64,000 bases of DNA from IMG/VR virus record IMGVR_UViG_3300025131_008477, positions 1 through 64,000 of that record; one strand, written 5' to 3'. The notes under the pieces were generated by a model that saw only the letters and a list, made by a program, of their open reading frames with translations, was not told the DNA's origin and searched no databases. Positions 1-64,000 of the stretch are shown one piece after another. Positions within the stretch are counted from its first letter, which is position 1, and each line of letters starts with the position of its first letter. Origin of the DNA: a virus. The translations under genes were made by a program, and so were the position numbers.

Positions 1-784
1 CAGCAATTATACTACCATTAAATGTATGAGTATCACTTGTAGCATCACCAAATATATTTGAGCCTTCTGTATAAAGTATTGATGAAGTTACAATTGATGA
101 TGTTATTGATGTAGCAGTAAGTGAACCCACAGTTATATCAGGAGTTCCAGCCAGACCAGTAGCTGTTCCAGTTAAAGTTCCAACAATTGAATTACCAGTT
201 ATTGTTCCACTCGCACTTATGTTTCCACTTGCTGTTATGTGACCTGGGGGTCCATCTATAACAACTGTACCAGTTCCAATGGTCTGATGATCACAATACA
301 TAGTACCAGATACATGTAAATGATATGATGGATCATTTGTTCCTATACCAAAATATGAATTTGAAGCTGTATCTTCAGAATACATAATATATGAATCTGC
401 AGATCCACCCAGTGGATCTTTAAAATCACAATGTTTAATAGAGCGGCCATGACTATGAGAAGAATATAATTCAAACGATGCTCCCCCACCGGTTGTTTGT
501 TGTATTTGAAATGAATTTTGATCAAGAGCTGATTTACCGAGAATGAACTCACCCGCTGATAGATTTGATTGTCCTAAAAATAGTAATGGAACTGTATCAG
601 CTGTAGAACCTGTAATCATTAATCCAAATGATGTCGCACTTGGTGGTGTTATTTCTACTGCAGCTCGGATAACACCTCCAAGGAAGCCAGGATAAGGTCC
701 TGGTCCAACTGCTAATGCACTTGCGGTTATTTGATTGAGATTTGCATTACTACCACTAGTAATGACTTTTTTCCAATTTGGCAT
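1..784 (-). CDS. Tail-fibre-like protein, 3' end outside window
   Basis: The reading frame opens with an ATG at 784 and stays open to the left edge, so the C-terminus is missing. Its first residues (MPNWKKVITSGSNANLNQIT) closely match the start of the fibre encoded at 1086-2540, which shows a shared N-terminal attachment segment. Further on it carries the HITASGNISASGTITG module and an NIFGDATSDTHTFNG segment seen in the other fibres of this window. The role inferred is a tail fibre or fibre-tip protein; the part that would contact a receptor is not visible. The family assignment rests on repeat composition and neighbours. Confidence 0.75.
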   Translation of the reverse strand, partial: MPNWKKVITSGSNANLNQITASALAVGPGPYPGFLGGVIRAAVEITPPSATSFGLMITGSTADTVPLLFLGQSNLSAGEFILGKSALDQNSFQIQQTTGGGASFELYSSHSHGRSIKHCDFKDPLGGSADSYIMYSEDTASNSYFGIGTNDPSYHLHVSGTMYCDHQTIGTGTVVIDGPPGHITASGNISASGTITGNSIVGTLTGTATGLAGTPDITVGSLTATSITSSIVTSSILYTEGSNIFGDATSDTHTFNGSIIA

Positions 785-866
785 ATGTCCCTCTAACTAC
801 GGTTGGTTACTACAGAGTGTGTAGCCCACTTCCCATCATCTACCATAGAGATGGGCCAATAATTAC

Positions 867-1070
867 TTATGTTTTTGTTTTTTCTAATTCATGTACTCTA
901 TTATATTCTTCTTGTAAAGAATATGCTATAGTAAACACCGCTTGAACATCTGATCCTGTAAAATCAGTTGATCCAAGTAGTTCCAATAAAAATTGTATTT
1001 GTTCAGTAGTTAGTGGATGATGATGTTCAATACCACCCACTTTAAATCCACCATTAAAATTTACTCCCAA
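867..1070 (-). CDS. Small protein of unknown function between fibre genes
   Basis: This 67-residue protein sits between two fibre genes with short spacers on each side, in the same direction. It has a Gly-rich start, a His cluster (EHHH) near residue 17, then a mostly helical, acidic second half ending in EKTKT. I do not recognise a family. Its position, just ahead of the left-most fibre, suggests a small tail accessory factor such as a fibre chaperone or connector, but nothing in the sequence proves it. Confidence 0.55.
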   Translation of the reverse strand: MGVNFNGGFKVGGIEHHHPLTTEQIQFLLELLGSTDFTGSDVQAVFTIAYSLQEEYNRVHELEKTKT

Positions 1071-1085
1071 TTAAAACCTCTCGTA

Positions 1086-2540
1086 TTAATCTGCTACTCT
1101 TATATAAATTACTCCGTTTGTACCACCATCAGATGTATCATGATCAATCCACATTTCACCAATACCATACTCACCATCAGATGTTGTTGGTGCAGATGTA
1201 GATGATTTTACTGTTGTTACAAATTGTAAAGGAGTAATAGCGTTATCTGCAATTGCTACTGCCTTTGCAACTGACCATCTTTCAGAATCTATATCGTGAT
1301 ATAATGCTGAACCTACATCATTAATTGAACTACTTTGGACAAGAATACCAGCATCTAAATTATTTGCTGCCGAACCAGTTGCTAAAAACATTAATGATTC
1401 TGAAACTGTGAGTTGAACCGTAGCAATAGTTGTAGTTGTACCATTTACAGTTAGGTCACCAGTAACAGTTAGGTTATCATTAACAGTAGTTTGTGAAGTT
1501 GAATGACCAATAGAAACTGCTACACCATTATCATCACCGCCGATTGTGATAGATGAACCATCAATAGTAACTGCTCCACCTGCATCTATATCTACCGTAC
1601 TTGAAGGTGTTAAACTAATTGTTGTCATTCCTGTTTCGGAAACTGCTCCACTACCATCAAAATCTAAAGTTGCTGTATCATCACCAACATTTAATCCAGT
1701 AGAACCAGAAACTTTCATAGTTTGGGTGGCATATAAAACAGCAGTTGTGCCCGCATCAATTGCAATTGCACCTGCGGCATCTACATCAATACCACCAGCA
1801 GAATCAATATTTAAAGCATCTCCATCTGTACCATCAGCATCGATGATAAGTGAATCATTACCAGCTGCTAATGTAAGACCACCTGATTCTGCATCTATTT
1901 TAATTGCATCATCAGCTGTTCCAGAAGTATTTATTAATGATATTTTTTCACTTGCCGCTGTACCGTGTGGTGTGAATACCATTTGAGTAGCTGAAGAAGG
2001 CCCTATTTTTAATGTTTTTGTATTTATTAAATTTGGCGCAATCAACATATCACCTGCAGTTGCATCAATACTAACTGCATCAGTTCCCGTACCGGCAGCT
2101 GTAATAATAACAGATGCATCATGTGCACCCGTATTTTGAATAGTTAAATCATCAGCATCACCATCCGCGGCTACTGTAAGGTTCAATCCAGCGTTAGCCG
2201 AATCAATTGATATTCCCCCAGCAGAGGTATCAAGTGTAATTGCAGCACCAGCATTTACATCTAGTCCCCCAGCATAAACTATCCCACTTGCACTTATTGT
2301 TCCGCTTCCGGTTATATTTCCTTCTACTGTTAAAGTTGTGTCACCACTTCCACTTAATATTAGGGAACCAGTTATTTGTGCATCACCATCAAGAGTTCCA
2401 TCCCATTCGGTTTCCATAGAAGCTGTTTGACTTGAAAGAACATATGGAATATTATTGTCATCGAATATACCACCACTTGAAGTTATTTGGTTTAATGCAG
2501 CATTACTACCACTCGTTATTATCTTTTTCCAATTTGCCAT
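1086..2540 (-). CDS. Tail fibre-like protein, beta-rich repeats
   Basis: The 484-residue product is acidic and rich in Ala, Gly, Asp, Thr and Ser. It starts with MANWKKIITSGSNAALNQIT, the segment shared with the neighbouring partial fibre. The middle is a run of short strands of the type AGAITLDTSAGG and DGDALNIDSAGGIDVDAAG, which look like a repetitive beta-solenoid or trimeric beta-prism shaft. The C-terminal 100 residues (from about GDLTVNGTTTTI) are less repetitive and may form a tip. It most likely forms part of a trimeric tail fibre. There is no catalytic motif and no S74-type autoprotease end. Confidence 0.75.
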   Translation of the reverse strand: MANWKKIITSGSNAALNQITSSGGIFDDNNIPYVLSSQTASMETEWDGTLDGDAQITGSLILSGSGDTTLTVEGNITGSGTISASGIVYAGGLDVNAGAAITLDTSAGGISIDSANAGLNLTVAADGDADDLTIQNTGAHDASVIITAAGTGTDAVSIDATAGDMLIAPNLINTKTLKIGPSSATQMVFTPHGTAASEKISLINTSGTADDAIKIDAESGGLTLAAGNDSLIIDADGTDGDALNIDSAGGIDVDAAGAIAIDAGTTAVLYATQTMKVSGSTGLNVGDDTATLDFDGSGAVSETGMTTISLTPSSTVDIDAGGAVTIDGSSITIGGDDNGVAVSIGHSTSQTTVNDNLTVTGDLTVNGTTTTIATVQLTVSESLMFLATGSAANNLDAGILVQSSSINDVGSALYHDIDSERWSVAKAVAIADNAITPLQFVTTVKSSTSAPTTSDGEYGIGEMWIDHDTSDGGTNGVIYIRVAD

Positions 2541-2606
2541 TTTAATGTCTCCCTACTATGTGTCTATAACCATATATATATACATATATGGAAATTTAAT
2601 TTTTAG

Positions 2607-4187
2607 TTACTTTTTTCCAAGATAAAATTCATCATCATCATCATTATAATAAAATCCACCTGAAACTGCTGTTGGAGTGAATTTAAACCCACCCAACCTT
2701 AATACACCTTCACCATTTACCTTTAATGCATTCAAACTACCAGATTTCAATAAAAAGAAATCATCTGTTGCATTTACAGTGCTTACTTCTAAACTACCTG
2801 AAAATTTTATATTACCACTACCACTAATTGTATTTGTATTTAAATCTAAATTTCCACCCAATTGTGGAGTTGTATCTTCAACAATATTTGATAAATCACC
2901 TCCACCACCTCCACCTGAACCACCAGCAGCTAATGAAGCTGATGTAAATATTCCACCACCAATGGAAGCAGTTAACATTGTTATTGTTCCACTTGCACTT
3001 ATGTTTCCACTTGCGGTTATATCTCCTTGAATATGTAAATCACCACTTGCACTTATGTCGCCTGCTACGGTTAGAGTTTTTGTCGGAGTTAATGTATTTA
3101 TTCCAAATTTTAATCTTGAATCACCTTCACTCCCACTCATTATAGAAAATGTTCCAGTTTGAGAAAGATTATTTGAACCACTTACATTTATGAGAACTGA
3201 ACCATCAGTAGATACTTGTGATGGATAAGCGATATCAGCAATATTATCTAATTGAATGTGTAATGAATGATTTGATGCACTAGCGTATCCACCAATTGCT
3301 ATGGCATTTTTACCTATTGCTTGAGCATAATAACCAAGAGCTATACTTCTTAAAACTGCAGTATCAGAATAAGATCCAATTGCTATTTGTCCATAACCAC
3401 CACCTACAGTTGAAGTTGCAACGTAAGATGCGTCTCCTATCGCAACAGAATAACCACTATAAACCCAAGAGCTCCTTCCAATAGCTACTGAACCATTTCC
3501 TTCAATAGTAGTACTCTGACCACCGATGGCTACACCTTGTATACCAGTAACAGTTGTACCAGAACCAATAACAACATTTTTGTATGAACTAGCTGATGCT
3601 TCATATCCTATAACTACTGAACTATTATTATCATTTCCACCAAGATAATTTACAGCATCATAACCAATGGTTACTCTTGACATTGATATTGAATTGATAG
3701 ATAAATTACCACTTGCACTTATGTTTCCACTTGCGGTTATGTGACCAGTTACACTTAACCCACTACCATCAAAAGTTAAATTTGCTTCACTATTAACAGT
3801 AGAAGAATCTACTGAAGTTAGTACTCTATTATTACTAGCATTTGTATATGAAGAAATTGCAGCAGAAGATAATCCTGTTAATCCACTACCATCACCAGTA
3901 AATGAAGAAGCCGATATGTAACCACTTGAACTTATATTTCCACTTGCGGTTATGTTTCCTATGAATGTATGAGAATCATCTATTGTATTACCAAATGCAG
4001 TTGAACCAGATGATGTATTTACTATACTTTCAGACGTTATATATGAATGAGCAGTTAAAGTTCCACCTATAGTTAGATTATCGACTTTATTTCCAATTAA
4101 ATCGTATAGATGACCTTCACTACCAGTCTTCTGTAACAGATTTTGAAATGTATCTGATATATTTTTATTAGTTAAGTCGAATGACAT
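2607..4187 (-). CDS. Tail fibre with YadA-like head repeats
   Basis: The 526-residue protein combines ISASG fibre modules with a central array (about residues 160-320) of repeats such as GVAIGGQS, SVAIGRSS, SVAIGDAS and SIALGYYA. These are the left-handed beta-roll repeats of YadA-type trimeric adhesin heads. A second ISASG/TLTVAGDIS module follows, then a Gly run (GGSGGGGGG) that could act as a hinge, and an acidic end (YYNDDDDEFYLGKK). The architecture indicates a trimeric receptor-binding fibre, as inferred from known adhesin heads. It lies between other fibre genes and a 183-residue unknown. Confidence 0.8.
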   Translation of the reverse strand: MSFDLTNKNISDTFQNLLQKTGSEGHLYDLIGNKVDNLTIGGTLTAHSYITSESIVNTSSGSTAFGNTIDDSHTFIGNITASGNISSSGYISASSFTGDGSGLTGLSSAAISSYTNASNNRVLTSVDSSTVNSEANLTFDGSGLSVTGHITASGNISASGNLSINSISMSRVTIGYDAVNYLGGNDNNSSVVIGYEASASSYKNVVIGSGTTVTGIQGVAIGGQSTTIEGNGSVAIGRSSWVYSGYSVAIGDASYVATSTVGGGYGQIAIGSYSDTAVLRSIALGYYAQAIGKNAIAIGGYASASNHSLHIQLDNIADIAYPSQVSTDGSVLINVSGSNNLSQTGTFSIMSGSEGDSRLKFGINTLTPTKTLTVAGDISASGDLHIQGDITASGNISASGTITMLTASIGGGIFTSASLAAGGSGGGGGGDLSNIVEDTTPQLGGNLDLNTNTISGSGNIKFSGSLEVSTVNATDDFFLLKSGSLNALKVNGEGVLRLGGFKFTPTAVSGGFYYNDDDDEFYLGKK

Positions 4188-4198
4188 ATATTATAACC

Positions 4199-4750
4199 CT
4201 ATTTTTTAGACAATTTCTGTATAACTTCTTTTATAAAATTCTTTGCTCCCTGTTTATAACCCGTCTTAGTTGCATAGTTTTTAAGTATAGGTAACATTTT
4301 CTTTTTTTCTTCATAAATTGTAGATACACTAACACCTTGTTTATGTAAAGTATCTACCATTTTTTTAACTGGATCAAATGGATGTTTTACTTCTTTTACA
4401 ACCATTTTGGGTTTAGAACTTTTTACTAAAGGTTTACTTTGTTGTTTAACCTCTACTTTAATTTTCTTTGCAGTATCTACTTCAAAGTCAGATTCCCAAG
4501 GTAGAAAATAAGTATCTTCTGCTATAACCTCTAACTTCATTGTTCCTTTGGTATCTTCACCCAATAAACCACGAAGTTTTTTAATTGGAACTTTACAGTT
4601 TCCATCTTTATCAATTGTTCCTTCGAACATTAATTTTAAATCTTGTGTTTCAACAATTATTCTTGAATTTGCTTTTGTTAACGAAGCACCTTCTAAATGA
4701 ATTTGACATTCAAAAATTTCCTGTTTATCTGTATATAGTTTATAAGACAT
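4199..4750 (-). CDS. Unknown structural-region protein, basic C-terminus
   Basis: This 183-residue protein has two halves. Residues 1-95 alternate strands (CQIHLEGASL, GTIDKDGNCKVPIKKLRG) like a small beta-sandwich, and residues 100-183 are Lys-rich and helical (KMVVKEVKHPFDPVKKMVDT). It overlaps the upstream gene by 11 bases, so the two are probably translationally coupled. I recognise no family. Location within the fibre block suggests a virion or assembly protein. The Lys-rich half could bind nucleic acid or an acidic fibre, which is speculation. Confidence 0.6.
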   Translation of the reverse strand: MSYKLYTDKQEIFECQIHLEGASLTKANSRIIVETQDLKLMFEGTIDKDGNCKVPIKKLRGLLGEDTKGTMKLEVIAEDTYFLPWESDFEVDTAKKIKVEVKQQSKPLVKSSKPKMVVKEVKHPFDPVKKMVDTLHKQGVSVSTIYEEKKKMLPILKNYATKTGYKQGAKNFIKEVIQKLSKK

Positions 4751-5129
4751 TTGTATTCTCCACTCTCATTTTTCCCAACACCTCTTTAATTACTAATTCG
4801 GCATCTTCAAGTTTAATTTGTATATCCCCTACTTCCTTTTCTTCATCATAAACCTTTTCACCCTTTACTCTACAAATAAGACGAATAAGTTTCTTTTTCT
4901 TTTCATCATCAAGTTGATGAAGTCTTGCTTCTCTTGCTCTTCTATTACCAGTTCCAAGACCATCAGCAATTTCAATAACAAAATTTACATCACCCCAAGT
5001 ATATGGATTACTCCCCCAAACAATATTAGTATTATCTGGTGTACTCTGAGCACTACCATCGGATGGTTTAATAATATCACCATCCCATTGTATTGGTAAA
5101 TTCTCTAAATTTTTATGCTTTTTAGCCAT
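4740..5129 (-). CDS. Unknown protein coupled to the following gene
   Basis: A 129-residue protein with a Trp/Gly/Asn-rich first half (PIQWDGDIIKPS, WGSNPYTWGDV) and a charged helical second half containing LHQLDDEKKKKLIRLICRVKG. The gene begins after an 89-base spacer that carries a TATTTATA box 18 bases before the ATG, and it overlaps the next gene. No family is recognised. The promoter-like box and its place at the head of a small two-gene group suggest it is expressed late with the structural genes. Confidence 0.6.
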   Translation of the reverse strand: MAKKHKNLENLPIQWDGDIIKPSDGSAQSTPDNTNIVWGSNPYTWGDVNFVIEIADGLGTGNRRAREARLHQLDDEKKKKLIRLICRVKGEKVYDEEKEVGDIQIKLEDAELVIKEVLGKMRVENTNVL

Positions 5130-5146
5130 ATATAGTATTATTCATC

Positions 5147-5154
5147 TATAAATA
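5147..5154 (-). promoter_or_regulatory. Candidate late promoter box TATTTATA
   Basis: On the coding strand this reads ATATTTATAG, 18 bases before the ATG at 5129. It is one of about ten copies of the same box placed just upstream of minus-strand genes in the window. The promoter role is inferred from that recurrence and from the presence of a gp55-like sigma factor. Confidence 0.5.
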
Positions 5155-5218
5155 TATTGTTTTATTGTTTTTCTAACTTTTCTATTATTTTATGTAAAAA
5201 TATACATTTCGTATTTTT

Positions 5219-5806
5219 CTACATACCAATTACTTCGGAAATATCAGCTGTTGCAAAACCACTTACTGTTGAAATATCACCACTATCTATACCAACAACA
5301 TCATTTCCGTAACCACTAACCACGGCTGTATAATCCACCACCAATGACATATAGTATATAAATGAATCATTCGGATCATAAGATAGATATGCATTTATGG
5401 TGGCACTATTAATTGTAGCATCATCTGGAAAAGTTGGATCGTCTATATTAAATAGTTGAGTCGCAATGCCTGGACCAACACCGGATTTCATTCCTATTTC
5501 TAGACTGGTTATTAAATCTTTTGTTAAAGTTGGACATCCACTAAAATTATCACTATTAATTTCTCTAGTAAAATCTTCTGGTGAATCAGTAACTCCTTCG
5601 TTTCCTGGTTCTATATCCTCATCATAAATAGTTGTTCCATCAATTCTAATTGCCCACCATTGAGCGAATTCTACCCAATTATATCCATTGTATACATAAG
5701 TACCATCATTACCATCATTTACAAGTGCAAACCTACTTGAACCCCCACTAAGTTGATATTGATTGGTAGTTCCATCAGCGTTTGGATTTAAGGTTTCTGT
5801 TGCCAT
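5219..5806 (-). CDS. Putative tail/adhesion protein
   Basis: The 195-residue product is Gly/Thr/Ser/Asp-rich with aromatic patches (YVYNGYNWVEFAQWW) typical of small beta-sandwich surface proteins. It has only one Cys and no signal peptide or membrane segment. It follows the 163-residue protein at 5826-6317 in the same direction within the fibre block, so a structural role such as a fibre tip or decoration is likely. No specific family is recognised. Confidence 0.6.
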   Translation of the reverse strand: MATETLNPNADGTTNQYQLSGGSSRFALVNDGNDGTYVYNGYNWVEFAQWWAIRIDGTTIYDEDIEPGNEGVTDSPEDFTREINSDNFSGCPTLTKDLITSLEIGMKSGVGPGIATQLFNIDDPTFPDDATINSATINAYLSYDPNDSFIYYMSLVVDYTAVVSGYGNDVVGIDSGDISTVSGFATADISEVIGM

Positions 5807-5825
5807 TTAATCTATATCCATCATT

Positions 5826-6317
5826 TTATGTCCGAAGCTCAACACCAAATTGTGTTCCTGAACCAATATCAGATACACCACCTGTAAATGTATAAGCAAG
5901 TATTTCCATACTACGACTACCAGTTGCATGCCAATGTCTATAGTTTGTAGTAACTACTAATTTACCACTTTCAATAGTACCGCCAGTAACTGTCTGACCC
6001 CAACCAGTTATTGTCCATTGGAGATTAGCATCCATGTCATCTCCAGGAACATCACTATAAGACCATGCAGGTAGACCACCAGATGCACTAATTGTTAATA
6101 CATAATATTCTGGATCCATCCAGTTATGAACAACACCCTTACCATAATGATTAAATTCATCTACTTCATCATTATCAATACCATTCTGATATTCTAAATT
6201 AAATTGAAATGTATTATCAATTGCATATCCCCTTATATCCTGATAAGAAGATTTCAAATTACCAAGACCAAAACCTGTACTGGCAACGTAGTGTTCATTA
6301 TCTCTAATCGTTGACAT
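5826..6317 (-). CDS. Putative tail/adhesion protein, coupled to the long fibre gene
   Basis: I place the start at the ATG at 6317 (MSTIRDNEHYV). It overlaps the stop codon of the 1139-residue fibre gene as TAATG and has AAGG about nine bases upstream; an upstream in-frame ATG at 6335 lies inside the fibre gene and is less likely. The 163-residue protein is beta-rich and aromatic (VHNWMDPEYYVLTISASGG). Tight coupling suggests it works with the fibre, perhaps as a tip or assembly factor. No family is recognised. Confidence 0.6.
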   Translation of the reverse strand: MSTIRDNEHYVASTGFGLGNLKSSYQDIRGYAIDNTFQFNLEYQNGIDNDEVDEFNHYGKGVVHNWMDPEYYVLTISASGGLPAWSYSDVPGDDMDANLQWTITGWGQTVTGGTIESGKLVVTTNYRHWHATGSRSMEILAYTFTGGVSDIGSGTQFGVELRT

Positions 6318-9300
6318 TATGCTACCTTCACCCAAGTATTATCTGGATTGAAATAAATAGTATCACTACCATAATTCCACCCAACTACTCTTCCTATATG
6401 ACCGGATGTTGCAGATTTTGCATTTGACGCAGAACCAGGTGTTTCTAAATATAATGCACAACCATTGTCTCCACCAGGGTCATATCCTATATTTGCCATT
6501 CCTCTTAATAACATTCCATCTGATGTTGAATTTGTTCCTGCTGCTAAACCTAATGAAGATGAAGCATTTCCAAGTGAACCAGAATGAGCTAATACCCAAC
6601 CAGAACCAGTATGAGCATATATAGCACCAGCCACAGTTGTAGTATTTCCAAATTTAACAATATCACCTTGTACATTTCCAGTAGATGATATTGATGATGT
6701 TTCATATAATAATTGTGGTGTTGCGTATATGTTACCACTTGCACTTATGTCGCCTTGTACGGTTAGTTTTTTTGTTGGGGTTGCTGTTCCAATTCCAATA
6801 CGACTATTACCAGCATCACCATATAAAAGTTCATTTTCACTACTATCATATAAATTAAAATTTGCATCTACCTCACCAGGATTAATATCAAATGAATCAC
6901 CAGCTTCCATACTAAATTGGTGGCCACCACTACTGAGCTGATAAATAACATTACTTGCATTATCAGCTGATAGTGAATCGAGTGATATATCAACAATATT
7001 TGTAATATTAGTTCCATCATCACCAACGATATTTCCGTTAGCATTAATATCACCAGTTACTGTTAAATCATCGTCTATTTGTACATCATCCGAAGAATGA
7101 AAATGTTCTGCAGTTATTGTTCCACTTGCACTTATGTTTCCACTTGCGGTTATGTTTGTTAGATTTAAATCACTACTTGCACTTATGTCTCCTTTTACGA
7201 TTAGTTTTCTCGATGGAGATGTTACAAGCTTCATATATTCTGTTGTAGTATCATCTGCTTCATGAAATAATAATTCACCATTAGTATATTGACCTACACC
7301 TATTCCATTGGAATCATCGTTGCCAAATTGAATCATTTTACTTTGACTTATCCATAAGGTGCTAGTTGGATACATCCCCCCAACATACAAATCACCACTT
7401 GCACTTATGTCGCCTGCTACGGTTAGGGTTTTTGTTGGAGCTTGTGTATGAATACCCACATAATTAGTATCACTGCCTGAAATAATTAGATTATCACTAT
7501 TTGCTGGCATTCCCATACGCCACATATTAGATCCACTTTCTCTAAATAACCACTCCGCTGCACCCGTGCCACTATATCTATCTAAATATACTTGTGCATC
7601 TTTTTTGGTACTATTGGATGCTCTTAAAGATAAACGAGCCTGTCTTGAAGTATCACCTTGAATTTCAACTATTGAAATACCATCTCTAGCCCAACCTGGT
7701 TGTGGATTTATTACAGCATAACCATCTAAATACAAATCACCACTTGCACTTATGTCGCCTTTTACAGTTAAGGTTTTTGTTGGGGTGGTTGTATTAATAC
7801 CTATTAATGGTTCTACTAAATAAGAACCAGTTATAGTCAGAGCTATACCACCCCAGGCCTGAGATAAAATTATTTTTTTTGCTGTTACTGAGTTTCCAAT
7901 TATCAAGCGATCACTACTGTCATATTGCAATTGGGCTGAAGCGTCTACGTGTGAACCTCCGGTCCATGAAAGTGTTGAATCGTTTTTTAAATACAAATTA
8001 CCACTTGCACTTATGTCACCTTGTACGGTTAGTTCTACTGCAGAAGATGGGTGTACGGTTCCAACTGGAGCTTGAGTTGTTCCCGGAGGACCAATAACTG
8101 AAGCAGAAGAATATGTTATACCACTCGCACTTATGTCACCTTCTACGGTTAGTTCATGTGGTGGTTTTTGTGTGTCTCCACCAACAGCCATTTTTCCGGA
8201 ATATACATTAAATATAAATCTGGTTTTGGAACCAGAATTAAAGAAAATATAATCCAGTGCTTCACTACCCCCAGCGGATGCTGCAATCCGAGTTAGATTT
8301 ACATCTCCCCCAAGACCAGTCCACCCAACACTATTCGTAGTTCCAAGTCTAATCCCACCTGATTTGACTATTTTACTACTGGATATGTCTCCTTCTATAT
8401 CTAAATCACCACTTGCACTTATGTCGCCTGCTACGGTTAGTTCCATACCCGGAGCTGGTGTTACAGAACCATCTCCACCATGAATAACTGATTGTGAAGA
8501 ATAATTTACACCACTTGCACTTATGTCACCTTGTACGGTTAGGGTTTTTCCACTTGAATATGAACTACCAACGCCTTTTGGTATACCAAATGAAGCTGTT
8601 AGAAAACTTCCACTCGGAGCTATAATTTCATTCTCTGCTATAATGTCACCACTTGCACTTATGTCGCCTTTTACAGTTAAGGTTTTTGTTGGATCTGATG
8701 TTAATATTCCTATTTTTTCATTTGAACCAGATACAAAAAATAAATGATCATTTGTATCACCATCAACTCTAAAATCAAACGGTCTATTTTGAGTATTAAT
8801 TTGTACCATAAAAGGAGTAATTCCCAACTTTGGGAAGTCTCTAGATAATGGATTAGAATCACCCTCTGTTGAAACATAAAATCCTAAATTATTATTAGTG
8901 ACATCATATGAATTATTATTAAATTCTATAGATAAATTAGTTGATGAATCTGCGTCTCTAATTTCATCTGTTGATATATATCCAGCCATCAATGATTCAG
9001 TAATGTAATTATAAGACAATCTGTTGACATCCAAATTATTAACACCACTTATATTAAAAGTAATAGATTTTGAAGCACTAATCTGATATTCATCCAACTC
9101 ATCATTATACCCAATTAATAAATCATTTCTCGGAGCTATTGATGCTGAAGTTAATTGAAACTTAATATATCTATCACTTTCTCTGTCTATTTTAAATGGT
9201 AAATCAGATGTAACTGTACCTATATTAGATAATGCCATATTATTTACAACATTTAATGATTCTGCTACAACATCTCCCCTAAAATAATGTCTTTCAGAAC

Positions 9301-9736
9301 CACTAACCAATCTAAACTCATCTGTAAAATACCACAAATCCTCCGCTAATCCAAGTGATGTACAAACCTTTTCACCAAAAAACTTAAATCTTCTTAATTT
9401 ATCAGAACCGGTTATTCCATTTGTAATAAATTGTATAGAACCAGTATCCGTTCCATCATTGAGACTGGAAGAAAGATACATATCATTTTTAAATGTTTTA
9501 TTTACATTAAATTGGTCAGCTGAAGAAGAAAATATAAATGCATTTTGAAAGGAACAAGAAATTGAACCAGTTATTCTATTCCAAACTTGTGATGACGACA
9601 TTGCATAATTAGAAAAATTATCACTATTAAATAATGATTGACTAATTGAGGCAGTATTTTGGTTTTCACACGCAATGTATGAAAATTGTTTACCACCAAC
9701 TGTTTCTTCTAAAATTCTTAAACCATATTTTGCCAT
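6317..9736 (-). CDS. Long modular tail fibre (1139 residues)
   Basis: The N-terminal about 330 residues (MAKYGLRILEETVGGKQFSY onward) are non-repetitive and probably form the attachment domain. The rest holds about ten modules in which a KTLTVKGDISASGD-type linker alternates with 40-100 residue beta-rich blocks, each ending in a phrase such as IGINTTTPT or VGIHTQAPT. This is the layout of a long trimeric fibre shaft with knobs. The DNA for the linkers is nearly identical between copies (see repeat entry). The C-terminus (FNPDNTWVKVA) lacks the autoproteolytic S74 chaperone motif. Confidence 0.8.
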   Translation of the reverse strand: MAKYGLRILEETVGGKQFSYIACENQNTASISQSLFNSDNFSNYAMSSSQVWNRITGSISCSFQNAFIFSSSADQFNVNKTFKNDMYLSSSLNDGTDTGSIQFITNGITGSDKLRRFKFFGEKVCTSLGLAEDLWYFTDEFRLVSGSERHYFRGDVVAESLNVVNNMALSNIGTVTSDLPFKIDRESDRYIKFQLTSASIAPRNDLLIGYNDELDEYQISASKSITFNISGVNNLDVNRLSYNYITESLMAGYISTDEIRDADSSTNLSIEFNNNSYDVTNNNLGFYVSTEGDSNPLSRDFPKLGITPFMVQINTQNRPFDFRVDGDTNDHLFFVSGSNEKIGILTSDPTKTLTVKGDISASGDIIAENEIIAPSGSFLTASFGIPKGVGSSYSSGKTLTVQGDISASGVNYSSQSVIHGGDGSVTPAPGMELTVAGDISASGDLDIEGDISSSKIVKSGGIRLGTTNSVGWTGLGGDVNLTRIAASAGGSEALDYIFFNSGSKTRFIFNVYSGKMAVGGDTQKPPHELTVEGDISASGITYSSASVIGPPGTTQAPVGTVHPSSAVELTVQGDISASGNLYLKNDSTLSWTGGSHVDASAQLQYDSSDRLIIGNSVTAKKIILSQAWGGIALTITGSYLVEPLIGINTTTPTKTLTVKGDISASGDLYLDGYAVINPQPGWARDGISIVEIQGDTSRQARLSLRASNSTKKDAQVYLDRYSGTGAAEWLFRESGSNMWRMGMPANSDNLIISGSDTNYVGIHTQAPTKTLTVAGDISASGDLYVGGMYPTSTLWISQSKMIQFGNDDSNGIGVGQYTNGELLFHEADDTTTEYMKLVTSPSRKLIVKGDISASSDLNLTNITASGNISASGTITAEHFHSSDDVQIDDDLTVTGDINANGNIVGDDGTNITNIVDISLDSLSADNASNVIYQLSSGGHQFSMEAGDSFDINPGEVDANFNLYDSSENELLYGDAGNSRIGIGTATPTKKLTVQGDISASGNIYATPQLLYETSSISSTGNVQGDIVKFGNTTTVAGAIYAHTGSGWVLAHSGSLGNASSSLGLAAGTNSTSDGMLLRGMANIGYDPGGDNGCALYLETPGSASNAKSATSGHIGRVVGWNYGSDTIYFNPDNTWVKVA
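6725..8696 (-). repeat. Dispersed DNA repeats encoding the GDISASG linker
   Basis: The plus-strand word CCACTTGCACTTATGTCGCC or a near copy, followed by an ACGGTTAG segment, occurs at about 6736, 7171, 7390, 7738, 8003, 8121, 8407, 8511 and 8650. The same word recurs in other fibre genes at about 210, 3000, 3045, 3710, 39173, 39460 and 40190. Codon-level identity far exceeds what protein conservation needs. This suggests recent duplication or recombination between modules. Confidence 0.75.
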
Positions 9737-9745
9737 AAAAAATTC

Positions 9746-11008
9746 CTAATTTGGGGCTCGGTCTCCTGATGTATTAGATATAATAAAAATGGGATCACCA
9801 TTACTATCAAATTTTTGACCAATTTTTGATGAAAATGGAGCTTGACCGAAACTGAATTGACCGGCTGTTGTTGTTACCAGTACTCTATTTGAAGCTCCAA
9901 ATACAGTACTACCAGGAGATACCATACCAGTACCATTCATCTCCAACCAATATCCAGTACCTGGATATTCTAACGTAAATTCATGTCCAGTTGATGAAGA
10001 TCCTGAAAATGGATATGTATTCAAAGCTGATTGATTATATGAATTTGTAAATCTTAATCTAAATTTCATTTTAGTTGTCTGACCGGAAGGAGCTATAAAG
10101 AATTCAACCGGTACACTAAAGACAGCTGAAACAGGGTTTATTCCTTCAGCATAATCCGGATGAATTCCTTCTTCAAAAATTGTACTGTAAGGTGTACCAT
10201 CCGTATTAATTAATGGCCTGTTTCCCATTGGTTTCCAGTCCGGGTCAGTCGAATTAGGAATAGATCCACTTTTCCAATAATCTACATTAATTTGATGAAC
10301 TTTTCCACTATATGTTTGTAAATTACTAGCACTTATGGTAATTAAACTCTGTTGAGGTATTGGTTGGTCACTGTCATCCTCTCCTTCAACGATAATAGAT
10401 TCACTCATAAAAAGTGCACCACTTCCGCTAGTCATTTCATTTGGATTTTTAAATATTATTGGTGATATATTATTATTATAATAAAGTTGGGTAGTACCAA
10501 TATCAGTTGTTGATTGAATTGTCATATCTAAATCTAAAAGAATAGTACTTCTTACATTATAAAGATTTCTCCAATGTGGATTTTGAGTGTCTGATATACC
10601 AACAACGGTCATAGTAGCATAACCTTCTACGACTTGTTCATATGTTCTCAAAGGATCTTGTTTTATCCATAAATATCCCATAAATTTTAAACTATCCCCA
10701 CTATGTAATGGAGTTACATCAGAAAATATAACTAATCCATTACTATCCTTAACTTCAAAAAGAATATTAGAACCTTGTTTTAAATTTGGATATCCACTTA
10801 CTATTGGATTAATTGATATTCTAAAACCATGTTTTCCATAAGATAAAGAAGGTGTGGTGTTATTTGGAAGATCACCAAAAGATACATTAAAATATGTACC
10901 CATATTAACATCTCCTACTGGAGATCCAGACATATCAATTTCATCTAAATTAAGTACAGCTGGGTATAGTATATCCTGGCTAAATTTCGGTGGAAATGTT
11001 TTTGGCAC
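9746..11008 (-). CDS. Putative tail structural protein (420 residues)
   Basis: The gene starts with GTG at 11008 behind a good AGGAG site and a TATTTATA box. The protein is beta-rich with segments such as FNVSFGDLPNNTTPSLSYGKHGFRI and several long-strand blocks that look like two or three Ig- or jelly-roll-like domains (for example KMKFRLRFTNSYNQ). No enzyme motif, signal peptide or membrane segment is visible. It heads the left-hand fibre operon, directly upstream of the 1139-residue fibre, so a fibre base or connector role is a reasonable inference. Confidence 0.65.
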   Translation of the reverse strand: MPKTFPPKFSQDILYPAVLNLDEIDMSGSPVGDVNMGTYFNVSFGDLPNNTTPSLSYGKHGFRISINPIVSGYPNLKQGSNILFEVKDSNGLVIFSDVTPLHSGDSLKFMGYLWIKQDPLRTYEQVVEGYATMTVVGISDTQNPHWRNLYNVRSTILLDLDMTIQSTTDIGTTQLYYNNNISPIIFKNPNEMTSGSGALFMSESIIVEGEDDSDQPIPQQSLITISASNLQTYSGKVHQINVDYWKSGSIPNSTDPDWKPMGNRPLINTDGTPYSTIFEEGIHPDYAEGINPVSAVFSVPVEFFIAPSGQTTKMKFRLRFTNSYNQSALNTYPFSGSSSTGHEFTLEYPGTGYWLEMNGTGMVSPGSTVFGASNRVLVTTTAGQFSFGQAPFSSKIGQKFDSNGDPIFIISNTSGDRAPN

Positions 11009-11039
11009 TACAATTCTCCTATTTATATAACTTGTCTTA

Positions 11040-11047
11040 TATAAATA
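11040..11047 (-). promoter_or_regulatory. Candidate late promoter box TATTTATA
   Basis: The coding strand reads TATATATTTATATAAG, about 32 bases before the GTG at 11008. A second AT-rich element in the opposite sense (TATAAATA on the coding strand, 11020-11027) touches the AGGAG ribosome site, so either could be the T4-like late element. Confidence 0.5.
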
Positions 11048-11063
11048 TATAAAAGTTTAGTAT

Positions 11064-14000
11064 TTAGGAATAAATAACTTTACTAAGTCCGTTGTTTATG
11101 TTAATAGGAATTAACATATCCATGTAATCTTTGATTGTATCGAGGTGTGTGATAATCATCACAAAGTCAAATTGTGTTTTTAGATACTGAAAAGCCCCTT
11201 CCATATTGGCTATATTATCACTATCTAATGTACCAAATCCCTCATCAACGATTATAAAGTTAGGTCGTGGAAGTGTGGAAACATTGATTAATCCTATACG
11301 AATTGCAAGAGATGATACAAATCTTTCCATACCACTTGATAATTCAAGATTCCATTTATCGTCAGCATAACAGATAAATGCATCTATATTCTTATCTTTC
11401 ATTTCAAGTTCTATATGGAAACCAGCCATCATATTCTCTAATACGTGATTTACTTCTCTTTCGATTGCTGGAATAGCTTTTGCTATCAATTCATATGGAA
11501 TACCATCTTTTGAAAGTGTCATAAGATATAAATCATAATCAAGAATCTTCTGTTCTGTATCTATAAGTTCTTGTATATCTCTTTCAATGTTTTGTTTTTG
11601 ATTTTTTGCTACTGATAAAGTAGATAAAACTTCTTTATATTTGTTATCTACTTCTATATTATCCATTTGTAATTTAGATAATTTTTCTGTTATATCTGAA
11701 ATTTGTTCATTTAATTTATGATTACTTTCAATCTTTTCTTCTGATTTATAATATGATGAAATTCTTTCTTCATTATTTGCAATCTCTGTTTCTAAGTGTT
11801 CTAATCTTGCTTCCATTTGAGCAATTTTTCCACCGATCTTTACAGCATCATGTGATACTTGACTTAATTCATCTTGAAATCTAGCGAACTCTTCTTTGTT
11901 TTCTTCTGCATCTTCTACTTTACCAAAATTATGTTTGTATATTGTATGCATTCCCATAGCAGCTGTGTGTTCATTTTCAAGTTGTTGTAATTTATTTTGA
12001 TGATGTTCTTGTTCTTGTATTTGTTCTTCACCATTTTTTAAACAATACTCACAATTTTCATCATATTGAAATTTTTCTAAATCTTTTAGATGAGATTTTA
12101 AAGATTTTATCTTAGATTCAGTTATTTTTATATTGGATTCTGTATCTCTTAAAGATGATTTTAAACCCTTATATTCTTCATAATCATCTTGTATTTTTTC
12201 TTCATCTATCTCTGCAAGTTTTTCGTGATATTCCATATATAAAGGTCTTAATGTTTCTTTATATTCACTATCCTCTTCAAATTGTTTTTCTAATTGTTTT
12301 TGTTCTGTTAAAAATTCATCTGCTTGTTTGTGTAACTCATCAATATCATAAGATTCATCTATTTTATATAAACCTCTAACTAACTCTAATTTCTTACCTT
12401 CCAAGTCTACAATCTGTTTCATTAAATCTTGATCTTGTTTATTTAAACCATCTTGTTTTTCTTCTAAATCTACTATTTGATTTTCTGTTTTAGCTAATTC
12501 TCTATAACTATCTTTCTTTTGAAACCTTTTAAGTGATACTCTTTCATCATTTGAATCTGATTTAGCTACAGCTTCTAATTGTTCAAAGATATCAATATCC
12601 ATAAAAGTAGATAAAACTTTCTTTCTTTCGGCTTGTTTTTTGTCTATAAAGTTCATTCCATTGGTTTGTAAAGAAAGACTTGTTAGAATAAAATCATCAA
12701 ATGTCCCCAACACTCTTCGTATCTCTTCATTTGTTCCACCACCATATTGTGAATTAAAACGAGCTGCCCCACTTAAATCTACTTCCTCACCACTATCATC
12801 AATCATATAGAATCGCACTTTGACAGGACACATATGAGATTTAGTTCCATCTCTATGTTGTCTAACCTTATATTCAGCATCTCTCTCAATCCAATAGTCT
12901 AATCCGTTGATTTCAAGATTAAGTCTAGCTCTAAATGTCTGTTTCTTCTTATTCATCACATCAAGAGCCCTATTTGTTCTACTACACATATCATATATAG
13001 AATATGAGATAGCATCCATAAGAGCAGACTTACCAGAATGGTTAGGAGCTACAACTCCGACAGTTCCATTGAGTTTTGTAAAGTCAATTTTATTACCTTT
13101 ACCATAACAGAACATATTATCGAATTCAAATGACTTAATTTTCCAATCTACATTTCTTGTTATATCACCATCGTATATTTCAGGTGAATTATTTGTTAAT
13201 TCATTTATTTTCTTAACTCTTTTTATTGATTCATCGTCTATACCTATAGCATTTCGTTTCAGAAAATCTTCTATAAGTTCGTTCTGATAATTTAAATCTC
13301 TAACATCACCAATATCTAATTTATTTTCTCTATCATCTCCAATAGAAAGATTATCTTGTCTTTCAGTTACAACATCTTTAAGTTTTGGATATTTTCGCCG
13401 TAAATCCATCTGTATGTCTTTGATTTGTTCAAGAGTTGTATCCCAATATTTAATTTTAACTCTACCTTTTATTGGCACAAAATTCATTTTATTTTGTATT
13501 ACACCACTCTCTACATTTATAATCTTAAATCCATAATCATTTTTTACAGGGTGGTATTCAGCTTTCTTTGTTTCTAAATCCCAAAGTAAAAATCCATGTG
13601 ATGGTCTTTCTCCAAAATTCTGTTGAATAAGAGAACCAGGATAACCAATAGTTTTATCATCATTTAAGAATTGTCTCTTATGAATATCACCCAACAAAAC
13701 TACATCATATCCATCAAATGTATCAAGTTTTACATGCTCATCTCTAACTACAAAATTGTTATCATATTCGTGTTTATCTACACCACCATGAAATAATGCT
13801 ACTGTTTTATGAGCTCTCAAAGTTTTTGGGTCTGGTAAATTATTGGTAAGTTGGTTTCCACCTTTATCTCTATCGTATATTGACATCACACCGAAATCTA
13901 CATCATCAAGTGTGTAAGTTCCCGATTTTTTCCAATAATGAAGATGTGGGTCAATTTTTTTAACCAAATCTATAATAGGTGAAAGCGTATCCTCTCTTGA

Positions 14001-14267
14001 TTTGTTGTTGAGATTACAATCATGGTTTCCAGGTATAACAATAGTTGTGGCTATTTTACACAAAGATAAAAAGAAATTTGCTACCATTCTAACCTCTTCG
14101 GGTGAAGTATCTAACTTCCCATGAACTACATCACCACCTATGTATATAAGATCTGGTTTTACAACTCTTAATTGTTTATATAACTTTTTAAATACTTGTC
14201 TGTATTCTACAAATCTATGTAACTTACGGATATGAATATCCGCAAGATGAGCTATTGTTTTTATCAC
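11064..14267 (-). CDS. Single-chain Mre11-Rad50 (gp47-gp46 / SbcD-SbcC fusion)
   Basis: The 1067-residue protein joins a calcineurin-like nuclease to an SMC-like ATPase in one frame. Residues 1-330 carry phosphoesterase motifs: D10-I-H12, GGDVVH (45-49), GNHD (80-83), FHGG (159-162) and GDIH (193-196). From about 375 the Rad50 half begins, with a Walker A (APNHSGKSAL, about 407-416), long coiled coils, a zinc-hook CEYC near 738, the ABC signature LSSGMERFVSS and a Walker B FIIVDEGFGTLDS. T4 gp46/gp47 and SbcC/SbcD act as a complex that resects DNA ends for recombination-dependent replication; here the partners are fused. The GTG start overlaps the stop of the upstream ligase gene (GTGA). Confidence 0.95.
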   Translation of the reverse strand: MIKTIAHLADIHIRKLHRFVEYRQVFKKLYKQLRVVKPDLIYIGGDVVHGKLDTSPEEVRMVANFFLSLCKIATTIVIPGNHDCNLNNKSREDTLSPIIDLVKKIDPHLHYWKKSGTYTLDDVDFGVMSIYDRDKGGNQLTNNLPDPKTLRAHKTVALFHGGVDKHEYDNNFVVRDEHVKLDTFDGYDVVLLGDIHKRQFLNDDKTIGYPGSLIQQNFGERPSHGFLLWDLETKKAEYHPVKNDYGFKIINVESGVIQNKMNFVPIKGRVKIKYWDTTLEQIKDIQMDLRRKYPKLKDVVTERQDNLSIGDDRENKLDIGDVRDLNYQNELIEDFLKRNAIGIDDESIKRVKKINELTNNSPEIYDGDITRNVDWKIKSFEFDNMFCYGKGNKIDFTKLNGTVGVVAPNHSGKSALMDAISYSIYDMCSRTNRALDVMNKKKQTFRARLNLEINGLDYWIERDAEYKVRQHRDGTKSHMCPVKVRFYMIDDSGEEVDLSGAARFNSQYGGGTNEEIRRVLGTFDDFILTSLSLQTNGMNFIDKKQAERKKVLSTFMDIDIFEQLEAVAKSDSNDERVSLKRFQKKDSYRELAKTENQIVDLEEKQDGLNKQDQDLMKQIVDLEGKKLELVRGLYKIDESYDIDELHKQADEFLTEQKQLEKQFEEDSEYKETLRPLYMEYHEKLAEIDEEKIQDDYEEYKGLKSSLRDTESNIKITESKIKSLKSHLKDLEKFQYDENCEYCLKNGEEQIQEQEHHQNKLQQLENEHTAAMGMHTIYKHNFGKVEDAEENKEEFARFQDELSQVSHDAVKIGGKIAQMEARLEHLETEIANNEERISSYYKSEEKIESNHKLNEQISDITEKLSKLQMDNIEVDNKYKEVLSTLSVAKNQKQNIERDIQELIDTEQKILDYDLYLMTLSKDGIPYELIAKAIPAIEREVNHVLENMMAGFHIELEMKDKNIDAFICYADDKWNLELSSGMERFVSSLAIRIGLINVSTLPRPNFIIVDEGFGTLDSDNIANMEGAFQYLKTQFDFVMIITHLDTIKDYMDMLIPININNGLSKVIYS

Positions 14268-15163
14268 TCAAATTCTCCTATTTTCATTTTAATAAATGAA
14301 ACCATTTCTTCTGCTATATTTTTCTTTGTAAATGTTTCTGTACCTTCAAAACCTGGATTTGAATTTACCTCACATATTTTATACCCCTCACCATCAAATA
14401 ATAAATCTACACCAGCTATATCTAAATTAAGAACTTTAGATGATTCTGTAGATAACCATTCAATTTGTTCATTTACCTCATACGGAAATCCTTCACCACC
14501 ACGATTAAGATTTGCTCTAAAATCTTCATCCGTTGCTCTTCTCATCATACAACCAACAACTTTATTATTTACTACTAGTACTCTTAAATCTTTTCCCCAA
14601 CTATCTTTTATAAGTTCTTGTATAATAATATCATATCGTGGATTTGTAAGTTCAGCCATTGTAATCAACTGTCGTAATTGTTTCTTATTATCTGCAATAA
14701 ACACACCCTTACCATAACTACCACTTATTGTTTTTATAATAACAGGAAATCCAAGATGTTTTTGAACAAAATCTACATCAATTGGATGTTTTAATAACAA
14801 TGTTTTTGGAATATCAAGATTTGATTGTGCAAGTATCTGATGTGAATATAACTTATCTTTTACATTATCTATAGCATCACTGCCATTTATAACCACCACC
14901 CCCATTCTCTCAAAATGTCGTATAACTGCTTTTATATAATAAGTTGTTCCACTACCTGTTCTTGGAAATACAAATTTAGGTAATGATAATGATTCTCCAT
15001 TAACTAATATAGAACTTTTATTATCTTTATTAACAAAAATATCTATTTCAGTTGGATTAATAATTCTAACACTAACATCATGATTCTTAAATTCTTCAAC
15101 CAATCTATTTGTTTCATAAGAATCGTGAAATTGTGGTTTAACCAATAACCAACCACTAACCAT
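14264..15163 (-). CDS. RimK-like ATP-grasp ligase
   Basis: The 299-residue protein has the ATP-grasp fold of the RimK/glutathione-synthetase group. Visible features are a nucleotide-binding lysine in VIIKTISGSYGKGVF (141-155), the phosphate loop GSYGKG, an acidic metal site in YKICEVNSNPGFEG (E265, N267), and KDLRVLVVNNKVVGCMMRRA (191-210), which is typical of RimK. Known RimK enzymes add glutamates to the C-terminus of ribosomal protein S6 or make related peptide bonds. The phage substrate is unknown. It is wedged between the primase (8-base overlap) and the Mre11-Rad50 fusion, in one operon. The length is normal for the family and all key motifs look intact. Confidence 0.85.
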   Translation of the reverse strand: MVSGWLLVKPQFHDSYETNRLVEEFKNHDVSVRIINPTEIDIFVNKDNKSSILVNGESLSLPKFVFPRTGSGTTYYIKAVIRHFERMGVVVINGSDAIDNVKDKLYSHQILAQSNLDIPKTLLLKHPIDVDFVQKHLGFPVIIKTISGSYGKGVFIADNKKQLRQLITMAELTNPRYDIIIQELIKDSWGKDLRVLVVNNKVVGCMMRRATDEDFRANLNRGGEGFPYEVNEQIEWLSTESSKVLNLDIAGVDLLFDGEGYKICEVNSNPGFEGTETFTKKNIAEEMVSFIKMKIGEFE

Positions 15164-16073
15164 ATAATTTTCCCTTAATAATATCTGAAAATGTAGATTG
15201 TTCCGTTTGTTTTATTCTATTCCAAAACTCTTCAAAACCTAATTCTGATGGATCTTTTTCTTTCATACTTAATAAGTATGCCTCAATTCCACTATCCATC
15301 AAAAACTTAACCAACTTAGCAGCATCCTTTTTTGCATCTGTATCTAATGCTACATATACCTTCTTAACTTTTTTTGTAACCAATTTCTTTACTAATGACT
15401 TTGATGGAAATTTACCGAGAAGAGGTATTACATTTTTTCTAACAGCAATTGCATCAAATGAACCTTCTACTAATACAATAGGTTCATTCCAATTTATGAA
15501 TAATTCAAATACTACTGTATCCTTTGACATTGGTGGATTTTTATATTTAAATCTACTATTTGGAAAGATATCACGAGCTATAAAATAATTAAGTTTTCCA
15601 TCTTCATCGTATGATGGTATAATAACTCTATTACTATAAATTCCATTAATACAATATCCGATACTATACCTTAATATCTCCTTTGGACCTATTCTTCTTT
15701 TCTTTAAATAATGAATAGCATTCTTATATATAGGATCTTCTGATTTTAAATACAATGGTTTATATTCCTTCGGTAAACTAACATCATGTATAGTTTCTTT
15801 TTGGTCTGTTTCATAACTTATGTAATCATTTAGAAGTTGTAATACTTCTTTTATTAAATGACTTGGCGCATTTATCTTTCGTAAAAGAATACCTATTTTA
15901 TAACCACCTTTATTACAAACCCAACAATGCCACTTTTGAGTTTTAAAATTCACTTGTAACTTCTTCTTATGGTGATGACAAAATGGACAAAAAAAGGCAT
16001 TTTCACCATTTTTTAACTGGTAACTCTTACCCATCACTTTTTCCAATATGGTAAGTAATTGTAAATTATACAT
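15156..16073 (-). CDS. DnaG-type primase (zinc finger + Toprim)
   Basis: The 305-residue protein has an N-terminal zinc-binding motif (CPFC at 29-32 and CWVC at 50-53) like CHC2 primase fingers. A central region follows, then a Toprim domain with E203 in LVEGSFDA, D244/D246 in ALDTDAKKD and KDPSE at 273-277. It matches the role of T4 gp61, which makes RNA primers for lagging-strand synthesis with a gp41-like helicase not seen here. The start at 16073 lacks a Shine-Dalgarno site and lies where the predicted promoter would begin transcription; Met14 (MGKSYQL), behind a GGAAAAAG, is the alternative. Confidence 0.9.
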   Translation of the reverse strand: MYNLQLLTILEKVMGKSYQLKNGENAFFCPFCHHHKKKLQVNFKTQKWHCWVCNKGGYKIGILLRKINAPSHLIKEVLQLLNDYISYETDQKETIHDVSLPKEYKPLYLKSEDPIYKNAIHYLKKRRIGPKEILRYSIGYCINGIYSNRVIIPSYDEDGKLNYFIARDIFPNSRFKYKNPPMSKDTVVFELFINWNEPIVLVEGSFDAIAVRKNVIPLLGKFPSKSLVKKLVTKKVKKVYVALDTDAKKDAAKLVKFLMDSGIEAYLLSMKEKDPSELGFEEFWNRIKQTEQSTFSDIIKGKLYG

Positions 16074-16079
16074 TAGTAT

Positions 16080-16109
16080 AATATACTACTATTTTACTAT
16101 ATAAATCAA
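16080..16109 (-). promoter_or_regulatory. Sigma70-like promoter ahead of the primase
   Basis: On the coding strand TTGATT (16109-16104) and TATATT (16085-16080) are separated by 18 bases and preceded by AAAAAGC. The same arrangement recurs at 51.6, 54.4 and 57.7 kb. The predicted start point falls at about 16073, the primase ATG itself. Confidence 0.6.
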
Positions 16110-16618
16110 GCTTTTTCTTTAAAAAGTGACATAACCAATCCGTCATATGCATCAATATTCCGTTTATCCCAATTTCCCCTTGTTGTGTGTTTACACCATT
16201 TCTTTGTATCATATAACTCTTCTATTTGTCTTTTAACGAAATCTTTCGCTTTAATACCCTTAACTCTCGCTTTACCGAAAACTTGTTTACGAGCCGTCAT
16301 AGGATTCACATTTTTTACTTCAATATCAAATGTATCCTCTATCACATAACAAAGAACAGCGTTAAACTTTGCAAGTTTAACAATGACCTGTTGAGATGTC
16401 CTTCCACCAGCAAATCCTGATAGATTATCCTCAACATATACTTTTTTAACATCATCAATATACGAACTTTCATTGATACGAGTCAAGACATAAAATGCTT
16501 TTTCTTTGTGAGTTGTGAATTTTTTGATATCGATGAAACCCATATCAAGTATTTTTTTGTTTTCTGTAAATGCATATCCTACACAAGATGTGGATATGTC
16601 TAACCCCAATATAACCAT
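16106..16618 (-). CDS. RuvC-like Holliday junction resolvase
   Basis: The 170-residue protein shows the RNase H fold of RuvC enzymes. D7 sits in ILGLDISTSCVGYA, an acidic pair E63/D64 follows in VYVEDN, and D156/D159 occur in NIDAYDGL near the end; these would form the metal-binding catalytic set. RuvC-family resolvases cut four-way DNA junctions; in T4 the unrelated gp49 does this before packaging. The gene lies just upstream of the primase and close to the Mre11-Rad50 fusion, which fits a recombination role. Alternative: another RNase H-fold nuclease. Confidence 0.8.
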   Translation of the reverse strand: MVILGLDISTSCVGYAFTENKKILDMGFIDIKKFTTHKEKAFYVLTRINESSYIDDVKKVYVEDNLSGFAGGRTSQQVIVKLAKFNAVLCYVIEDTFDIEVKNVNPMTARKQVFGKARVKGIKAKDFVKRQIEELYDTKKWCKHTTRGNWDKRNIDAYDGLVMSLFKEKA

Positions 16619-16625
16619 ATTTTTC

Positions 16626-19600
16626 CTAAAATTCTAATTTAACTTTAATAACTGCTTCTCTTGAAAAGTTTTTCTGTAAGGATTTACTTAATGCAGCTAT
16701 AGCTACACAAGTTCCATAATTATCATATAAATGAACTTGTGTTATAAATGACTGAGGATCACCATCCATTGTTGATGAACCTGATATATAATCAACACCG
16801 TCATATCCAGTATAAGAACCACTAGTAATAATAAATCCACCCTTTCTACCAACATCATTATTAAACATATTTCTACCTGATCCACTTAAAATAGTAAAAT
16901 TATTTGTATGATTAAAATGAGTATTAGGTATTCTACATAAATAAATTACATTTGTTACTTCTTTTTCACCAAACAAAGTTAAAGAATTTCCACTAACATT
17001 TCTCATAGTATTTACAAAACGTAATGCATTTTTATCATCTTGATTAGAAGATGTTAATGGATAAAGTTGATCATGTCCACTATTTTTATATAAGAATGAG
17101 CCACTAAAAGTTCCTCCACCCCAATTTGAATTTAGACTCATACTTGTTTGATTTTTAATTGAAGAAATAATAAATTTCTGAGAATACTTCTCGTTCCCAC
17201 TTCCACTATCAATTCTAATTGCATCCCCAACTACAAGAGATCCTGTGAAATTAGTCCCGCTTCCAGAAATTTGTTTTGATCCATTAGATGCGGTTATAGT
17301 ACCAGTAAGTATAGAATATCCACTTTTATTAAATTCAGCAATTTTTGGATTTTTTACTGATCTAAATTCATTAGAAAGTTTTTCACCAAATACCATCAAA
17401 CCAACATCAGGATAAATATAACCATATCTCCCACCCACAACATTTCCAACCATAGAACCGGCAGATCCAGAAACTATACTATATACATGACCAGCATCTG
17501 TTACATTAGGTGGTGTTGTAACTACCTTGCTGTCATCAGTTAAATGAAGAGTTTTACCACTACCATTTGAATCTGATCCACTTAATGTCAAAGTCCAATT
17601 TCCAGATTGTAATTGATCTTTAAATCTTGATTTTTTAAAGTTTAAAATATATATCCAATTATCGACATTACCATCATTACCATCAGATCTAACATCTGAA
17701 CCGGATGATATTAAAAATCCTTTATCTATTCTATCAGGATCTAATAAAGCTGATGCATATTGTCTATATACAGCTTCAGAAGCTCCTTTTATATCATTAT
17801 TATTTGTAATAGAACCAGACCCAAATCTATGACCCCATGTGATATAAAACTGTGTATTAGATTTTGGTGAATTTGGATCACCGTCTGTAACTCCAAAATA
17901 ATATTTCTTATTCGTATCTGCCATAGATGCTGTATATATAGAACTACCACTTATACCACTATTTTTATCAACACTGTCACCCGTAAAATAATTAATTGTT
18001 TTCATACCACTTTTTATAATTTTATCATGTCCTAATTTTGCAGTTCTTATTGTTAATGGTATGCAATTACCACCAGTACCACATGAAGTACATTCAAAAC
18101 CCAATGTCGCCAAATAATCATTATCTACCAACCCACATGGGTAAGGATCTGTGTAACATATAGAAGCATCTCCACCATCACTACATTTAAATTGACCAGA
18201 AGGAATTTCTGTAGTAATAAAATCTTGACCATATGACATTGATACTGCCGTTTCATCAGCCCAAAACTCTGTCCACACAGGTGCACCAGATGGTATATTC
18301 ATGTCTCCATCAATCATACTTTCTATATATTGAGCAATATCATATCTACCCAGGTCTTCCCATAAACCCTGATCAGTTGAATCTAACTGACCATCACCAT
18401 TTAGGTCATAATCTTCAAAGTATTCAATACCAAACATGGAATAGTCAAATCCTCCTTGTGGAAAATATCCATACCAAGTATATTCCGCGGTAAGATCATT
18501 ACCACCTTCCACACTCTTCAACCATTGTACTCTTTGTATAAATTCAAGTGGTCTGGAATCTCCTTGACATGCAGTAGTGGTCTGACCGGATTGACCATAT
18601 GAAGATATACAATTTGATTGTATCAATGGACTGTCTGCCAGTCCACTTTTCCACCGTATCCACAACCCATCATATTCAGATATTATATTATCACCCATCG
18701 CCGACTCTTGACTTTCAGTTGGAAATTCAGCTGAACAATTATTTATTATATCAGCAGCACAATATTGCCAACAAGCGTCTGTGTTTGGGAAAGTATCATC
18801 ACACTCTCCTGTAAGACTTGTATCTTCTGGATGCATCCATTGAATATCATTACTATCTGCTGAATGCACATGTGTAACATCTAACTCTCCTCCATGTTGA
18901 TAAGATAAACCATATATATTAGCATGTAATGCCTGTACCATCTGAACGGTTGTCATATCACCACCATAACTACCTTCTGGTGGACCATATGTATTTCCCC
19001 ATTTAAAATGAAGGTAATCATCATAACTACAACAACCTGGAAAACTACCACCACATTGTGTTGTAGCTTCTGGCCAATAATTTCTAGCTTGAGGATCAGT
19101 ACACCCAATGATAGAACAATCAGTTAAATCTTGAATTCCTCCGGTGTCACCATCATCCCAACCGAACTCCGTTCCAAAAGATGCATCAGGATTATTTGGG
19201 TCTGATACTGTAATACTTAAATTAGCGGTCAGCCAACCGACAGGTGCGGCCATTAAACATGCTGGATATGAAGCTTCACCTGATACTGAATCTGAAACTG
19301 TTGGACAAATTTTATTCCAGTATAATTGAAAATTACCATCAAACTGTAAATTACCATTATAAAGTAAAGCACAAATTCCATCTCCACCAGCACCGAGTTC
19401 TCCATTTGTCTCTATAGTCGATAATTCATTATTATTTAAATATAAAGTTGTTAAACTTGTTAAATCTTGTATTTGTACTGGTATTATACCAGAAGCATCA
19501 CCAGCGCCAAGTGAATTATCAGATAAATCTAATGTAGTTAAGGAAGTTGCGTTTCCTATCGATATTGGTATTTCTGTTAAACCAATATTACCTGCAATAA

Positions 19601-22600
19601 AAGATGTTAAATTTCCATTTATGTCCCATACACTTTCACCACTATTTAAATTAATTTGCATTGATTTTGCATCTGGTGTACTGGAAACTGCAGTTAAATC
19701 TCCAATAACACTCACATCTGTTTTAAAGAAACAATGACCAGTCTCAGTATAACCATCTACATCTATATCTTCACCGAAAAGAAATATTGAATCTTCAATA
19801 ACTACATCAGGGTCATATGAAGCAGTTGCACCATCTGTATGTTTATTCCAATAAAAATCATGAGTTGTCATATCACTACAATATTCACAAGTTGTTACTG
19901 GATATTGATCATATATATTGATCTCAGCTGGATCTAAATATAAAGTACCAGCGCCACTACCTACTTCAAAGTTAAGTGCTACTGGATCTGGACAACCAGT
20001 TAATGTCCACCCACCACAATCAGGATGTGTATCTAAACCATTTGATGCTACATCCCAACCAACCGGAATATCCTCATATTCACCAACAGTACCATCTGGA
20101 ATATGATTTGTTTCATTAATGTCATCACAATAATATTCACTGGATATTATATCACCTGGATAGTCGTCATCAGGACCTTGAACATCACAACATTGTGAAT
20201 TTCCAAGTCCATAGCCATTGGGGTCATAATAATTACTACCATCAGCCTGACAATATTCTACTGGATATACACAACATTCTGTTGTAGCTGATCCTGGATT
20301 AGCTGTATCAATAAATGGATTGGTAGGATCATAACCCGCATCATATCCATTTTGACAGGTTTCTTTCAGAATTTCATAGTTGCAAGCAGTTATATCTGGA
20401 CATCCCACGTCATATATTGGATTTTCTTCACATGGTGCTCCATTACAATCATAACTAGCACAAGATACAGGTTGACCTACATTATTAGCACCACAAACAA
20501 AATGTTGGGTTGTATCATAAGGAGGTCCATCACTTCCTTGTGGATTATCATCATCAAGGTTGGCCGCATAACAATATGTATAATAAATATCTGGATAATG
20601 CAGAACCATGCCACAAGTTTCACCGGTGGGAGAACAATCACCAGTGGAATAACATAAATTACCGGTATTTTCTTGTGTTGCATCAACCACACAAGTCTCT
20701 CTACCTGATTTCCATGCTCCACCAGAGCCAGTATCACATACACCACAATCATCCATGTTGAAATCCGCGGTTGGTACAAAACTATATATATCTAATCCTT
20801 CACCAATAATAATGTCAGCGCTTCCACCAACATCGCAATCACCACAAGTATCTAGTGAATATTCACAACGACCTTGACGATAGTCACAATGAGTAGAATC
20901 ACAAGTACAATTTACACCGGCATCTGTTGTAGTACCACCTCCATCACAACAAGACGTATATTCACAAGAACCATCATCATAATAACCCTGTGCCGCTGTC
21001 CCATCTTGAGTACATGCTTTTGGATCAGTACAACCACCTACCTCAGTACCACTTGAAGCTGATACTAAAATATAATTAGCTGGACAAGTAGGACCACAAT
21101 AAATTTCATCAGAACTACCCTCATTACAGTATCCAGTAACTCCCTCTAGACAACATGTTACTCTTTCATCTGAATTATCAGTACCACCTTCTAATCCAGT
21201 ACAACATGTTGTACCACCATCATCTGTATAATTACCAAAATTACAAACACTGTTAGGATCTTCATTCGCATTAGAATTATAATTACAAGCAGTTGCATCC
21301 ATACAACCTGTATCTGTACTGGTATCATATCCACTCGGACAAGTAGGATTACAACTGGTTACCTGAGTTACACCAGATCCGACAATCTGATAACAGTCTA
21401 TAGTTATTTCAGATTGACAACTAGTACCACTACAATCACCTGGACTTCCACAAGGTGTAGCTGAAAAATCATATCCATCATAACTACTATTAGCCGAACA
21501 GGATAAATCAGTATAATAGAAACAACTGTCGTCATCCGTATCTGCGTTAACATTATAATTACAAGCAGAAAAATATGTACAACCTTCATCTGAACTGTCA
21601 TCCCATCCATCATGAAGGTCACAACTTTCATCACAACCAGTCCAAGAATAGACTTGATCATCTAGTTCATTATAACAAGTAACTGTGTTTTGAGCATAAC
21701 AACCATCTTGATCAGTTCCACCATCCGATGAGGGGCAATTAGTTGGACTGCCACAAGGTGTAACTCCACCACAAGAACCCTGACCAAAACATCCACCTTG
21801 ACCATCAGCTCCATCACAAGTTGAACTTTGTCCTCCACAATTTGTACACGTAGCATATATACAAGCAGCATTATCACAATTATTTTCATTACAGGCACTT
21901 GAGTCACCACAGGAATATGAGAAACAAGGATTATTACATCCACCACCACATTCTGCACAACCACTATAATAAGTACCTACACAATCATCACTGTCATCAG
22001 TACTGTCTATAACCCAACCGGTATTACAAGTATTACCTTCAGTACATTGTGTTTCTGAGTTACCTGGGTCTCCGAAACCATCAACATCTGCATCTCTATA
22101 ACAAAGAGTATTAGTTTTAGTTCCCCATTCAGTCCCTGCACAATCTGAACAAATCCGATTAGTAGTTCCAGAACAAGCGGTAGTTTCGGTTTGATTGGAA
22201 GCACACGTTGCGCAACTACTACAAACTCGATTAGTAGTTCCAGAACAAGCTGTAGTTTCGTATGTGCTACCATCGGTACACGTTGCGCAACTACTACAAA
22301 CTCGATTAGTAGTTCCAGAACAAGCGGTAGTTTCGTATGTGCTACCATCGGTACACGTTGTGCAACTACTACATCCTCGGTCCGAAGTTGTTGTGGGTGC
22401 CGTGGATTCATATTGGGTGTTTGTGCATACTGTTAAATCTGTACATCCTCGGTCCGAAGTTGTTGTGGGTGCCGTGGATTCATATTGGGTGTTTGTGCAT
22501 ACTGTATGTGAATAACACACTCCCTCAGAAGAATACTGACCATCAGATGGACCACTACCATCACATACACCACAATCATCTAATACATTACCATCACAGT

Positions 22601-23699
22601 CACATGCCCAACTTGGTATACCCATACCACCACAGACACCACATTCATCATTTACTAAAACACCACCACATTCACCAGCACAATCATCCGAAGGACACCC
22701 AGGGCCACAATCGTTACACCCACAGGGTGCAGGTTCACCACAACCACAACCTACATCTGCAGATGCACCTTGGCCATCATTACAACCACATCCTTCTTCG
22801 GGATACCAACAATTGGGTTGAACCCCACATTCCGGGCAGAAGCCGCCACCATCTTCACCATCACCACCACCACCACCAAAACTGCAATTTCCGGTGCAAT
22901 ATTCGGTGTACTGAGATGAAAAATTGGCACATGGTACGTAACCACCAGTTGCACCACAGGAACCGTTTCCTTGATTATATTGACCACAATAGCTGTAAAA
23001 TATATTACACATAGTTCCGTTACCATTGAATGCAGTGCAGGGAACTCCCATTACTCCAGAACAACCACCACCACCAGTATTATGAGTTAAAATACCATCG
23101 GCAAAGAATGTATGATTATCTTTTACATGAATATCATATGTTCTAATACCAGATTCTAATATAGGTTCTATATCTGTTACTATAACTTCATTTAGTTCAC
23201 CACTATCATCATATTCATATACAACATCACCAACTTCTAATTGTTCAACTTTTTTTCCGTAATTAGATGCCCAAACCCATTGATGTAATGTATTGCATCT
23301 TTCAGCATCTACAGCTACAAATCCTTTATCTCTTGACCAAAATGGATTAGCTATTGTATTATGTGTTACAGTACCATTATCATATGTAATTTTAACTGTA
23401 ATATCACCACCTTCTATATCAGTATGTGTCTGAGTAAGTAACCATTCTACTTCTTTTGGTTCAAATTGTCCTGTGTGTACATTATAGGAAAGAACTTCAT
23501 CACCTTCAACAATATCTTCAATGTTTTTATCTGGACCATCTTTCATTATAACTTTTGTTCCGGCTATAAAACATTCTGCCATAAGTTCAGCTACAGATTC
23601 ATCAGAATACTCAAAATCTTCAGAAACAGTATCAAACTGATGTGTTATATCATTCCACTCCAATATAACTTCGTTATATATTTTTCTCATTTTTCCCAT
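16626..23699 (-). CDS. Giant Cys-rich tail protein with internal Hint domain (2357 residues)
   Basis: Residues 1-42 (MRKIYNEVILEWNDITHQF) match the N-termini of the paralogs at 24693-27521, and about residues 1905-2357 match their C-termini (FSREAVIKVKLEF against SEATIKVKLTY). Between them are a 165-residue Hint domain (43-207), then about 1700 residues rich in Cys. That insert contains TNFR-like repeats (about 398-525), many CTDPxACNYN-type units, a leucine-rich segment (LTTLDLSDNSLG, near 19500) and a dockerin/EF-hand-like DYDLNGDGQLDSTD (near 18400). It is probably a virion tail protein whose insert is displayed and disulphide- or metal-stabilised. The N-extein would be only 42 residues if the Hint domain splices. 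Confidence 0.85.
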   Translation of the reverse strand: MGKMRKIYNEVILEWNDITHQFDTVSEDFEYSDESVAELMAECFIAGTKVIMKDGPDKNIEDIVEGDEVLSYNVHTGQFEPKEVEWLLTQTHTDIEGGDITVKITYDNGTVTHNTIANPFWSRDKGFVAVDAERCNTLHQWVWASNYGKKVEQLEVGDVVYEYDDSGELNEVIVTDIEPILESGIRTYDIHVKDNHTFFADGILTHNTGGGGCSGVMGVPCTAFNGNGTMCNIFYSYCGQYNQGNGSCGATGGYVPCANFSSQYTEYCTGNCSFGGGGGDGEDGGGFCPECGVQPNCWYPEEGCGCNDGQGASADVGCGCGEPAPCGCNDCGPGCPSDDCAGECGGVLVNDECGVCGGMGIPSWACDCDGNVLDDCGVCDGSGPSDGQYSSEGVCYSHTVCTNTQYESTAPTTTSDRGCTDLTVCTNTQYESTAPTTTSDRGCSSCTTCTDGSTYETTACSGTTNRVCSSCATCTDGSTYETTACSGTTNRVCSSCATCASNQTETTACSGTTNRICSDCAGTEWGTKTNTLCYRDADVDGFGDPGNSETQCTEGNTCNTGWVIDSTDDSDDCVGTYYSGCAECGGGCNNPCFSYSCGDSSACNENNCDNAACIYATCTNCGGQSSTCDGADGQGGCFGQGSCGGVTPCGSPTNCPSSDGGTDQDGCYAQNTVTCYNELDDQVYSWTGCDESCDLHDGWDDSSDEGCTYFSACNYNVNADTDDDSCFYYTDLSCSANSSYDGYDFSATPCGSPGDCSGTSCQSEITIDCYQIVGSGVTQVTSCNPTCPSGYDTSTDTGCMDATACNYNSNANEDPNSVCNFGNYTDDGGTTCCTGLEGGTDNSDERVTCCLEGVTGYCNEGSSDEIYCGPTCPANYILVSASSGTEVGGCTDPKACTQDGTAAQGYYDDGSCEYTSCCDGGGTTTDAGVNCTCDSTHCDYRQGRCEYSLDTCGDCDVGGSADIIIGEGLDIYSFVPTADFNMDDCGVCDTGSGGAWKSGRETCVVDATQENTGNLCYSTGDCSPTGETCGMVLHYPDIYYTYCYAANLDDDNPQGSDGPPYDTTQHFVCGANNVGQPVSCASYDCNGAPCEENPIYDVGCPDITACNYEILKETCQNGYDAGYDPTNPFIDTANPGSATTECCVYPVEYCQADGSNYYDPNGYGLGNSQCCDVQGPDDDYPGDIISSEYYCDDINETNHIPDGTVGEYEDIPVGWDVASNGLDTHPDCGGWTLTGCPDPVALNFEVGSGAGTLYLDPAEINIYDQYPVTTCEYCSDMTTHDFYWNKHTDGATASYDPDVVIEDSIFLFGEDIDVDGYTETGHCFFKTDVSVIGDLTAVSSTPDAKSMQINLNSGESVWDINGNLTSFIAGNIGLTEIPISIGNATSLTTLDLSDNSLGAGDASGIIPVQIQDLTSLTTLYLNNNELSTIETNGELGAGGDGICALLYNGNLQFDGNFQLYWNKICPTVSDSVSGEASYPACLMAAPVGWLTANLSITVSDPNNPDASFGTEFGWDDGDTGGIQDLTDCSIIGCTDPQARNYWPEATTQCGGSFPGCCSYDDYLHFKWGNTYGPPEGSYGGDMTTVQMVQALHANIYGLSYQHGGELDVTHVHSADSNDIQWMHPEDTSLTGECDDTFPNTDACWQYCAADIINNCSAEFPTESQESAMGDNIISEYDGLWIRWKSGLADSPLIQSNCISSYGQSGQTTTACQGDSRPLEFIQRVQWLKSVEGGNDLTAEYTWYGYFPQGGFDYSMFGIEYFEDYDLNGDGQLDSTDQGLWEDLGRYDIAQYIESMIDGDMNIPSGAPVWTEFWADETAVSMSYGQDFITTEIPSGQFKCSDGGDASICYTDPYPCGLVDNDYLATLGFECTSCGTGGNCIPLTIRTAKLGHDKIIKSGMKTINYFTGDSVDKNSGISGSSIYTASMADTNKKYYFGVTDGDPNSPKSNTQFYITWGHRFGSGSITNNNDIKGASEAVYRQYASALLDPDRIDKGFLISSGSDVRSDGNDGNVDNWIYILNFKKSRFKDQLQSGNWTLTLSGSDSNGSGKTLHLTDDSKVVTTPPNVTDAGHVYSIVSGSAGSMVGNVVGGRYGYIYPDVGLMVFGEKLSNEFRSVKNPKIAEFNKSGYSILTGTITASNGSKQISGSGTNFTGSLVVGDAIRIDSGSGNEKYSQKFIISSIKNQTSMSLNSNWGGGTFSGSFLYKNSGHDQLYPLTSSNQDDKNALRFVNTMRNVSGNSLTLFGEKEVTNVIYLCRIPNTHFNHTNNFTILSGSGRNMFNNDVGRKGGFIITSGSYTGYDGVDYISGSSTMDGDPQSFITQVHLYDNYGTCVAIAALSKSLQKNFSREAVIKVKLEF
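18330..19640 (-). other. Leucine-rich and dockerin-like segments in the giant tail protein
   Basis: Within the 2357-residue protein, the region near 19430-19640 encodes LRR units (TSLTTLDLSDNSLG, LTSLTTLYLNNNELS). The region near 18375-18425 encodes a D-x-N-x-D-G-x-L-D calcium-loop motif resembling dockerin type I or an EF-hand. Such modules in secreted bacterial proteins mediate protein contacts; their role in the virion is inferred. Confidence 0.6.
22150..22370 (-). repeat. 75-bp tandem repeats (TNFR-like Cys motif)
   Basis: Three near-identical copies with a 75-base period start at 22203, 22278 and 22353 (core ACACGTTG), preceded by a diverged partial copy. They encode CSSCATCTDGSTYETTACSG-type units, each holding four to five cysteines. 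The period is a whole number of codons (25), so copy-number change would keep the frame. Confidence 0.85.
22371..22505 (-). repeat. Two identical 63-bp units with 72-bp period
   Basis: Positions 22371-22433 and 22443-22505 are identical. They encode VCTNTQYESTAPTTTSDRGC twice. Perfect DNA identity points to a recent duplication inside the Cys-rich insert. Confidence 0.9.
23079..23573 (-). other. Hint / mini-intein-like domain
   Basis: The 165-residue domain starts at Cys43 (CFIAGTKVIMKDG, splicing block A). It continues through a block-B-like GTVTHNTIANPFWSRDKGF and ends with block F/G DNHTFFADGILTHN, followed by Thr208. The Cys at position 1, the terminal His-Asn and the Thr at +1 are the residues used in protein splicing. 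There is no homing-endonuclease insert, so it is mini-intein or BIL sized. Whether it splices or only cleaves cannot be told from sequence. Splicing would join AE to TGGGG. Confidence 0.9.
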
Positions 23700-23702
23700 A
23701 TT

Positions 23703-24677
23703 TTAATGATCCACCTTAAATGTTATAATTAAATCTATATCATCTCTCATTTGTATTGACCTAGGTAAATTAGCTGTAATTAATGGTTCTTCTTGTTGAT
23801 TTCTATGTAAATGTATTTGATTAAAATAAGGAGACCACCCACTTCCTGTTAATTCGTTTCTCATATTAATATAATCAGCAAAATTTGAACCTGATGGTAA
23901 AGACCCAGACAATGGTAATCTGGTACTCGCATTCATTGCTCTATTAAAATCACCAGCATTTATTTTAATTGAATATTGTGATGTAAATATAGGTGTTGTT
24001 GAATTAAAATTTAATTTCCAAAATTTATAATTTTTTTCTAATGTTGTTGCAGAAGATTCTTTTCCACCAATATCAGTATAATCAACAGACCCAGACCAAG
24101 AGCCTGTTTCTGTTAATACAGCTACACCCAAATCATAAAATACATTACCGACATAATTATATTTTGTTGATAATGCTCCAGCACTTTGAGAATGTGATGC
24201 GTTGGTAGAATATAAATTACCATTATTATCATCTTTAATTATAATTTCTTTTGTTGTATTTGTTGAACTTCCAGTTCTTGCAGTTAATTGAAAAGAGCCT
24301 GGTTTTATTCTTTCCCCAAACAATTGTTGTGGAATATAAAATATAGAAGCTGTAGAATAAAACTTGTTGGTATAAAAAGGTTTTAAATCATTATGTTGAT
24401 TAAAATTGTGATATATATTATTAAATTTTACAGCATCTGCTGGTTGATCTTCTAAAACCTTTGAAGAACCACTTAAATAAAACATTCCATGAATAAGAGC
24501 CCAATGACTACCGGAAGTAGATAATGTCACATTTTTATCTGGATCAGTGTAATCATCTTTTTTTGATAATACGTGATGAACTCCATCAGACGCGCTATTT
24601 ACTGTTTGATTTTTATGAAAAGATTGCTCTACAAAATTTGTTTCTGATGAATCGACTCTTCCGAATTTAATTGACAT
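23703..24677 (-). CDS. Tail protein, divergent member of the paralog family
   Basis: The 324-residue protein has no enzyme motif. Its last 60 residues (WSPYFNQIHLHRNQQEEPLI to the end, DLIITFKVDH) align in pattern with the C-termini of the three IYNEVI-type paralogs beside it. The segment SIKINAGDFNRAMNAS resembles their CRIKSGDYNFSSNPT. It is beta-rich throughout. It starts 15 bases after the 502-residue paralog ends. The inferred role is a tail or baseplate-periphery structural protein. Confidence 0.65.
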   Translation of the reverse strand: MSIKFGRVDSSETNFVEQSFHKNQTVNSASDGVHHVLSKKDDYTDPDKNVTLSTSGSHWALIHGMFYLSGSSKVLEDQPADAVKFNNIYHNFNQHNDLKPFYTNKFYSTASIFYIPQQLFGERIKPGSFQLTARTGSSTNTTKEIIIKDDNNGNLYSTNASHSQSAGALSTKYNYVGNVFYDLGVAVLTETGSWSGSVDYTDIGGKESSATTLEKNYKFWKLNFNSTTPIFTSQYSIKINAGDFNRAMNASTRLPLSGSLPSGSNFADYINMRNELTGSGWSPYFNQIHLHRNQQEEPLITANLPRSIQMRDDIDLIITFKVDH

Positions 24678-24692
24678 GACAACATAACACAG

Positions 24693-26201
24693 TTAATAAG
24701 TTAATTTAACTTTGATTGTAGCTTCAGATACAAAGTTTTTCTTTAACGGTTTACTCATTTCAGCAACTGCTAAAAGCTGCCCTGCAGAATTATATAAACC
24801 AATACCAGTTATAAATGTACTTGGATTACCCATCATGGTAGTATGACTAAGTTTATTTAAAGCTCCACTTACAAAAGTTGGATTGGATGAAAAATTATAA
24901 TCACCAGATTTAATTCTACAAAAATAACTTTCTTGTGTCGCGTCTTCTTCACTTCTCATTTGTAATACATTATTACTACCACCGAGTCTTAAACAATTTA
25001 CAAATCTAAGTGCATTTTTTGGATTTCCTTGAGCATTTAAATTTGGTGCAAAACCACTACTACTTCCTATAGTAGATGTATTAGTTGAAAAACTAGCAGT
25101 TATATCAGTTGTATCTATCAGTGAAAGTAATGACCCCTCTTCATACAGTGCATTACCAGCCCACTGAAAACTACCGGTAAACGCACTGGTTGAAAGTCCA
25201 TCACCGGTGATTGTCATTCTTATAACTGTATTTCCAGTAGTACTCGCACTTGTGAATTGTACTATATCACCAACACTTAAACCTGAAAATGCAGCTGCTG
25301 ATGATGAATAATAATATGAACCATTGGACGCCGTTACATTATTAATTAAGTTACTACCAAAATTAGGACCACCTGGAATGGATGCAGATAATTCTACACC
25401 ACTAAATACCATAACACCACGCTCTGGATAAAACCAACCATAAGTTTTATGAAGATAAGCATTAGCTCTATTAGAACCAGTTGGAGAACCTAATGATCCA
25501 CTTACAATATTATATCTTTGACCTCCAGGGGTTGCTATAGATGGTACATAAGCGCTATCATCAGTTAAAGAAAGAGAAACACCATCACCCTGAGTATTAG
25601 ATCCAGATAATACCATAGTCCAAGATTTTTTGTTTAATCTATCTTTAAATCTATCTCTTTTACCAATCCACGTGTAAATATATTCATCTCTTACTTTGGA
25701 AGAACCATAAACACCACCAGTACCAGCTGCTGATATCTTAAATCCACCCGAAACTTCAGTCGGTACCATAAGTAAATTTGCAAATTGTTTATAAATTGCT
25801 TGAGTTTCGCCTTTAAGATTAGTAGGATCGTTCTCAGTATCACCATATTGGTTAGATCCAGAACCTAATACATGACCAAAAGCAACTGAAAATTGTACTT
25901 CCGAATTAGAAGCCGATGAATGTAATTGAGTTACATTAAAATAATACTTTTCATTTGAATTTGATAAAGATCCTGTATGTATATTAGTACCAGAAAGTGT
26001 TCCATCGCCGTCTGTAAAATAACCAGCTGTAGTTTTAATTGTATCTGATACTGTATCTTGATCTAATATGGTCGTTGAATGTGGTGGTGCTCCTTGTGCC
26101 AATGATATATGACCATTATAATCAAAGCTATCTTCATATATGGTTTCCCACTGCCCATTGGTGTCATTAAATCTAGTTATGACTTTATTATATATTTTCA
26201 T
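24693..26201 (-). CDS. Tail structural protein, IYNEVI paralog 1
   Basis: The 502-residue protein shares its whole length with the next gene upstream (26253-27521): N-terminus KIYNKVITRFNDTNGQWETI, middle FSVAFGHVLGSGSNQYGDTE and LKGETQAIYKQFANLL, C-terminus SEATIKVKLTY. It has an extra block of about 80 residues near 285-365 that the shorter paralog lacks. DNA identity over the last 200 bases of both genes is very high, which indicates recent duplication or gene conversion. No catalytic motifs are seen. It is probably a repeated structural subunit of the tail or fibre base. Confidence 0.75.
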   Translation of the reverse strand: MKIYNKVITRFNDTNGQWETIYEDSFDYNGHISLAQGAPPHSTTILDQDTVSDTIKTTAGYFTDGDGTLSGTNIHTGSLSNSNEKYYFNVTQLHSSASNSEVQFSVAFGHVLGSGSNQYGDTENDPTNLKGETQAIYKQFANLLMVPTEVSGGFKISAAGTGGVYGSSKVRDEYIYTWIGKRDRFKDRLNKKSWTMVLSGSNTQGDGVSLSLTDDSAYVPSIATPGGQRYNIVSGSLGSPTGSNRANAYLHKTYGWFYPERGVMVFSGVELSASIPGGPNFGSNLINNVTASNGSYYYSSSAAAFSGLSVGDIVQFTSASTTGNTVIRMTITGDGLSTSAFTGSFQWAGNALYEEGSLLSLIDTTDITASFSTNTSTIGSSSGFAPNLNAQGNPKNALRFVNCLRLGGSNNVLQMRSEEDATQESYFCRIKSGDYNFSSNPTFVSGALNKLSHTTMMGNPSTFITGIGLYNSAGQLLAVAEMSKPLKKNFVSEATIKVKLTY

Positions 26202-26252
26202 TTAAACTTTCCTTATAGCTTTATATAAAATAACTGATAATATAATATATTA

Positions 26253-27521
26253 TTAATAAGTTAATTTAACTTTGATTGTAGCCTCAGATGCAAAATTCTT
26301 TTTTAATGGTGAACTTAAACGAGCTGTAGCTAAAAGCTGTCCTGTAGAATTATATAAACCAATACCAGTTATAAATGTACTTGGATTACCCATCATATTA
26401 GTATGTCTAAGTTTATTTAAAGCTCCACTTACAAAAGTTGGATTTGCACTAAAATTATAATCTTGAGCTTTAACTCTACAGAAATAATTTTCTTGAGTTT
26501 GATCTTCTTCACTTCGTAATCTTAAAGTATTAGAACTACCCATATTTCTCATACAATTTGCCAATCTAAGTGCATTTTTTGGATTGCCTTGAGCATTTAG
26601 ATTTGGTGCAAAACCGCTACTACTATATCTTTTATTCGCGATAGTTGCACTAAAACTAGCAGTAATTGCGTCTGTTTGAAGTGCTCCACCATCGACTCTA
26701 GGTCCAGGTATACTTGATGAAAGTTCAGCACCACTAAATATCATAACACCCATTTCAGGATAGAACCAACCAAAAGTTTTTGTTGTAAATGCATTTGTTG
26801 GAACTCCAAGTGATCCTTCAACTATATTATATCTTGGACCTCCGGGAGTTGCAATGGCTGCTACATTAGAGCTATCATCTGTTAAATCTAATGTTACATT
26901 TCCATCATTAACAGTATTTCTACCAGATAATGACATTGTCCAAACTTTCTTATTTGGTCTATCTTTAAATCTTGATCTTTTACCAACCCATATGTAAATA
27001 AATTCATCTCTTACACCTACACCAAGCGCACCACTACCACCAGCATGAGCAGATATCTTAAATCCACCAGATGCTTCTGTTTCTTCCATAAGAAGAGAAG
27101 TAAATTGTTTATAAATTGCTTGAGTTTCGCCTTTAAGTGTTTCTGAATTTGTAGTTGAATCACCATAAGTATTAGATCCAGAACCTCTAATATCACCATA
27201 TGCTACTGAAAATTGAGTTTCCACACTCGATGACAGTGGATGTTTTTGTGTAATATTAAAATAATACTTTTCATTTGAATTTGATAAAGATCCTGTGTGA
27301 ATATCAGTACCAGAAAGCGTGCCATCACCGCCTGTAAAATAACCAGCTGTGATTTTTAACGTATCTGATACTGTATCTTGAGCTGATATTGCGGTACCGC
27401 CAACGGGTACACCCTGTGCAAAAGCTACCGGCCCATTATAATCATAACTGTCTTCATATATAGTTTCCCAACGACCTGTAATATCATTAAATGTTGTTAT
27501 GACTTCATTATATATTTTCAT
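26253..27521 (-). CDS. Tail structural protein, IYNEVI paralog 2
   Basis: The 422-residue protein is the compact form of the paralog family: a conserved N-terminal strand region (KIYNEVITTFNDITGRWETI), a middle with LKGETQAIYKQF, and a C-terminus with NPSTFITGIGLYNSTGQLLA. The long Cys-rich gene at 16626 looks like this protein with large insertions. It begins 15 bases after the 225-residue tail protein gene ends and is followed by a 51-base AT-rich spacer. Function beyond virion structure is unknown. Confidence 0.75.
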   Translation of the reverse strand: MKIYNEVITTFNDITGRWETIYEDSYDYNGPVAFAQGVPVGGTAISAQDTVSDTLKITAGYFTGGDGTLSGTDIHTGSLSNSNEKYYFNITQKHPLSSSVETQFSVAYGDIRGSGSNTYGDSTTNSETLKGETQAIYKQFTSLLMEETEASGGFKISAHAGGSGALGVGVRDEFIYIWVGKRSRFKDRPNKKVWTMSLSGRNTVNDGNVTLDLTDDSSNVAAIATPGGPRYNIVEGSLGVPTNAFTTKTFGWFYPEMGVMIFSGAELSSSIPGPRVDGGALQTDAITASFSATIANKRYSSSGFAPNLNAQGNPKNALRLANCMRNMGSSNTLRLRSEEDQTQENYFCRVKAQDYNFSANPTFVSGALNKLRHTNMMGNPSTFITGIGLYNSTGQLLATARLSSPLKKNFASEATIKVKLTY

Positions 27522-27535
27522 TTAGTACTCTCCGA

Positions 27536-28213
27536 TTATTGATTTAATGGATATCTTGGCATTGTTAGATTATAATGTTTATAAGCACCGGTTGATTTAC
27601 TAATAAATGTTAAAATCAAGGTTCTTGTAGTAGTTGTATTTGTTCTTTGAATACTAACAGTTCTAGGTTCAAGTGCAGTACCAGGACCGGCCTCATAAAC
27701 TACAGCATTTGAAATTTCCTGTTCATTTAAATATTGTTGTACATTACCACCAATAGCAGATGGTGTCCACCCCCCACCTACAGTTATTAATGAAGAATCT
27801 GGAACAACCATTTGCCAACCAACTGTTTCTGCTGATACATTTTCAAGTATTATACTTATTCCAAGTGTTGGTGCCGTTCCAGTTGGCCAAGTAAATGATG
27901 CTGCCTGTCCAAGACCATAAGTTCCCAGTGTTACATAAGGCATTGATGTGACATCACGACTAAGAGAAAGTAAATTATTTCTCATAAAATATGCTGAATT
28001 TGGAAGAGCTTCCAAGTTAGGTAAATTTTCAATAGCTTCACCGTAATAAGCAGAACCACTTGGATGATCTGGATTCCAAAGTGAATAATCTACTCCTGTA
28101 TCAGAAAGAGTAAAATAACTTATATTAAGTCCCTGACCAAGTGCTAGTAATTTTCTTCCCTGTTTTGTAAGAACCGCATCTACTACGATTGTTGAATTGT
28201 CTAAATATCCCAT
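27536..28213 (-). CDS. Putative tail structural protein (225 residues)
   Basis: The N-terminal GYLDNSTIVVDAVLTKQGRKLLALGQG is distinctive and resembles conserved tail proteins of marine T4-like phages, but I cannot name a T4 counterpart. The rest is beta-rich with a Thr/Arg strand pair (TNTTTTRTLILTFIS) near the end. A clear AGGAG site precedes the ATG, and a TATTTATA box lies about 64 bases upstream, so this gene probably starts a transcript covering the paralog family. Confidence 0.65.
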   Translation of the reverse strand: MGYLDNSTIVVDAVLTKQGRKLLALGQGLNISYFTLSDTGVDYSLWNPDHPSGSAYYGEAIENLPNLEALPNSAYFMRNNLLSLSRDVTSMPYVTLGTYGLGQAASFTWPTGTAPTLGISIILENVSAETVGWQMVVPDSSLITVGGGWTPSAIGGNVQQYLNEQEISNAVVYEAGPGTALEPRTVSIQRTNTTTTRTLILTFISKSTGAYKHYNLTMPRYPLNQ

Positions 28214-28276
28214 TTTGGTTTCTCCTAAGATTCATTTTTTTTCAATGATGCATTATAACATATATTCAATTTCATA

Positions 28277-28284
28277 TATAAATA
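28277..28284 (-). promoter_or_regulatory. Candidate late promoter box TATTTATA
   Basis: The coding strand reads GTATATTTATATATG, 64 bases before the ATG at 28213, in the longest spacer of the structural block. AT-rich sequence between this box and the preceding gene may hold a weak terminator, but no convincing hairpin is visible. Confidence 0.5.
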
Positions 28285-28325
28285 TACAAATAATGAAAAA
28301 AAATAATTAATTTATTTGTCTTAAT

Positions 28326-31300
28326 TTAAGTACCATATTGTATTGTATATCCAGAACCACCAGTTGTACTGATATAATAAAAAGCATCGGTTGATAAATC
28401 AATAAATCCACTATCTGTCTGAATAGTTTCTCCACCTTGATTTTGAGTTCCAGTATAAATTAAACTATCAATACTATCCTTGGATGTTCCAACTATAAAT
28501 TGATGATTTGCTGGATAAACAAAAGTTTCATCTAAAAATTTACCACCCCTAAATGAAATAGACCCTGTTGGTCTAAATTCAATAGTTGTTCCAAGTGGTC
28601 TATTTCCCAATCCTATTTCACTAGTAACAAATGTCTTATTACTGAAATCTTTACTGGCAGTATAAATACCAGATGTTACCGTACCTGTGAAATCTGTTTC
28701 AAATGCAGATTTTGAACTTGAATAAGATCCTGAAACGGATTCTACATCACCGATCATATTAAATATATATCTACTTTCATAATGATATGTATTATAATCA
28801 TTATTTTTACCCAAAGATCCAGTATCAGTATGAATAAAATGAACATCATTTTCTGTTGTACCCCACCGATCAGATAAATTATCATAAGATTTATTAAGGT
28901 TATTACTTAAAGTTTCATCACCTCTAAAATTAAGAGTACCATCTCTAGTATCAAAAAATTGAATAGAAAGATTTGGATTACTAGATGTAGCTGATGATAT
29001 TTCTATAAATATTTTATTTGAAATTCTGTGTTCAATATCAAATAAAATAGAACCAGTATCTATTTGATTTCCAACACTAATATCAAGATTACTATTATAT
29101 GGATATGATATTCTTTCAGTTAAAGTTGGAATGCTTCCAGTATGTGATGCTATTGATATGTGAGTATCTCTATTTGGAACGGATTTCACTGTTAAAGTTG
29201 GTATACTGCCTGTGTGAGATGCAATTGATATATGAGCGTTTCTATTTGGAATAAATTCCTCAATCAAAGTTGGAGTACTTCCGGTGTGTGATGATACTGC
29301 AATATGTATATCTTTAGATGTATACAATGGTTCAAGATTACTAAAATCCCAACTAATACTACCAGTAGAAGATGCTATTGAAAAATTTATATCTCTATTT
29401 GGAACAGATTTCACTGTTAAAGTTGGTATACTGCCTGTGTGAGATGCAATTGATATATGAGCATCTTTTGTTTTATGTAATTCATATTGATCAGTGAAAT
29501 CATAATATTGACTTCCGGTATGAGAATATATTTCTATATTAGCATTTTTTGTTTTATATATACTTGGTTCTATTTTTTTACCAAGAAAAGTATTATTTTC
29601 CCAATCACTAATAGGTGTGTTATCATTTGGATCTGTAGTATGATATTTTATATCACCCGGACCAACTCCTATAAGTGTATGTTCAATCTTATTATTTTTA
29701 GTAAGTTTAGGTCTCTCTAAATATGTTGGTTTTATTTCAATACCAATTTTTGAAAAAGCAGCTCTAGCTGGTACCAATCTTTTTAATGATTTAATTAAAT
29801 CTTTATTAAAAATGACAGATTGAGCCCTAATATATTTATTTATATCCAATGATATATCATAATAATCAAAGAAATCTTTTGCAAAAGTTTCTAAATCTTC
29901 ATGTACAGCTTTATATAAATCTCGTGGGTCTGCAAACTTATCATTAAAATCAAAATTTCCCAGCTGATTTAAGATAAAATCATTTATAACTTCTTGTGGT
30001 GAACGGACTAATTCAACAATACTTGATGCTTTTCTTTTATTAATTAGTGGATCATAAACACTTATAAAACTTGGTCGTGTTGGATTTAAATTATCAATAA
30101 AACGTCTTTCATTATCAATTATAATATTATTATCGCTTAACTCTAATGATCCTCCTGTTCTAACATTAAATTGAATTCTATCAAAGTCATTTATTATATC
30201 ATATAATGGTGTATGACCAAGTGCACTAGATAATATATTTATAGAATAATCTTTTAAATTACTTGTATTAGAATCTTTAATTTTTGGACTAGATGAACCG
30301 GAAGGCCAATTTTCATTTAATCTAAAATGATAAATAAGATTTGTTTGTGAGTCTGTTACACTATTACCAACTACACTTTTCTTATCATAAATGTGTTGTT
30401 TGAACTTTGATGCACTTAATGCAGTTTTCCAAGTTCTAAATTCTGCAATAGAACCTGTATATGTTTCACCAATAATTAAATTACCACTATCATCAGGTCT
30501 ACTGCCAGTTCCTATCCAGTTAATAGCTGACTGTGAATAAACACTTCCACCAAAAGACATTGAAACTATTTGTAAAGTTTTTATCTTATCCCCAACCTGT
30601 TCTCCAACTGCAAGTTGATAAGAATGACTTATTAATAATTCTGGTTGGCTATCACTATTATTAGAGCCAGATGGACCATCAGTTCTTTGTAATAATACAT
30701 TCCAAAAATTTTGATTTTTAAAATTATGATAATCAGTAGACATTGAAACTCTATTACCATCAACTCCAATTGATTCTGACCCCTGTAGTGTATTATTTAG
30801 TCTAAATTGTAATCTTGATTTTATATTATGGGGTGTACTTCCGGATGGTTGTAATATAACATCCCACAGTGACCCAGATGAAAGACTACCACTACTATGT
30901 AATATAGTTTGTGTGTTAGTTCCTTTTACTGGTTTAAATATAAATTCAACTGCATCTGCATCTACGCCATCTCTTCTCCATTCCGCTCCGATTTTTCTAC
31001 TACCGGTATCAATAATATAAGAAACCATTTTATCTGTTTTGGTTGTAAATGATTGATTCCCAGTTGTACCACCAAGTCCATCTAAATTATTTGAAACATC
31101 ATCTGATAATGTAGAGGTGTCGGCTGATTCCATAGAAGCACCATGTTCTCTTAACTTTAATATATCAGCTGGAAATCCATATGAATTTAATAACGCTCTA
31201 ATACTATTCTTAGTTCCTTTTGTTTTATGCATATAATTGATATTATTAATAATATTTCTCCAAATATTATTTTTAATAACATTAGCGCTATTTACATCAG

Positions 31301-33257
31301 ATATAGAAGATCCATAATATTTACTAAGATTTCCATCTTCCTTTTTACCAAATGGAATCATAAATTGCCAATTATATTGATTAGCTAATACTGGAAGTAA
31401 ATTATCTGGAACTGAATTTATTTTATCATATTCTTTTTTAAAAAATAAATTATAATTGTCAGTATAATTCTTAATTATATCAAAATGTTCTCCCATCAAA
31501 TTAACAAATTTTCTAAAAGTAACATTATCCATTTTAGTATCATTTTGTAAAAATTCAGGTAAGCTATTTATCAAACTATGTGGATTATCTCTATCATAAG
31601 ATGATGCAGAAGCATATTGATCGCCATACCAACTTTTAAAATCTGATGAACCTGTCGCTTTTATTTCTGCAAATGGATTAAAATTAGACGGATTATATTT
31701 CGTTATTTTTATATCTGTTAAATAAGATGAAGTAACATTAGTACTATAATCAGTATTTATATAAATTCTAAATAATTCACCAGATGGTATAACAGAACCT
31801 GTAATTGGTACTCCACTTGATGTAACTGTTGTTGCTAAATTAGAATATCTGCTACCAAATGTAACAGCATGAGAACCGGTTTTATCGGACATATTAAATA
31901 TATCTATTTCACTTGAACCTTTAGTAAAATCAGTTATACTTCCAGGTGCACCAATAATTGGATTAGTAGAATGTGGTGTCCAATAAGATGAAGATGCATG
32001 ATAAATATATCTTTGCCATGAACCAGATTTAATATTTGGTGTTAAAACAGAACTTGAATATAAAGTATCAAATGGTAATTTTGGTATATTTTCTTCTTGA
32101 TAATTTTCCCAAACTATATTACCGTTGGCACTCTCATCACCTTTCATTAAAAATGATAGATAAAATGAACCACTCCAATTATAAAATGGTTTATCTTCTA
32201 CTTTATATTTATCTTTAAATAATTCAATTTGACCATTGCCTGTAATTGAACCAGAAGCCAAATGAACTAAACTAAAACCACTATTATTTAAAAGTTTTTT
32301 TTCTGTTTTTAATGGAGTATTATCAATATAATTTTTTCCAATATTTATATTATATTTAAATCCTAAAGTATCACCCTGATAATAAAGACTATTTTCATAA
32401 GAAGTAAAAGAATTTTTTTCATTTTGTATTTTTGTAAATAAAGTTTCTCTCAAATTATTAGCGTTAGTACTACTCGTTAATTGTAATGATTGAGAAACTT
32501 GAACTAAATAACTTTCAATTGTAGATACTTTTTTCTTAAAATTTTCAATTTTAGAAACAGCAGAACCAAAATGAATATGATTTTCAAAATTACTATAATC
32601 TACTTTTAAATTAATATCACTTCCAGATCTAGAAAATAATTCTCCTATAATTGTTTTATCGGCATGAGCAAATGAAGAAGTTATATCATTATAACTTTGA
32701 TATTCCAATTTTTGAATATCAGAATTGCCAACTTCATCTTTCATCCCCTCATCATAATCTAAACCACGTAATGTTGGTTTAGGTATAGATTTTGGAATAT
32801 AATAAACTTCTTGTTCTTGTGTAGTTAGTACTTGTCTTTCAATTGAAATAGAATCTAATTTTACAACTGATGATGGTAATGGATCAATAAGTTTAATTAC
32901 TAATGAAGGAATAATATCAGAAGTTAAATTTATAAGATCAATATCATCTACTGTTATATTAACAATAGAAATATACTGATTATCTTTTGTTGTTAAAACG
33001 GTATTTTCAAATCCAGAGGGTGTGCCTATAATATCTTTTAAATATGCAACTACTAATCTAATTATAGCCGGATTAGGACCTATCGAACTAAAACTAGATA
33101 AACTTGATGGAATATACTTATTATCTATAGTTCCTTCATCAAATATACTATTAATAGTTCCTAATATATAATGAGCATTGTTATCAATATCTACAGAATT
33201 TAATGTTACTCTAAGTTCTTTTCTTGATGGTGATATTTCTTTTATTAAAAATTTCAT
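28326..33257 (-). CDS. Large baseplate/adhesion protein (1643 residues)
   Basis: The N-terminus (KFLIKEISPSRKELRVTLN) starts a long beta-rich region. Near residues 575-710 there is a helical part with NINYMHKTKGTKNSIRALL, which resembles the RGT-type segment of phage tail protein I (P2 gpI-like) at the baseplate edge. About residues 730-960 form a LamG/concanavalin-like domain. About 1225-1430 contain some eight units of roughly 25 residues of the HISIASHTGSIPTLT type. It is likely a baseplate component that also carries carbohydrate- or surface-binding modules. A direct T4 equivalent is not certain. Confidence 0.7.
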   Translation of the reverse strand: MKFLIKEISPSRKELRVTLNSVDIDNNAHYILGTINSIFDEGTIDNKYIPSSLSSFSSIGPNPAIIRLVVAYLKDIIGTPSGFENTVLTTKDNQYISIVNITVDDIDLINLTSDIIPSLVIKLIDPLPSSVVKLDSISIERQVLTTQEQEVYYIPKSIPKPTLRGLDYDEGMKDEVGNSDIQKLEYQSYNDITSSFAHADKTIIGELFSRSGSDINLKVDYSNFENHIHFGSAVSKIENFKKKVSTIESYLVQVSQSLQLTSSTNANNLRETLFTKIQNEKNSFTSYENSLYYQGDTLGFKYNINIGKNYIDNTPLKTEKKLLNNSGFSLVHLASGSITGNGQIELFKDKYKVEDKPFYNWSGSFYLSFLMKGDESANGNIVWENYQEENIPKLPFDTLYSSSVLTPNIKSGSWQRYIYHASSSYWTPHSTNPIIGAPGSITDFTKGSSEIDIFNMSDKTGSHAVTFGSRYSNLATTVTSSGVPITGSVIPSGELFRIYINTDYSTNVTSSYLTDIKITKYNPSNFNPFAEIKATGSSDFKSWYGDQYASASSYDRDNPHSLINSLPEFLQNDTKMDNVTFRKFVNLMGEHFDIIKNYTDNYNLFFKKEYDKINSVPDNLLPVLANQYNWQFMIPFGKKEDGNLSKYYGSSISDVNSANVIKNNIWRNIINNINYMHKTKGTKNSIRALLNSYGFPADILKLREHGASMESADTSTLSDDVSNNLDGLGGTTGNQSFTTKTDKMVSYIIDTGSRKIGAEWRRDGVDADAVEFIFKPVKGTNTQTILHSSGSLSSGSLWDVILQPSGSTPHNIKSRLQFRLNNTLQGSESIGVDGNRVSMSTDYHNFKNQNFWNVLLQRTDGPSGSNNSDSQPELLISHSYQLAVGEQVGDKIKTLQIVSMSFGGSVYSQSAINWIGTGSRPDDSGNLIIGETYTGSIAEFRTWKTALSASKFKQHIYDKKSVVGNSVTDSQTNLIYHFRLNENWPSGSSSPKIKDSNTSNLKDYSINILSSALGHTPLYDIINDFDRIQFNVRTGGSLELSDNNIIIDNERRFIDNLNPTRPSFISVYDPLINKRKASSIVELVRSPQEVINDFILNQLGNFDFNDKFADPRDLYKAVHEDLETFAKDFFDYYDISLDINKYIRAQSVIFNKDLIKSLKRLVPARAAFSKIGIEIKPTYLERPKLTKNNKIEHTLIGVGPGDIKYHTTDPNDNTPISDWENNTFLGKKIEPSIYKTKNANIEIYSHTGSQYYDFTDQYELHKTKDAHISIASHTGSIPTLTVKSVPNRDINFSIASSTGSISWDFSNLEPLYTSKDIHIAVSSHTGSTPTLIEEFIPNRNAHISIASHTGSIPTLTVKSVPNRDTHISIASHTGSIPTLTERISYPYNSNLDISVGNQIDTGSILFDIEHRISNKIFIEISSATSSNPNLSIQFFDTRDGTLNFRGDETLSNNLNKSYDNLSDRWGTTENDVHFIHTDTGSLGKNNDYNTYHYESRYIFNMIGDVESVSGSYSSSKSAFETDFTGTVTSGIYTASKDFSNKTFVTSEIGLGNRPLGTTIEFRPTGSISFRGGKFLDETFVYPANHQFIVGTSKDSIDSLIYTGTQNQGGETIQTDSGFIDLSTDAFYYISTTGGSGYTIQYGT
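29182..29462 (-). repeat. Identical 56-bp copies inside a repeat array
   Basis: Positions 29182-29237 and 29407-29462 are identical over 56 bases and lie 225 bases apart. Both encode the AHISIASHTGSIPTLTVK unit of the 1643-residue protein. Less similar units fill the region between about 28960 and 29560. Confidence 0.85.
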
Positions 33258-34355
33258 CTAATTTTCCAATTTCAATTTATTAATATAATTATCTAAAGAT
33301 ATATTAAAATTTTCTACCTTTTCAAATCTTAAATCTGTAAAATATCTTCTTCCAAATGGACTTGAAGATTGATATTCTATATCTGTTCCTAAATTAATAT
33401 TAATACTACCCAAAGTAGCATTTTCATTTGTATAAACTTTTGCAAATAATTTATACCAAGTTATTCCACCTGCAACTTTTATTAATACTACTCTACTCTT
33501 CTCTGCTATATCAGAATCTTCATTATCAACCCAACTACCAGCTAAATCTGTAGTTTGTTGTATTGGAAGAGCGTCTGTACCAGCATTACTAAAAGAAACT
33601 ATATTTTTTACACCATTAAAATTATTAGACCACCCAACCCAACAACTAAATACATAATAACTACTATGCTCTACACCAGTAACTCTCATTTTATATATAT
33701 TATTTCCCACTCCATCTTGTTCTAAAACAAATTTTCCATATCCAGGATTATCTAACATAATAAAATTATTTCTACCAACAGACCTATCTAAATCTCCAGT
33801 TTGTGTTGCTTCCAATCCAGCAAAAAAGTTTCCATTTTCTATTAAATTATTTAAATTTAAATTAAGAAAACTTCCTAAGCTTGATTTTATATTTCTTAAA
33901 AAATAAATTCTTAATTTATATTTTGATTTTCCCAATTTTAATAATTTAAAAATTTCATTTGGTTTAATATAAATTTTTCCTCTATCATCTTTAAAAATAT
34001 CAAACTGATTTTTATATTGAATTTCTAGATTATCTGGATTAAATGGTATACTATTATCGCCAACTGGAACCGGTCTTAAATTAGTAACTGAATTATTAGT
34101 ATGTTCTTTTTCCGTACAAAATCCCATACTTGGACTTTCAGGATGGTAATGATAAGGTCCAATATAATAATCATCAACTTCTGGATACATTAATAACAAT
34201 CTATTTGAAAAAAAAGTATTTAAAGCTGTATCGGAATTTTCATTAAAAACTTCTACTTTAATATAATCACCACTAGATTCATTAAAAGTACTATCTGTTT
34301 GTCCAGTACTAACCAAGTCTAAAATCTCTTCACTATATAACTCTATATATGACAT
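33258..34355 (-). CDS. Tail/baseplate protein with possible CBM-like domain
   Basis: The 365-residue protein has a first half with a basic, helical stretch (FLRNIKSSLGSFLNLNLNN). The second half, from NLIENGNFFAGLE, resembles a carbohydrate-binding jelly roll: it opens with an N-G-x-F element and contains YYVFSCWVGWSNN and ITWYKLFAKVY. It ends one base before the 1643-residue gene begins, so the pair is probably co-translated and co-assembled. The CBM reading is a fold-level guess. No catalytic residues are evident. Confidence 0.6.
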   Translation of the reverse strand: MSYIELYSEEILDLVSTGQTDSTFNESSGDYIKVEVFNENSDTALNTFFSNRLLLMYPEVDDYYIGPYHYHPESPSMGFCTEKEHTNNSVTNLRPVPVGDNSIPFNPDNLEIQYKNQFDIFKDDRGKIYIKPNEIFKLLKLGKSKYKLRIYFLRNIKSSLGSFLNLNLNNLIENGNFFAGLEATQTGDLDRSVGRNNFIMLDNPGYGKFVLEQDGVGNNIYKMRVTGVEHSSYYVFSCWVGWSNNFNGVKNIVSFSNAGTDALPIQQTTDLAGSWVDNEDSDIAEKSRVVLIKVAGGITWYKLFAKVYTNENATLGSININLGTDIEYQSSSPFGRRYFTDLRFEKVENFNISLDNYINKLKLEN

Positions 34356-34356
34356 A

Positions 34357-35844
34357 TTATCTTCTTCTCCTTGTTGCTTTTCTACCTTTTGGTGCTTGTA
34401 TTATTCTTCTACCTTTGCTATATCCACCACCTGACATTTTTTGTGTTTTTCTTCCATGTCTCATTCTTCTTGGTATTGGTCTTGTTCTTCCACCTTTTGA
34501 AAATCTATCAAATTCCCCCTCGTCCCTAAAAACAGGTGGTAATTCAGATGATTCTTCCTCTGCCAGAGGACCCGTTGATTCTCCCCGTGGATATCGTATT
34601 TCATCCTTAAATGGTACATTATCGTCTCCCATAGAATCTCGATATCTAGGTGGTTTATCGGCACCATTATCAACAACAGTATCTCTAATAATATCTTTAG
34701 CAGGTGGAACAATAGTCTCTGTAATATATTCAGTAATAACTTCTTCTGGTTCTTCTGGTGTTACCTGAATTTGTGGTATTATATCTACATCTCCAGTAAT
34801 AACTTCTGGACCATCTTCTGTTTCCACCCCAGCAGTTATAAGTTTTTTAAATTCTTCGATTTCTATTTTTAGAAGCTCTATCTCATTATCTTTAGTAATA
34901 ATATCAGCATCTAGATTATCAATTTCATCCATAAAGCTTATTACTTGATTAACAGACCATTCAGGAATTTCACCATCATCCATAGCTACACGAGCTTCTT
35001 TAAGTAAATAAGTCATTGTTCTATATCCAAACAATCCACTCTCTGTTCTAGCATCGGCTGAACTAACATTAGCTAGTGAACCGGCTGGTATCTGATCCTT
35101 TATTCTATCAAATTCTTCAAAAAACTTTTCAATTCTATATTCCATGGGTATTACCGAACCACCATATTCATTAAAAAAATCATCAGTTCTGTGTCTATAA
35201 AGGGGAATGCGTTTTTTAGCTTTATTATATTCTTCAAGAAATTGTGTAAAAGTAATTGGATTTAATTCTGAAATTTCCCCGTCAACATATTCTAATAATT
35301 TCGACCTACTTATATTAGGAGGTGATTTTGAAAATCCCATAAACTGAGAAACATTATCTTTAAGGTTTACATCATCAATATTAAAGGTACCTAATATTTT
35401 ATTAATATTAAGATCTCTATCTGGTAAATGTAATATAAAATCAGGAGGAGGTAATGCACCTACTTGATCTTCACCACCATCACTTACTGATAATGTAGTT
35501 TCAATAGTTAAAGTTAGTTGTTCAGGTGGAGCAAAATCTAACCAATTAAGAATGGTATCATCCATCGCTCTATCATCTGCATTAGCTTCTACATCACTTT
35601 CATATACAACCATTACATCCGAGCTAGATTTACCAGTTACTAGTAAACCATCTTTGTAGGTTTTTTGTAATGACTGAATACCACCCCCACCATCAATTTG
35701 TGAAAGTTTTTCAATCAATAAAGCTGATATTTTATCATAAACTGCTTCTTTATATTCCTGAATATTTTCAGGTTTCCATCTTTCAAAATTTTCTGGATTT
35801 TGATTTGGATGTTCATAAGCATTATTGCTATTTATATCAGACAT
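34357..35844 (-). CDS. Structural-region protein with Arg/Lys-rich tail
   Basis: The 495-residue protein is mostly acidic and helical. It has a coiled-coil-like segment (NEIELLKIEIEEFKKLI, about 315-335) and a Pro/Glu-rich linker. It ends in about 50 residues dominated by Arg, Lys and Gly (GRTRPIPRRMRHGRKTQK and ATRRRR). Such a tail could bind DNA, RNA or the acidic fibres next to it. It is encoded between a DNRLRE-like protein and the CBM-like protein with one-base spacing, so it belongs to the tail operon. I recognise no family. Confidence 0.6.
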   Translation of the reverse strand: MSDINSNNAYEHPNQNPENFERWKPENIQEYKEAVYDKISALLIEKLSQIDGGGGIQSLQKTYKDGLLVTGKSSSDVMVVYESDVEANADDRAMDDTILNWLDFAPPEQLTLTIETTLSVSDGGEDQVGALPPPDFILHLPDRDLNINKILGTFNIDDVNLKDNVSQFMGFSKSPPNISRSKLLEYVDGEISELNPITFTQFLEEYNKAKKRIPLYRHRTDDFFNEYGGSVIPMEYRIEKFFEEFDRIKDQIPAGSLANVSSADARTESGLFGYRTMTYLLKEARVAMDDGEIPEWSVNQVISFMDEIDNLDADIITKDNEIELLKIEIEEFKKLITAGVETEDGPEVITGDVDIIPQIQVTPEEPEEVITEYITETIVPPAKDIIRDTVVDNGADKPPRYRDSMGDDNVPFKDEIRYPRGESTGPLAEEESSELPPVFRDEGEFDRFSKGGRTRPIPRRMRHGRKTQKMSGGGYSKGRRIIQAPKGRKATRRRR

Positions 35845-35845
35845 C

Positions 35846-36946
35846 TTATATTACCTTAAACTCTTCATCATTATCATAAATTATCTCTTGTCCATCATTA
35901 TATTTTAATTTGAATAACACTTTATAATATCTCCCAGGTTCAAATGTATTTAACCACTGATCAAAATACATTGAAGTTGAATCACAACTCATTGATGTAT
36001 GTGCACTAAATGGAACTTTTGGTGTATCTGTTACAATATCTATAATTGAATAAGAACCACTTCCTTCTGGTATATAAAAAGAAGATGTAAGCATTGATTC
36101 TGTAAATGTTTTTTGTACATATTTTTTTCTACAACCTATTCTAAATCTAACCTTTTCTGTTTCTCTATATTTTGGTTGTAATCCTTTTATAAATATATGA
36201 TTTTCTAATTCTCCACTCATTGTTAAAGCAGTTAAACTACCAGTATTTGAACCCGTTACAGGTTTGTGGTCATCCCACCTAACTTCTAATTTTGGTGCAT
36301 ATATTGTATGTGTGTTTCTTGAAAAGAATTTTAAATTATATGGGTTACTATCTGTTTCAGCACTACCACTGAACTTTAACAAAAATCCATAATTAGATAT
36401 TACACCACTTCCACCCAAATGATTATTCACAATATCGGTCACATCCATTTCAACATCAGGTGATTGATTTATAAATGATTGAGATGCTTGATATCCACTA
36501 CCAGTCATCCATACACCACCACCAGTGCCTAAACTACCAGAATCTGAATTTGAGTCAGCTAATGACCAAGCAGATCCAGAATCATAATCTATCCAAGTAA
36601 CTCCTTTTTTTGTTTTTGGATTATGATTTAATTTTCCAACTCCTTCTTCCCAAGATTGAGATATAGGATATGCAGATATTGAGTAAGATTTATCTAATTC
36701 TTTTTGTCCTTTTACTTCATATAATCTTAAATAAAATTTTGGACTTGTTATATCTCCGTTTACAATAGAACTTGATATATCTGAATAATTAAATTGCATA
36801 AGTATTCTTGACGCGGCTTCTGCAGAAGTTGAAAAACTTCCACTAAATATTTTACGAAGTTCAAGTATTTCATCCGAACCAAAGTTTTTCTTTTGAAATT
36901 CAGTTGTTATATAGGCATCTTTGCTTGGAAATATAAAATAATGCAT
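35846..36946 (-). CDS. DNRLRE-like tail adhesion protein, short paralog
   Basis: The 366-residue protein opens with HYFIFPSKDAYITTEF and continues through FGSDEILELRKI, ILMQFNYSDI, a W-G-rich block and VEMDVTDIVNNHLGG. This is the pattern of DNRLRE-type domains on secreted and cell-wall proteins. The C-terminal 110 residues (YRETEKVRFRIGCRKKYVQK) are shared with the next gene. It directly follows its 648-residue paralog, so it arose by tandem duplication. Expected role: structural or surface-binding part of the tail. Confidence 0.7.
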   Translation of the reverse strand: MHYFIFPSKDAYITTEFQKKNFGSDEILELRKIFSGSFSTSAEAASRILMQFNYSDISSSIVNGDITSPKFYLRLYEVKGQKELDKSYSISAYPISQSWEEGVGKLNHNPKTKKGVTWIDYDSGSAWSLADSNSDSGSLGTGGGVWMTGSGYQASQSFINQSPDVEMDVTDIVNNHLGGSGVISNYGFLLKFSGSAETDSNPYNLKFFSRNTHTIYAPKLEVRWDDHKPVTGSNTGSLTALTMSGELENHIFIKGLQPKYRETEKVRFRIGCRKKYVQKTFTESMLTSSFYIPEGSGSYSIIDIVTDTPKVPFSAHTSMSCDSTSMYFDQWLNTFEPGRYYKVLFKLKYNDGQEIIYDNDEEFKVI

Positions 36947-38893
36947 CTAACTTACCACCTTAAAATTAAAATTGTCATCAAAAATTCTGTATCTTCCATC
37001 ATCTAATTGTAACCTTAATATAATTCTATATAATCTATTTGTTATAAACCCATTTAAATTTAATTTAAAATAATCCGATGTAGTATCTTGACTTAATTTA
37101 GAATTATCACCAAATGGAATAAGTATTGCTCCTGTTTCTACATCTATTATTGAATACCAACCTTTATTAAATCTTATATTTGCATCATATATTGTTGATG
37201 ATTTCTTTGTTGTAAAAACTCGCTTGGTTTGATATCTTTCTCTGACTTCTACTCTGAACTTCGGTGTTTCTGTCTCTCTATAGGTTTCTCTTAAATTTCT
37301 CATAAAAGCATAAAAATCTTTTGTACCTGTGCCGACACTAATACCAAAAGAACCCGAATCGGGAGAATCAGTTGAACCTGATATCCAAGTTGGACTATTT
37401 TTTATTGAACCAGTATTATTGTTGGTACTTGAATCTGCTAAATCAGTTCCACTTCCTTCATTAAACTTCCAATAACCTACAAGATTACTTTCATTAGATA
37501 AATCATGTGGAACTCCACCATTATATAAAGTGTTAACTTCAGTTGATGATAATTGTTTATCGAAAATTGATACACCATTAAGTCTTATACCGGCTGGGGT
37601 GCTAGAAGCACCATTTTGCGTATATGCACCAAATAATATTTTAGCCGTTCCGTCATCTAAACTATCTCCACTTGGGAGTGCTGTAGTCGCTGTAGCACCA
37701 AGTTCCCCATTTATATATAATTTTGTTTTTTCACCAAATTTAAATGTTCCAACTAAATGATACCATAAACCAGCATTTGAACCCGTACTAACGGAGAGTG
37801 GTGTACCACTGTTTGCATGATAATTAGTATTCCAATGTGTACTTCCACTTGCTATTGTAAAAGCTGGTGTATCATTATTTAGAGCAGTCAAGTACCATTC
37901 ATATTGTTTATCAGATGCGTAGTTATCCCATTTAGATACAAAATATCTATATCCAGTCGATGATGTTATTTGACTCCAACAAGCTACAGTTCCTTCTGTT
38001 GATATAAGTTGTTTATCAACGACTTCAACATATTTATCAGGATCTACATTATGAGTTCCAAAATCAATTGAATATTTATTTGGACTATCAATATCTACGT
38101 CATCCCACCTAACTTCAATCTTTGGTGAATATATAGAATTTGCATTTGATGAGAAAAAGTTTATATCACCTGTATAATCAGATGAATCTTCTTGACTTTG
38201 ACTTGTAGAATTCATACTAGAATCATTACTGTCCCATTTAATAATAAATCCTTCATTTTGTCTTGTGCCATCTAACCATTTATTTACAATATCCGTTACA
38301 TTCATATTAACATCTGGAGATTCATATGAAAATGATTGTGACACTACAGCTGCTATATCATTTCCGCCAGGCATGTTAATACCACCCTCATCATACCAAA
38401 CACCACCACCTGCTTTTCTACTACCAGTATCTAAATGTAGATGTAATGAATCAAGTGGTTTTGATGCAGAGGCCATAGAAAATTCAGTTGAACCTATACC
38501 ACCAACAGTCCATAAAGTATTATCAAAACTCTCATCACCTCTTTTCCAACTCACACCATCTCTATTATTAGGATCTTGTGTTATGTATCCAGTTCCGTCA
38601 TCCCAACTCGATGACATCGCGTACGCATTTAATTGATATGATGGAGAAAGTTCAGATGTTTTTTGTTCATACAATCTTAAATAATAACTTGGATTTGTTA
38701 TGTCCCCCGATGATAGTGATTTGGATATATCAGTTAAATCAAACTTTAAAAGAATACGAGATACACCATTTAACGTGTTACCATCAATATCTTTTTTAAG
38801 GACAAGAGTATCATCACCACCGAAATTCTTTTCATCATTGGTATTGAGTTCGTATATATATGCATCCTTTGAAGGATATATAAAATGATACAC
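36947..38893 (-). CDS. DNRLRE-like tail protein with LamG insertion
   Basis: The 648-residue protein matches its paralog at both ends (FIYPSKDAYIYEL; SPKIEVRWDD; YRETETPKFRVEVRERYQTK). Between residues about 283 and 480 it holds an extra LamG/concanavalin-like domain: YSIDFGTHNVDPDKYVEV, LWYHLVGTFKFGEKTKLYING and SNLVGYWKFNEGSGT. Such domains usually bind glycans. The insertion sits exactly after the shared VRWDD junction, so it is a domain gain in one copy. The encoding DNA is about 37450-38050. Confidence 0.8.
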   Translation of the reverse strand: MYHFIYPSKDAYIYELNTNDEKNFGGDDTLVLKKDIDGNTLNGVSRILLKFDLTDISKSLSSGDITNPSYYLRLYEQKTSELSPSYQLNAYAMSSSWDDGTGYITQDPNNRDGVSWKRGDESFDNTLWTVGGIGSTEFSMASASKPLDSLHLHLDTGSRKAGGGVWYDEGGINMPGGNDIAAVVSQSFSYESPDVNMNVTDIVNKWLDGTRQNEGFIIKWDSNDSSMNSTSQSQEDSSDYTGDINFFSSNANSIYSPKIEVRWDDVDIDSPNKYSIDFGTHNVDPDKYVEVVDKQLISTEGTVACWSQITSSTGYRYFVSKWDNYASDKQYEWYLTALNNDTPAFTIASGSTHWNTNYHANSGTPLSVSTGSNAGLWYHLVGTFKFGEKTKLYINGELGATATTALPSGDSLDDGTAKILFGAYTQNGASSTPAGIRLNGVSIFDKQLSSTEVNTLYNGGVPHDLSNESNLVGYWKFNEGSGTDLADSSTNNNTGSIKNSPTWISGSTDSPDSGSFGISVGTGTKDFYAFMRNLRETYRETETPKFRVEVRERYQTKRVFTTKKSSTIYDANIRFNKGWYSIIDVETGAILIPFGDNSKLSQDTTSDYFKLNLNGFITNRLYRIILRLQLDDGRYRIFDDNFNFKVVS

Positions 38894-38896
38894 TTG

Positions 38897-41533
38897 TTAT
38901 CCCCTATCTTTTTTCAATTCATCTATTTGTTTTTGTAAATCAATTATATATAATGTAAGTTCCTCAACTTTTTCAAGAAGTTTCATATCTCTATCAGCCA
39001 TAGTTAATTGTGACCAATCATCGTTATCTGCGGATGGTACTCCGGGTAAATGTTTATATTCAGTAATATGTTGTTCAACTTCCGGTAAGGTTTTCAATAT
39101 ATATTGTGGTTCAAATACATAATCTGGAATTGTTGCACCATCATCATAAAATTGAGCCGAATATATATTTCCACTTGCACTTATGTCTCCACTTGCGGTT
39201 ATGTGAGTATCTACAAATAAGCCAGGAGAAGTGTTATAAATCTTTACTTTTCTATCGTCAGCAATTTCAAATATAGTACTACCATCTTCATTTAAGTTTA
39301 CACCAGTTTTACCTTCTAATGTTAATGCACCAGCTGAAGTTTTCCAAAGAGAAGTGTTATTTGCAGTTATAGCCAATCCACTATTTACAGTTGTAATTGA
39401 AGAAACATCTCCACTATCTCTAGCATCAATTACAATAGATGAACCTTTTAAAGCACCACTTGCACTTATGTTTCCACTTGCGGTTATGTGGCCAGTTACA
39501 TCAATACCAGCATTTTCTACTACTAATTGTGGTGCACTATGTTCATTACCTCCATCTCCTTGACCAGTTCTTAAATCATAACCGACACCTATTTTAATTT
39601 TAGTAAGAGTATTTACAGCGTTTATAGAAAATGCTTCATAATTACTTGTACTATATCTAATACCACCACCAAAAGTAGCATCTGATGGACTTCCAAACCA
39701 CAGTGGCCTGTCATTAGCGACAGTCATAGCACCATGTGTTTTATAAAGACCATTAGCCGCATTATTACCAAATCTAGCTGTAGCAAACGAAGCAGTTGTT
39801 GATGATGAACCACTTATGTTTCCACTTGCGGTTATGTGGCCTTGACCTGATAGTGTAACTGATTTATTAGCACTTCCACTTATTGTTACAGAACCAGAGA
39901 TGAAATTAGTACCTCTGTTATTTAAATTAACCCAAGTTTTAGAATCTAATCCTGTTATTACAAACTCTCTGTGATAACCAGAAGAATGAGCCCAAAGATA
40001 AAAAGTAGATTGTCCTGTATTTGTTGAAGAAAAGACAGTTACATCACCACCTGTTGTAGATGGTCTAATATGTAAACTACCACCAGTAGCACCAGTACCA
40101 ATATTTACGCTATCACTTGTAGTTCCACTTAATTTAAGTTGTGGGGCATCGACAGTACCTATGAGATCAAGTTTACTACTAATTATTGTTCCACTCGCAC
40201 TTATGTTTCCACTTGCGGTTATGTGGCTATTAAATGCAGAACCACTAGAATATATTTTAAGTACTTCAGTATTACCACCAACTTTAAAGTCAAGATAATC
40301 ACCATTATTTGTATATAATATATACCCAACATCATTATCATCAGAGTCACCAAATAGTATTCCTTCTGGACTAGAATTGGGTGATAATAATTGGATAAAA
40401 TTATTATTATTATTTTCTAAACAAAATCCTGAATATGAATTAGCTTGAACATCACCAGCATTACCTTTTCTTATATGAAGTAAAATATTAGTATCCGGTG
40501 CAGTATCACTACCTAATACCATATTTTTACCAAAATATGTTTGTGAACCACTTATATTTCCACTCGCGGTTATATGACCACTAAATGTATTTGATACTAT
40601 AGAAGTATTACCAATAGTAACTGTGTTAGAACCCTTACCTTTTGAACCACTACCAATTACAATTTCGTTATCAACAGAACCACGACTTGAAGATGCATAA
40701 GTTCCTATATATATACTTCCTGTTATGTTATGGGTTAAATCAACTACTAAGTTACCAGCATACTTTCCAACAAAAATACTATCATTTGCAAATGCATTTG
40801 TTTGAGAACCACCATTTATTCCTGCTTCCGCTCCTAAATATACATTATCGTCACCCTGTACACCAGCCCCGGCGTTACGTCCAACACCAATATTATAACT
40901 TCCCATTGAAGGTCCACCATAAAGAGCCCTATAACCCAAAGCGGCATTATAAGTACCTGTACTTACATCACCTTGTCCCATCGCTTGATGTCCGACAGCG
41001 GCATTACCAGCACCAGTATTTTTATACACAGCCGCACTTCCAATAGCCGTAACATCTGCCCCCACCTCACCTACCTCATTCCCAAATACGGTAGAAGTAT
41101 TAGAACCCACACCTTGATTATACTTATCAAGTTGAAGTATGTTAAACGAACCAGTATTAGCTTGTGCAATTCCACTTGAACTTATATTTCCACTTGCGGT
41201 TATACTCCCCACAAATTTATGTGTATCATTGTCTGAATCACCAAATACAGTTGAACCACTTGCCTGTGCAATAGACATTGATGTAACAGAAGATGAAACT
41301 ATATATTGTTGTGCATGAACTGAACCATCGGTATATATATCCCCACTCGAACTTATAATACCAATTATATTTATATTACCATCACCGGGTAAATATACCC
41401 CCGTACCAGAACCACTTAAATCTGCTATTTCACCAGATGCTGATACTTGTAGTATTTGTTTATATACCGTCTTTAATGGTTTATTTCCTATATCTGCCGA
41501 TGGGTTGAGTTTCCATGATTTTATTCTTGCCAT
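38897..41533 (-). CDS. Tail fibre with YadA-like head and coiled-coil end (878 residues)
   Basis: After a 40-residue start (ARIKSWKLNPSADIGNKPLK) come ISASG modules. Residues about 150-310 form a YadA-like head array (YNAALGYRALYG, YNIGVGRNAGAG, NVYLGAEAGIN, DSIFVGKYAGN). More ISASG modules follow. The last 80 residues (YVFEPQYILKTLPEVEQHI, then HLPGVPSA, then KLLEKVEELTLYIIDLQKQ) closely resemble the C-terminal domain of secreted Bacteroidota proteins and end in a coiled coil that may trimerise the fibre. It lies directly downstream of the gp6-like wedge gene, so it is probably the main fibre of the baseplate. Confidence 0.85.
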   Translation of the reverse strand: MARIKSWKLNPSADIGNKPLKTVYKQILQVSASGEIADLSGSGTGVYLPGDGNINIIGIISSSGDIYTDGSVHAQQYIVSSSVTSMSIAQASGSTVFGDSDNDTHKFVGSITASGNISSSGIAQANTGSFNILQLDKYNQGVGSNTSTVFGNEVGEVGADVTAIGSAAVYKNTGAGNAAVGHQAMGQGDVSTGTYNAALGYRALYGGPSMGSYNIGVGRNAGAGVQGDDNVYLGAEAGINGGSQTNAFANDSIFVGKYAGNLVVDLTHNITGSIYIGTYASSSRGSVDNEIVIGSGSKGKGSNTVTIGNTSIVSNTFSGHITASGNISGSQTYFGKNMVLGSDTAPDTNILLHIRKGNAGDVQANSYSGFCLENNNNNFIQLLSPNSSPEGILFGDSDDNDVGYILYTNNGDYLDFKVGGNTEVLKIYSSGSAFNSHITASGNISASGTIISSKLDLIGTVDAPQLKLSGTTSDSVNIGTGATGGSLHIRPSTTGGDVTVFSSTNTGQSTFYLWAHSSGYHREFVITGLDSKTWVNLNNRGTNFISGSVTISGSANKSVTLSGQGHITASGNISGSSSTTASFATARFGNNAANGLYKTHGAMTVANDRPLWFGSPSDATFGGGIRYSTSNYEAFSINAVNTLTKIKIGVGYDLRTGQGDGGNEHSAPQLVVENAGIDVTGHITASGNISASGALKGSSIVIDARDSGDVSSITTVNSGLAITANNTSLWKTSAGALTLEGKTGVNLNEDGSTIFEIADDRKVKIYNTSPGLFVDTHITASGDISASGNIYSAQFYDDGATIPDYVFEPQYILKTLPEVEQHITEYKHLPGVPSADNDDWSQLTMADRDMKLLEKVEELTLYIIDLQKQIDELKKDRG

Positions 41534-41546
41534 TTATAATTCTCCG

Positions 41547-43745
41547 TTATCTAACTATCCCTCTTATATTTTTATTTGGATTTTTTAATTCAAACACTGA
41601 CGGTTCATATGCTGGTAATATAACACCATTACCAGCCACATTATCTGTACCATAAAATTCACTAAAATCATAATAATATCCATAACCAACATTAGTACCT
41701 GAAGTTGATGTGGTATTATCAGAACTTATCAATGTAGTATATAATCCAGGTGTAAAAACTGCTGCTTCAGCACCACTTGCTCCTGCCTGTGCATTATAAT
41801 CTTTATCTTGTGTTATTGTTACATAATTTACAGCCCTAACACCATCTACATCCATCAATATCTGACTTACATCATTTGTATATAATATTTGTTTGAATTG
41901 CATTTTATCTACTGTAAAATAATTTTTTACTGCTTGAATACACCTGGCCTTTACATCTTCTTTATTTTCATATTGTTGTGCTACAACATCAAATACTACA
42001 CCAAAATTAATTACATAACCGTCATAAAATGATACTTGATCTGTTATCATTCTATATTGATTTAAATATTGTTTAAGATTTTGTTTAACTATATTTGGTG
42101 TATTGATTAAATTTTTATTATTATCATAAGATAATAAATATAAATCTACTGTATATAATCTATCATCCTGTGATACATTGGAATGTGCCATTTCTAATGT
42201 TTCATATAACATTTCAAAATCTTCTTTATTTAAACCACCACTCTTATCAGCATCCAACTTTAATTTTATATCATTAATTATTCCAACTTTACCACCAGCT
42301 GATAAACCTGGATCGAACATCTGATAATTCAAATCTATAACTTCTTTTAATCTGTCAACCAAATCAGCTATCTTCTGTCTCTGAGCTGTTCTAACTGCTC
42401 CCGATCTTACTGAATAAACTTTTGCCATATTTCCAAACTTAGCTGGCATAGTTAATGTTCTAGCTTCAAAATCTGATTTTGTTACACATCTATTTTGAGT
42501 AGAAAAATGTCCCATTGTTCTATGTCTAATTTCTTCTAAAGTTTCTCCGGATGAACCACCAGCAGCTGGTCCTTCGTTTGTTACAGTTATATTACCAATA
42601 GTCCCAGACCCAATTATATCAGAATCACTAATATTAATCAAAATACCAGATGGTATATTAGCACCAATACCACCTCCTATTCTATATGTAACAGTTAAAG
42701 TTGTATGTGCTGGTGCTTGTCCGAGAGTTCCATATGCATCCCCCAAAAGTGGGTCAATTTCAGATTCTAAGCTTTCTTCCCCACCTGGCAAGTTTATTCC
42801 TTGTTGTTCTACTGCTAAAAATGTAGAATCAAATGTGTTACCATTTTTTAATACACCATTACCAAACATTAAAGATGTTTTATTATTCTCATCAACTTCA
42901 ACTGTAAATCTTCTACCGGTTTTTATATATTCTAAAGAATAAGGCACTGGTATAGAAATAGTAGAATCACCACTTAAATTACTATACGATGTACTTCTAT
43001 TACTATCAGAACTATAATGTTTTTCAATTGGAATCTTATCTTGAGCTAAAGTTGCAACTTCATACCAAATATTATTATTAATATCAGTAACTTTTAATAC
43101 TTCAATAATATTTGTTTCTGGTAAAGTTAATTTTAAAAACTTATTTGGTTCTCCTACATTAAAAGTAGTTGTTGTTGTTTCACCACTTATAGCTTTTACT
43201 TTTCGTGTAAATATATGTTCATTAGGCACTCCTGTAGAACTATCTATGCTTGAAACCTCTGGTGCTGTATCTGCTGATGAACTTACTTTAAAATCTACTA
43301 TATCTAATGTTTCAAATATTATATCTGAATCTATAGAAGATGCTATTTTCATCCCTTTATCAATTGTTACGGCGCTGCTATAATCTGGAGAACCATCAGC
43401 ATTAGATGTAGTAACCGTATCTTTTACAGTTAAATTAACGTAAGCTGGTGTTATAGCTTTGGTTTTATATCCATATGATTTTGCTAAAGTAATTAAATTT
43501 TTTCTATCTTCACTTAGAGGTAATAACATTTCTCTATATTGTTGGTCAACATAAAAATTTAATACATCACCAACATACGCAGACAGTTCAATTAACATCA
43601 TACCAGGAGATGTTTCATTAAAATCTTTATATGTATTAGGAAAATACGATTTAGTATAATTTATTAAAGATCTTTTTAAATCATTGAAATCTTTCCCCAC
43701 ATAATTAATATTGCTATTTTTTAATTCATTTTTACCGTAAGGCAT
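41547..43745 (-). CDS. Baseplate wedge protein, gp6-like
   Basis: The 732-residue protein has the features of T4 gp6/baseplate-J-like wedges: an N-terminal region with INYVGKDFNDLKRSLINYTK, GMMLIELSAYVGDVLNFYVD and SEDRKNLITLAKSYGYK, then a beta-rich middle and a helical C-terminal half. In T4, gp6 dimers form the backbone ring of the baseplate that drives sheath contraction. The gene follows the gp25-like gene with two bases between, as often seen in T4-like phages. A Gly/Ser-rich stretch near the end (STSGTNVGYGYYYDF) is probably local. Confidence 0.85.
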   Translation of the reverse strand: MPYGKNELKNSNINYVGKDFNDLKRSLINYTKSYFPNTYKDFNETSPGMMLIELSAYVGDVLNFYVDQQYREMLLPLSEDRKNLITLAKSYGYKTKAITPAYVNLTVKDTVTTSNADGSPDYSSAVTIDKGMKIASSIDSDIIFETLDIVDFKVSSSADTAPEVSSIDSSTGVPNEHIFTRKVKAISGETTTTTFNVGEPNKFLKLTLPETNIIEVLKVTDINNNIWYEVATLAQDKIPIEKHYSSDSNRSTSYSNLSGDSTISIPVPYSLEYIKTGRRFTVEVDENNKTSLMFGNGVLKNGNTFDSTFLAVEQQGINLPGGEESLESEIDPLLGDAYGTLGQAPAHTTLTVTYRIGGGIGANIPSGILINISDSDIIGSGTIGNITVTNEGPAAGGSSGETLEEIRHRTMGHFSTQNRCVTKSDFEARTLTMPAKFGNMAKVYSVRSGAVRTAQRQKIADLVDRLKEVIDLNYQMFDPGLSAGGKVGIINDIKLKLDADKSGGLNKEDFEMLYETLEMAHSNVSQDDRLYTVDLYLLSYDNNKNLINTPNIVKQNLKQYLNQYRMITDQVSFYDGYVINFGVVFDVVAQQYENKEDVKARCIQAVKNYFTVDKMQFKQILYTNDVSQILMDVDGVRAVNYVTITQDKDYNAQAGASGAEAAVFTPGLYTTLISSDNTTSTSGTNVGYGYYYDFSEFYGTDNVAGNGVILPAYEPSVFELKNPNKNIRGIVR

Positions 43746-43747
43746 TT

Positions 43748-44194
43748 TTATTCTCCTCCAACAGTCATTGTGACCGATTCAGTAGATGTTGGATCTTGTT
43801 TTAAACTAAAATCTACTGATATTTCCATTGTACTTCTACCAACATCACTATTATTATCTGACATTTTAACTCTTATATCATTAAGTTGAACAAATGGCAA
43901 CCAAAAATTCATACTTTCAACTATAGTATCTTGAACTTGAACAACTAAATCTTCTGAAAATGGTTCAAATAAATATTTTTTAATACTAACTCCTAAATTT
44001 GGCTGCATTACTCTCTCACCAATTTCTGTGCTACAAAGATTTAATACATTTTGTTTTACAGCTTCAAGAGTTGTTTTGGTTGATGCATCATACCCATTAT
44101 CAAATGTCATAGGTAATTTAAGTCCAAGAGCCACCGATTCATCTTGATCAAACACATTGGGAGTTTTTAGTCTACTTTTATCTACTATCGCCAT
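43748..44194 (-). CDS. Baseplate wedge protein, gp25-like
   Basis: The 148-residue protein carries the gpW/gp25 family pattern: AVKQNVLNLCSTEIGERVM, then QPNLGVSIKKYLFEP, then helix and strand elements (IVESMNFWLPFVQLNDIRV). Gp25 joins the wedge to the sheath and is the site where contraction begins. The length is close to T4 gp25. It precedes the gp6-like gene. No lysozyme motif is seen, as is normal despite the old family name. Confidence 0.85.
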   Translation of the reverse strand: MAIVDKSRLKTPNVFDQDESVALGLKLPMTFDNGYDASTKTTLEAVKQNVLNLCSTEIGERVMQPNLGVSIKKYLFEPFSEDLVVQVQDTIVESMNFWLPFVQLNDIRVKMSDNNSDVGRSTMEISVDFSLKQDPTSTESVTMTVGGE

Positions 44195-44197
44195 TTT

Positions 44198-44587
44198 TTA
44201 TCCACCCATTTTCTGTTGTTTCTTTTTATCTACCGCTTTCATTAATTTTCTGTAATCTTTTTTTAAAAAATCCGGTGACTGTCCTTCAACAGATACACCA
44301 CCATTTTGTGGTTGATTATCACCCATTAAATCTTTATAAGCACCACCCATTATTTCACCCATTCTATCAGATGTATATTCTGTTCCACCCATTGTTTCCC
44401 AATCCTCGGTTTGAGTTTCATTTAATACCTCATTCAAAATTGGGTTCTTTGAATAAGATTGTTTCTGTTTTGGTTTAGGTTTTTGTACAGTTTGTTTTTT
44501 AACCCCACCAAGAACTTCTTTTAAACCCATACGGATTTCTTCTCTTACTACTTCTCTTATTACCATTTTAAGTTGACTCATTTTCAT
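44198..44587 (-). CDS. Small basic/Gln-rich protein in baseplate operon
   Basis: The 129-residue protein starts after AGGAG and has a helical amphipathic N-terminus (LKMVIREVVREEIRMGLKEVL), then a Lys/Gln/Pro-rich low-complexity stretch (KPKPKQKQSYSKNP) and a Gly/Met-rich acidic end. It lies between a membrane protein gene and gp25. It resembles an unstructured scaffold or assembly factor with a helical dock, but I recognise no family. Confidence 0.55.
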   Translation of the reverse strand: MKMSQLKMVIREVVREEIRMGLKEVLGGVKKQTVQKPKPKQKQSYSKNPILNEVLNETQTEDWETMGGTEYTSDRMGEIMGGAYKDLMGDNQPQNGGVSVEGQSPDFLKKDYRKLMKAVDKKKQQKMGG

Positions 44588-44605
44588 AACTATGTTCTCC
44601 TATTG

Positions 44606-45613
44606 TTAAATATCTGATCCATAAAATCCTTTTCTTTTACCTTTTCTTGCAACCGCCTTTTCAATAGTAATATCTCTATTTGGGTGTTTTAAACTAGTAA
44701 TAATTAATTCACTACCATCACTCCAATAACAATTTGGGGGTAAACATTCTTCATAACTAAGATTTTCACATTCCGGGCCAGATAAACAAACCCCATCTAC
44801 TGGCCCACCCAAACTATTTAACTCATATTCAACATCCATACATTCATATGAATTAGATATACCTTCAAATTCACATTCATTCAGTTGTGCCATTAAATTC
44901 AATCTTTTTTCTCTATCACCATCTTTTGTTTCCTTCAATTTATCGGTATAATCTTCTGATGTTGTTGCACCCGCCCAATCACCTGCTGTTTTTAAAGAAT
45001 CTAATATCGCTTCGTTTTTTAAATTAGATTGTTGTGCTCGAAAAGATTCTATAAGTCCCACAACCAAATCTATAAATTTCAATAAAGATAATAACAAAAG
45101 TATAATAGACAATATAGCAAATGGTATTTTACCTATCTTATCCTGCAACATCTCACATGCCTGTTTTATAGCATTTGCTGTAGTTATATGCATTGTAAAC
45201 GCCACTCCAGCACCAAGCCCAACAGTGACAGCTGGTATCAAAGCAATTATAGAAGCGGCTAAAAATGCAACTTTAATAAGTTTAATAACTATAGATATAT
45301 CTGATATAAAGCTTTTTAAGTCGTCTATAGTAGCTTTAATTTTCTCACCAAACTTATTTAATCTATCAATCATAGATATAATCTCTGGAGGAATTGTCTG
45401 TTTAGCGGCAACTCCAGACATAACAGCAATTAACAAAACACCAACTAGTATTTTAATCTGTTTAGCATGTTTATCGGCTTCCTTTTTTATTATATCGTTA
45501 GCTTGCTTAGCAGGATCACCAACTCCAGGTATTGAAGGTCCTAGTGGTTTTGCACTGCCTGCAGATTTTATTTCTAAAGCACTAATTTCAGCATCTGATA
45601 TTATTTCAGCCAT
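44606..45613 (-). CDS. Multi-span membrane protein in the tail operon
   Basis: The 335-residue protein has three or four hydrophobic segments: ILVGVLLIAVMSGVAA (about 55-70), a long AFLAASIIALIPAVTVGLGA (about 115-140) and PFAILSIILLLLSLLKFIDL (about 163-185). These are followed by a charged helix and a Cys cluster (six cysteines between CEFEG and PPNCYW). It sits between spike and wedge genes, where tape-measure or injected pore-forming proteins are common. It may enter the host membrane during DNA delivery; that is inferred. It is short for a tape measure. Confidence 0.6.
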   Translation of the reverse strand: MAEIISDAEISALEIKSAGSAKPLGPSIPGVGDPAKQANDIIKKEADKHAKQIKILVGVLLIAVMSGVAAKQTIPPEIISMIDRLNKFGEKIKATIDDLKSFISDISIVIKLIKVAFLAASIIALIPAVTVGLGAGVAFTMHITTANAIKQACEMLQDKIGKIPFAILSIILLLLSLLKFIDLVVGLIESFRAQQSNLKNEAILDSLKTAGDWAGATTSEDYTDKLKETKDGDREKRLNLMAQLNECEFEGISNSYECMDVEYELNSLGGPVDGVCLSGPECENLSYEECLPPNCYWSDGSELIITSLKHPNRDITIEKAVARKGKRKGFYGSDI

Positions 45614-45646
45614 ATATTGTCCTTTATTATATAAATTATACCTCTC

Positions 45647-47092
45647 CTATTTTTTTATAAATACTTTATCACTTAATATTAAATTTGATATTCCTTGTGG
45701 ATAATCACCCCTAAGAGGAACTGGAAGAGGTTCCATGCCAAGTTCATTATCTATTGAATCTATTACTTCTCTCATTGTAGTTAATGACCCACCAGGTAAA
45801 GATCTATTTTCTATAGCCTTCGATGTTATATAACACATTTCTTTCATTAATTGAAACATCTTACTCAACTGGGTAACTAATGCGTCTCCAAGAACAGCTT
45901 TATGCATGGTATCATCCAATATAGGATTTCCCAATAATATTTTTTGTCTACCATCTATATATAATTTTTCACACTCAATAGCAAATAGACCATCGGTTCG
46001 TGTTCTTACTTCCCCAACAGCTTCTGTTAAAATATTTTTACTTGTAGAAAATGTCATAGTACTACCACACCCCATGTGAATATGATTATAAGCTGATAAA
46101 AACATATTTTCTTTTCTAGCATTAAATGTTATTCTATCGGATGATAAAAAGAATTGATTACTATTATAATTATATATATCATCAGATGCATTTGTTACGC
46201 TAGAAACATTTGGTGGTAGACCTCTACCCAATGGTTTTGCAAAAGTTGATGTTATACTCCGTTTAGCTTTAGATTTCCCTTTACTATTAGCAAATTCTTC
46301 ATCCGCTAATGTAAAATTATAAGCAAATGAAGTTTGATCATCACCATGAATATTAAAATGATCTCTTATACTTCCGTTTTCTAATATAGCTAAAATTGTT
46401 CCATCTAAACTTGTTTCTACAGGATTACCAGGTGCTCTTCCATTGGATATAATAATATATGGATGTATATTTCTACTTCCTATTCTAATACTATTACCGT
46501 GTCTACCTTCTAATACTAAATCTCCATGAATTGCGTTTGATATAAATGGCATATCAGACTTTTTATCCTGTGATATTTTCCATTCTACTGGACTATCTAG
46601 TTTAGGATTTAATAATTTTTGTAATCTTGAAAACTCTTCTTTTACAAATAATTTACTTTCAATAGAACCCTCACTATATACTACATCTTTAATAGAATTT
46701 TTAACTTGATTATTTTTAAAATTATCTGCATTAAAGTTAGGTAATCCGTTTGTATTTAATGGTCCTAAATAATATTGTACTCCACCTATTGTACATAAAA
46801 CTACAGGATCACCGGGAGCCGGTGCTTCTTGAACACCCCTCAACAATGGATAATATCTAAATTCTTCACCAGCCAATGATGGTTTTCTAATACCCTTATC
46901 ACCAAAATGTGGCATAGCTATAATACTTCCAAGTCGGCTTAAATCTCCTTCACAACTAATAGAATCTTCACCAGTAGTAACTTTAACAACAATTCCAGGT
47001 ACAAATTGTATATAAACAGGTAACTTTTTCTTTGTACCTAAAACAGAAGTTTGATCATATATACCGGGCATTGTTGTAAATGTAGAACCCAT
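45647..47092 (-). CDS. Baseplate hub/spike protein, gp5-like
   Basis: The 481-residue protein has an OB-like N-terminal part (PVYIQFVPGIVVKVTTGE; GDPVVLCTIGGVQYYLGPL). A beta-rich region with short repeated strands follows (FISNAIHGDLVLEGRHGNSI; ITFNARKENMFLSAYNHI), then a helical end. This fits the hub-plus-beta-helix spike of gp5/VgrG-type tail tips, without an obvious lysozyme domain. T4 gp5 carries lysozyme, so cell-wall cleavage may be done by another protein. It lies between a 132-residue helical protein and the membrane protein, as part of the baseplate operon. Confidence 0.75.
   Translation of the reverse strand: MGSTFTTMPGIYDQTSVLGTKKKLPVYIQFVPGIVVKVTTGEDSISCEGDLSRLGSIIAMPHFGDKGIRKPSLAGEEFRYYPLLRGVQEAPAPGDPVVLCTIGGVQYYLGPLNTNGLPNFNADNFKNNQVKNSIKDVVYSEGSIESKLFVKEEFSRLQKLLNPKLDSPVEWKISQDKKSDMPFISNAIHGDLVLEGRHGNSIRIGSRNIHPYIIISNGRAPGNPVETSLDGTILAILENGSIRDHFNIHGDDQTSFAYNFTLADEEFANSKGKSKAKRSITSTFAKPLGRGLPPNVSSVTNASDDIYNYNSNQFFLSSDRITFNARKENMFLSAYNHIHMGCGSTMTFSTSKNILTEAVGEVRTRTDGLFAIECEKLYIDGRQKILLGNPILDDTMHKAVLGDALVTQLSKMFQLMKEMCYITSKAIENRSLPGGSLTTMREVIDSIDNELGMEPLPVPLRGDYPQGISNLILSDKVFIKK
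45656..45663 (-). promoter_or_regulatory. Candidate late promoter box inside the end of the spike gene
   Basis: The coding strand reads AAGTATTTATAAAAAAATAGGAG, split between a TATTTATA box and a ribosome-site-like AGGAG. It lies about 43 bases before the start of the membrane protein at 45613 and overlaps the last codons of the spike gene. Confidence 0.35.
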
Positions 47093-47095
47093 ATC

Positions 47096-47494
47096 TTAAT
47101 TATCCCCTATATTTTTTGATTGTTCTTTAAGTGCATCTAATCTATCACTTTCTCTCTGAATATCATTTACATCTTCTTGAAGAGCTGATATTAAATCTTC
47201 TTTTTCAGCATCCGATAATAAGAATGATTCTTCATCTCCACCAGATGATCTGGCTATAATTCTCTGTATTACTCCGGCTAGTTTAACAAGATGTTCATCA
47301 TTCTTTACAGCTACATCCATATACTCTTTTATAATTGGTGCAACCAATACAACATCATCTATTGTTGTAATAAATCCATGTATTTCAGATATTAATAAAT
47401 CAATCTGTTTTTTTCTATCTGTTGTATTCTTATAAATATCTTTGGTTAAATCTTGAAACGATTTACCCTCAAATATATCATCATTTGATTTCAC
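47096..47494 (-). CDS. Helical protein at head of baseplate operon
   Basis: The 132-residue protein is highly charged and almost all helix, with heptad-like stretches (DLTKDIYKNTTDRKKQIDLL; LISALQEDVNDIQRESDRLD). It starts with GTG behind AGGAG, with a TATTTATA box 40 bases upstream, and leads directly into the spike gene. I recognise no family. A tail assembly chaperone or small structural factor is a reasonable but untested guess. Confidence 0.6.
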   Translation of the reverse strand: MKSNDDIFEGKSFQDLTKDIYKNTTDRKKQIDLLISEIHGFITTIDDVVLVAPIIKEYMDVAVKNDEHLVKLAGVIQRIIARSSGGDEESFLLSDAEKEDLISALQEDVNDIQRESDRLDALKEQSKNIGDN

Positions 47495-47533
47495 TTTATT
47501 CTCCTAATATGGTTATAGATATAACTAATCATA

Positions 47534-47541
47534 TATAAATA
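47534..47541 (-). promoter_or_regulatory. Candidate late promoter box TATTTATA
   Basis: The coding strand reads TTATATTTATATATG. It lies immediately downstream of the terminator at 47569-47595 and 40 bases before the GTG at 47494. This is the best-supported copy, because a terminator followed by a new start is the expected layout for an operon boundary. Confidence 0.6.
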
Positions 47542-47568
47542 TAAAATTTGTCAAAATGTAGATGAAAT

Positions 47569-47595
47569 AAAAAAACCCCTTATTTAAAAGGGGTT
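47569..47595 (-). terminator. Rho-independent terminator after the sigma factor gene
   Basis: On the coding strand AACCCCTT pairs with AAGGGGTT around a six-base loop (stems 47588-47595 and 47574-47581) and is followed by a T run. It lies about 33 bases after the sigma gene and before the baseplate operon promoter box. Confidence 0.9.
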
Positions 47596-47627
47596 AATAT
47601 TATTATCTATAGAAATAAAATTACAAA

Positions 47628-48443
47628 TTAGCTAAAAAATTTATTTTTTTTATCATTAATAATACCTTTACGTTCAAACTGATTCACTAGATATTGATAT
47701 TCTTTTTTTAGAACATTAACAACTTTTGTAATATAAGATGTTTCTATATTAGTCATTTCCCTAATAAGAATATATAATGCCTTCTTATTAAAATTCTCAA
47801 TCTCATCTCTACGTTTCAATAATTCAATTATTGCATAAGCTACATCAATATCTCTTTTATTTCTAAATAAATTATTAATATTTTTATCAAAATACTTTAT
47901 TATTTCATTTGTAAAGTCCGATAGATATTTTTCTTTATTATCACCAACCGGTTTAGAATTTAAAATATCCACCCCAGTTGTAACACAATATCTTTTATAG
48001 TTAGCATTATTATGTAATATCAAATAATTTTTTGCTACTACTGAAAAATAACTGAATGCTTTTGAACCTTTTGTATGATCATATTTATGTATATTTAATA
48101 CAAGAAAAGAAACTGTTTCCATCTTAACATCTTCATATACATCATCAAAATATGTAAACTTAAATGTATTAATTATATTTTCACAAAGTTTATCGAAAGC
48201 ATAATGTATTTCTTCTTGATATATTTTATTTCGTTCCGCTTGATTTTCATCTGGATCTAAAGCATTGTATCTTACAATAGCATCTTGAACATCCTGATCA
48301 AAATACATTTTTTTACCCTTCTTTTTCTTCGGTGCTTTTGGTAATGAAGGGTGTGTGTCTGATGGTTTTACTTTAAATTTTCTATCCTTCTTATTCGGCA
48401 CTACTACTATTCTCCTCGATTTGTTCGTTTTCAAAGATTCCAT
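47628..48443 (-). CDS. Late transcription sigma factor, gp55-like
   Basis: The 271-residue protein has a Lys-rich N-terminus (SLPKAPKKKKGKKMYF). It then has a sigma region-2-like core with FDDVYEDVKMETVSFLVL and KYDHTKGSKAFSYFSVVAKN, the signature seen in T4-like gp55 proteins. Gp55 replaces the host sigma factor for late genes and recognises a -10 box only. Two starts are possible: the ATG at 48443 behind AGGAG, inside the upstream gene, or the GTG at 48401 behind GAGGAG. A perfect terminator follows it. It probably reads the TATTTATA boxes described here, which is inferred. Confidence 0.85.
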   Translation of the reverse strand: MESLKTNKSRRIVVVPNKKDRKFKVKPSDTHPSLPKAPKKKKGKKMYFDQDVQDAIVRYNALDPDENQAERNKIYQEEIHYAFDKLCENIINTFKFTYFDDVYEDVKMETVSFLVLNIHKYDHTKGSKAFSYFSVVAKNYLILHNNANYKRYCVTTGVDILNSKPVGDNKEKYLSDFTNEIIKYFDKNINNLFRNKRDIDVAYAIIELLKRRDEIENFNKKALYILIREMTNIETSYITKVVNVLKKEYQYLVNQFERKGIINDKKNKFFS

Positions 48444-48678
48444 TTAATAACTCCTGTAATTCTTTTAATTGTTGAAAGAAAAATCCAGTTTCATCATCAG
48501 CTTCATAATGTCCTTTAGCATCAACATGTTTCATTTTAGTTGTTGCAAATTCAATTGTTTTTTGAAACTCTATAATTAAACCTTCATATTGATTTATCCT
48601 TCTTAATGAAAAATATAATAATGTAGATGCACCCACACTAAATAAAAAGAATAATATCGTTAATATCCACCACCACAT
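48391..48678 (-). CDS. Small membrane-anchored protein
   Basis: The 95-residue protein has one N-terminal membrane segment (WWWILTILFFLFSVGAS) and then a charged helical domain (FQKTIEFATTKMKHV; FFFQQLKELQELLNGIF). It overlaps the sigma gene start. No family is recognised. It could be a membrane-bound regulator or a component of the phage-modified envelope. Confidence 0.6.
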   Translation of the reverse strand: MWWWILTILFFLFSVGASTLLYFSLRRINQYEGLIIEFQKTIEFATTKMKHVDAKGHYEADDETGFFFQQLKELQELLNGIFENEQIEENSSSAE

Positions 48679-48688
48679 AACTTATCTC

Positions 48689-49429
48689 CTATGCTGGAAA
48701 CAATTCATCAAATTTTGATTTGAGATTGTCTACTTTTTTATCATCTTGTTTGTCAAACTCTCTTGTAACTTTTTCTATCTTTTTCTGTTTCTCCATATTA
48801 CCTTGAATATAATGTTGTTTTTCTGCTACTGTTGACATCCAATCACCGAAATGTACAATATAATGTAAAATATTTCTGCTATCACTAGACCTTCTATAAT
48901 AATCTTCATTACCCTTATCGAACATTCCATCTGACATTTTTATAGCTTTCCAAACCTCAGTAGATACTTTGATATTAAAATGTTGTAATAACCAAAGAGC
49001 TCTGTCAGTTACACTCATGGTTTCCATATCAGAATTATGAGTATACCACTCTTGTAACTTATTGCGTCTCCACTCATCTGTTTGGTATTTATAATATGGA
49101 TCATTTAAATCACCTAGTTTACCTAAATCATGAAACATAGCAGCTAGTACTACATCTTTTTCTGTAGCAGTTACCTCAACGCCTAACCCGATAAAATGTT
49201 CCCGGGTTTGTAAAGAAGTTTCAATAACTCTTAAAGTATGATCTAACCAACCACCCACAAAACAATTATGATAAGTTGGTCTACCTGAAGCCGGAGCTTC
49301 AATTATTCTATCTTCAAAGTGGTTGAATAAATTTATTATATTTTTAAGATCATCACCTTTGAAATTATCTTCTATTATTTTCTGTAATTTATCCCAATTA
49401 GATTTTATCTGTTCTGGTTTATTATTCAT
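48689..49429 (-). CDS. HD-domain phosphohydrolase
   Basis: The 246-residue protein has H64 in GGWLDHTLRV, H100-D101 in AAMFHDLGKLGD and a later Asp in IVHFGDWMSTV. This is the metal-binding HD signature of nucleotide or phosphodiester hydrolases. The exact substrate (dNTP, cyclic nucleotide or RNA) cannot be read from the sequence. It overlaps the methylase gene by eight bases, so both are co-expressed. HD enzymes in phages often adjust nucleotide pools. Confidence 0.75.
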   Translation of the reverse strand: MNNKPEQIKSNWDKLQKIIEDNFKGDDLKNIINLFNHFEDRIIEAPASGRPTYHNCFVGGWLDHTLRVIETSLQTREHFIGLGVEVTATEKDVVLAAMFHDLGKLGDLNDPYYKYQTDEWRRNKLQEWYTHNSDMETMSVTDRALWLLQHFNIKVSTEVWKAIKMSDGMFDKGNEDYYRRSSDSRNILHYIVHFGDWMSTVAEKQHYIQGNMEKQKKIEKVTREFDKQDDKKVDNLKSKFDELFPA

Positions 49430-50369
49430 TGTTAAAAAACTCTCCTATTAATTTATTTTCTTGTTCTAATTCTTCTTGTTCTTCTGGTACTAATTCTTCC
49501 TGTATTTTATAATTCATTATTAATAATTCCCTACCTTTAGCTCTTGAACCTTCTTTTGGAGTTCCAGCTTGTTTTGTAAATTCTTTTTCTTCCCATTCAA
49601 ACTCATTTTTAGACAACCACTCCTGTAATAAATCAAAGTCATAATAAGATAGTCCAAATTTACCTTTTATATTTTTTAATTGCAAACATAACTTCTCATG
49701 GTCATCTCTATCAAAATCGTGTTTAGAATAATAATTTTCAGTTTTCCAATATGGTGGATCAACATAAAAGTAAGATGTGGGTGAATCATATTTTTTTATT
49801 ACATCAGAATAATCCATGTTTTCTACAAAATTTATTTTTTCAAGCTTTTTTTGAAACTTATCATATTTTTCAGTTGTAAGTTTTTCTCTGAATGTTATAA
49901 ATTTTGGTTTATACTTTCCTTTAAAATCCATATACTTTGATTTTTCCGGCTGAGACCCTGAAAATATTTGAGTTAATACAAAAGCATATTTCATAGCTAC
50001 TTCTTTACTATTTTTATCTGTAATTAAAAAACCATCAGCGAATATTTCTTTCTGATATGAATTGAATGTATCAATAAAATTTTGTACTTCTTCTGGAGTA
50101 TTAGCGGTTTTATATGGTTGACAATCTTGATCTTTTAATAATTCCCCAAATTCTTCATAGTTACTACCCCTAACATTATTAAATAAATTTGTATTTAACT
50201 GATTGAAATCATTATACACAACCTTTTTGAGATTTGGATATTTATCTTCCATACAAAAATATACCCAAAACATACCACCAAACGGCTCTACATATGTTTC
50301 AATATCATCTGGAATATAATCTCTTATCCATTTTCCTATTATAGATTTACCACCTATATAACTTATCAC
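49422..50369 (-). CDS. DNA adenine methylase (Dam, D12 class)
   Basis: The 315-residue protein starts with the SAM-binding motif (MISYIGGKSIIGKWI; VEPFGG at 27-32) and has the catalytic DPPY at 204-207 (FYVDPPYWKTENYY). D12-class enzymes methylate adenine N6, often at GATC. Phages use this to resist host restriction or to regulate packaging and transcription. The end is acidic (EELVPEEQEELEQEN). The length is normal. The target site cannot be read here. Confidence 0.9.
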   Translation of the reverse strand: MISYIGGKSIIGKWIRDYIPDDIETYVEPFGGMFWVYFCMEDKYPNLKKVVYNDFNQLNTNLFNNVRGSNYEEFGELLKDQDCQPYKTANTPEEVQNFIDTFNSYQKEIFADGFLITDKNSKEVAMKYAFVLTQIFSGSQPEKSKYMDFKGKYKPKFITFREKLTTEKYDKFQKKLEKINFVENMDYSDVIKKYDSPTSYFYVDPPYWKTENYYSKHDFDRDDHEKLCLQLKNIKGKFGLSYYDFDLLQEWLSKNEFEWEEKEFTKQAGTPKEGSRAKGRELLIMNYKIQEELVPEEQEELEQENKLIGEFFNNE

Positions 50370-50425
50370 TCTTTTATTTCCTTATTTTTTAATTTGTTAC
50401 AATTTTTTTTTATTGTTTATATATA

Positions 50426-50452
50426 TTGCTTACTAGTTATAACTGTAAGCAA
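50426..50452 (-). other. Hairpin in the spacer before the methylase gene
   Basis: TTGCTTAC and GTAAGCAA form an eight-base stem around an 11-base AT-rich loop. No T run follows, so it may act as an mRNA structure or weak pause rather than a terminator. Confidence 0.45.
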
Positions 50453-50467
50453 TAAAGCAACTGATCA

Positions 50468-50809
50468 TTATATTAACTGTAATAGCATTATAATAACTGC
50501 TAATCCCAGTGATAATCCCGATTTTAATGTAATACCTTCCCCTAATACTAACCAAGTAATAATTGGAAAAGTTATCATCCCAGTTGCAAACCCCAATAAT
50601 CTAATCGGCCATAATTCACCAAATCCTAAATATCCATATGTAGTAGCTTTATAAAACGCGTAACTAATTGGTATTCCCATTAAACATACCATCCAAACAT
50701 TTTCTTTCCACCAATCCCATTTTAACTGACCATTTAATTGAAACCACACAAATAAATTAGCTACAAACAATATACACATTGTTATTAAAATTTCTTTATT
50801 AAATATCAC
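50468..50809 (-). CDS. Small multi-span membrane protein (DMT-like)
   Basis: The 113-residue protein has about four hydrophobic segments: ILITMCILFVANLFVWF, VWMVCLMGIPISYAFYK, RLLGFATGMITFPIITWLVLG and the C-terminal GLSLGLAVIIMLLQLI. The Gly-rich turns (WLVLGEGIT) resemble EamA/DMT transporter halves. A role in the membrane is clear; transport or holin-like function is not. It follows the small basic protein gene without a spacer. Confidence 0.6.
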   Translation of the reverse strand: MIFNKEILITMCILFVANLFVWFQLNGQLKWDWWKENVWMVCLMGIPISYAFYKATTYGYLGFGELWPIRLLGFATGMITFPIITWLVLGEGITLKSGLSLGLAVIIMLLQLI

Positions 50810-51028
50810 CTATAATGTTTTCCTATAATGTCTCTTCTGTGCTTTAGAAGGTTTGTTAGTTTTTACCTTCTTTTCTACTGTTTCTTTTGGTTTATCTAAA
50901 TCACGAACCTCTTTCTTCCATTCTTCTTTTGGTGCGTAATTAGCATCCCCATTATGATACAACTCTGATGCTTTCTCATCGGTAGTACGAAAGATTCGTT
51001 TACCGTCTGTACTTCTCATCGTTTTCAT
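50810..51028 (-). CDS. Small basic protein (72 residues)
   Basis: I place the start at the ATG at 51028 (MKTMRSTDGKRIFR), because AGGAGAGCGGG lies just before it and the upstream gene ends at 51048. A longer frame would overlap that gene by more than 100 bases. The product is rich in Lys and Arg with a hydrophilic end (PSKAQKRHYRKTL). No family is seen. It could bind nucleic acid. Confidence 0.55.
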   Translation of the reverse strand: MKTMRSTDGKRIFRTTDEKASELYHNGDANYAPKEEWKKEVRDLDKPKETVEKKVKTNKPSKAQKRHYRKTL

Positions 51029-51047
51029 TCCCGCTCTCCTATTTTTT

Positions 51048-51563
51048 TTAATTTTCATGTTGATGTAATGTAACTTGGTCGTATTTGAAATATCTGTATA
51101 GTGTAATATTTTCAAATTTAAACCACTTGTTTCCTGATGTCCGTAGAATATCAACTCTGTTAATAAACTTTGGACTCATTGTATCTTTAACTTGATATAC
51201 CCCATCATATCCATCAGTTCCTTTTAACATTATATAATCACCATAATTAAAAGGGCCGCCCCATCTAGCTATTAAATCTCTTGATAGAGCTACATATCTA
51301 TATTCAGAAGCTCTATTAGGATTTATTACTGTTCCATCTGCTGTTTCATTGGGAGTTGAGTCTGTTTGGCTCTTGGCAGGATTATACATCGTTACAGTAA
51401 CATCAAATTCTAATGTACCCCAAGTAGATTGTGAATTATAACTCATTTGTTCTTGAAGATCAAATAATTCGTCACGAGTGTCATCAAGCATATTATCAAA
51501 ATAACTAGTTATTATTAATAATGCTAAAATGTTAACTGCTATTGCATGATGTATTTTTATCAT
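51048..51563 (-). CDS. 3D-domain cell-wall protein (lytic transglycosylase-like)
   Basis: The 171-residue protein begins with a hydrophobic membrane anchor or signal (HHAIAVNILALLIITSYF) and then a linker. It has a 3D domain (double-psi barrel as in MltA C-terminus and YocH): FDVTVTMYNPAKSQTDSTPN, then VALSRDLIARWGGPFNYGDY, YQVKDTMSP and NRVDIL, with three conserved Asp. Such domains cut or bind peptidoglycan. It is a good candidate for the phage lysis or remodelling enzyme, since no classical lysozyme is seen nearby. A strong promoter lies upstream. Confidence 0.75.
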   Translation of the reverse strand: MIKIHHAIAVNILALLIITSYFDNMLDDTRDELFDLQEQMSYNSQSTWGTLEFDVTVTMYNPAKSQTDSTPNETADGTVINPNRASEYRYVALSRDLIARWGGPFNYGDYIMLKGTDGYDGVYQVKDTMSPKFINRVDILRTSGNKWFKFENITLYRYFKYDQVTLHQHEN

Positions 51564-51595
51564 TTTTTATCTCCATTGTATTATAGTAACACTAT

Positions 51596-51624
51596 AATAT
51601 ACAACTTCTTTGATATGCAATCAA
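51596..51624 (-). promoter_or_regulatory. Sigma70-like promoter ahead of the 3D-domain gene
   Basis: On the coding strand TTGATT (51624-51619) and TATATT (51601-51596) have a 17-base spacer. Transcription would start near 51589, with a leader of about 26 bases that holds GGAG. An inverted repeat CTTTGAT/ATCAAAG overlaps the -35 element and could bind a regulator or end the upstream transcript. Confidence 0.7.
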
Positions 51625-51639
51625 AGTGTTTTTTTATTT

Positions 51640-52518
51640 TTATTGTTTTAGTTTATAATAATGTTCACCATGACTCTTTTGAACATCATAAGATCCATCC
51701 ACATTAGCTTCTATTTCTTCATCATGTATCCACATAGATATTGTTTTTTCAGCTGAAACATCATCCATAATATTAAACCCATCATGGTATCTTTTAAGAA
51801 GTCTTTTTACCATAGGATGTCTTACAATATCTTTTTCTTTAAATTGAGCCAACCCAACACCGGTTACACCAGCAAATCTTTTAATAGCATCTTCTAAACC
51901 ACTTTTTCTATTTCTTAAATCAGATTGTTCTAAGTCACCAGTGACTATATATTTACTATCTTGACCTATACGAGTAACAAACATTTTAATTTGTTCTGGT
52001 GTTGCGTTTTGTGCTTCATCGAGAATTACAAATTTATTAGAAAGTGTGATACCTCTCATAAATGCTAACGGCATTACTTCAACAATACCACCTTCTTTTA
52101 ACATTCGTAATCTTTGTTTACCGATAATCTGTTCCATGTTATAATAAAATGACATCATCCAAGGTGCTGTTTTTTCTTCTATATCACCTGGTAAGTGTCC
52201 TATCTTTTCACCATCCGCTTCTACCAATGGTTTAACAATAATGATTCCATCTATTTTAGAATCCTTATTACCTAACTCTCTTAAAGCTCTATGAACCGAT
52301 AAGTATGTCTTACCACACCCAGCGGGACCTATACAGAATGTTACATCTTTTTTAGTAATGGTATTGTAAAATCTCTTTTGTGCTGGAGTCTTAAATTCCA
52401 TTTCATCAAAATTTAACTGTTTTAAGTCCTTTAATGCTTGTCGTTTATTATGTATTGCGTGATTATTTAGTTGTGAGATTGTAACCTTTTTGTTTTGAGA
52501 ACTTCTAGTCTTACTCAT
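51640..52518 (-). CDS. phoH: PhoH-like ATPase
   Basis: The 292-residue protein has a PhoH domain: a Walker A (GPAGCGKTYLS, 64-74), VKPLVEADGEKIGHLPG and a Walker B (KFVILDEAQNATPEQ, about 162-176), followed by SKYIVTGDLEQSDL. PhoH proteins are RNA-associated ATPases that are frequent in marine phages; the precise function is still debated. The N-terminus is short and basic. It starts the 47.6-52.5 kb group, with a TATTTATA box 34 bases upstream. Confidence 0.95.
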   Translation of the reverse strand: MSKTRSSQNKKVTISQLNNHAIHNKRQALKDLKQLNFDEMEFKTPAQKRFYNTITKKDVTFCIGPAGCGKTYLSVHRALRELGNKDSKIDGIIIVKPLVEADGEKIGHLPGDIEEKTAPWMMSFYYNMEQIIGKQRLRMLKEGGIVEVMPLAFMRGITLSNKFVILDEAQNATPEQIKMFVTRIGQDSKYIVTGDLEQSDLRNRKSGLEDAIKRFAGVTGVGLAQFKEKDIVRHPMVKRLLKRYHDGFNIMDDVSAEKTISMWIHDEEIEANVDGSYDVQKSHGEHYYKLKQ

Positions 52519-52551
52519 TTAGTATATCCTCCTGTTAACCTATGTGTTTAT

Positions 52552-52559
52552 TATAAATA
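52552..52559 (-). promoter_or_regulatory. Candidate late promoter box TATTTATA
   Basis: The coding strand reads GATATTTATAATAAAC, 34 bases before the phoH start. It follows a terminator at 52591-52624, so it would begin a new transcript. Confidence 0.55.
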
Positions 52560-52590
52560 TCATATATATTAACATTTCGTAACCAAATAA

Positions 52591-52624
52591 TTAAAAAATA
52601 GGTCTGATACCGAAATACCAGACC
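52591..52624 (-). terminator. Rho-independent terminator after the small hydrophobic gene
   Basis: GGTCTGGTA pairs with TATCAGACC around a TTTCG-type loop, followed by TATTTTTTAA on the coding strand. It lies about 30 bases downstream of the hydrophobic protein gene at 52655. Confidence 0.85.
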
Positions 52625-52654
52625 CATTTTTATGTTATGTGTGATTTACATCAC

Positions 52655-52885
52655 TTATGACTTGTTGTATAAACCAACAAGAATAAGCATTGCAATCAAT
52701 CCTGCAAATCCGTTACTACCGAATTGTCCAACCAGTGAAACAAGGTTGCCGACAACTGATACGCCGAATAGAGGAGTGCCGAGTATGATTTCACCCAATA
52801 CGCTAAGGCCTACGAAGCCTGCTAACATATTTGTCAAACCACTAACCCAATCACCTACTATAGCAAAAGCTGCTTTTGTATTCAT
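52655..52885 (-). CDS. Small hydrophobic membrane protein
   Basis: The 76-residue protein has two or three hydrophobic stretches (NMLAGFVGLSVLGEIILG; VSVVGNLVSLVGQF; FAGLIAMLILVGLY) with no charged loop in between. The size and shape fit a holin or a membrane-shaping peptide, but no holin family is recognised. It follows the porin-like gene with 33 bases between and shares its transcript. It ends at a strong terminator. Confidence 0.6.
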   Translation of the reverse strand: MNTKAAFAIVGDWVSGLTNMLAGFVGLSVLGEIILGTPLFGVSVVGNLVSLVGQFGSNGFAGLIAMLILVGLYNKS

Positions 52886-52918
52886 TTTAAATCTCCTAGA
52901 TTTAGTGTTTTATGTTTA

Positions 52919-53689
52919 TTAGAAAGAATAACTTGCTCTGATTACTGTATCACCATCACCCGAAAGTTCAGACGATACCTTAAAGTTATCAGACGCGTTA
53001 TACCCAACTCCATATGACACTTCACCATCGGAATTATATCCAACAAGTGCAGAAGCGCCTTTTGCAAAATCTGGTGACCAATCACTGCGAAGCCAATAAG
53101 CTCCATCATTTGCTAAGTCGTATTCAAAAGATGAATTAAAAGGAATACCTAATACGGTACCACTTTTAGAAACATCAACTAGTTGAGCATCGTCACTATT
53201 TACAGATAATCCTATTGTAGAATTTATCCCAAACGCTGATATACCATAGGAAGCTCTTGCCGCCCAATAGTTATCATCACCATAAAATGCATTCGCTCCT
53301 ACCCCATAAGCAGATGTTGAAACACCAACACCATTACTTACATTATGGTCTCTTGGAGCAGATGCCCATGTAGTGCCTGAAGGCCTGTGTGACCCCCACG
53401 CAATACCATATGGTTCTGCTTGACTACCAAATGTTGCTGTAATTGCATCTGAAATTGCCCAGTTATACTTGGCTTCTTCAACATTCACATTACCATCTGA
53501 TAGATTTGTACTCAATTCCCAGCCATCACCGGAAATATTTAGTCCTGTGTATGGACTTGAAAATGCAGTCGCATCTCCAAATGTAACATCTGAACTAAAC
53601 TCACCACTTACAGATTGTGCATTGGTAATCCCAAGGATACCACTCACGAGAGCTGCTGTGATGATTAGGTTTCTTATACTATTCTTCAT
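52919..53689 (-). CDS. Outer-membrane porin-like beta-barrel
   Basis: The 256-residue protein has a classical signal peptide (NLIITAALVSGILGITNAQ, cleavage near residue 25). It then alternates Gly/aromatic/Ser strands such as YWAARASYGISAFGINSTI and YGVGYNASDNFKVSSEL, ending with VIRASYSF, the C-terminal Phe of outer-membrane barrels. It would make about 12 strands. Phage-coded porins can alter host permeability or block superinfection; either is inferred. The signal peptide end (AQ) resembles Bacteroidota exports. A long leader of about 180 bases precedes it. Confidence 0.75.
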   Translation of the reverse strand: MKNSIRNLIITAALVSGILGITNAQSVSGEFSSDVTFGDATAFSSPYTGLNISGDGWELSTNLSDGNVNVEEAKYNWAISDAITATFGSQAEPYGIAWGSHRPSGTTWASAPRDHNVSNGVGVSTSAYGVGANAFYGDDNYWAARASYGISAFGINSTIGLSVNSDDAQLVDVSKSGTVLGIPFNSSFEYDLANDGAYWLRSDWSPDFAKGASALVGYNSDGEVSYGVGYNASDNFKVSSELSGDGDTVIRASYSF

Positions 53690-53785
53690 TCGTTTTCCTC
53701 CGTTATTTTAACGATTTTACTATTTACTATATACAATATTTTTAGGCAAAATATCCACCTACTAATAACATTATGTATTAACCTG

Positions 53786-53800
53786 AGTCTTACCGAGACT
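53786..53800 (-). other. Small hairpin in the porin leader
   Basis: AGTCT and AGACT form a five-base stem with a five-base loop about 100 bases before the porin start. It is the only clear structure in that leader and could control translation. Confidence 0.3.
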
Positions 53801-53842
53801 GAATGCCTCTTTTGATATATGTCTTTAAGTATCGCATATAAT

Positions 53843-53850
53843 AATTTATT
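53843..53850 (-). promoter_or_regulatory. TATAAATA late box in T4 orientation upstream of the porin
   Basis: On the coding strand this reads GGTTATAAATAAATTATT, the classic T4 late-promoter word, about 155 bases before the porin ATG. A TATTTATA box also lies nearby at 53869-53876. Both are consistent with late transcription, but the functional one is unknown. Confidence 0.4.
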
Positions 53851-53868
53851 TATAACCTATTTTCTGTA

Positions 53869-53876
53869 TATAAATA
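53869..53876 (-). promoter_or_regulatory. Candidate late promoter box TATTTATA
   Basis: The coding strand reads GTCATATTTATATACAG, about 180 bases before the porin start and just downstream of the tRNA. The leader between the box and the gene is the longest in the set. Confidence 0.4.
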
Positions 53877-53918
53877 TGACTTAAATCACAAAAACATACA
53901 ATTTTTTTACTTTTTTGA

Positions 53919-53989
53919 AGCGGGTATGGGAGTCGAACCCAATATCTTCAGCTTATGAGGCTGACGTTTAAACCGTTTCACTCACCCGC
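53919..53989 (-). tRNA. tRNA with CAU anticodon (Met or Ile2)
   Basis: The coding-strand sequence folds with GCGGGTG pairing to TACCCGC as acceptor stem, an anticodon stem CAGC/GCTG with loop CTCATAA (anticodon CAT), and a T-loop GGGTTCGACTCCC. The 3' CCA is not encoded. The anticodon stem lacks the three G-C pairs of initiators, so elongator Met or lysidine-modified Ile2 is more likely. It lies beside the tmRNA. Confidence 0.8.
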
Positions 53990-54034
53990 AATTTTTCCGT
54001 ACTATATGGAAATTTCCGTATTTTCCGTACTATG

Positions 54035-54351
54035 TGGAGATGGGGGGAGTCGAACCCCCGTCTTGACAGCAATGCCATAAAGTCATTCACAAGTTTAGTT
54101 GGTTTCTATTCCTACCAACAAAGTCAACTTTTCTTAATTCATTCTTTTAGCATCGCGATTAAGTGTTGTTATCCCTACGATCGGTCTTCCGATTTCGTCA
54201 CCACTTTATCCCCTATCAGAAGTCAGGGAGTGATGGTAGCCACGTCTATGCGTATGCTACGTTGTAGTTTGTATAATTGCCGATTAAACAATTGTACTAG
54301 TTTACTTGCACTCTATGTCAAAAATCTACCAATCGAAACCATGGCATCCCC
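54035..54351 (-). ncRNA. ssrA: tmRNA (transfer-messenger RNA)
   Basis: The RNA of about 317 bases has a tRNA-like domain. The 5' GGGGAUG pairs with CAUCUCC at the 3' end, and GGGGGTTCGACTCCCCC forms the T arm. The tag frame at 54246-54281 reads GNYTNYNVAYA followed by TAG. The Gly resume codon resembles Bacteroidota tags, while the end AYA replaces the usual LAA or VAA. tmRNA rescues stalled ribosomes and marks their peptides for proteolysis. CCA is not encoded. A TTGACT promoter lies upstream. A frame crossing this RNA on the plus strand is not a gene. Confidence 0.9.
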
Positions 54352-54369
54352 ATATTTCAATAAGAATAT

Positions 54370-54399
54370 AACTTACAACTATTTTAGTATATAAGTCAA
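54370..54399 (-). promoter_or_regulatory. Sigma70-like promoter ahead of the tmRNA
   Basis: TTGACT (54399-54394) and TAAGTT (54375-54370) have an 18-base spacer and are preceded by AAAAAGC. The -10 element is poor, but the whole block aligns with the ones at 16.1 and 57.7 kb. Transcription would begin near 54363, a few bases ahead of the mature tmRNA end. Confidence 0.6.
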
Positions 54400-54407
54400 G
54401 CTTTTTT

Positions 54408-54590
54408 TTATCTTAATCCGTTTCCACCTCTGCGACGACCTTTGTTTCCTTTACCCCTTCGTTTTCTGTAAAGTTTATCACTATCATCATCGTTTATTGT
54501 GATGGTTGGTGTCGGTTTAGTTTCTGAATGACTATCTCTAGCCAAGAGAAATGTTCCAAATACGAACATTATTAGAATATATTTAACCAT
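54408..54590 (-). CDS. Small secreted basic peptide
   Basis: The 60-residue product has a hydrophobic signal (VKYILIMFVFGTFLLARDS), an acidic patch (INDDDSDK) and a very basic Gly/Arg end (KRRGKGNKGRRRGGNGLR). It could be exported and then bind acidic envelope material or nucleic acid. It follows the 129-residue protein with no spacer. No family is recognised. Confidence 0.55.
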   Translation of the reverse strand: MVKYILIMFVFGTFLLARDSHSETKPTPTITINDDDSDKLYRKRRGKGNKGRRRGGNGLR

Positions 54591-54980
54591 TTAAGCTTCC
54601 CCCACTTGTCCTGGTGTTATTTTATTTTTATGTTTTTTAAGTTCATCTTCAAACTCTTTTAAATCTGAATGTCTTTCAAGGATATCATCTATTAATTCTT
54701 TCATAGCGGTGGTTCTATCTATTCTTTTTTCATTATCTGGTAGAGGTGGTAAACCTATACCTATTTCCAAATCTTCAGGATTTAATTCTTCTATCTGAAA
54801 ATCTTTTAAGAACTCTACTACTGTATTACCCTGCTTTACTAATTTGACTATTAACTCTCTATTATCCATATACATATCTTCAATATGTGTTAATCTTGCA
54901 TCTATATCTTGAATAATTTCAACAATTGATATTTTATCTTTTTTATCATTTTTAGTTTCAATAGTTTTTTTAGTAGCCAT
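54591..54980 (-). CDS. Unknown helical acidic protein
   Basis: I choose the ATG at 54980 (MATKKTIETKNDKKDK). AGAGG precedes it and a TATTTATA box sits 28 bases upstream; an earlier ATG at 55028 would need the box to be inside the gene. The 129 residues are helical and charged (IVEIIQDIDARLTHIEDM; DLKEFEDELKKHKNKI) and hold a Pro-rich segment (IGIGLPPLPDNEK). The function is unknown. Confidence 0.6.
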   Translation of the reverse strand: MATKKTIETKNDKKDKISIVEIIQDIDARLTHIEDMYMDNRELIVKLVKQGNTVVEFLKDFQIEELNPEDLEIGIGLPPLPDNEKRIDRTTAMKELIDDILERHSDLKEFEDELKKHKNKITPGQVGEA

Positions 54981-55007
54981 ATTAAATATCCTCTTTATCT
55001 TCTCTAT

Positions 55008-55015
55008 TATAAATA
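55008..55015 (-). promoter_or_regulatory. Candidate late promoter box TATTTATA
   Basis: The coding strand reads CTTTATATTTATAATAG, 28 bases before the ATG at 54980, in the short gap after the GMP reductase gene. Confidence 0.5.
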
Positions 55016-55024
55016 TAAAGAAAT

Positions 55025-56038
55025 TCATAAAAGATGGGGTTTAGCTTCAATTACTCCGGCATTGGTGACTTTAATCAATTCACATTTGGAATGGAACTCT
55101 TCAAGGTTATTTGCTCCAACATAACTCATTGAAGATTTAAGTCCGTCTATAACATCCGAAATTATCCGTTTAACCTTACCTTTATATGGAACGGTAGTTG
55201 AGTATCCCTCAACATTGTTTCTTTCCCCTCTATCTAATTTTGATTCAACTGAAGCACTACCTCTATACTTCTTCTGTAATACTTCATTGGGCCATTGACC
55301 TTGTTTGGTAATTGAACCTGGTGATTCTTTAGTTCCACTTAATAGTGAACCTAACATTACCGTGTCCGCACCGGCACCAAGTCCTTTACATACATCACCA
55401 GTGTTCCTAATACCACCATCAGCCATACAAGGAACATTGTAATCATCTGCAACAGAAACGCAATCACGAATGGAACTAACCATAGGTACTCCCACACCAG
55501 TTTGGATACGAGTACTACAAAGGCTCCCACCACCAATACCAATCCTAAGACCATCAGCCCCCCACTCACAAAGGTCTCTTGCACTTTCTCTAGTGGAAAT
55601 GTTTCCCACCAAGAGGTCAACTTTTCCGTTAACTTCATTTTTTATTCTCCTAATTGCTTCTTTAACTAATTTATGATGGCCATGCGCTACATCCATACAT
55701 AATATTTTACAACCACTCTGAACTAATTCTTGAGCTCGTTCTATAAAATCTCCAGTAATACCTATTGCGGCAGATGAAGGTCCAAGTGTAACTCTACCTA
55801 CATTGTCTGCCTGTTCGTGTATTCCCATAAATCTATGTATGATACCTAACCCACCCAACTCATTCATTTCTTGAGCCATAGAAAATTCTGTAACAGTATC
55901 CATTGGAGATGATACAATAGGTATTCTCAATTCCCAATTCTTTGTTACATAGGTGGATATACTACAATCTGCTCGGTGTGTTACTTCGGAATACTTTGGT
56001 AATATCTGAACATCATCGTATGTTAGATATTCTTTCAT
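55025..56038 (-). CDS. GMP reductase / IMP dehydrogenase family enzyme
   Basis: The start at 56038 (MKEYLTYDDVQILP) overlaps the deformylase stop codon as TAATG, so translation is coupled. The 337-residue enzyme has the (beta/alpha)8 core: SPMDTVTE (44-51), the catalytic Cys174 in GIGGGSLCSTR, a DGGIRN motif, YRGSAS and VPYKGKV. There are no CBS domains. The YVGA ending (GLKSSMSYVGA) is closer to GMP reductase than to IMP dehydrogenase. Either would shift the guanine/inosine pools. It lies in one operon with deformylase and thioredoxin. Confidence 0.8.
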   Translation of the reverse strand: MKEYLTYDDVQILPKYSEVTHRADCSISTYVTKNWELRIPIVSSPMDTVTEFSMAQEMNELGGLGIIHRFMGIHEQADNVGRVTLGPSSAAIGITGDFIERAQELVQSGCKILCMDVAHGHHKLVKEAIRRIKNEVNGKVDLLVGNISTRESARDLCEWGADGLRIGIGGGSLCSTRIQTGVGVPMVSSIRDCVSVADDYNVPCMADGGIRNTGDVCKGLGAGADTVMLGSLLSGTKESPGSITKQGQWPNEVLQKKYRGSASVESKLDRGERNNVEGYSTTVPYKGKVKRIISDVIDGLKSSMSYVGANNLEEFHSKCELIKVTNAGVIEAKPHLL

Positions 56039-56616
56039 TAGGCAGGAGCCATCTCCCAATCACCACTTTCTACAAGAGGTTGAGCCTTCTTCCATTTAAG
56101 TTCTTTGGTTTCTTTACCATCTGTGATTGTAACTCTTTCATTACGACCAATCTTTTCGGGTACACGAACTGGTTGTGCTATTACAGCTCTATCAAACATT
56201 GTAATACCATCTAAGTGATCTATCTCGTGTTGAACACAAGCACATTCAAAAGCATCATTAATATCTTTACTATCTGCTGAAAATACCATTTTACCTTCAT
56301 GATTATCTGTTTCAACTGTAACTGATATGTGTCTTCCAGTTCTAACATATTTTTTAGGGAAAGATAAACATCCTTCAGAAAACATAAATTGTTCTTCGGA
56401 TCGTTCTACTATTCTTGGATTAATTAAAACTAGAGGTTCTTTAACATTAATAACACAAACTCGTTTGTTGATACCAATCTGATTTGCTGCTAATCCAATA
56501 CCATTTTCAGATTCGGTTAGTTCTTTGAGTAGTTGTGCTCCAATCTCTTCACCTTCTTTTATTGTTTTAACTTCTTCACATAATATTTTTAGTTTTGTTT
56601 CTTCAGTTATTATCAT
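56038..56616 (-). CDS. def: Peptide deformylase
   Basis: The 192-residue enzyme has the three PDF motifs: ENGIGLAANQIG (37-48, with Gln46), EGCLS (81-85, Cys83) and QHEIDHLDG (129-137, His130, Glu131, His134). It removes the formyl group from new proteins and needs Fe or Ni. Marine cyanophages also carry short PDFs; this one is closer to full length, with a C-terminal helix region. It overlaps the thioredoxin gene by four bases. Confidence 0.95.
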   Translation of the reverse strand: MIITEETKLKILCEEVKTIKEGEEIGAQLLKELTESENGIGLAANQIGINKRVCVINVKEPLVLINPRIVERSEEQFMFSEGCLSFPKKYVRTGRHISVTVETDNHEGKMVFSADSKDINDAFECACVQHEIDHLDGITMFDRAVIAQPVRVPEKIGRNERVTITDGKETKELKWKKAQPLVESGDWEMAPA

Positions 56617-57065
56617 TTATCAATTACCTTTTTTATTTTATCCATTAATGTATTAAATGTGCTTACTGCATCATCAAGCTTTTTATCTTTTTTAACTTCT
56701 TTACCTAAAAGTTTTTCATCTATTAATTCTTTTAACATACCCATAGGTGGTGCTCCTGGACTTATTATCGGTTTACCTTCTTTTGGAATAAACAATAAAG
56801 TTGGTAAACTCATAACTCCAAATGCAGCGGCTAATTCCATTTCATCCTCAGTATTAACTTTATAGATATCAACTTCACCATCATATTCTGTATACAGTTC
56901 TTCTAATATAGGTTCTAATACTCTACAAGGCCCACACCAAGTAGCATAGAAATCTATCAATACAGGTTTCTTTCCAAGAAATTTTAATTCACCTTCATTT
57001 TCATCTACTTTTTTAAGATCATATACATTCTCATTAAAGTATTTTGTTGTAACATTTTTTACCAT
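56613..57065 (-). CDS. Thioredoxin
   Basis: The start at 57065 (MVKNVTTKYFNENVY) has AGAGG upstream and a one-base gap to the previous gene; a longer frame would overlap it. The 150-residue product has the redox motif WCGPC at 43-47 in IDFYATWCGPCRVLEP and the cis-Pro SLPT region, followed by a Lys-rich C-terminal tail about 25 residues longer than a minimal thioredoxin. It could reduce host or phage reductases, or act as a polymerase processivity factor as in T7. It sits in an operon with deformylase and the GMP reductase. Confidence 0.9.
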   Translation of the reverse strand: MVKNVTTKYFNENVYDLKKVDENEGELKFLGKKPVLIDFYATWCGPCRVLEPILEELYTEYDGEVDIYKVNTEDEMELAAAFGVMSLPTLLFIPKEGKPIISPGAPPMGMLKELIDEKLLGKEVKKDKKLDDAVSTFNTLMDKIKKVIDK

Positions 57066-57066
57066 T

Positions 57067-57297
57067 TTATAATCCTCTCTTAACTGGAATATCTTCTTGA
57101 GTTGGTTTACATCCACAATTCTTTATGAACTCTTTCATATTAGGATCATTTACAGCTGCTTCATAATCGGTAAAAGTAACTATATGATGATCACACATAT
57201 GTTGAACAAGTGCTTCTGCTATCACCTTACGAGCTGCTACACTGTGTAAGTTAGCATCTGTATAATTTTCTAGTACATGCATAAAATCGTCTATCAT
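57067..57297 (-). CDS. Unknown small protein (76 residues)
   Basis: The start is at the ATG at 57297 (MIDDFMHVLENYTD), which overlaps the TGA of the zinc-ribbon gene as ATGA. It has a helical first half and a few Cys and His (MCDHH; NCGCKP) that could bind metal. No family is recognised. It is followed at once by thioredoxin. Confidence 0.55.
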   Translation of the reverse strand: MIDDFMHVLENYTDANLHSVAARKVIAEALVQHMCDHHIVTFTDYEAAVNDPNMKEFIKNCGCKPTQEDIPVKRGL

Positions 57298-57713
57298 TTT
57301 TTTGCCCCCCGTTTGGCCTTTTTTCGTTTCTTCCATTTGTTTAATTCTTTATATAATTTTTCATCCGCTGTTAACTTCTTCCTTTTCTTTAGTGGTTTCA
57401 CTTTAGTAGGTTTAAGAGTACCCTTTAATTCAGGTTGTTCTTTACCTTTGTGAAATACATTACCATCTTTATCAACAAACTCTGCCATCCAATGCCACCC
57501 AGCAGGACGACCTGTTTTCTTTTGTTTCTTCCAAGATGGATAGAAATCTTCTAACGTCATTTGAGATGTAGTAATTCTTGTAACACATCTAGAACAAGTA
57601 ACGGCAACAGCATCTTCGCTGGTCTGAATATATTCAGATTGACAATGTTTACACTGCATATATCGCTTTCCGTCTTCGTAGAAACTTATATATTCTTTGT
57701 TCTTTTTTACCAT
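57294..57713 (-). CDS. Zinc-ribbon protein with basic tail
   Basis: The 139-residue product has CKHC near residue 21 and CSRC near 40, the four-Cys ribbon used to bind zinc and often nucleic acid. Then follows WKKQKKTGRPAGWHWMAEF, and a Lys/Arg-rich end (KKWKKRKKAKRGAKK type). It probably binds RNA or DNA and may regulate transcription. It is the first gene of the deformylase/thioredoxin operon and has a TTGA/TATATT promoter directly upstream. Confidence 0.65.
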   Translation of the reverse strand: MVKKNKEYISFYEDGKRYMQCKHCQSEYIQTSEDAVAVTCSRCVTRITTSQMTLEDFYPSWKKQKKTGRPAGWHWMAEFVDKDGNVFHKGKEQPELKGTLKPTKVKPLKKRKKLTADEKLYKELNKWKKRKKAKRGAKK

Positions 57714-57731
57714 ATATGTATCTCACTTTAT

Positions 57732-57761
57732 AATATACTACATTATATACATATATACCAA
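57732..57761 (-). promoter_or_regulatory. Sigma70-like promoter ahead of the zinc-ribbon gene
   Basis: TTGGTA (57761-57756) and TATATT (57737-57732) are spaced by 18 bases and preceded by AAAGC. It lies 19 bases before the ATG at 57713, in the window between two operons. Confidence 0.65.
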
Positions 57762-57774
57762 GCTTTATTTTTTA

Positions 57775-58023
57775 TTAATTTATTTTTTGGGGAGAATAAA
57801 ACCGTTTTCCTATTTTAGATTTATCTACAAACATACCACCAAGTGTACTGTCATAATAAACATAATGATAATGATCTACTTTACAATATTTTGGGCATTG
57901 ATATTTCTTATAAACAGTTACAATTCTGTTTTCATAGTAGTATTCTTTTGGTTTTGTCTTTTCATTAACAAGTCCAATTAAAATTGCTACTCCTAATACT
58001 ATTAATGTTTCTGTTATACCCAA
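57775..58023 (-). CDS. Small membrane-anchored protein, Tyr/Cys rich
   Basis: The 82-residue protein has one N-terminal membrane segment (ETLIVLGVAILIGLVNE) and a Tyr-rich domain (KEYYYENRIVTVYKKYQC; VDHYHYVYY). It overlaps the next upstream gene by about ten bases. It could be an envelope-anchored factor. No family is recognised. Confidence 0.55.
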   Translation of the reverse strand: MGITETLIVLGVAILIGLVNEKTKPKEYYYENRIVTVYKKYQCPKYCKVDHYHYVYYDSTLGGMFVDKSKIGKRFYSPQKIN

Positions 58024-58346
58024 CCTTCATTCTCTACCCCCGCTGTTTTTCTTGGTGCCTTTACATGTATTGTATTTTCTTTTAATCTCTTTTTAACTAA
58101 ATGAAAATTTCTTAACAACTGGCAACCTAATCTTATCTTAGATGTACTTTGTAAATCAAAAAAACCGCTCTGTGGTAGAACGGCATCCATATATCTACAT
58201 AATTGTTGGCGACTCATTCTATGTAAATCACCATCTATACCTACACCTAATATTTCACTGTCATCTGGATACTCCACATACTTTTCAATCGAAATATAAA
58301 TATACCCGAACATATCCAGGATGAATCTTAATAAACGCTGTCTCAT
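58014..58346 (-). CDS. Unknown small protein, start uncertain
   Basis: A start at 58346 (MRQRLLRFILDMFGYIY) has AAGGG about eight bases upstream. A longer frame up to 58379 overlaps the upstream membrane protein by nearly 100 bases, and Met at 58313 is a shorter option. The 110 residues include a hydrophobic helix (LLRFILDMFGYIYIS), an EIL/GVGIDGD strand and a basic end (HVKAPRKTAG). No family is recognised. Confidence 0.45.
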   Translation of the reverse strand: MRQRLLRFILDMFGYIYISIEKYVEYPDDSEILGVGIDGDLHRMSRQQLCRYMDAVLPQSGFFDLQSTSKIRLGCQLLRNFHLVKKRLKENTIHVKAPRKTAGVENEGWV

Positions 58347-58746
58347 TTCCATGACCCTTCTTCTCCCATAACTTGTCAATCAGATAAGCTGAACCTACAC
58401 CGATTGCATTATACACAATATCATTCTTGGAAAACCCATCACCACCCCAAGAACCATATTGTTCCCAAGGTACAAATGCATCTATCCCTTCTTTTAATAA
58501 CCCCAACCCTACTGTAGTTTTTATTGCATGTGTTGGTGTCATTCCTTTACTTGTAAATAAATAGTATAAACCAAAACTTCCTACACCATGAACTTGTTTA
58601 TCTTCGGTTGGTTGAAGAGTATCTTCTGCCCATCTCCATTTACCAATTTCGGGTTCCTGTCCAAAAGAAAACGCAATTACTGTTCCTGCAATAATACATC
58701 CCATTATAACTACGAGTAACCATTCTCCTATCTTTTTGAGTTTCAT
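58285..58746 (-). CDS. Membrane-anchored YfiM/DUF2279-like protein
   Basis: The 153-residue protein begins with a membrane signal (WLLVVIMGCIIAGTVIAF). It has DKQVHGVGSFGLYYLF and GSWGGDGFSKNDIVYNAIG, which match the pattern of YfiM/DUF2279 proteins. These are periplasmic or lipoprotein-like with unknown activity. AGGA lies close to the ATG. The role in a phage is not known; an envelope function during lysis is possible. Confidence 0.6.
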   Translation of the reverse strand: MKLKKIGEWLLVVIMGCIIAGTVIAFSFGQEPEIGKWRWAEDTLQPTEDKQVHGVGSFGLYYLFTSKGMTPTHAIKTTVGLGLLKEGIDAFVPWEQYGSWGGDGFSKNDIVYNAIGVGSAYLIDKLWEKKGHGNETAFIKIHPGYVRVYLYFD

Positions 58747-58765
58747 TGTTCATTCCTTGCCCCCG

Positions 58766-58918
58766 CTAGTTATCATTCTTTTTTTTAATTATATTCGCTT
58801 CAACTACTGGAAGATGTGTACGAAGTATCTCTTCCAACACTCGTACTTGTTTCTTTAACTCCTGATTTTCTCTCAGAGTTTTAGTGTATAAGTATAGCCA
58901 ATCTACTTCGCTCTTCAT
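58766..58918 (-). CDS. Very small helical protein (50 residues)
   Basis: The frame starts with ATG at 58918, three bases from the protease stop, and ends at the TAG at 58766. The product (start MKSEVDWLYLYTKTLRENQ) is a heptad-type helix (ELKKQVRVLEEILRTHLPVV) with a Lys-rich end. Position and coiled-coil character suggest a small regulator or adaptor. It is the only gene in a gap of about 170 bases. Confidence 0.5.
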   Translation of the reverse strand: MKSEVDWLYLYTKTLRENQELKKQVRVLEEILRTHLPVVEANIIKKKNDN

Positions 58919-58920
58919 CA

Positions 58921-59760
58921 CTATTCATCATCTTCATCTTTATCTTTATCTTCGGGCTTCTGTTTTGCTTTACGAGCCTTTTTACATTCATCTATTGAAA
59001 TTGAATCATCATAAATAAACTGATAATCATTATCTTCAAGCAATTGATAAACTCTATCAATAGGAATAAAATATCCCATGTGAGTTATAGCATCTGCTGA
59101 GAATCCCATAGGTTGAATTGATATTCTTGATGGTATTCCAATGTATTCATATTTCTTACGATTGGATGACCAACGATATACCGCGCCACCAGAGTTACCA
59201 AAGATAGTAGGAGCTGATGACATCCAATATTTGTAATGGTCAATCTCATCATCCATATATGTAATCATCCCATTGGATGCTACAGGCGGGTGACCTAATG
59301 ATGCACCTACTGCAAAACAATCATCAAAGATATGTACATTCTCTATATCATTAAGTGGAAACATATTAGCTACCCAATCTGCTTTGTTCTCTGTATCTCT
59401 CATTCGTAGTAATGCCCAATCTTGACCACCATCCACTTCTGAGTAAGCAACTATATCTGCTTCTACTGCGAATGAACCTACTGTGTGAGAATAGTTGTTA
59501 TACTTAAAGTACTCAACATATACAGTATCTAATATTTCCTTATCGACTTTGCGTTTAAGAACTGGATCCCATCTCTTCTCAATGTGAACACTGTCATCAA
59601 TGACGTGTTGATTTGTAATGATGTAAGTATAAACCTCATCCTTATATTCTTCTGAATATACTACAGTACCGCTACCACCAGCTTTTTTAGTTCTGACTCT
59701 AACGGTTGGATAAAACATTTGTTCGTGCTGTTGTATTATTTGCTTACTTGCTTTTGCCAT
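58921..59760 (-). CDS. Trypsin-like serine protease
   Basis: The 279-residue protein has a complete S1/HtrA-type triad: H52 in IITNQHVIDD, D114 in GGQDWALLRM and S190 in TIFGNSGGAVY. It has no signal peptide and starts with a hydrophilic MAKASKQIIQQHEQM. The C-terminus is strongly acidic and Lys-rich (KPEDKDKDEDDE). It is distinct from the T4 prohead protease family. A role in protein maturation, host shut-off or defence against host factors is possible. Its target is not known. Confidence 0.8.
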   Translation of the reverse strand: MAKASKQIIQQHEQMFYPTVRVRTKKAGGSGTVVYSEEYKDEVYTYIITNQHVIDDSVHIEKRWDPVLKRKVDKEILDTVYVEYFKYNNYSHTVGSFAVEADIVAYSEVDGGQDWALLRMRDTENKADWVANMFPLNDIENVHIFDDCFAVGASLGHPPVASNGMITYMDDEIDHYKYWMSSAPTIFGNSGGAVYRWSSNRKKYEYIGIPSRISIQPMGFSADAITHMGYFIPIDRVYQLLEDNDYQFIYDDSISIDECKKARKAKQKPEDKDKDEDDE

Positions 59761-59778
59761 TGTACTAACCTCCCGTTG

Positions 59779-60171
59779 TTATTTTTTTTTAATTTCCGTA
59801 CTACCTTGACTTCTGAGATAGTCTTCTAAGTTTTTAAACTCTTCATCCAATGCATCCAAGAATGGATCTTTTGGTGTATGAGCTACCCAATCACCACCAT
59901 TTGGAAATGCTATATAAATTACTTCACCAGTTTCCAAATCTTTTACTACTATGTAGATATACATACCATCTGAAAATGCCTGTCCTTTTGTCATATCTAA
60001 TTTTACAATTTTACCACTATCCGGTTCAAACGATGAAACCTTATACCATATATTAGTAGTCTCTTCACATACACACTCTGGTGTTGTCACTTGTGAGAAG
60101 ACCAAACCAATATAAAATAAAAGTAAACCTATTGTAGACTTTTTTAAAACTGAATACAGATTTATCTTCAC
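59779..60171 (-). CDS. Secreted protein with possible periplasmic role
   Basis: The gene starts with GTG at 60171 behind GGAGAAG. The 130-residue product has a signal (LKKSTIGLLLFYIGLVFSQ), then CVCEE, a beta-rich middle (GMYIYIVVKDLETGEVIYI) and a Lys-rich end. It precedes the protease gene and may be its substrate or partner. No family is recognised. A structured region and two AT-rich boxes lie upstream. Confidence 0.6.
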   Translation of the reverse strand: MKINLYSVLKKSTIGLLLFYIGLVFSQVTTPECVCEETTNIWYKVSSFEPDSGKIVKLDMTKGQAFSDGMYIYIVVKDLETGEVIYIAFPNGGDWVAHTPKDPFLDALDEEFKNLEDYLRSQGSTEIKKK

Positions 60172-60186
60172 TTGTCTTCTCCTATA

Positions 60187-60194
60187 TATAAATA
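60187..60194 (-). promoter_or_regulatory. Candidate late promoter box TATTTATA
   Basis: The coding strand reads ATATATTTATATATAGGAG, with the box 16 bases before the GTG at 60171 and touching the ribosome site. The short distance leaves little leader. It could alternatively be an extended AT-rich ribosome-binding region. Confidence 0.4.
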
Positions 60195-60214
60195 TATAAT
60201 TTATGTAAAAAATA

Positions 60215-60280
60215 ACTCCCGAAAATCTACTGTTAAGTTGAAGCCGCGGGAATAACTTCTATTTAACGATTCTCGGGAGT
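60215..60280 (-). ncRNA. Structured leader or small RNA with 8-bp closing stem
   Basis: ACTCCCGA and TCGGGAGT (60215-60222 with 60273-60280) close a loop of about 50 bases that holds nested pairs: GTTAA/TTAAC and GAAG/CTTC around CCGCGGG. On the coding strand the outer stem is followed by TTATTTTTTA, like a terminator. It could be a leader of the secreted-protein gene or a small RNA. No known riboswitch class is recognised. Confidence 0.45.
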
Positions 60281-60399
60281 ATTATATTTTCCTACCCAAA
60301 TCTTATGTTGTAAGAATTCCCTTATTCCGGCTTCTCTATAAATAAATATACATCATATTTAGAAAACGATAATAATATATTATAGATGTGAGTAGAAAC
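60281..60399 (-). promoter_or_regulatory. Spacer with TATTTATA box upstream of the structured RNA
   Basis: The region holds a TATTTATA box at 60337-60344 (coding strand GTATATTTATTTATAGAG), then GC-containing sequence that runs into the structured RNA. I see no protein gene here. The gap between 60172 and 60539 is 368 bases in all, including the RNA and the terminator. Confidence 0.4.
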
Positions 60400-60440
60400 A
60401 CAAAAAGGTTATATGTATATCAATATATATAACCTTTGTG
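60400..60440 (-). terminator. Terminator after dnaK
   Basis: The coding strand AAAGGTTATATATA pairs with ATACATATAACCTTT, and the loop is a few bases. A T-rich stretch (TTTTTGTG) follows. It lies about 100 bases after the dnaK stop and would stop readthrough into the small RNA region. Confidence 0.75.
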
Positions 60441-60539
60441 ATGTGGGTAATATTTTTACCCAATGTAACCTATTTTATTTTGATGAGCAGTGTTACATCA
60501 AAATTTATGATAGTGATTGAGATTGAATCTCAATTACAT

Positions 60540-62405
60540 TTAGACTTCCTCGAACTCTGCTTCTTCAACATCACCCGTATCGGATTGTGGTTCTTGTGGT
60601 TCGTTAGTCTGGTACATCTTCTGACTTATTTCCATCATGACATTATTTAATTCGTCTAATCTATCCTTGATAGTTTGAATATCTGTACCTTTGTTATCTT
60701 CTTCAAGATTAGAAACTACATCCTCAATGGATTGTTTTTCTTCACTTGAAATCTTACCACCGAACTCACCTTCGAGTTGTTCTCGTGTTTGGTGAATGAT
60801 TTGGTCTGCCTGATTATGAGTATTAACTTGTTCAAGTTTTTCTTCATCTTCCTTAGCATGAGCCTCAGCATCAGTTCTCATTTTATCAATATCATCTTGA
60901 CTTAAACCACTTGAAGCTTCAATCCTAATTGATTGTTCTTTACCAGTAGTCTTATCTTTAGCTGATACATTTAATATACCATTAGCATCAATATCAAATG
61001 TTACTTCGATTTGTGGTTGACCTTTTGGTGCGGGTGAGATTCCATCCAAGTGAAACTTACCAAGAGATTTATTTCCATCCACAATTTTACGTTCACCCTG
61101 TAGTACGTGTATCTCTACCGAGGGTTGGTTGTTAGCTGCTGTTGAAAAGATTTGAGATTTCTTTGCAGGTATTGTAGTGTTAGCTGTAATTATTGGTGTA
61201 GCAACTCTTCCCATTGTTTCAATTCCTAATGTGAGAGGTGTCACATCAAGCAGTAACACATCATCTACATCACCACTCAATACACCACCCTGAATAGCAG
61301 CGCCCATAGATACTACCTCATCTGGATTTACATTCTTGTTAGGGTCTTTTCCAAATACATATCTTACCATCTCTGATACTTTTGGGATACGAGTTGAACC
61401 ACCAACAAGAATTATCTCATCAATCTCAGTTGGTTTCTTATTAGCATCATTCAAAGCTTTTTTACAAGGTTCAATAGTTCTCTTCAAAAGTTTATCTATA
61501 AGAGTTTCAAACTTAGCCCTTGTTAACGATAAGTTAAGATGTTGAGGACCATTACTATCCGCAGTAATAAAAGGTAAGTTAATGTTAGTACTCTTAGCTG
61601 AAGATAATTCACATTTAGCTTTCTCACCTTCTTCTCTTAACCTCTGTAATGCCATTGGGTCTTTACTTAAATCAATTCCATTTGATTTCTTAAACTCTGA
61701 TACCATCCAATCAATAAGTGCTTGGTCAACATCATCACCACCCAGATGTGTATCACCATTAGTCGATAGAACCTCAAAGACACCATCACCCAATTCTAAA
61801 ATGGAAACATCAAATGTTCCACCACCGAAATCATATACTGCTATAACTTTACTCTCGTCTTTTTTATCAAGACCATACGCAAGTGCCGCGGCCGTTGGTT
61901 CGTTGATTATTCGTTTTACATTTAATCCAGCTATTGCTCCAGCATCTTTAGTAGCTTGTCTCTGTGAGTCATTGAAGTAAGCAGGTACTGTAATCACAGC
62001 ATCTGTTACCTCACTACCAAGATATGCTTCAGCATCTTTTTTAATTTTCTGTAATACGAATGCTCCAAATTCAGGTGGGGTATAATCCTTACCACCCAAA
62101 GAAATCTTTACTTCACCCTTACTACCTTGTATTATTTTGTAAGGTACTTCTTTTATTTCATTTGATACCTCACTAAACTTTCTACCCATAAATCTCTTTG
62201 ATGAGAATACTGTATTTTCCGGATTGGTTACTGCTTGTCTTTTTGCAGGCTCACCAACTAATTTCTCATCACCCTTTGCAAATGCGATAACTGAAGGGGT
62301 GGTTCTACTACCCTCACTATTCGTGATGACAGTAGCTTCACCACCTTCGATTACGGAGACACATGAGTTTGTTGTTCCTAAATCTATTCCAATTGTTTTT
62401 GCCAT
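60540..62405 (-). CDS. dnaK: Full-length DnaK chaperone
   Basis: The 621-residue protein is a complete Hsp70. It has the ATPase phosphate loops [14 protein letters not shown] and [13 protein letters not shown], the [12 protein letters not shown] motif, the linker [13 protein letters not shown], a substrate domain with [18 protein letters not shown] and [14 protein letters not shown], and a C-terminal lid ending in [10 protein letters not shown]. The style is closest to Bacteroidota DnaK. It would fold host or phage proteins together with DnaJ and GrpE, which are not in the window. Very few phages carry a full DnaK. It has its own promoter candidate and terminator. Confidence 0.95.
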
Positions 62406-62439
62406 TTCTAACTCCTGTTAATTTTGATTAATTATTTAC

Positions 62440-62467
62440 ACTATATATATTACAATAACCATACCAA
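62440..62467 (-). promoter_or_regulatory. Promoter candidate ahead of dnaK
   Basis: TTGGTA (62467-62462) and TATAGT (62445-62440) with 16 bases between them lie 35 bases before the ATG. CAGGAG at 62412-62417 is the ribosome site. No heat-shock-type operator (CIRCE) is seen. Confidence 0.45.
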
Positions 62468-62469
62468 AC

Positions 62470-63036
62470 CTATTTTCCGAAGCAAACATACATTAAGTCT
62501 GACAATCTGTCAATAGTAATATATTTTTTCTGACTTTTTGTATTCCAAGTCTGACGATAACAGATAGGAACACCATTGTTAATAGATTGTTTTTTAAATC
62601 TACTGAGCTTCCTTGGGGAATCATCTACCAACACATCTACATCAACTGACCATTTCTTATGAGTGTAATGTATTTCATCAAAAACAAATCCCCATCTCTG
62701 TAACCATTGGGTTGTGAGGTCTCTACAATTTTCTCTTTGAGCGGAAACTAAAATAAGTTCGTGTCCGTGATTCTTTGCCCACTCTTTTAGAACTGGCCAA
62801 TCTGTTAATGAGGTTTCAATAACATTAGCTTCAGGACCAAATAGTTCCTCAAAGTATTCATCAAAAACATATTTTTCAGTTTCCCCATCAGTCCAAAATG
62901 GAAGCCACTCTTCCCAGTCCCAACTAGTAGGGATACCAATCTTATCAGCGTGTTCTGGGTAAACTTCTTTTATTTTATTTATAAGGTCAGGAATAAAATC
63001 TCTTAATACTCCATCGCAATCTATTCCTATTCTCAT
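62470..63036 (-). CDS. HAD-family 5'(3')-deoxyribonucleotidase-like phosphatase
   Basis: The 188-residue protein has HAD motif I at the start (IDCDGVLRDF, D6 and D8), motif II in LILVSAQREN and motif IV in DVLVDDSPRK. The size and WEEWLPFWTDGE/KYVFDEYFEELF segment resemble 5'(3')-nucleotidases (NT5C type). It may dephosphorylate dNMPs or modify the nucleotide pool, which is inferred. It precedes dnaK, 65 bases away, and follows a structured RNA region. Confidence 0.8.
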   Translation of the reverse strand: MRIGIDCDGVLRDFIPDLINKIKEVYPEHADKIGIPTSWDWEEWLPFWTDGETEKYVFDEYFEELFGPEANVIETSLTDWPVLKEWAKNHGHELILVSAQRENCRDLTTQWLQRWGFVFDEIHYTHKKWSVDVDVLVDDSPRKLSRFKKQSINNGVPICYRQTWNTKSQKKYITIDRLSDLMYVCFGK

Positions 63037-63060
63037 TTGTAACCTTTATTTAATTGTGAG

Positions 63061-63142
63061 GAGAGTGCCCGGAGGGACTGGTGGTTGAGCAGTTAATCTA
63101 GTCCGAAGACTCCAGACAACCCCAAGTATGCGGGCGACTCTC
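63061..63142 (-). ncRNA. Unassigned structured RNA element
   Basis: The ends pair over 11 bases with one bulge (GAGAGT with ACTCTC, and GCCCG with CGGGC). Inside are GGTTG/CAACC and a hairpin AGTC-TTCG-GACT that has a stable UUCG loop only when read on the minus strand. The element is GC-rich compared with its surroundings. It fills most of the gap between the VWA gene and the HAD gene. It does not fold as a tRNA; no riboswitch or ribozyme class is recognised. Confidence 0.6.
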
Positions 63143-63146
63143 TATT

Positions 63147-64000
63147 TTATTTTTCCAAGAATTTTTTGTTCATTGTTTTTGCAACTTCCATCATATTGGT
63201 AGCGTTGATGAAAGAAGCATCATTACCATACATATTTTTGAAAGCTCTATTTTCATCATCATAATCATGTTTACCACTAATAAAGTAACTCAATACATTA
63301 ATACCTTTAGCTCTCATATTGTTAACCATCTTCGCCGTATGTCTTTCAGCACTTTCACCAGAATAATTAATTTCAGAGTTACCATAGTAAGGTTGACCAT
63401 CGGAGTAATTTACAAAGTAACTATCCTGATTATTATTACCAGGAATTAATTCTTTTTCAATAGCTTCGAAACACAAACCTTCTGGTGTAGTTCCATCAAC
63501 ATCAAGTGCGGTAAAAAGAGTTTTAACTTTAGTTAACTTATCAGTTCTTGAATCATACACAACCATAATCATTGGAACATCATTATAATGACGACCGTGT
63601 GTAGCTCTGATTGAAACAACCACATCAATGTTACCAGCCATATCACAAGCTTTAATCATTGCAACTGCTGATGTCATAGCTTTGTTCCATTTGTCACCAG
63701 ACATTGAACCAGAAGCATCAACTGAAATATGAAGATAAGCTTTGTTAAATCTTTCAACAAAGGTTTGACTAAACACATTAGAATTTCCAAAACCTAATTC
63801 AGACAACAATCTCTTATCAATCTTACCAGAATCTTTCCGAGAATATTTAAGAGAAGATTCTTCACCTCTAACTTGAAGTTTTCTTCCTAACATAGTTCCT
63901 AATCTTAAACCTTCTTCAACAAAGTTGTAAGAACTTCCGTAACGATTTGTATCATTATAATTTTTTTGTCTCCAAGAAGTAGCACAACCAAAGATATTAG
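63147..64000 (-). CDS. VWA-domain protein (CobT-like), 5' end outside window
   Basis: The frame is open up to the right edge. The visible 284 residues run from NIFGCATSWRQKNYND through GLRLGTMLGRKL to the stop at 63147; Met at 63893 is internal. It has a MIDAS-type VWA domain (ISVDASGSMSGDKW; DGTTPEGLCFEAIE) and ends in KTMNKKFLEK. It resembles the CobT-like VWA proteins of T4-like marine phages, which act with an AAA+ (CobS-like) partner that would lie upstream. The substrate is not known. Confidence 0.8.
   Translation of the reverse strand, partial: NIFGCATSWRQKNYNDTNRYGSSYNFVEEGLRLGTMLGRKLQVRGEESSLKYSRKDSGKIDKRLLSELGFGNSNVFSQTFVERFNKAYLHISVDASGSMSGDKWNKAMTSAVAMIKACDMAGNIDVVVSIRATHGRHYNDVPMIMVVYDSRTDKLTKVKTLFTALDVDGTTPEGLCFEAIEKELIPGNNNQDSYFVNYSDGQPYYGNSEINYSGESAERHTAKMVNNMRAKGINVLSYFISGKHDYDDENRAFKNMYGNDASFINATNMMEVAKTMNKKFLEK

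Follow-up and report, generated by a model that had tools for sequence, protein, structure and literature searches.

A Hint domain clade with asparagine at the block B histidine position in tail-type and other virion proteins of T4-like viruses

A Hint domain within a giant tail-type gene

The window analyzed here (a 64 kb stretch out of a 70,123-base virus record) belongs to a T4-like virus, with matches to baseplate wedge and SbcC-type genes. It encodes a giant tail-type protein, with tail PHROG matches near the C-terminus, in which a short N-terminal tag ending in Glu42 is followed by a Hint domain, a long variable region including an LRR stretch (residues 1383-1430, LRR profile matches) and a conserved C-terminal body (Table 1). 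Positions 22000-23078 are very Cys-rich and contain near-perfect short repeats (TCTDGSTYETTACSGTTNRVCSSC) together with GC..ACNYN modules; the protein as a whole, a product of a reducing cytoplasm, holds ~140 Cys.

Table 1. Coordinates of the host gene, its Hint domain and its paralogs in the window
Feature	Position	Strand	Basis
Giant tail-type host protein, 2357 aa	16626..23699	-	ORF list; syntenic orthologs in T4-like contigs
N-terminal 42-aa tag (KIYNEVI..WND..ED)	23574..23699	-	common to p422, p502 and the p422 ortholog in L150
Hint domain Cys43-Asn207, 165 aa	23079..23573	-	profile, structure and relatives
Cys1 = Cys43, block A nucleophile	23571..23573	-	invariant in 9 non-redundant sequences
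Block B Thr-Ile-Ala-Asn	23346..23357	-	pairs with TFDHP of C. thermocellum BIL 2lwy; clade-invariant
Block F, Asp147 and His154 (domain numbering)	23112..23135	-	invariant; intein_Cterm profile match
Block G, penultimate His206 and terminal Asn207	23079..23084	-	invariant
+1 residue Thr208	23076..23078	-	Ser in relatives
Variable region, residues 208-1885: Gly linker, Cys-rich repeats (GC..ACNYN..), LRR	18045..23078	-	absent from paralogs
Conserved C-terminal body, residues 1886-2357	16629..18044	-	matches p422, p502, L140, L150-L157 and Flavobacterium phage immuto
Paralog p422, without Hint	26253..27521	-	sequence comparison
Paralog p502, without Hint	24693..26201	-	sequence comparison

A sequence-only reading had described a 165-residue, endonuclease-free Hint domain running from Cys43 to a terminal His206-Asn207 with Thr208 at +1, and the ORF translation places it exactly so. 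Its identity is likewise borne out by profile matches and by a confident Hint fold in the AlphaFold model. The NCBIfam profile intein_Cterm scored 29.8 bits (cut-off 15.6), and Pfam Intein_splicing was covered over 155 of its 155 positions (E 7e-6), with a score short of its curated threshold (35.8 bits). Using a domain profile built from the window Hint and eight relatives, we retrieved from the PDB the T. thermophila BIL2 (E 4e-13) and the C. thermocellum BIL (E 2e-7). The AlphaFold2 model calculated from the same alignment (pLDDT 89, pTM 0.86) placed BIL2 on top in Foldseek and VIA-align comparisons (Z 21.7, 1.7 A over 141 residues), followed by gp41-1, the RecA and DnaB inteins and Hedgehog. 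The match is beyond chance and the domain belongs to the Hint superfamily, with the block A nucleophile and blocks F and G in place and the horseshoe all-beta Hint fold predicted by the model. A PHROG 'DNA helicase' match of the host protein is read as reflecting an intein contained in that family, and no helicase is assigned.

In block B, the His of the TxxH motif helps to break the N-terminal junction and is normally needed by Hint domains. In the window protein this position is occupied by Asn (TIANP; protein residue 118, domain residue 76), an assignment which follows from the pairing of TIANP with TFDHP of 2lwy and from the presence of TDSHP at this position in L017, a viral relative of 28% identity. 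The TIAN sequence is invariant across all nine non-redundant clade members, as are Cys1, Thr73, Asp147, His154, His164 and Asn165 (domain numbering) and a second His (His113) located five residues ahead in HNTIANP; most other viral Hints retain TxxH. Thus, of the blocks A, B and F that had been proposed as a check on the domain, A and F are found, together with G, and the catalytic His of block B is not.

Paralogs, relatives and mobility

Positions 16629-18044, 24693-26201 and 26253-27521 of the window represent three paralogous tail genes. The domain had been considered an insertion on the grounds that the N-terminus and the C-terminal body match paralogs lacking it. Both matches hold, since p422 and p502 align with host residues 6-~37 and 1886-2357; the block missing from the paralogs, however, comprises residues 43-1885 (1843 aa), that is, the Hint as its first 165 residues plus ~1680 further ones. 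This rules out that a paralog acquired nothing but the Hint. The predicted structure of p422 reached a pLDDT of 35.

The syntenic orthologs L150, L151, L153, L156 and L157 have the C-terminal body alone in common, and their N-terminal parts (~300-1500 residues) are unrelated and devoid of a Hint. The Hint-bearing proteins of L003 and L007 have their syntenic ortholog in L148, which lacks the domain as well. When an empty site was sought in these six orthologs, a comparable N-terminal part was missing together with the Hint, and no clean inteinless allele was found among syntenic orthologs. In related contigs, the short paralog is always present, whereas in the long one everything in the N-terminal region has been exchanged. 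This region is thus the exposed part that is swapped, and the C-terminal body, conserved in paralogs and syntenic orthologs, is likely, by inference, the virion-attachment part. The earlier suggestion that cleavage would release the Cys-rich part from its tail anchor is ruled out by this arrangement, as the conserved, anchor-like body lies C-terminal of that part; cleavage at Asn207 would shed only the 42-aa tag and the Hint, since the Cys-rich part stays joined to the body.

Domains 63-68% identical to the window Hint were found in 14 viral contigs, and a second, alignment-based scan added remote matches only. A search of phage isolates returned no Hint relative, nor did one pattern-based scan of GTDB genomes, so that the relatives come from viral contigs only. 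In the tree, the clade without the block B His (nine non-redundant members) is supported at 100/99, and among the records checked each member carries one Hint copy. Apart from the Hint itself, no match links the window protein to the other host proteins, save for a weak Cys-repeat stretch of L014. The Hint gene of most relatives lies between homologs of window positions 34357-35844 and 28326-33257; in the window it lies between the homologs at 23703-24677 and 16106-16618; and in L002, a T4-like contig (Gp23, sheath, tube), the Hint is part of a 477-aa protein encoded between the head-tail adaptor and tail-sheath genes. Hint loci thus differ among the window, L003-L014 and L002, amounting to at least three different virion-protein loci. 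The L002 protein (L002:2783-4213) consists of the clade Hint, then SGGGGGD, then a true hedgehog-type Hint (PF01079, E 7e-33). The N-exteins of L005, L007, L012 and L013 are His/Asp/Gly-rich and of low complexity (e.g. GHNNDGHHHHNHKH), and are possibly metal-binding.

Among L003, L007 and L013, the synonymous divergence of the Hint (dS 0.18-0.30) is 2-3 times below that of two baseplate-region genes on the same contigs (dS 0.63-0.66 and 0.50-0.52), so that the module was exchanged more recently than its surroundings. Occurrence in non-orthologous genes and a synonymous divergence below that of core genes mark the domain as a mobile module, and the otherwise intact class-1-like residues and the junction conservation described below mark it as catalytically maintained. 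DNA repeats sought at the Hint edges amounted to short, chance-like pairs, none of which flank the domain. The literature consulted places phage inteins in enzymes (terminase, ribonucleotide reductase and dCTP deaminase, for example) and contained no description of this family in virion proteins.

Hint domains had also been thought uncommon in structural phage proteins; outside DNA-metabolism enzymes, however, they are not rare, as our motif scan of viral contigs recovered many C-terminal ones, some of them in tandem. Viral proteins of unknown role in L075, L130 and L131 (start MKGTFFS..DF..RL.E(V/I)NTDT) carry two, apparently three, tandem C-terminal Hints, the last ending in HN-K-stop, and L033, L042, L091 and L139 carry a single C-terminal one. 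Repeat-rich, tail-like proteins (TYQHRSPSTY...) of L017, L032, L097, L102 and L118 end in a Gly linker and a TxxH Hint, behind which only a few residues follow (FFFFKPSPK, for example). Three adjacent genes of one T4-like contig (L220:1-2256, L220:2312-3805 and L221:1-687) each end with a Hint (ILTHN-IK-stop) and adjoin tail genes syntenic to the window. At the locus of most clade Hints, L156:748-4860 encodes a different Hint located 11 residues from the C-terminus.

Splicing, cleavage or loss of activity

A +1 nucleophile is required for splicing and dispensable for plain C-terminal cleavage. In the clade, the -1 residue is Glu or Asp in 10/10 sequences (local acidic background 24%) and the +1 residue is Ser or Thr in 9/9 (local Ser/Thr/Cys background 16%), in flanks that are otherwise unrelated among the relatives. 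The corresponding nominal probabilities (5e-7 at -1 and 6e-8 at +1) overstate the case, because the rows are partly related and the flanking Gly at +2/+3 is also conserved, so that part of the junction conservation may reflect shared ancestry of the module ends. In comparisons among L005, L007 and L013, no part of the host protein is under stronger constraint than the Hint (dN/dS 0.16-0.29, compared with 0.59-0.72 for the adjoining C-extein and 0.5-1.2 for the N-extein); a dN/dS estimate for the tag rested on too short a stretch, too close to saturation, to be informative. Junction conservation and low dN/dS together indicate that the chemistry of the domain is under selection.

The alternatives of splicing or cleavage raised by the sequence-only reading both stand. 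Splicing is the most likely activity, and we place the probability that it is the main one just short of even; cleavage is its main rival. A plain C-terminal cleaver would need neither Cys1 nor an acidic -1 residue nor a +1 nucleophile, which favors splicing. Against it speak related viral Hints that persist with a non-nucleophilic +1 residue (Lys, Phe), so that the superfamily can be retained without splicing, and the loss of the block B His, which inactivates or impairs many inteins (PMC6333167, PMC7765530). Nevertheless, N-S acyl shift without this residue is possible (Friedel et al., PMC6333167), bulky -1 residues rescue acyl shift and splicing of a DnaB intein deprived of its block B His (PMC6333167), and natural inteins lacking it splice through compensation (PMC7765530, PMC7664689).

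A BIL-like cleavage, in which Asn207 cyclizes and frees the C-terminal part unligated, would leave a fibre starting at Thr208 and shed both tag and Hint, with the loss of the block B His as the event that disabled the N-terminal reaction. The intact Asn-His and block F alongside the lost residue of the N-terminal step are in line with this reading, as are the placement of the domain in variable parts of proteins that are not orthologous, which is reported for BILs (PMC7765530) and contrasts with classic inteins, the predominance of cleavage among BIL domains (PMC7664689) and the short, low-complexity and weakly constrained N-exteins of the relatives, which are compatible with being discarded. 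Conserved Cys1, acidic -1 and Ser/Thr at +1 would, however, be needless for such a reaction, and the His-less acyl shift noted above argues that the N-terminal step need not be lost; we regard cleavage as possible, though rather unlikely.

The other two readings are less probable still. An inert relic serving as a structural spacer would explain the clade-wide loss of the block B His and the subthreshold Pfam score; the invariance of all remaining catalytic residues, the strong purifying selection and the conserved junction residues make it improbable. Hedgehog-like N-terminal thioester transfer, passing the tag to water or another nucleophile, would agree with the retained Cys1, Thr73 and Asp147, the constrained -1 position and the hedgehog-type Hint directly behind the clade Hint of L002. 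The window Hint is, however, not followed by a sterol-recognition-like part, His-Asn and Ser/Thr at +1 are conserved, and the lost His is required for acyl shift in most Hints, so that we consider this the most improbable of the readings weighed here.

What the data show directly is the fold, the presence of the nucleophiles, the clade-wide exchange of His for Asn, the conserved junctions, the purifying selection and the mobility; from these we infer a splicing model that extends to the reaction itself, its prevalence over cleavage and the mode of His compensation. The 165-residue, endonuclease-free Hint, which travels between non-orthologous giant tail and virion genes of T4-like viruses, would most likely excise itself after translation and join the N-terminal tag to the remaining fibre. 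Acyl shift at Cys43, transfer to Thr208 and cyclization of Asn207 would yield a protein of 2192 aa in which residues 1-42 are ligated to 208-2357, the lost His being compensated by Asn118 and the conserved acidic -1 residue (Glu42), possibly with the invariant His113. The complete scenario, in which a virus-only Hint family splices in this manner through Asn and an extein Glu at -1, spreads endonuclease-free, entering the Gly-rich linkers encoded in virion fibre genes through recombination, and matures giant adhesins, is tentative and, taken as a whole, rather doubtful.

If splicing takes place, an intein family would be naturally devoid of the catalytic residue that is conserved best, while the extein apparently holds a fixed residue that compensates for it, and the compensation proposed from engineered inteins could be examined directly in nature. 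Self-processing would then be used, or at least tolerated, in giant phage adhesins, and the module would spread among variable proteins instead of conserved enzymes, with no homing endonuclease involved.

Comparison with known Hint systems

The BIL domains of T. thermophila (BUBL1 BIL2, 6y75/6tmm) and C. thermocellum (2lwy) are the closest solved folds (Z 21.7 and 18.2) and the best sequence matches, and share Cys1, block F, the terminal His-Asn and a location in variable regions of non-conserved proteins. A-type BILs are defined by these last two features (PMC7765530), both found here, and typical BILs lack a +1 nucleophile (PMC7664689), whereas the window clade has Ser/Thr at +1 in 9/9, Asn in block B and a viral tail-type host; one pattern-based GTDB scan found no relatives in bacterial genomes. 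Class 1 mini-inteins (gp41-1, the Mtu RecA splicing domain, Npu/Ssp DnaB) are similar in fold (Z 18-19) and have in common with the window Hint Cys1, the block B Thr, the block F Asp/His, His-Asn and Ser/Thr at +1; unlike them, it lacks the block B His of TxxH and does not sit at a conserved enzyme site with homologs of contiguous exteins. Accordingly, it is assigned neither to the class 1 inteins, owing to block B and the insertion site, nor to the A-type BILs, owing to the +1 nucleophile, although it may act in the manner of either.

Hedgehog Hog/Hint domains are also alike in fold (Z 18); the window Hint differs in ending with His-Asn before a +1 nucleophile, and it is followed by a Gly linker and Cys-rich repeats instead of a Hog sterol-recognition region. 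The C-terminal viral Hints of L017, L032, L042, L075, L131 and L139 cluster with it in one broad group of viral Hints in the tree (96/99), and several share the Gly-rich approach; unlike the window Hint, they keep TxxH, carry Lys or Phe at +1 and end their proteins a few residues past His-Asn. The Tko CDC21-1 group parallels the window clade in having naturally lost this catalytic His and in its bulky -1 residue, with Leu at -1 and a compensating Lys (PMC6333167, PMC7765530) in place of the Glu/Asp at -1 and the Asn encountered here. Taken together, these comparisons set the window Hint and its relatives apart as a new clade of internal, mobile Hint domains that lack the block B His and retain Ser/Thr at +1.
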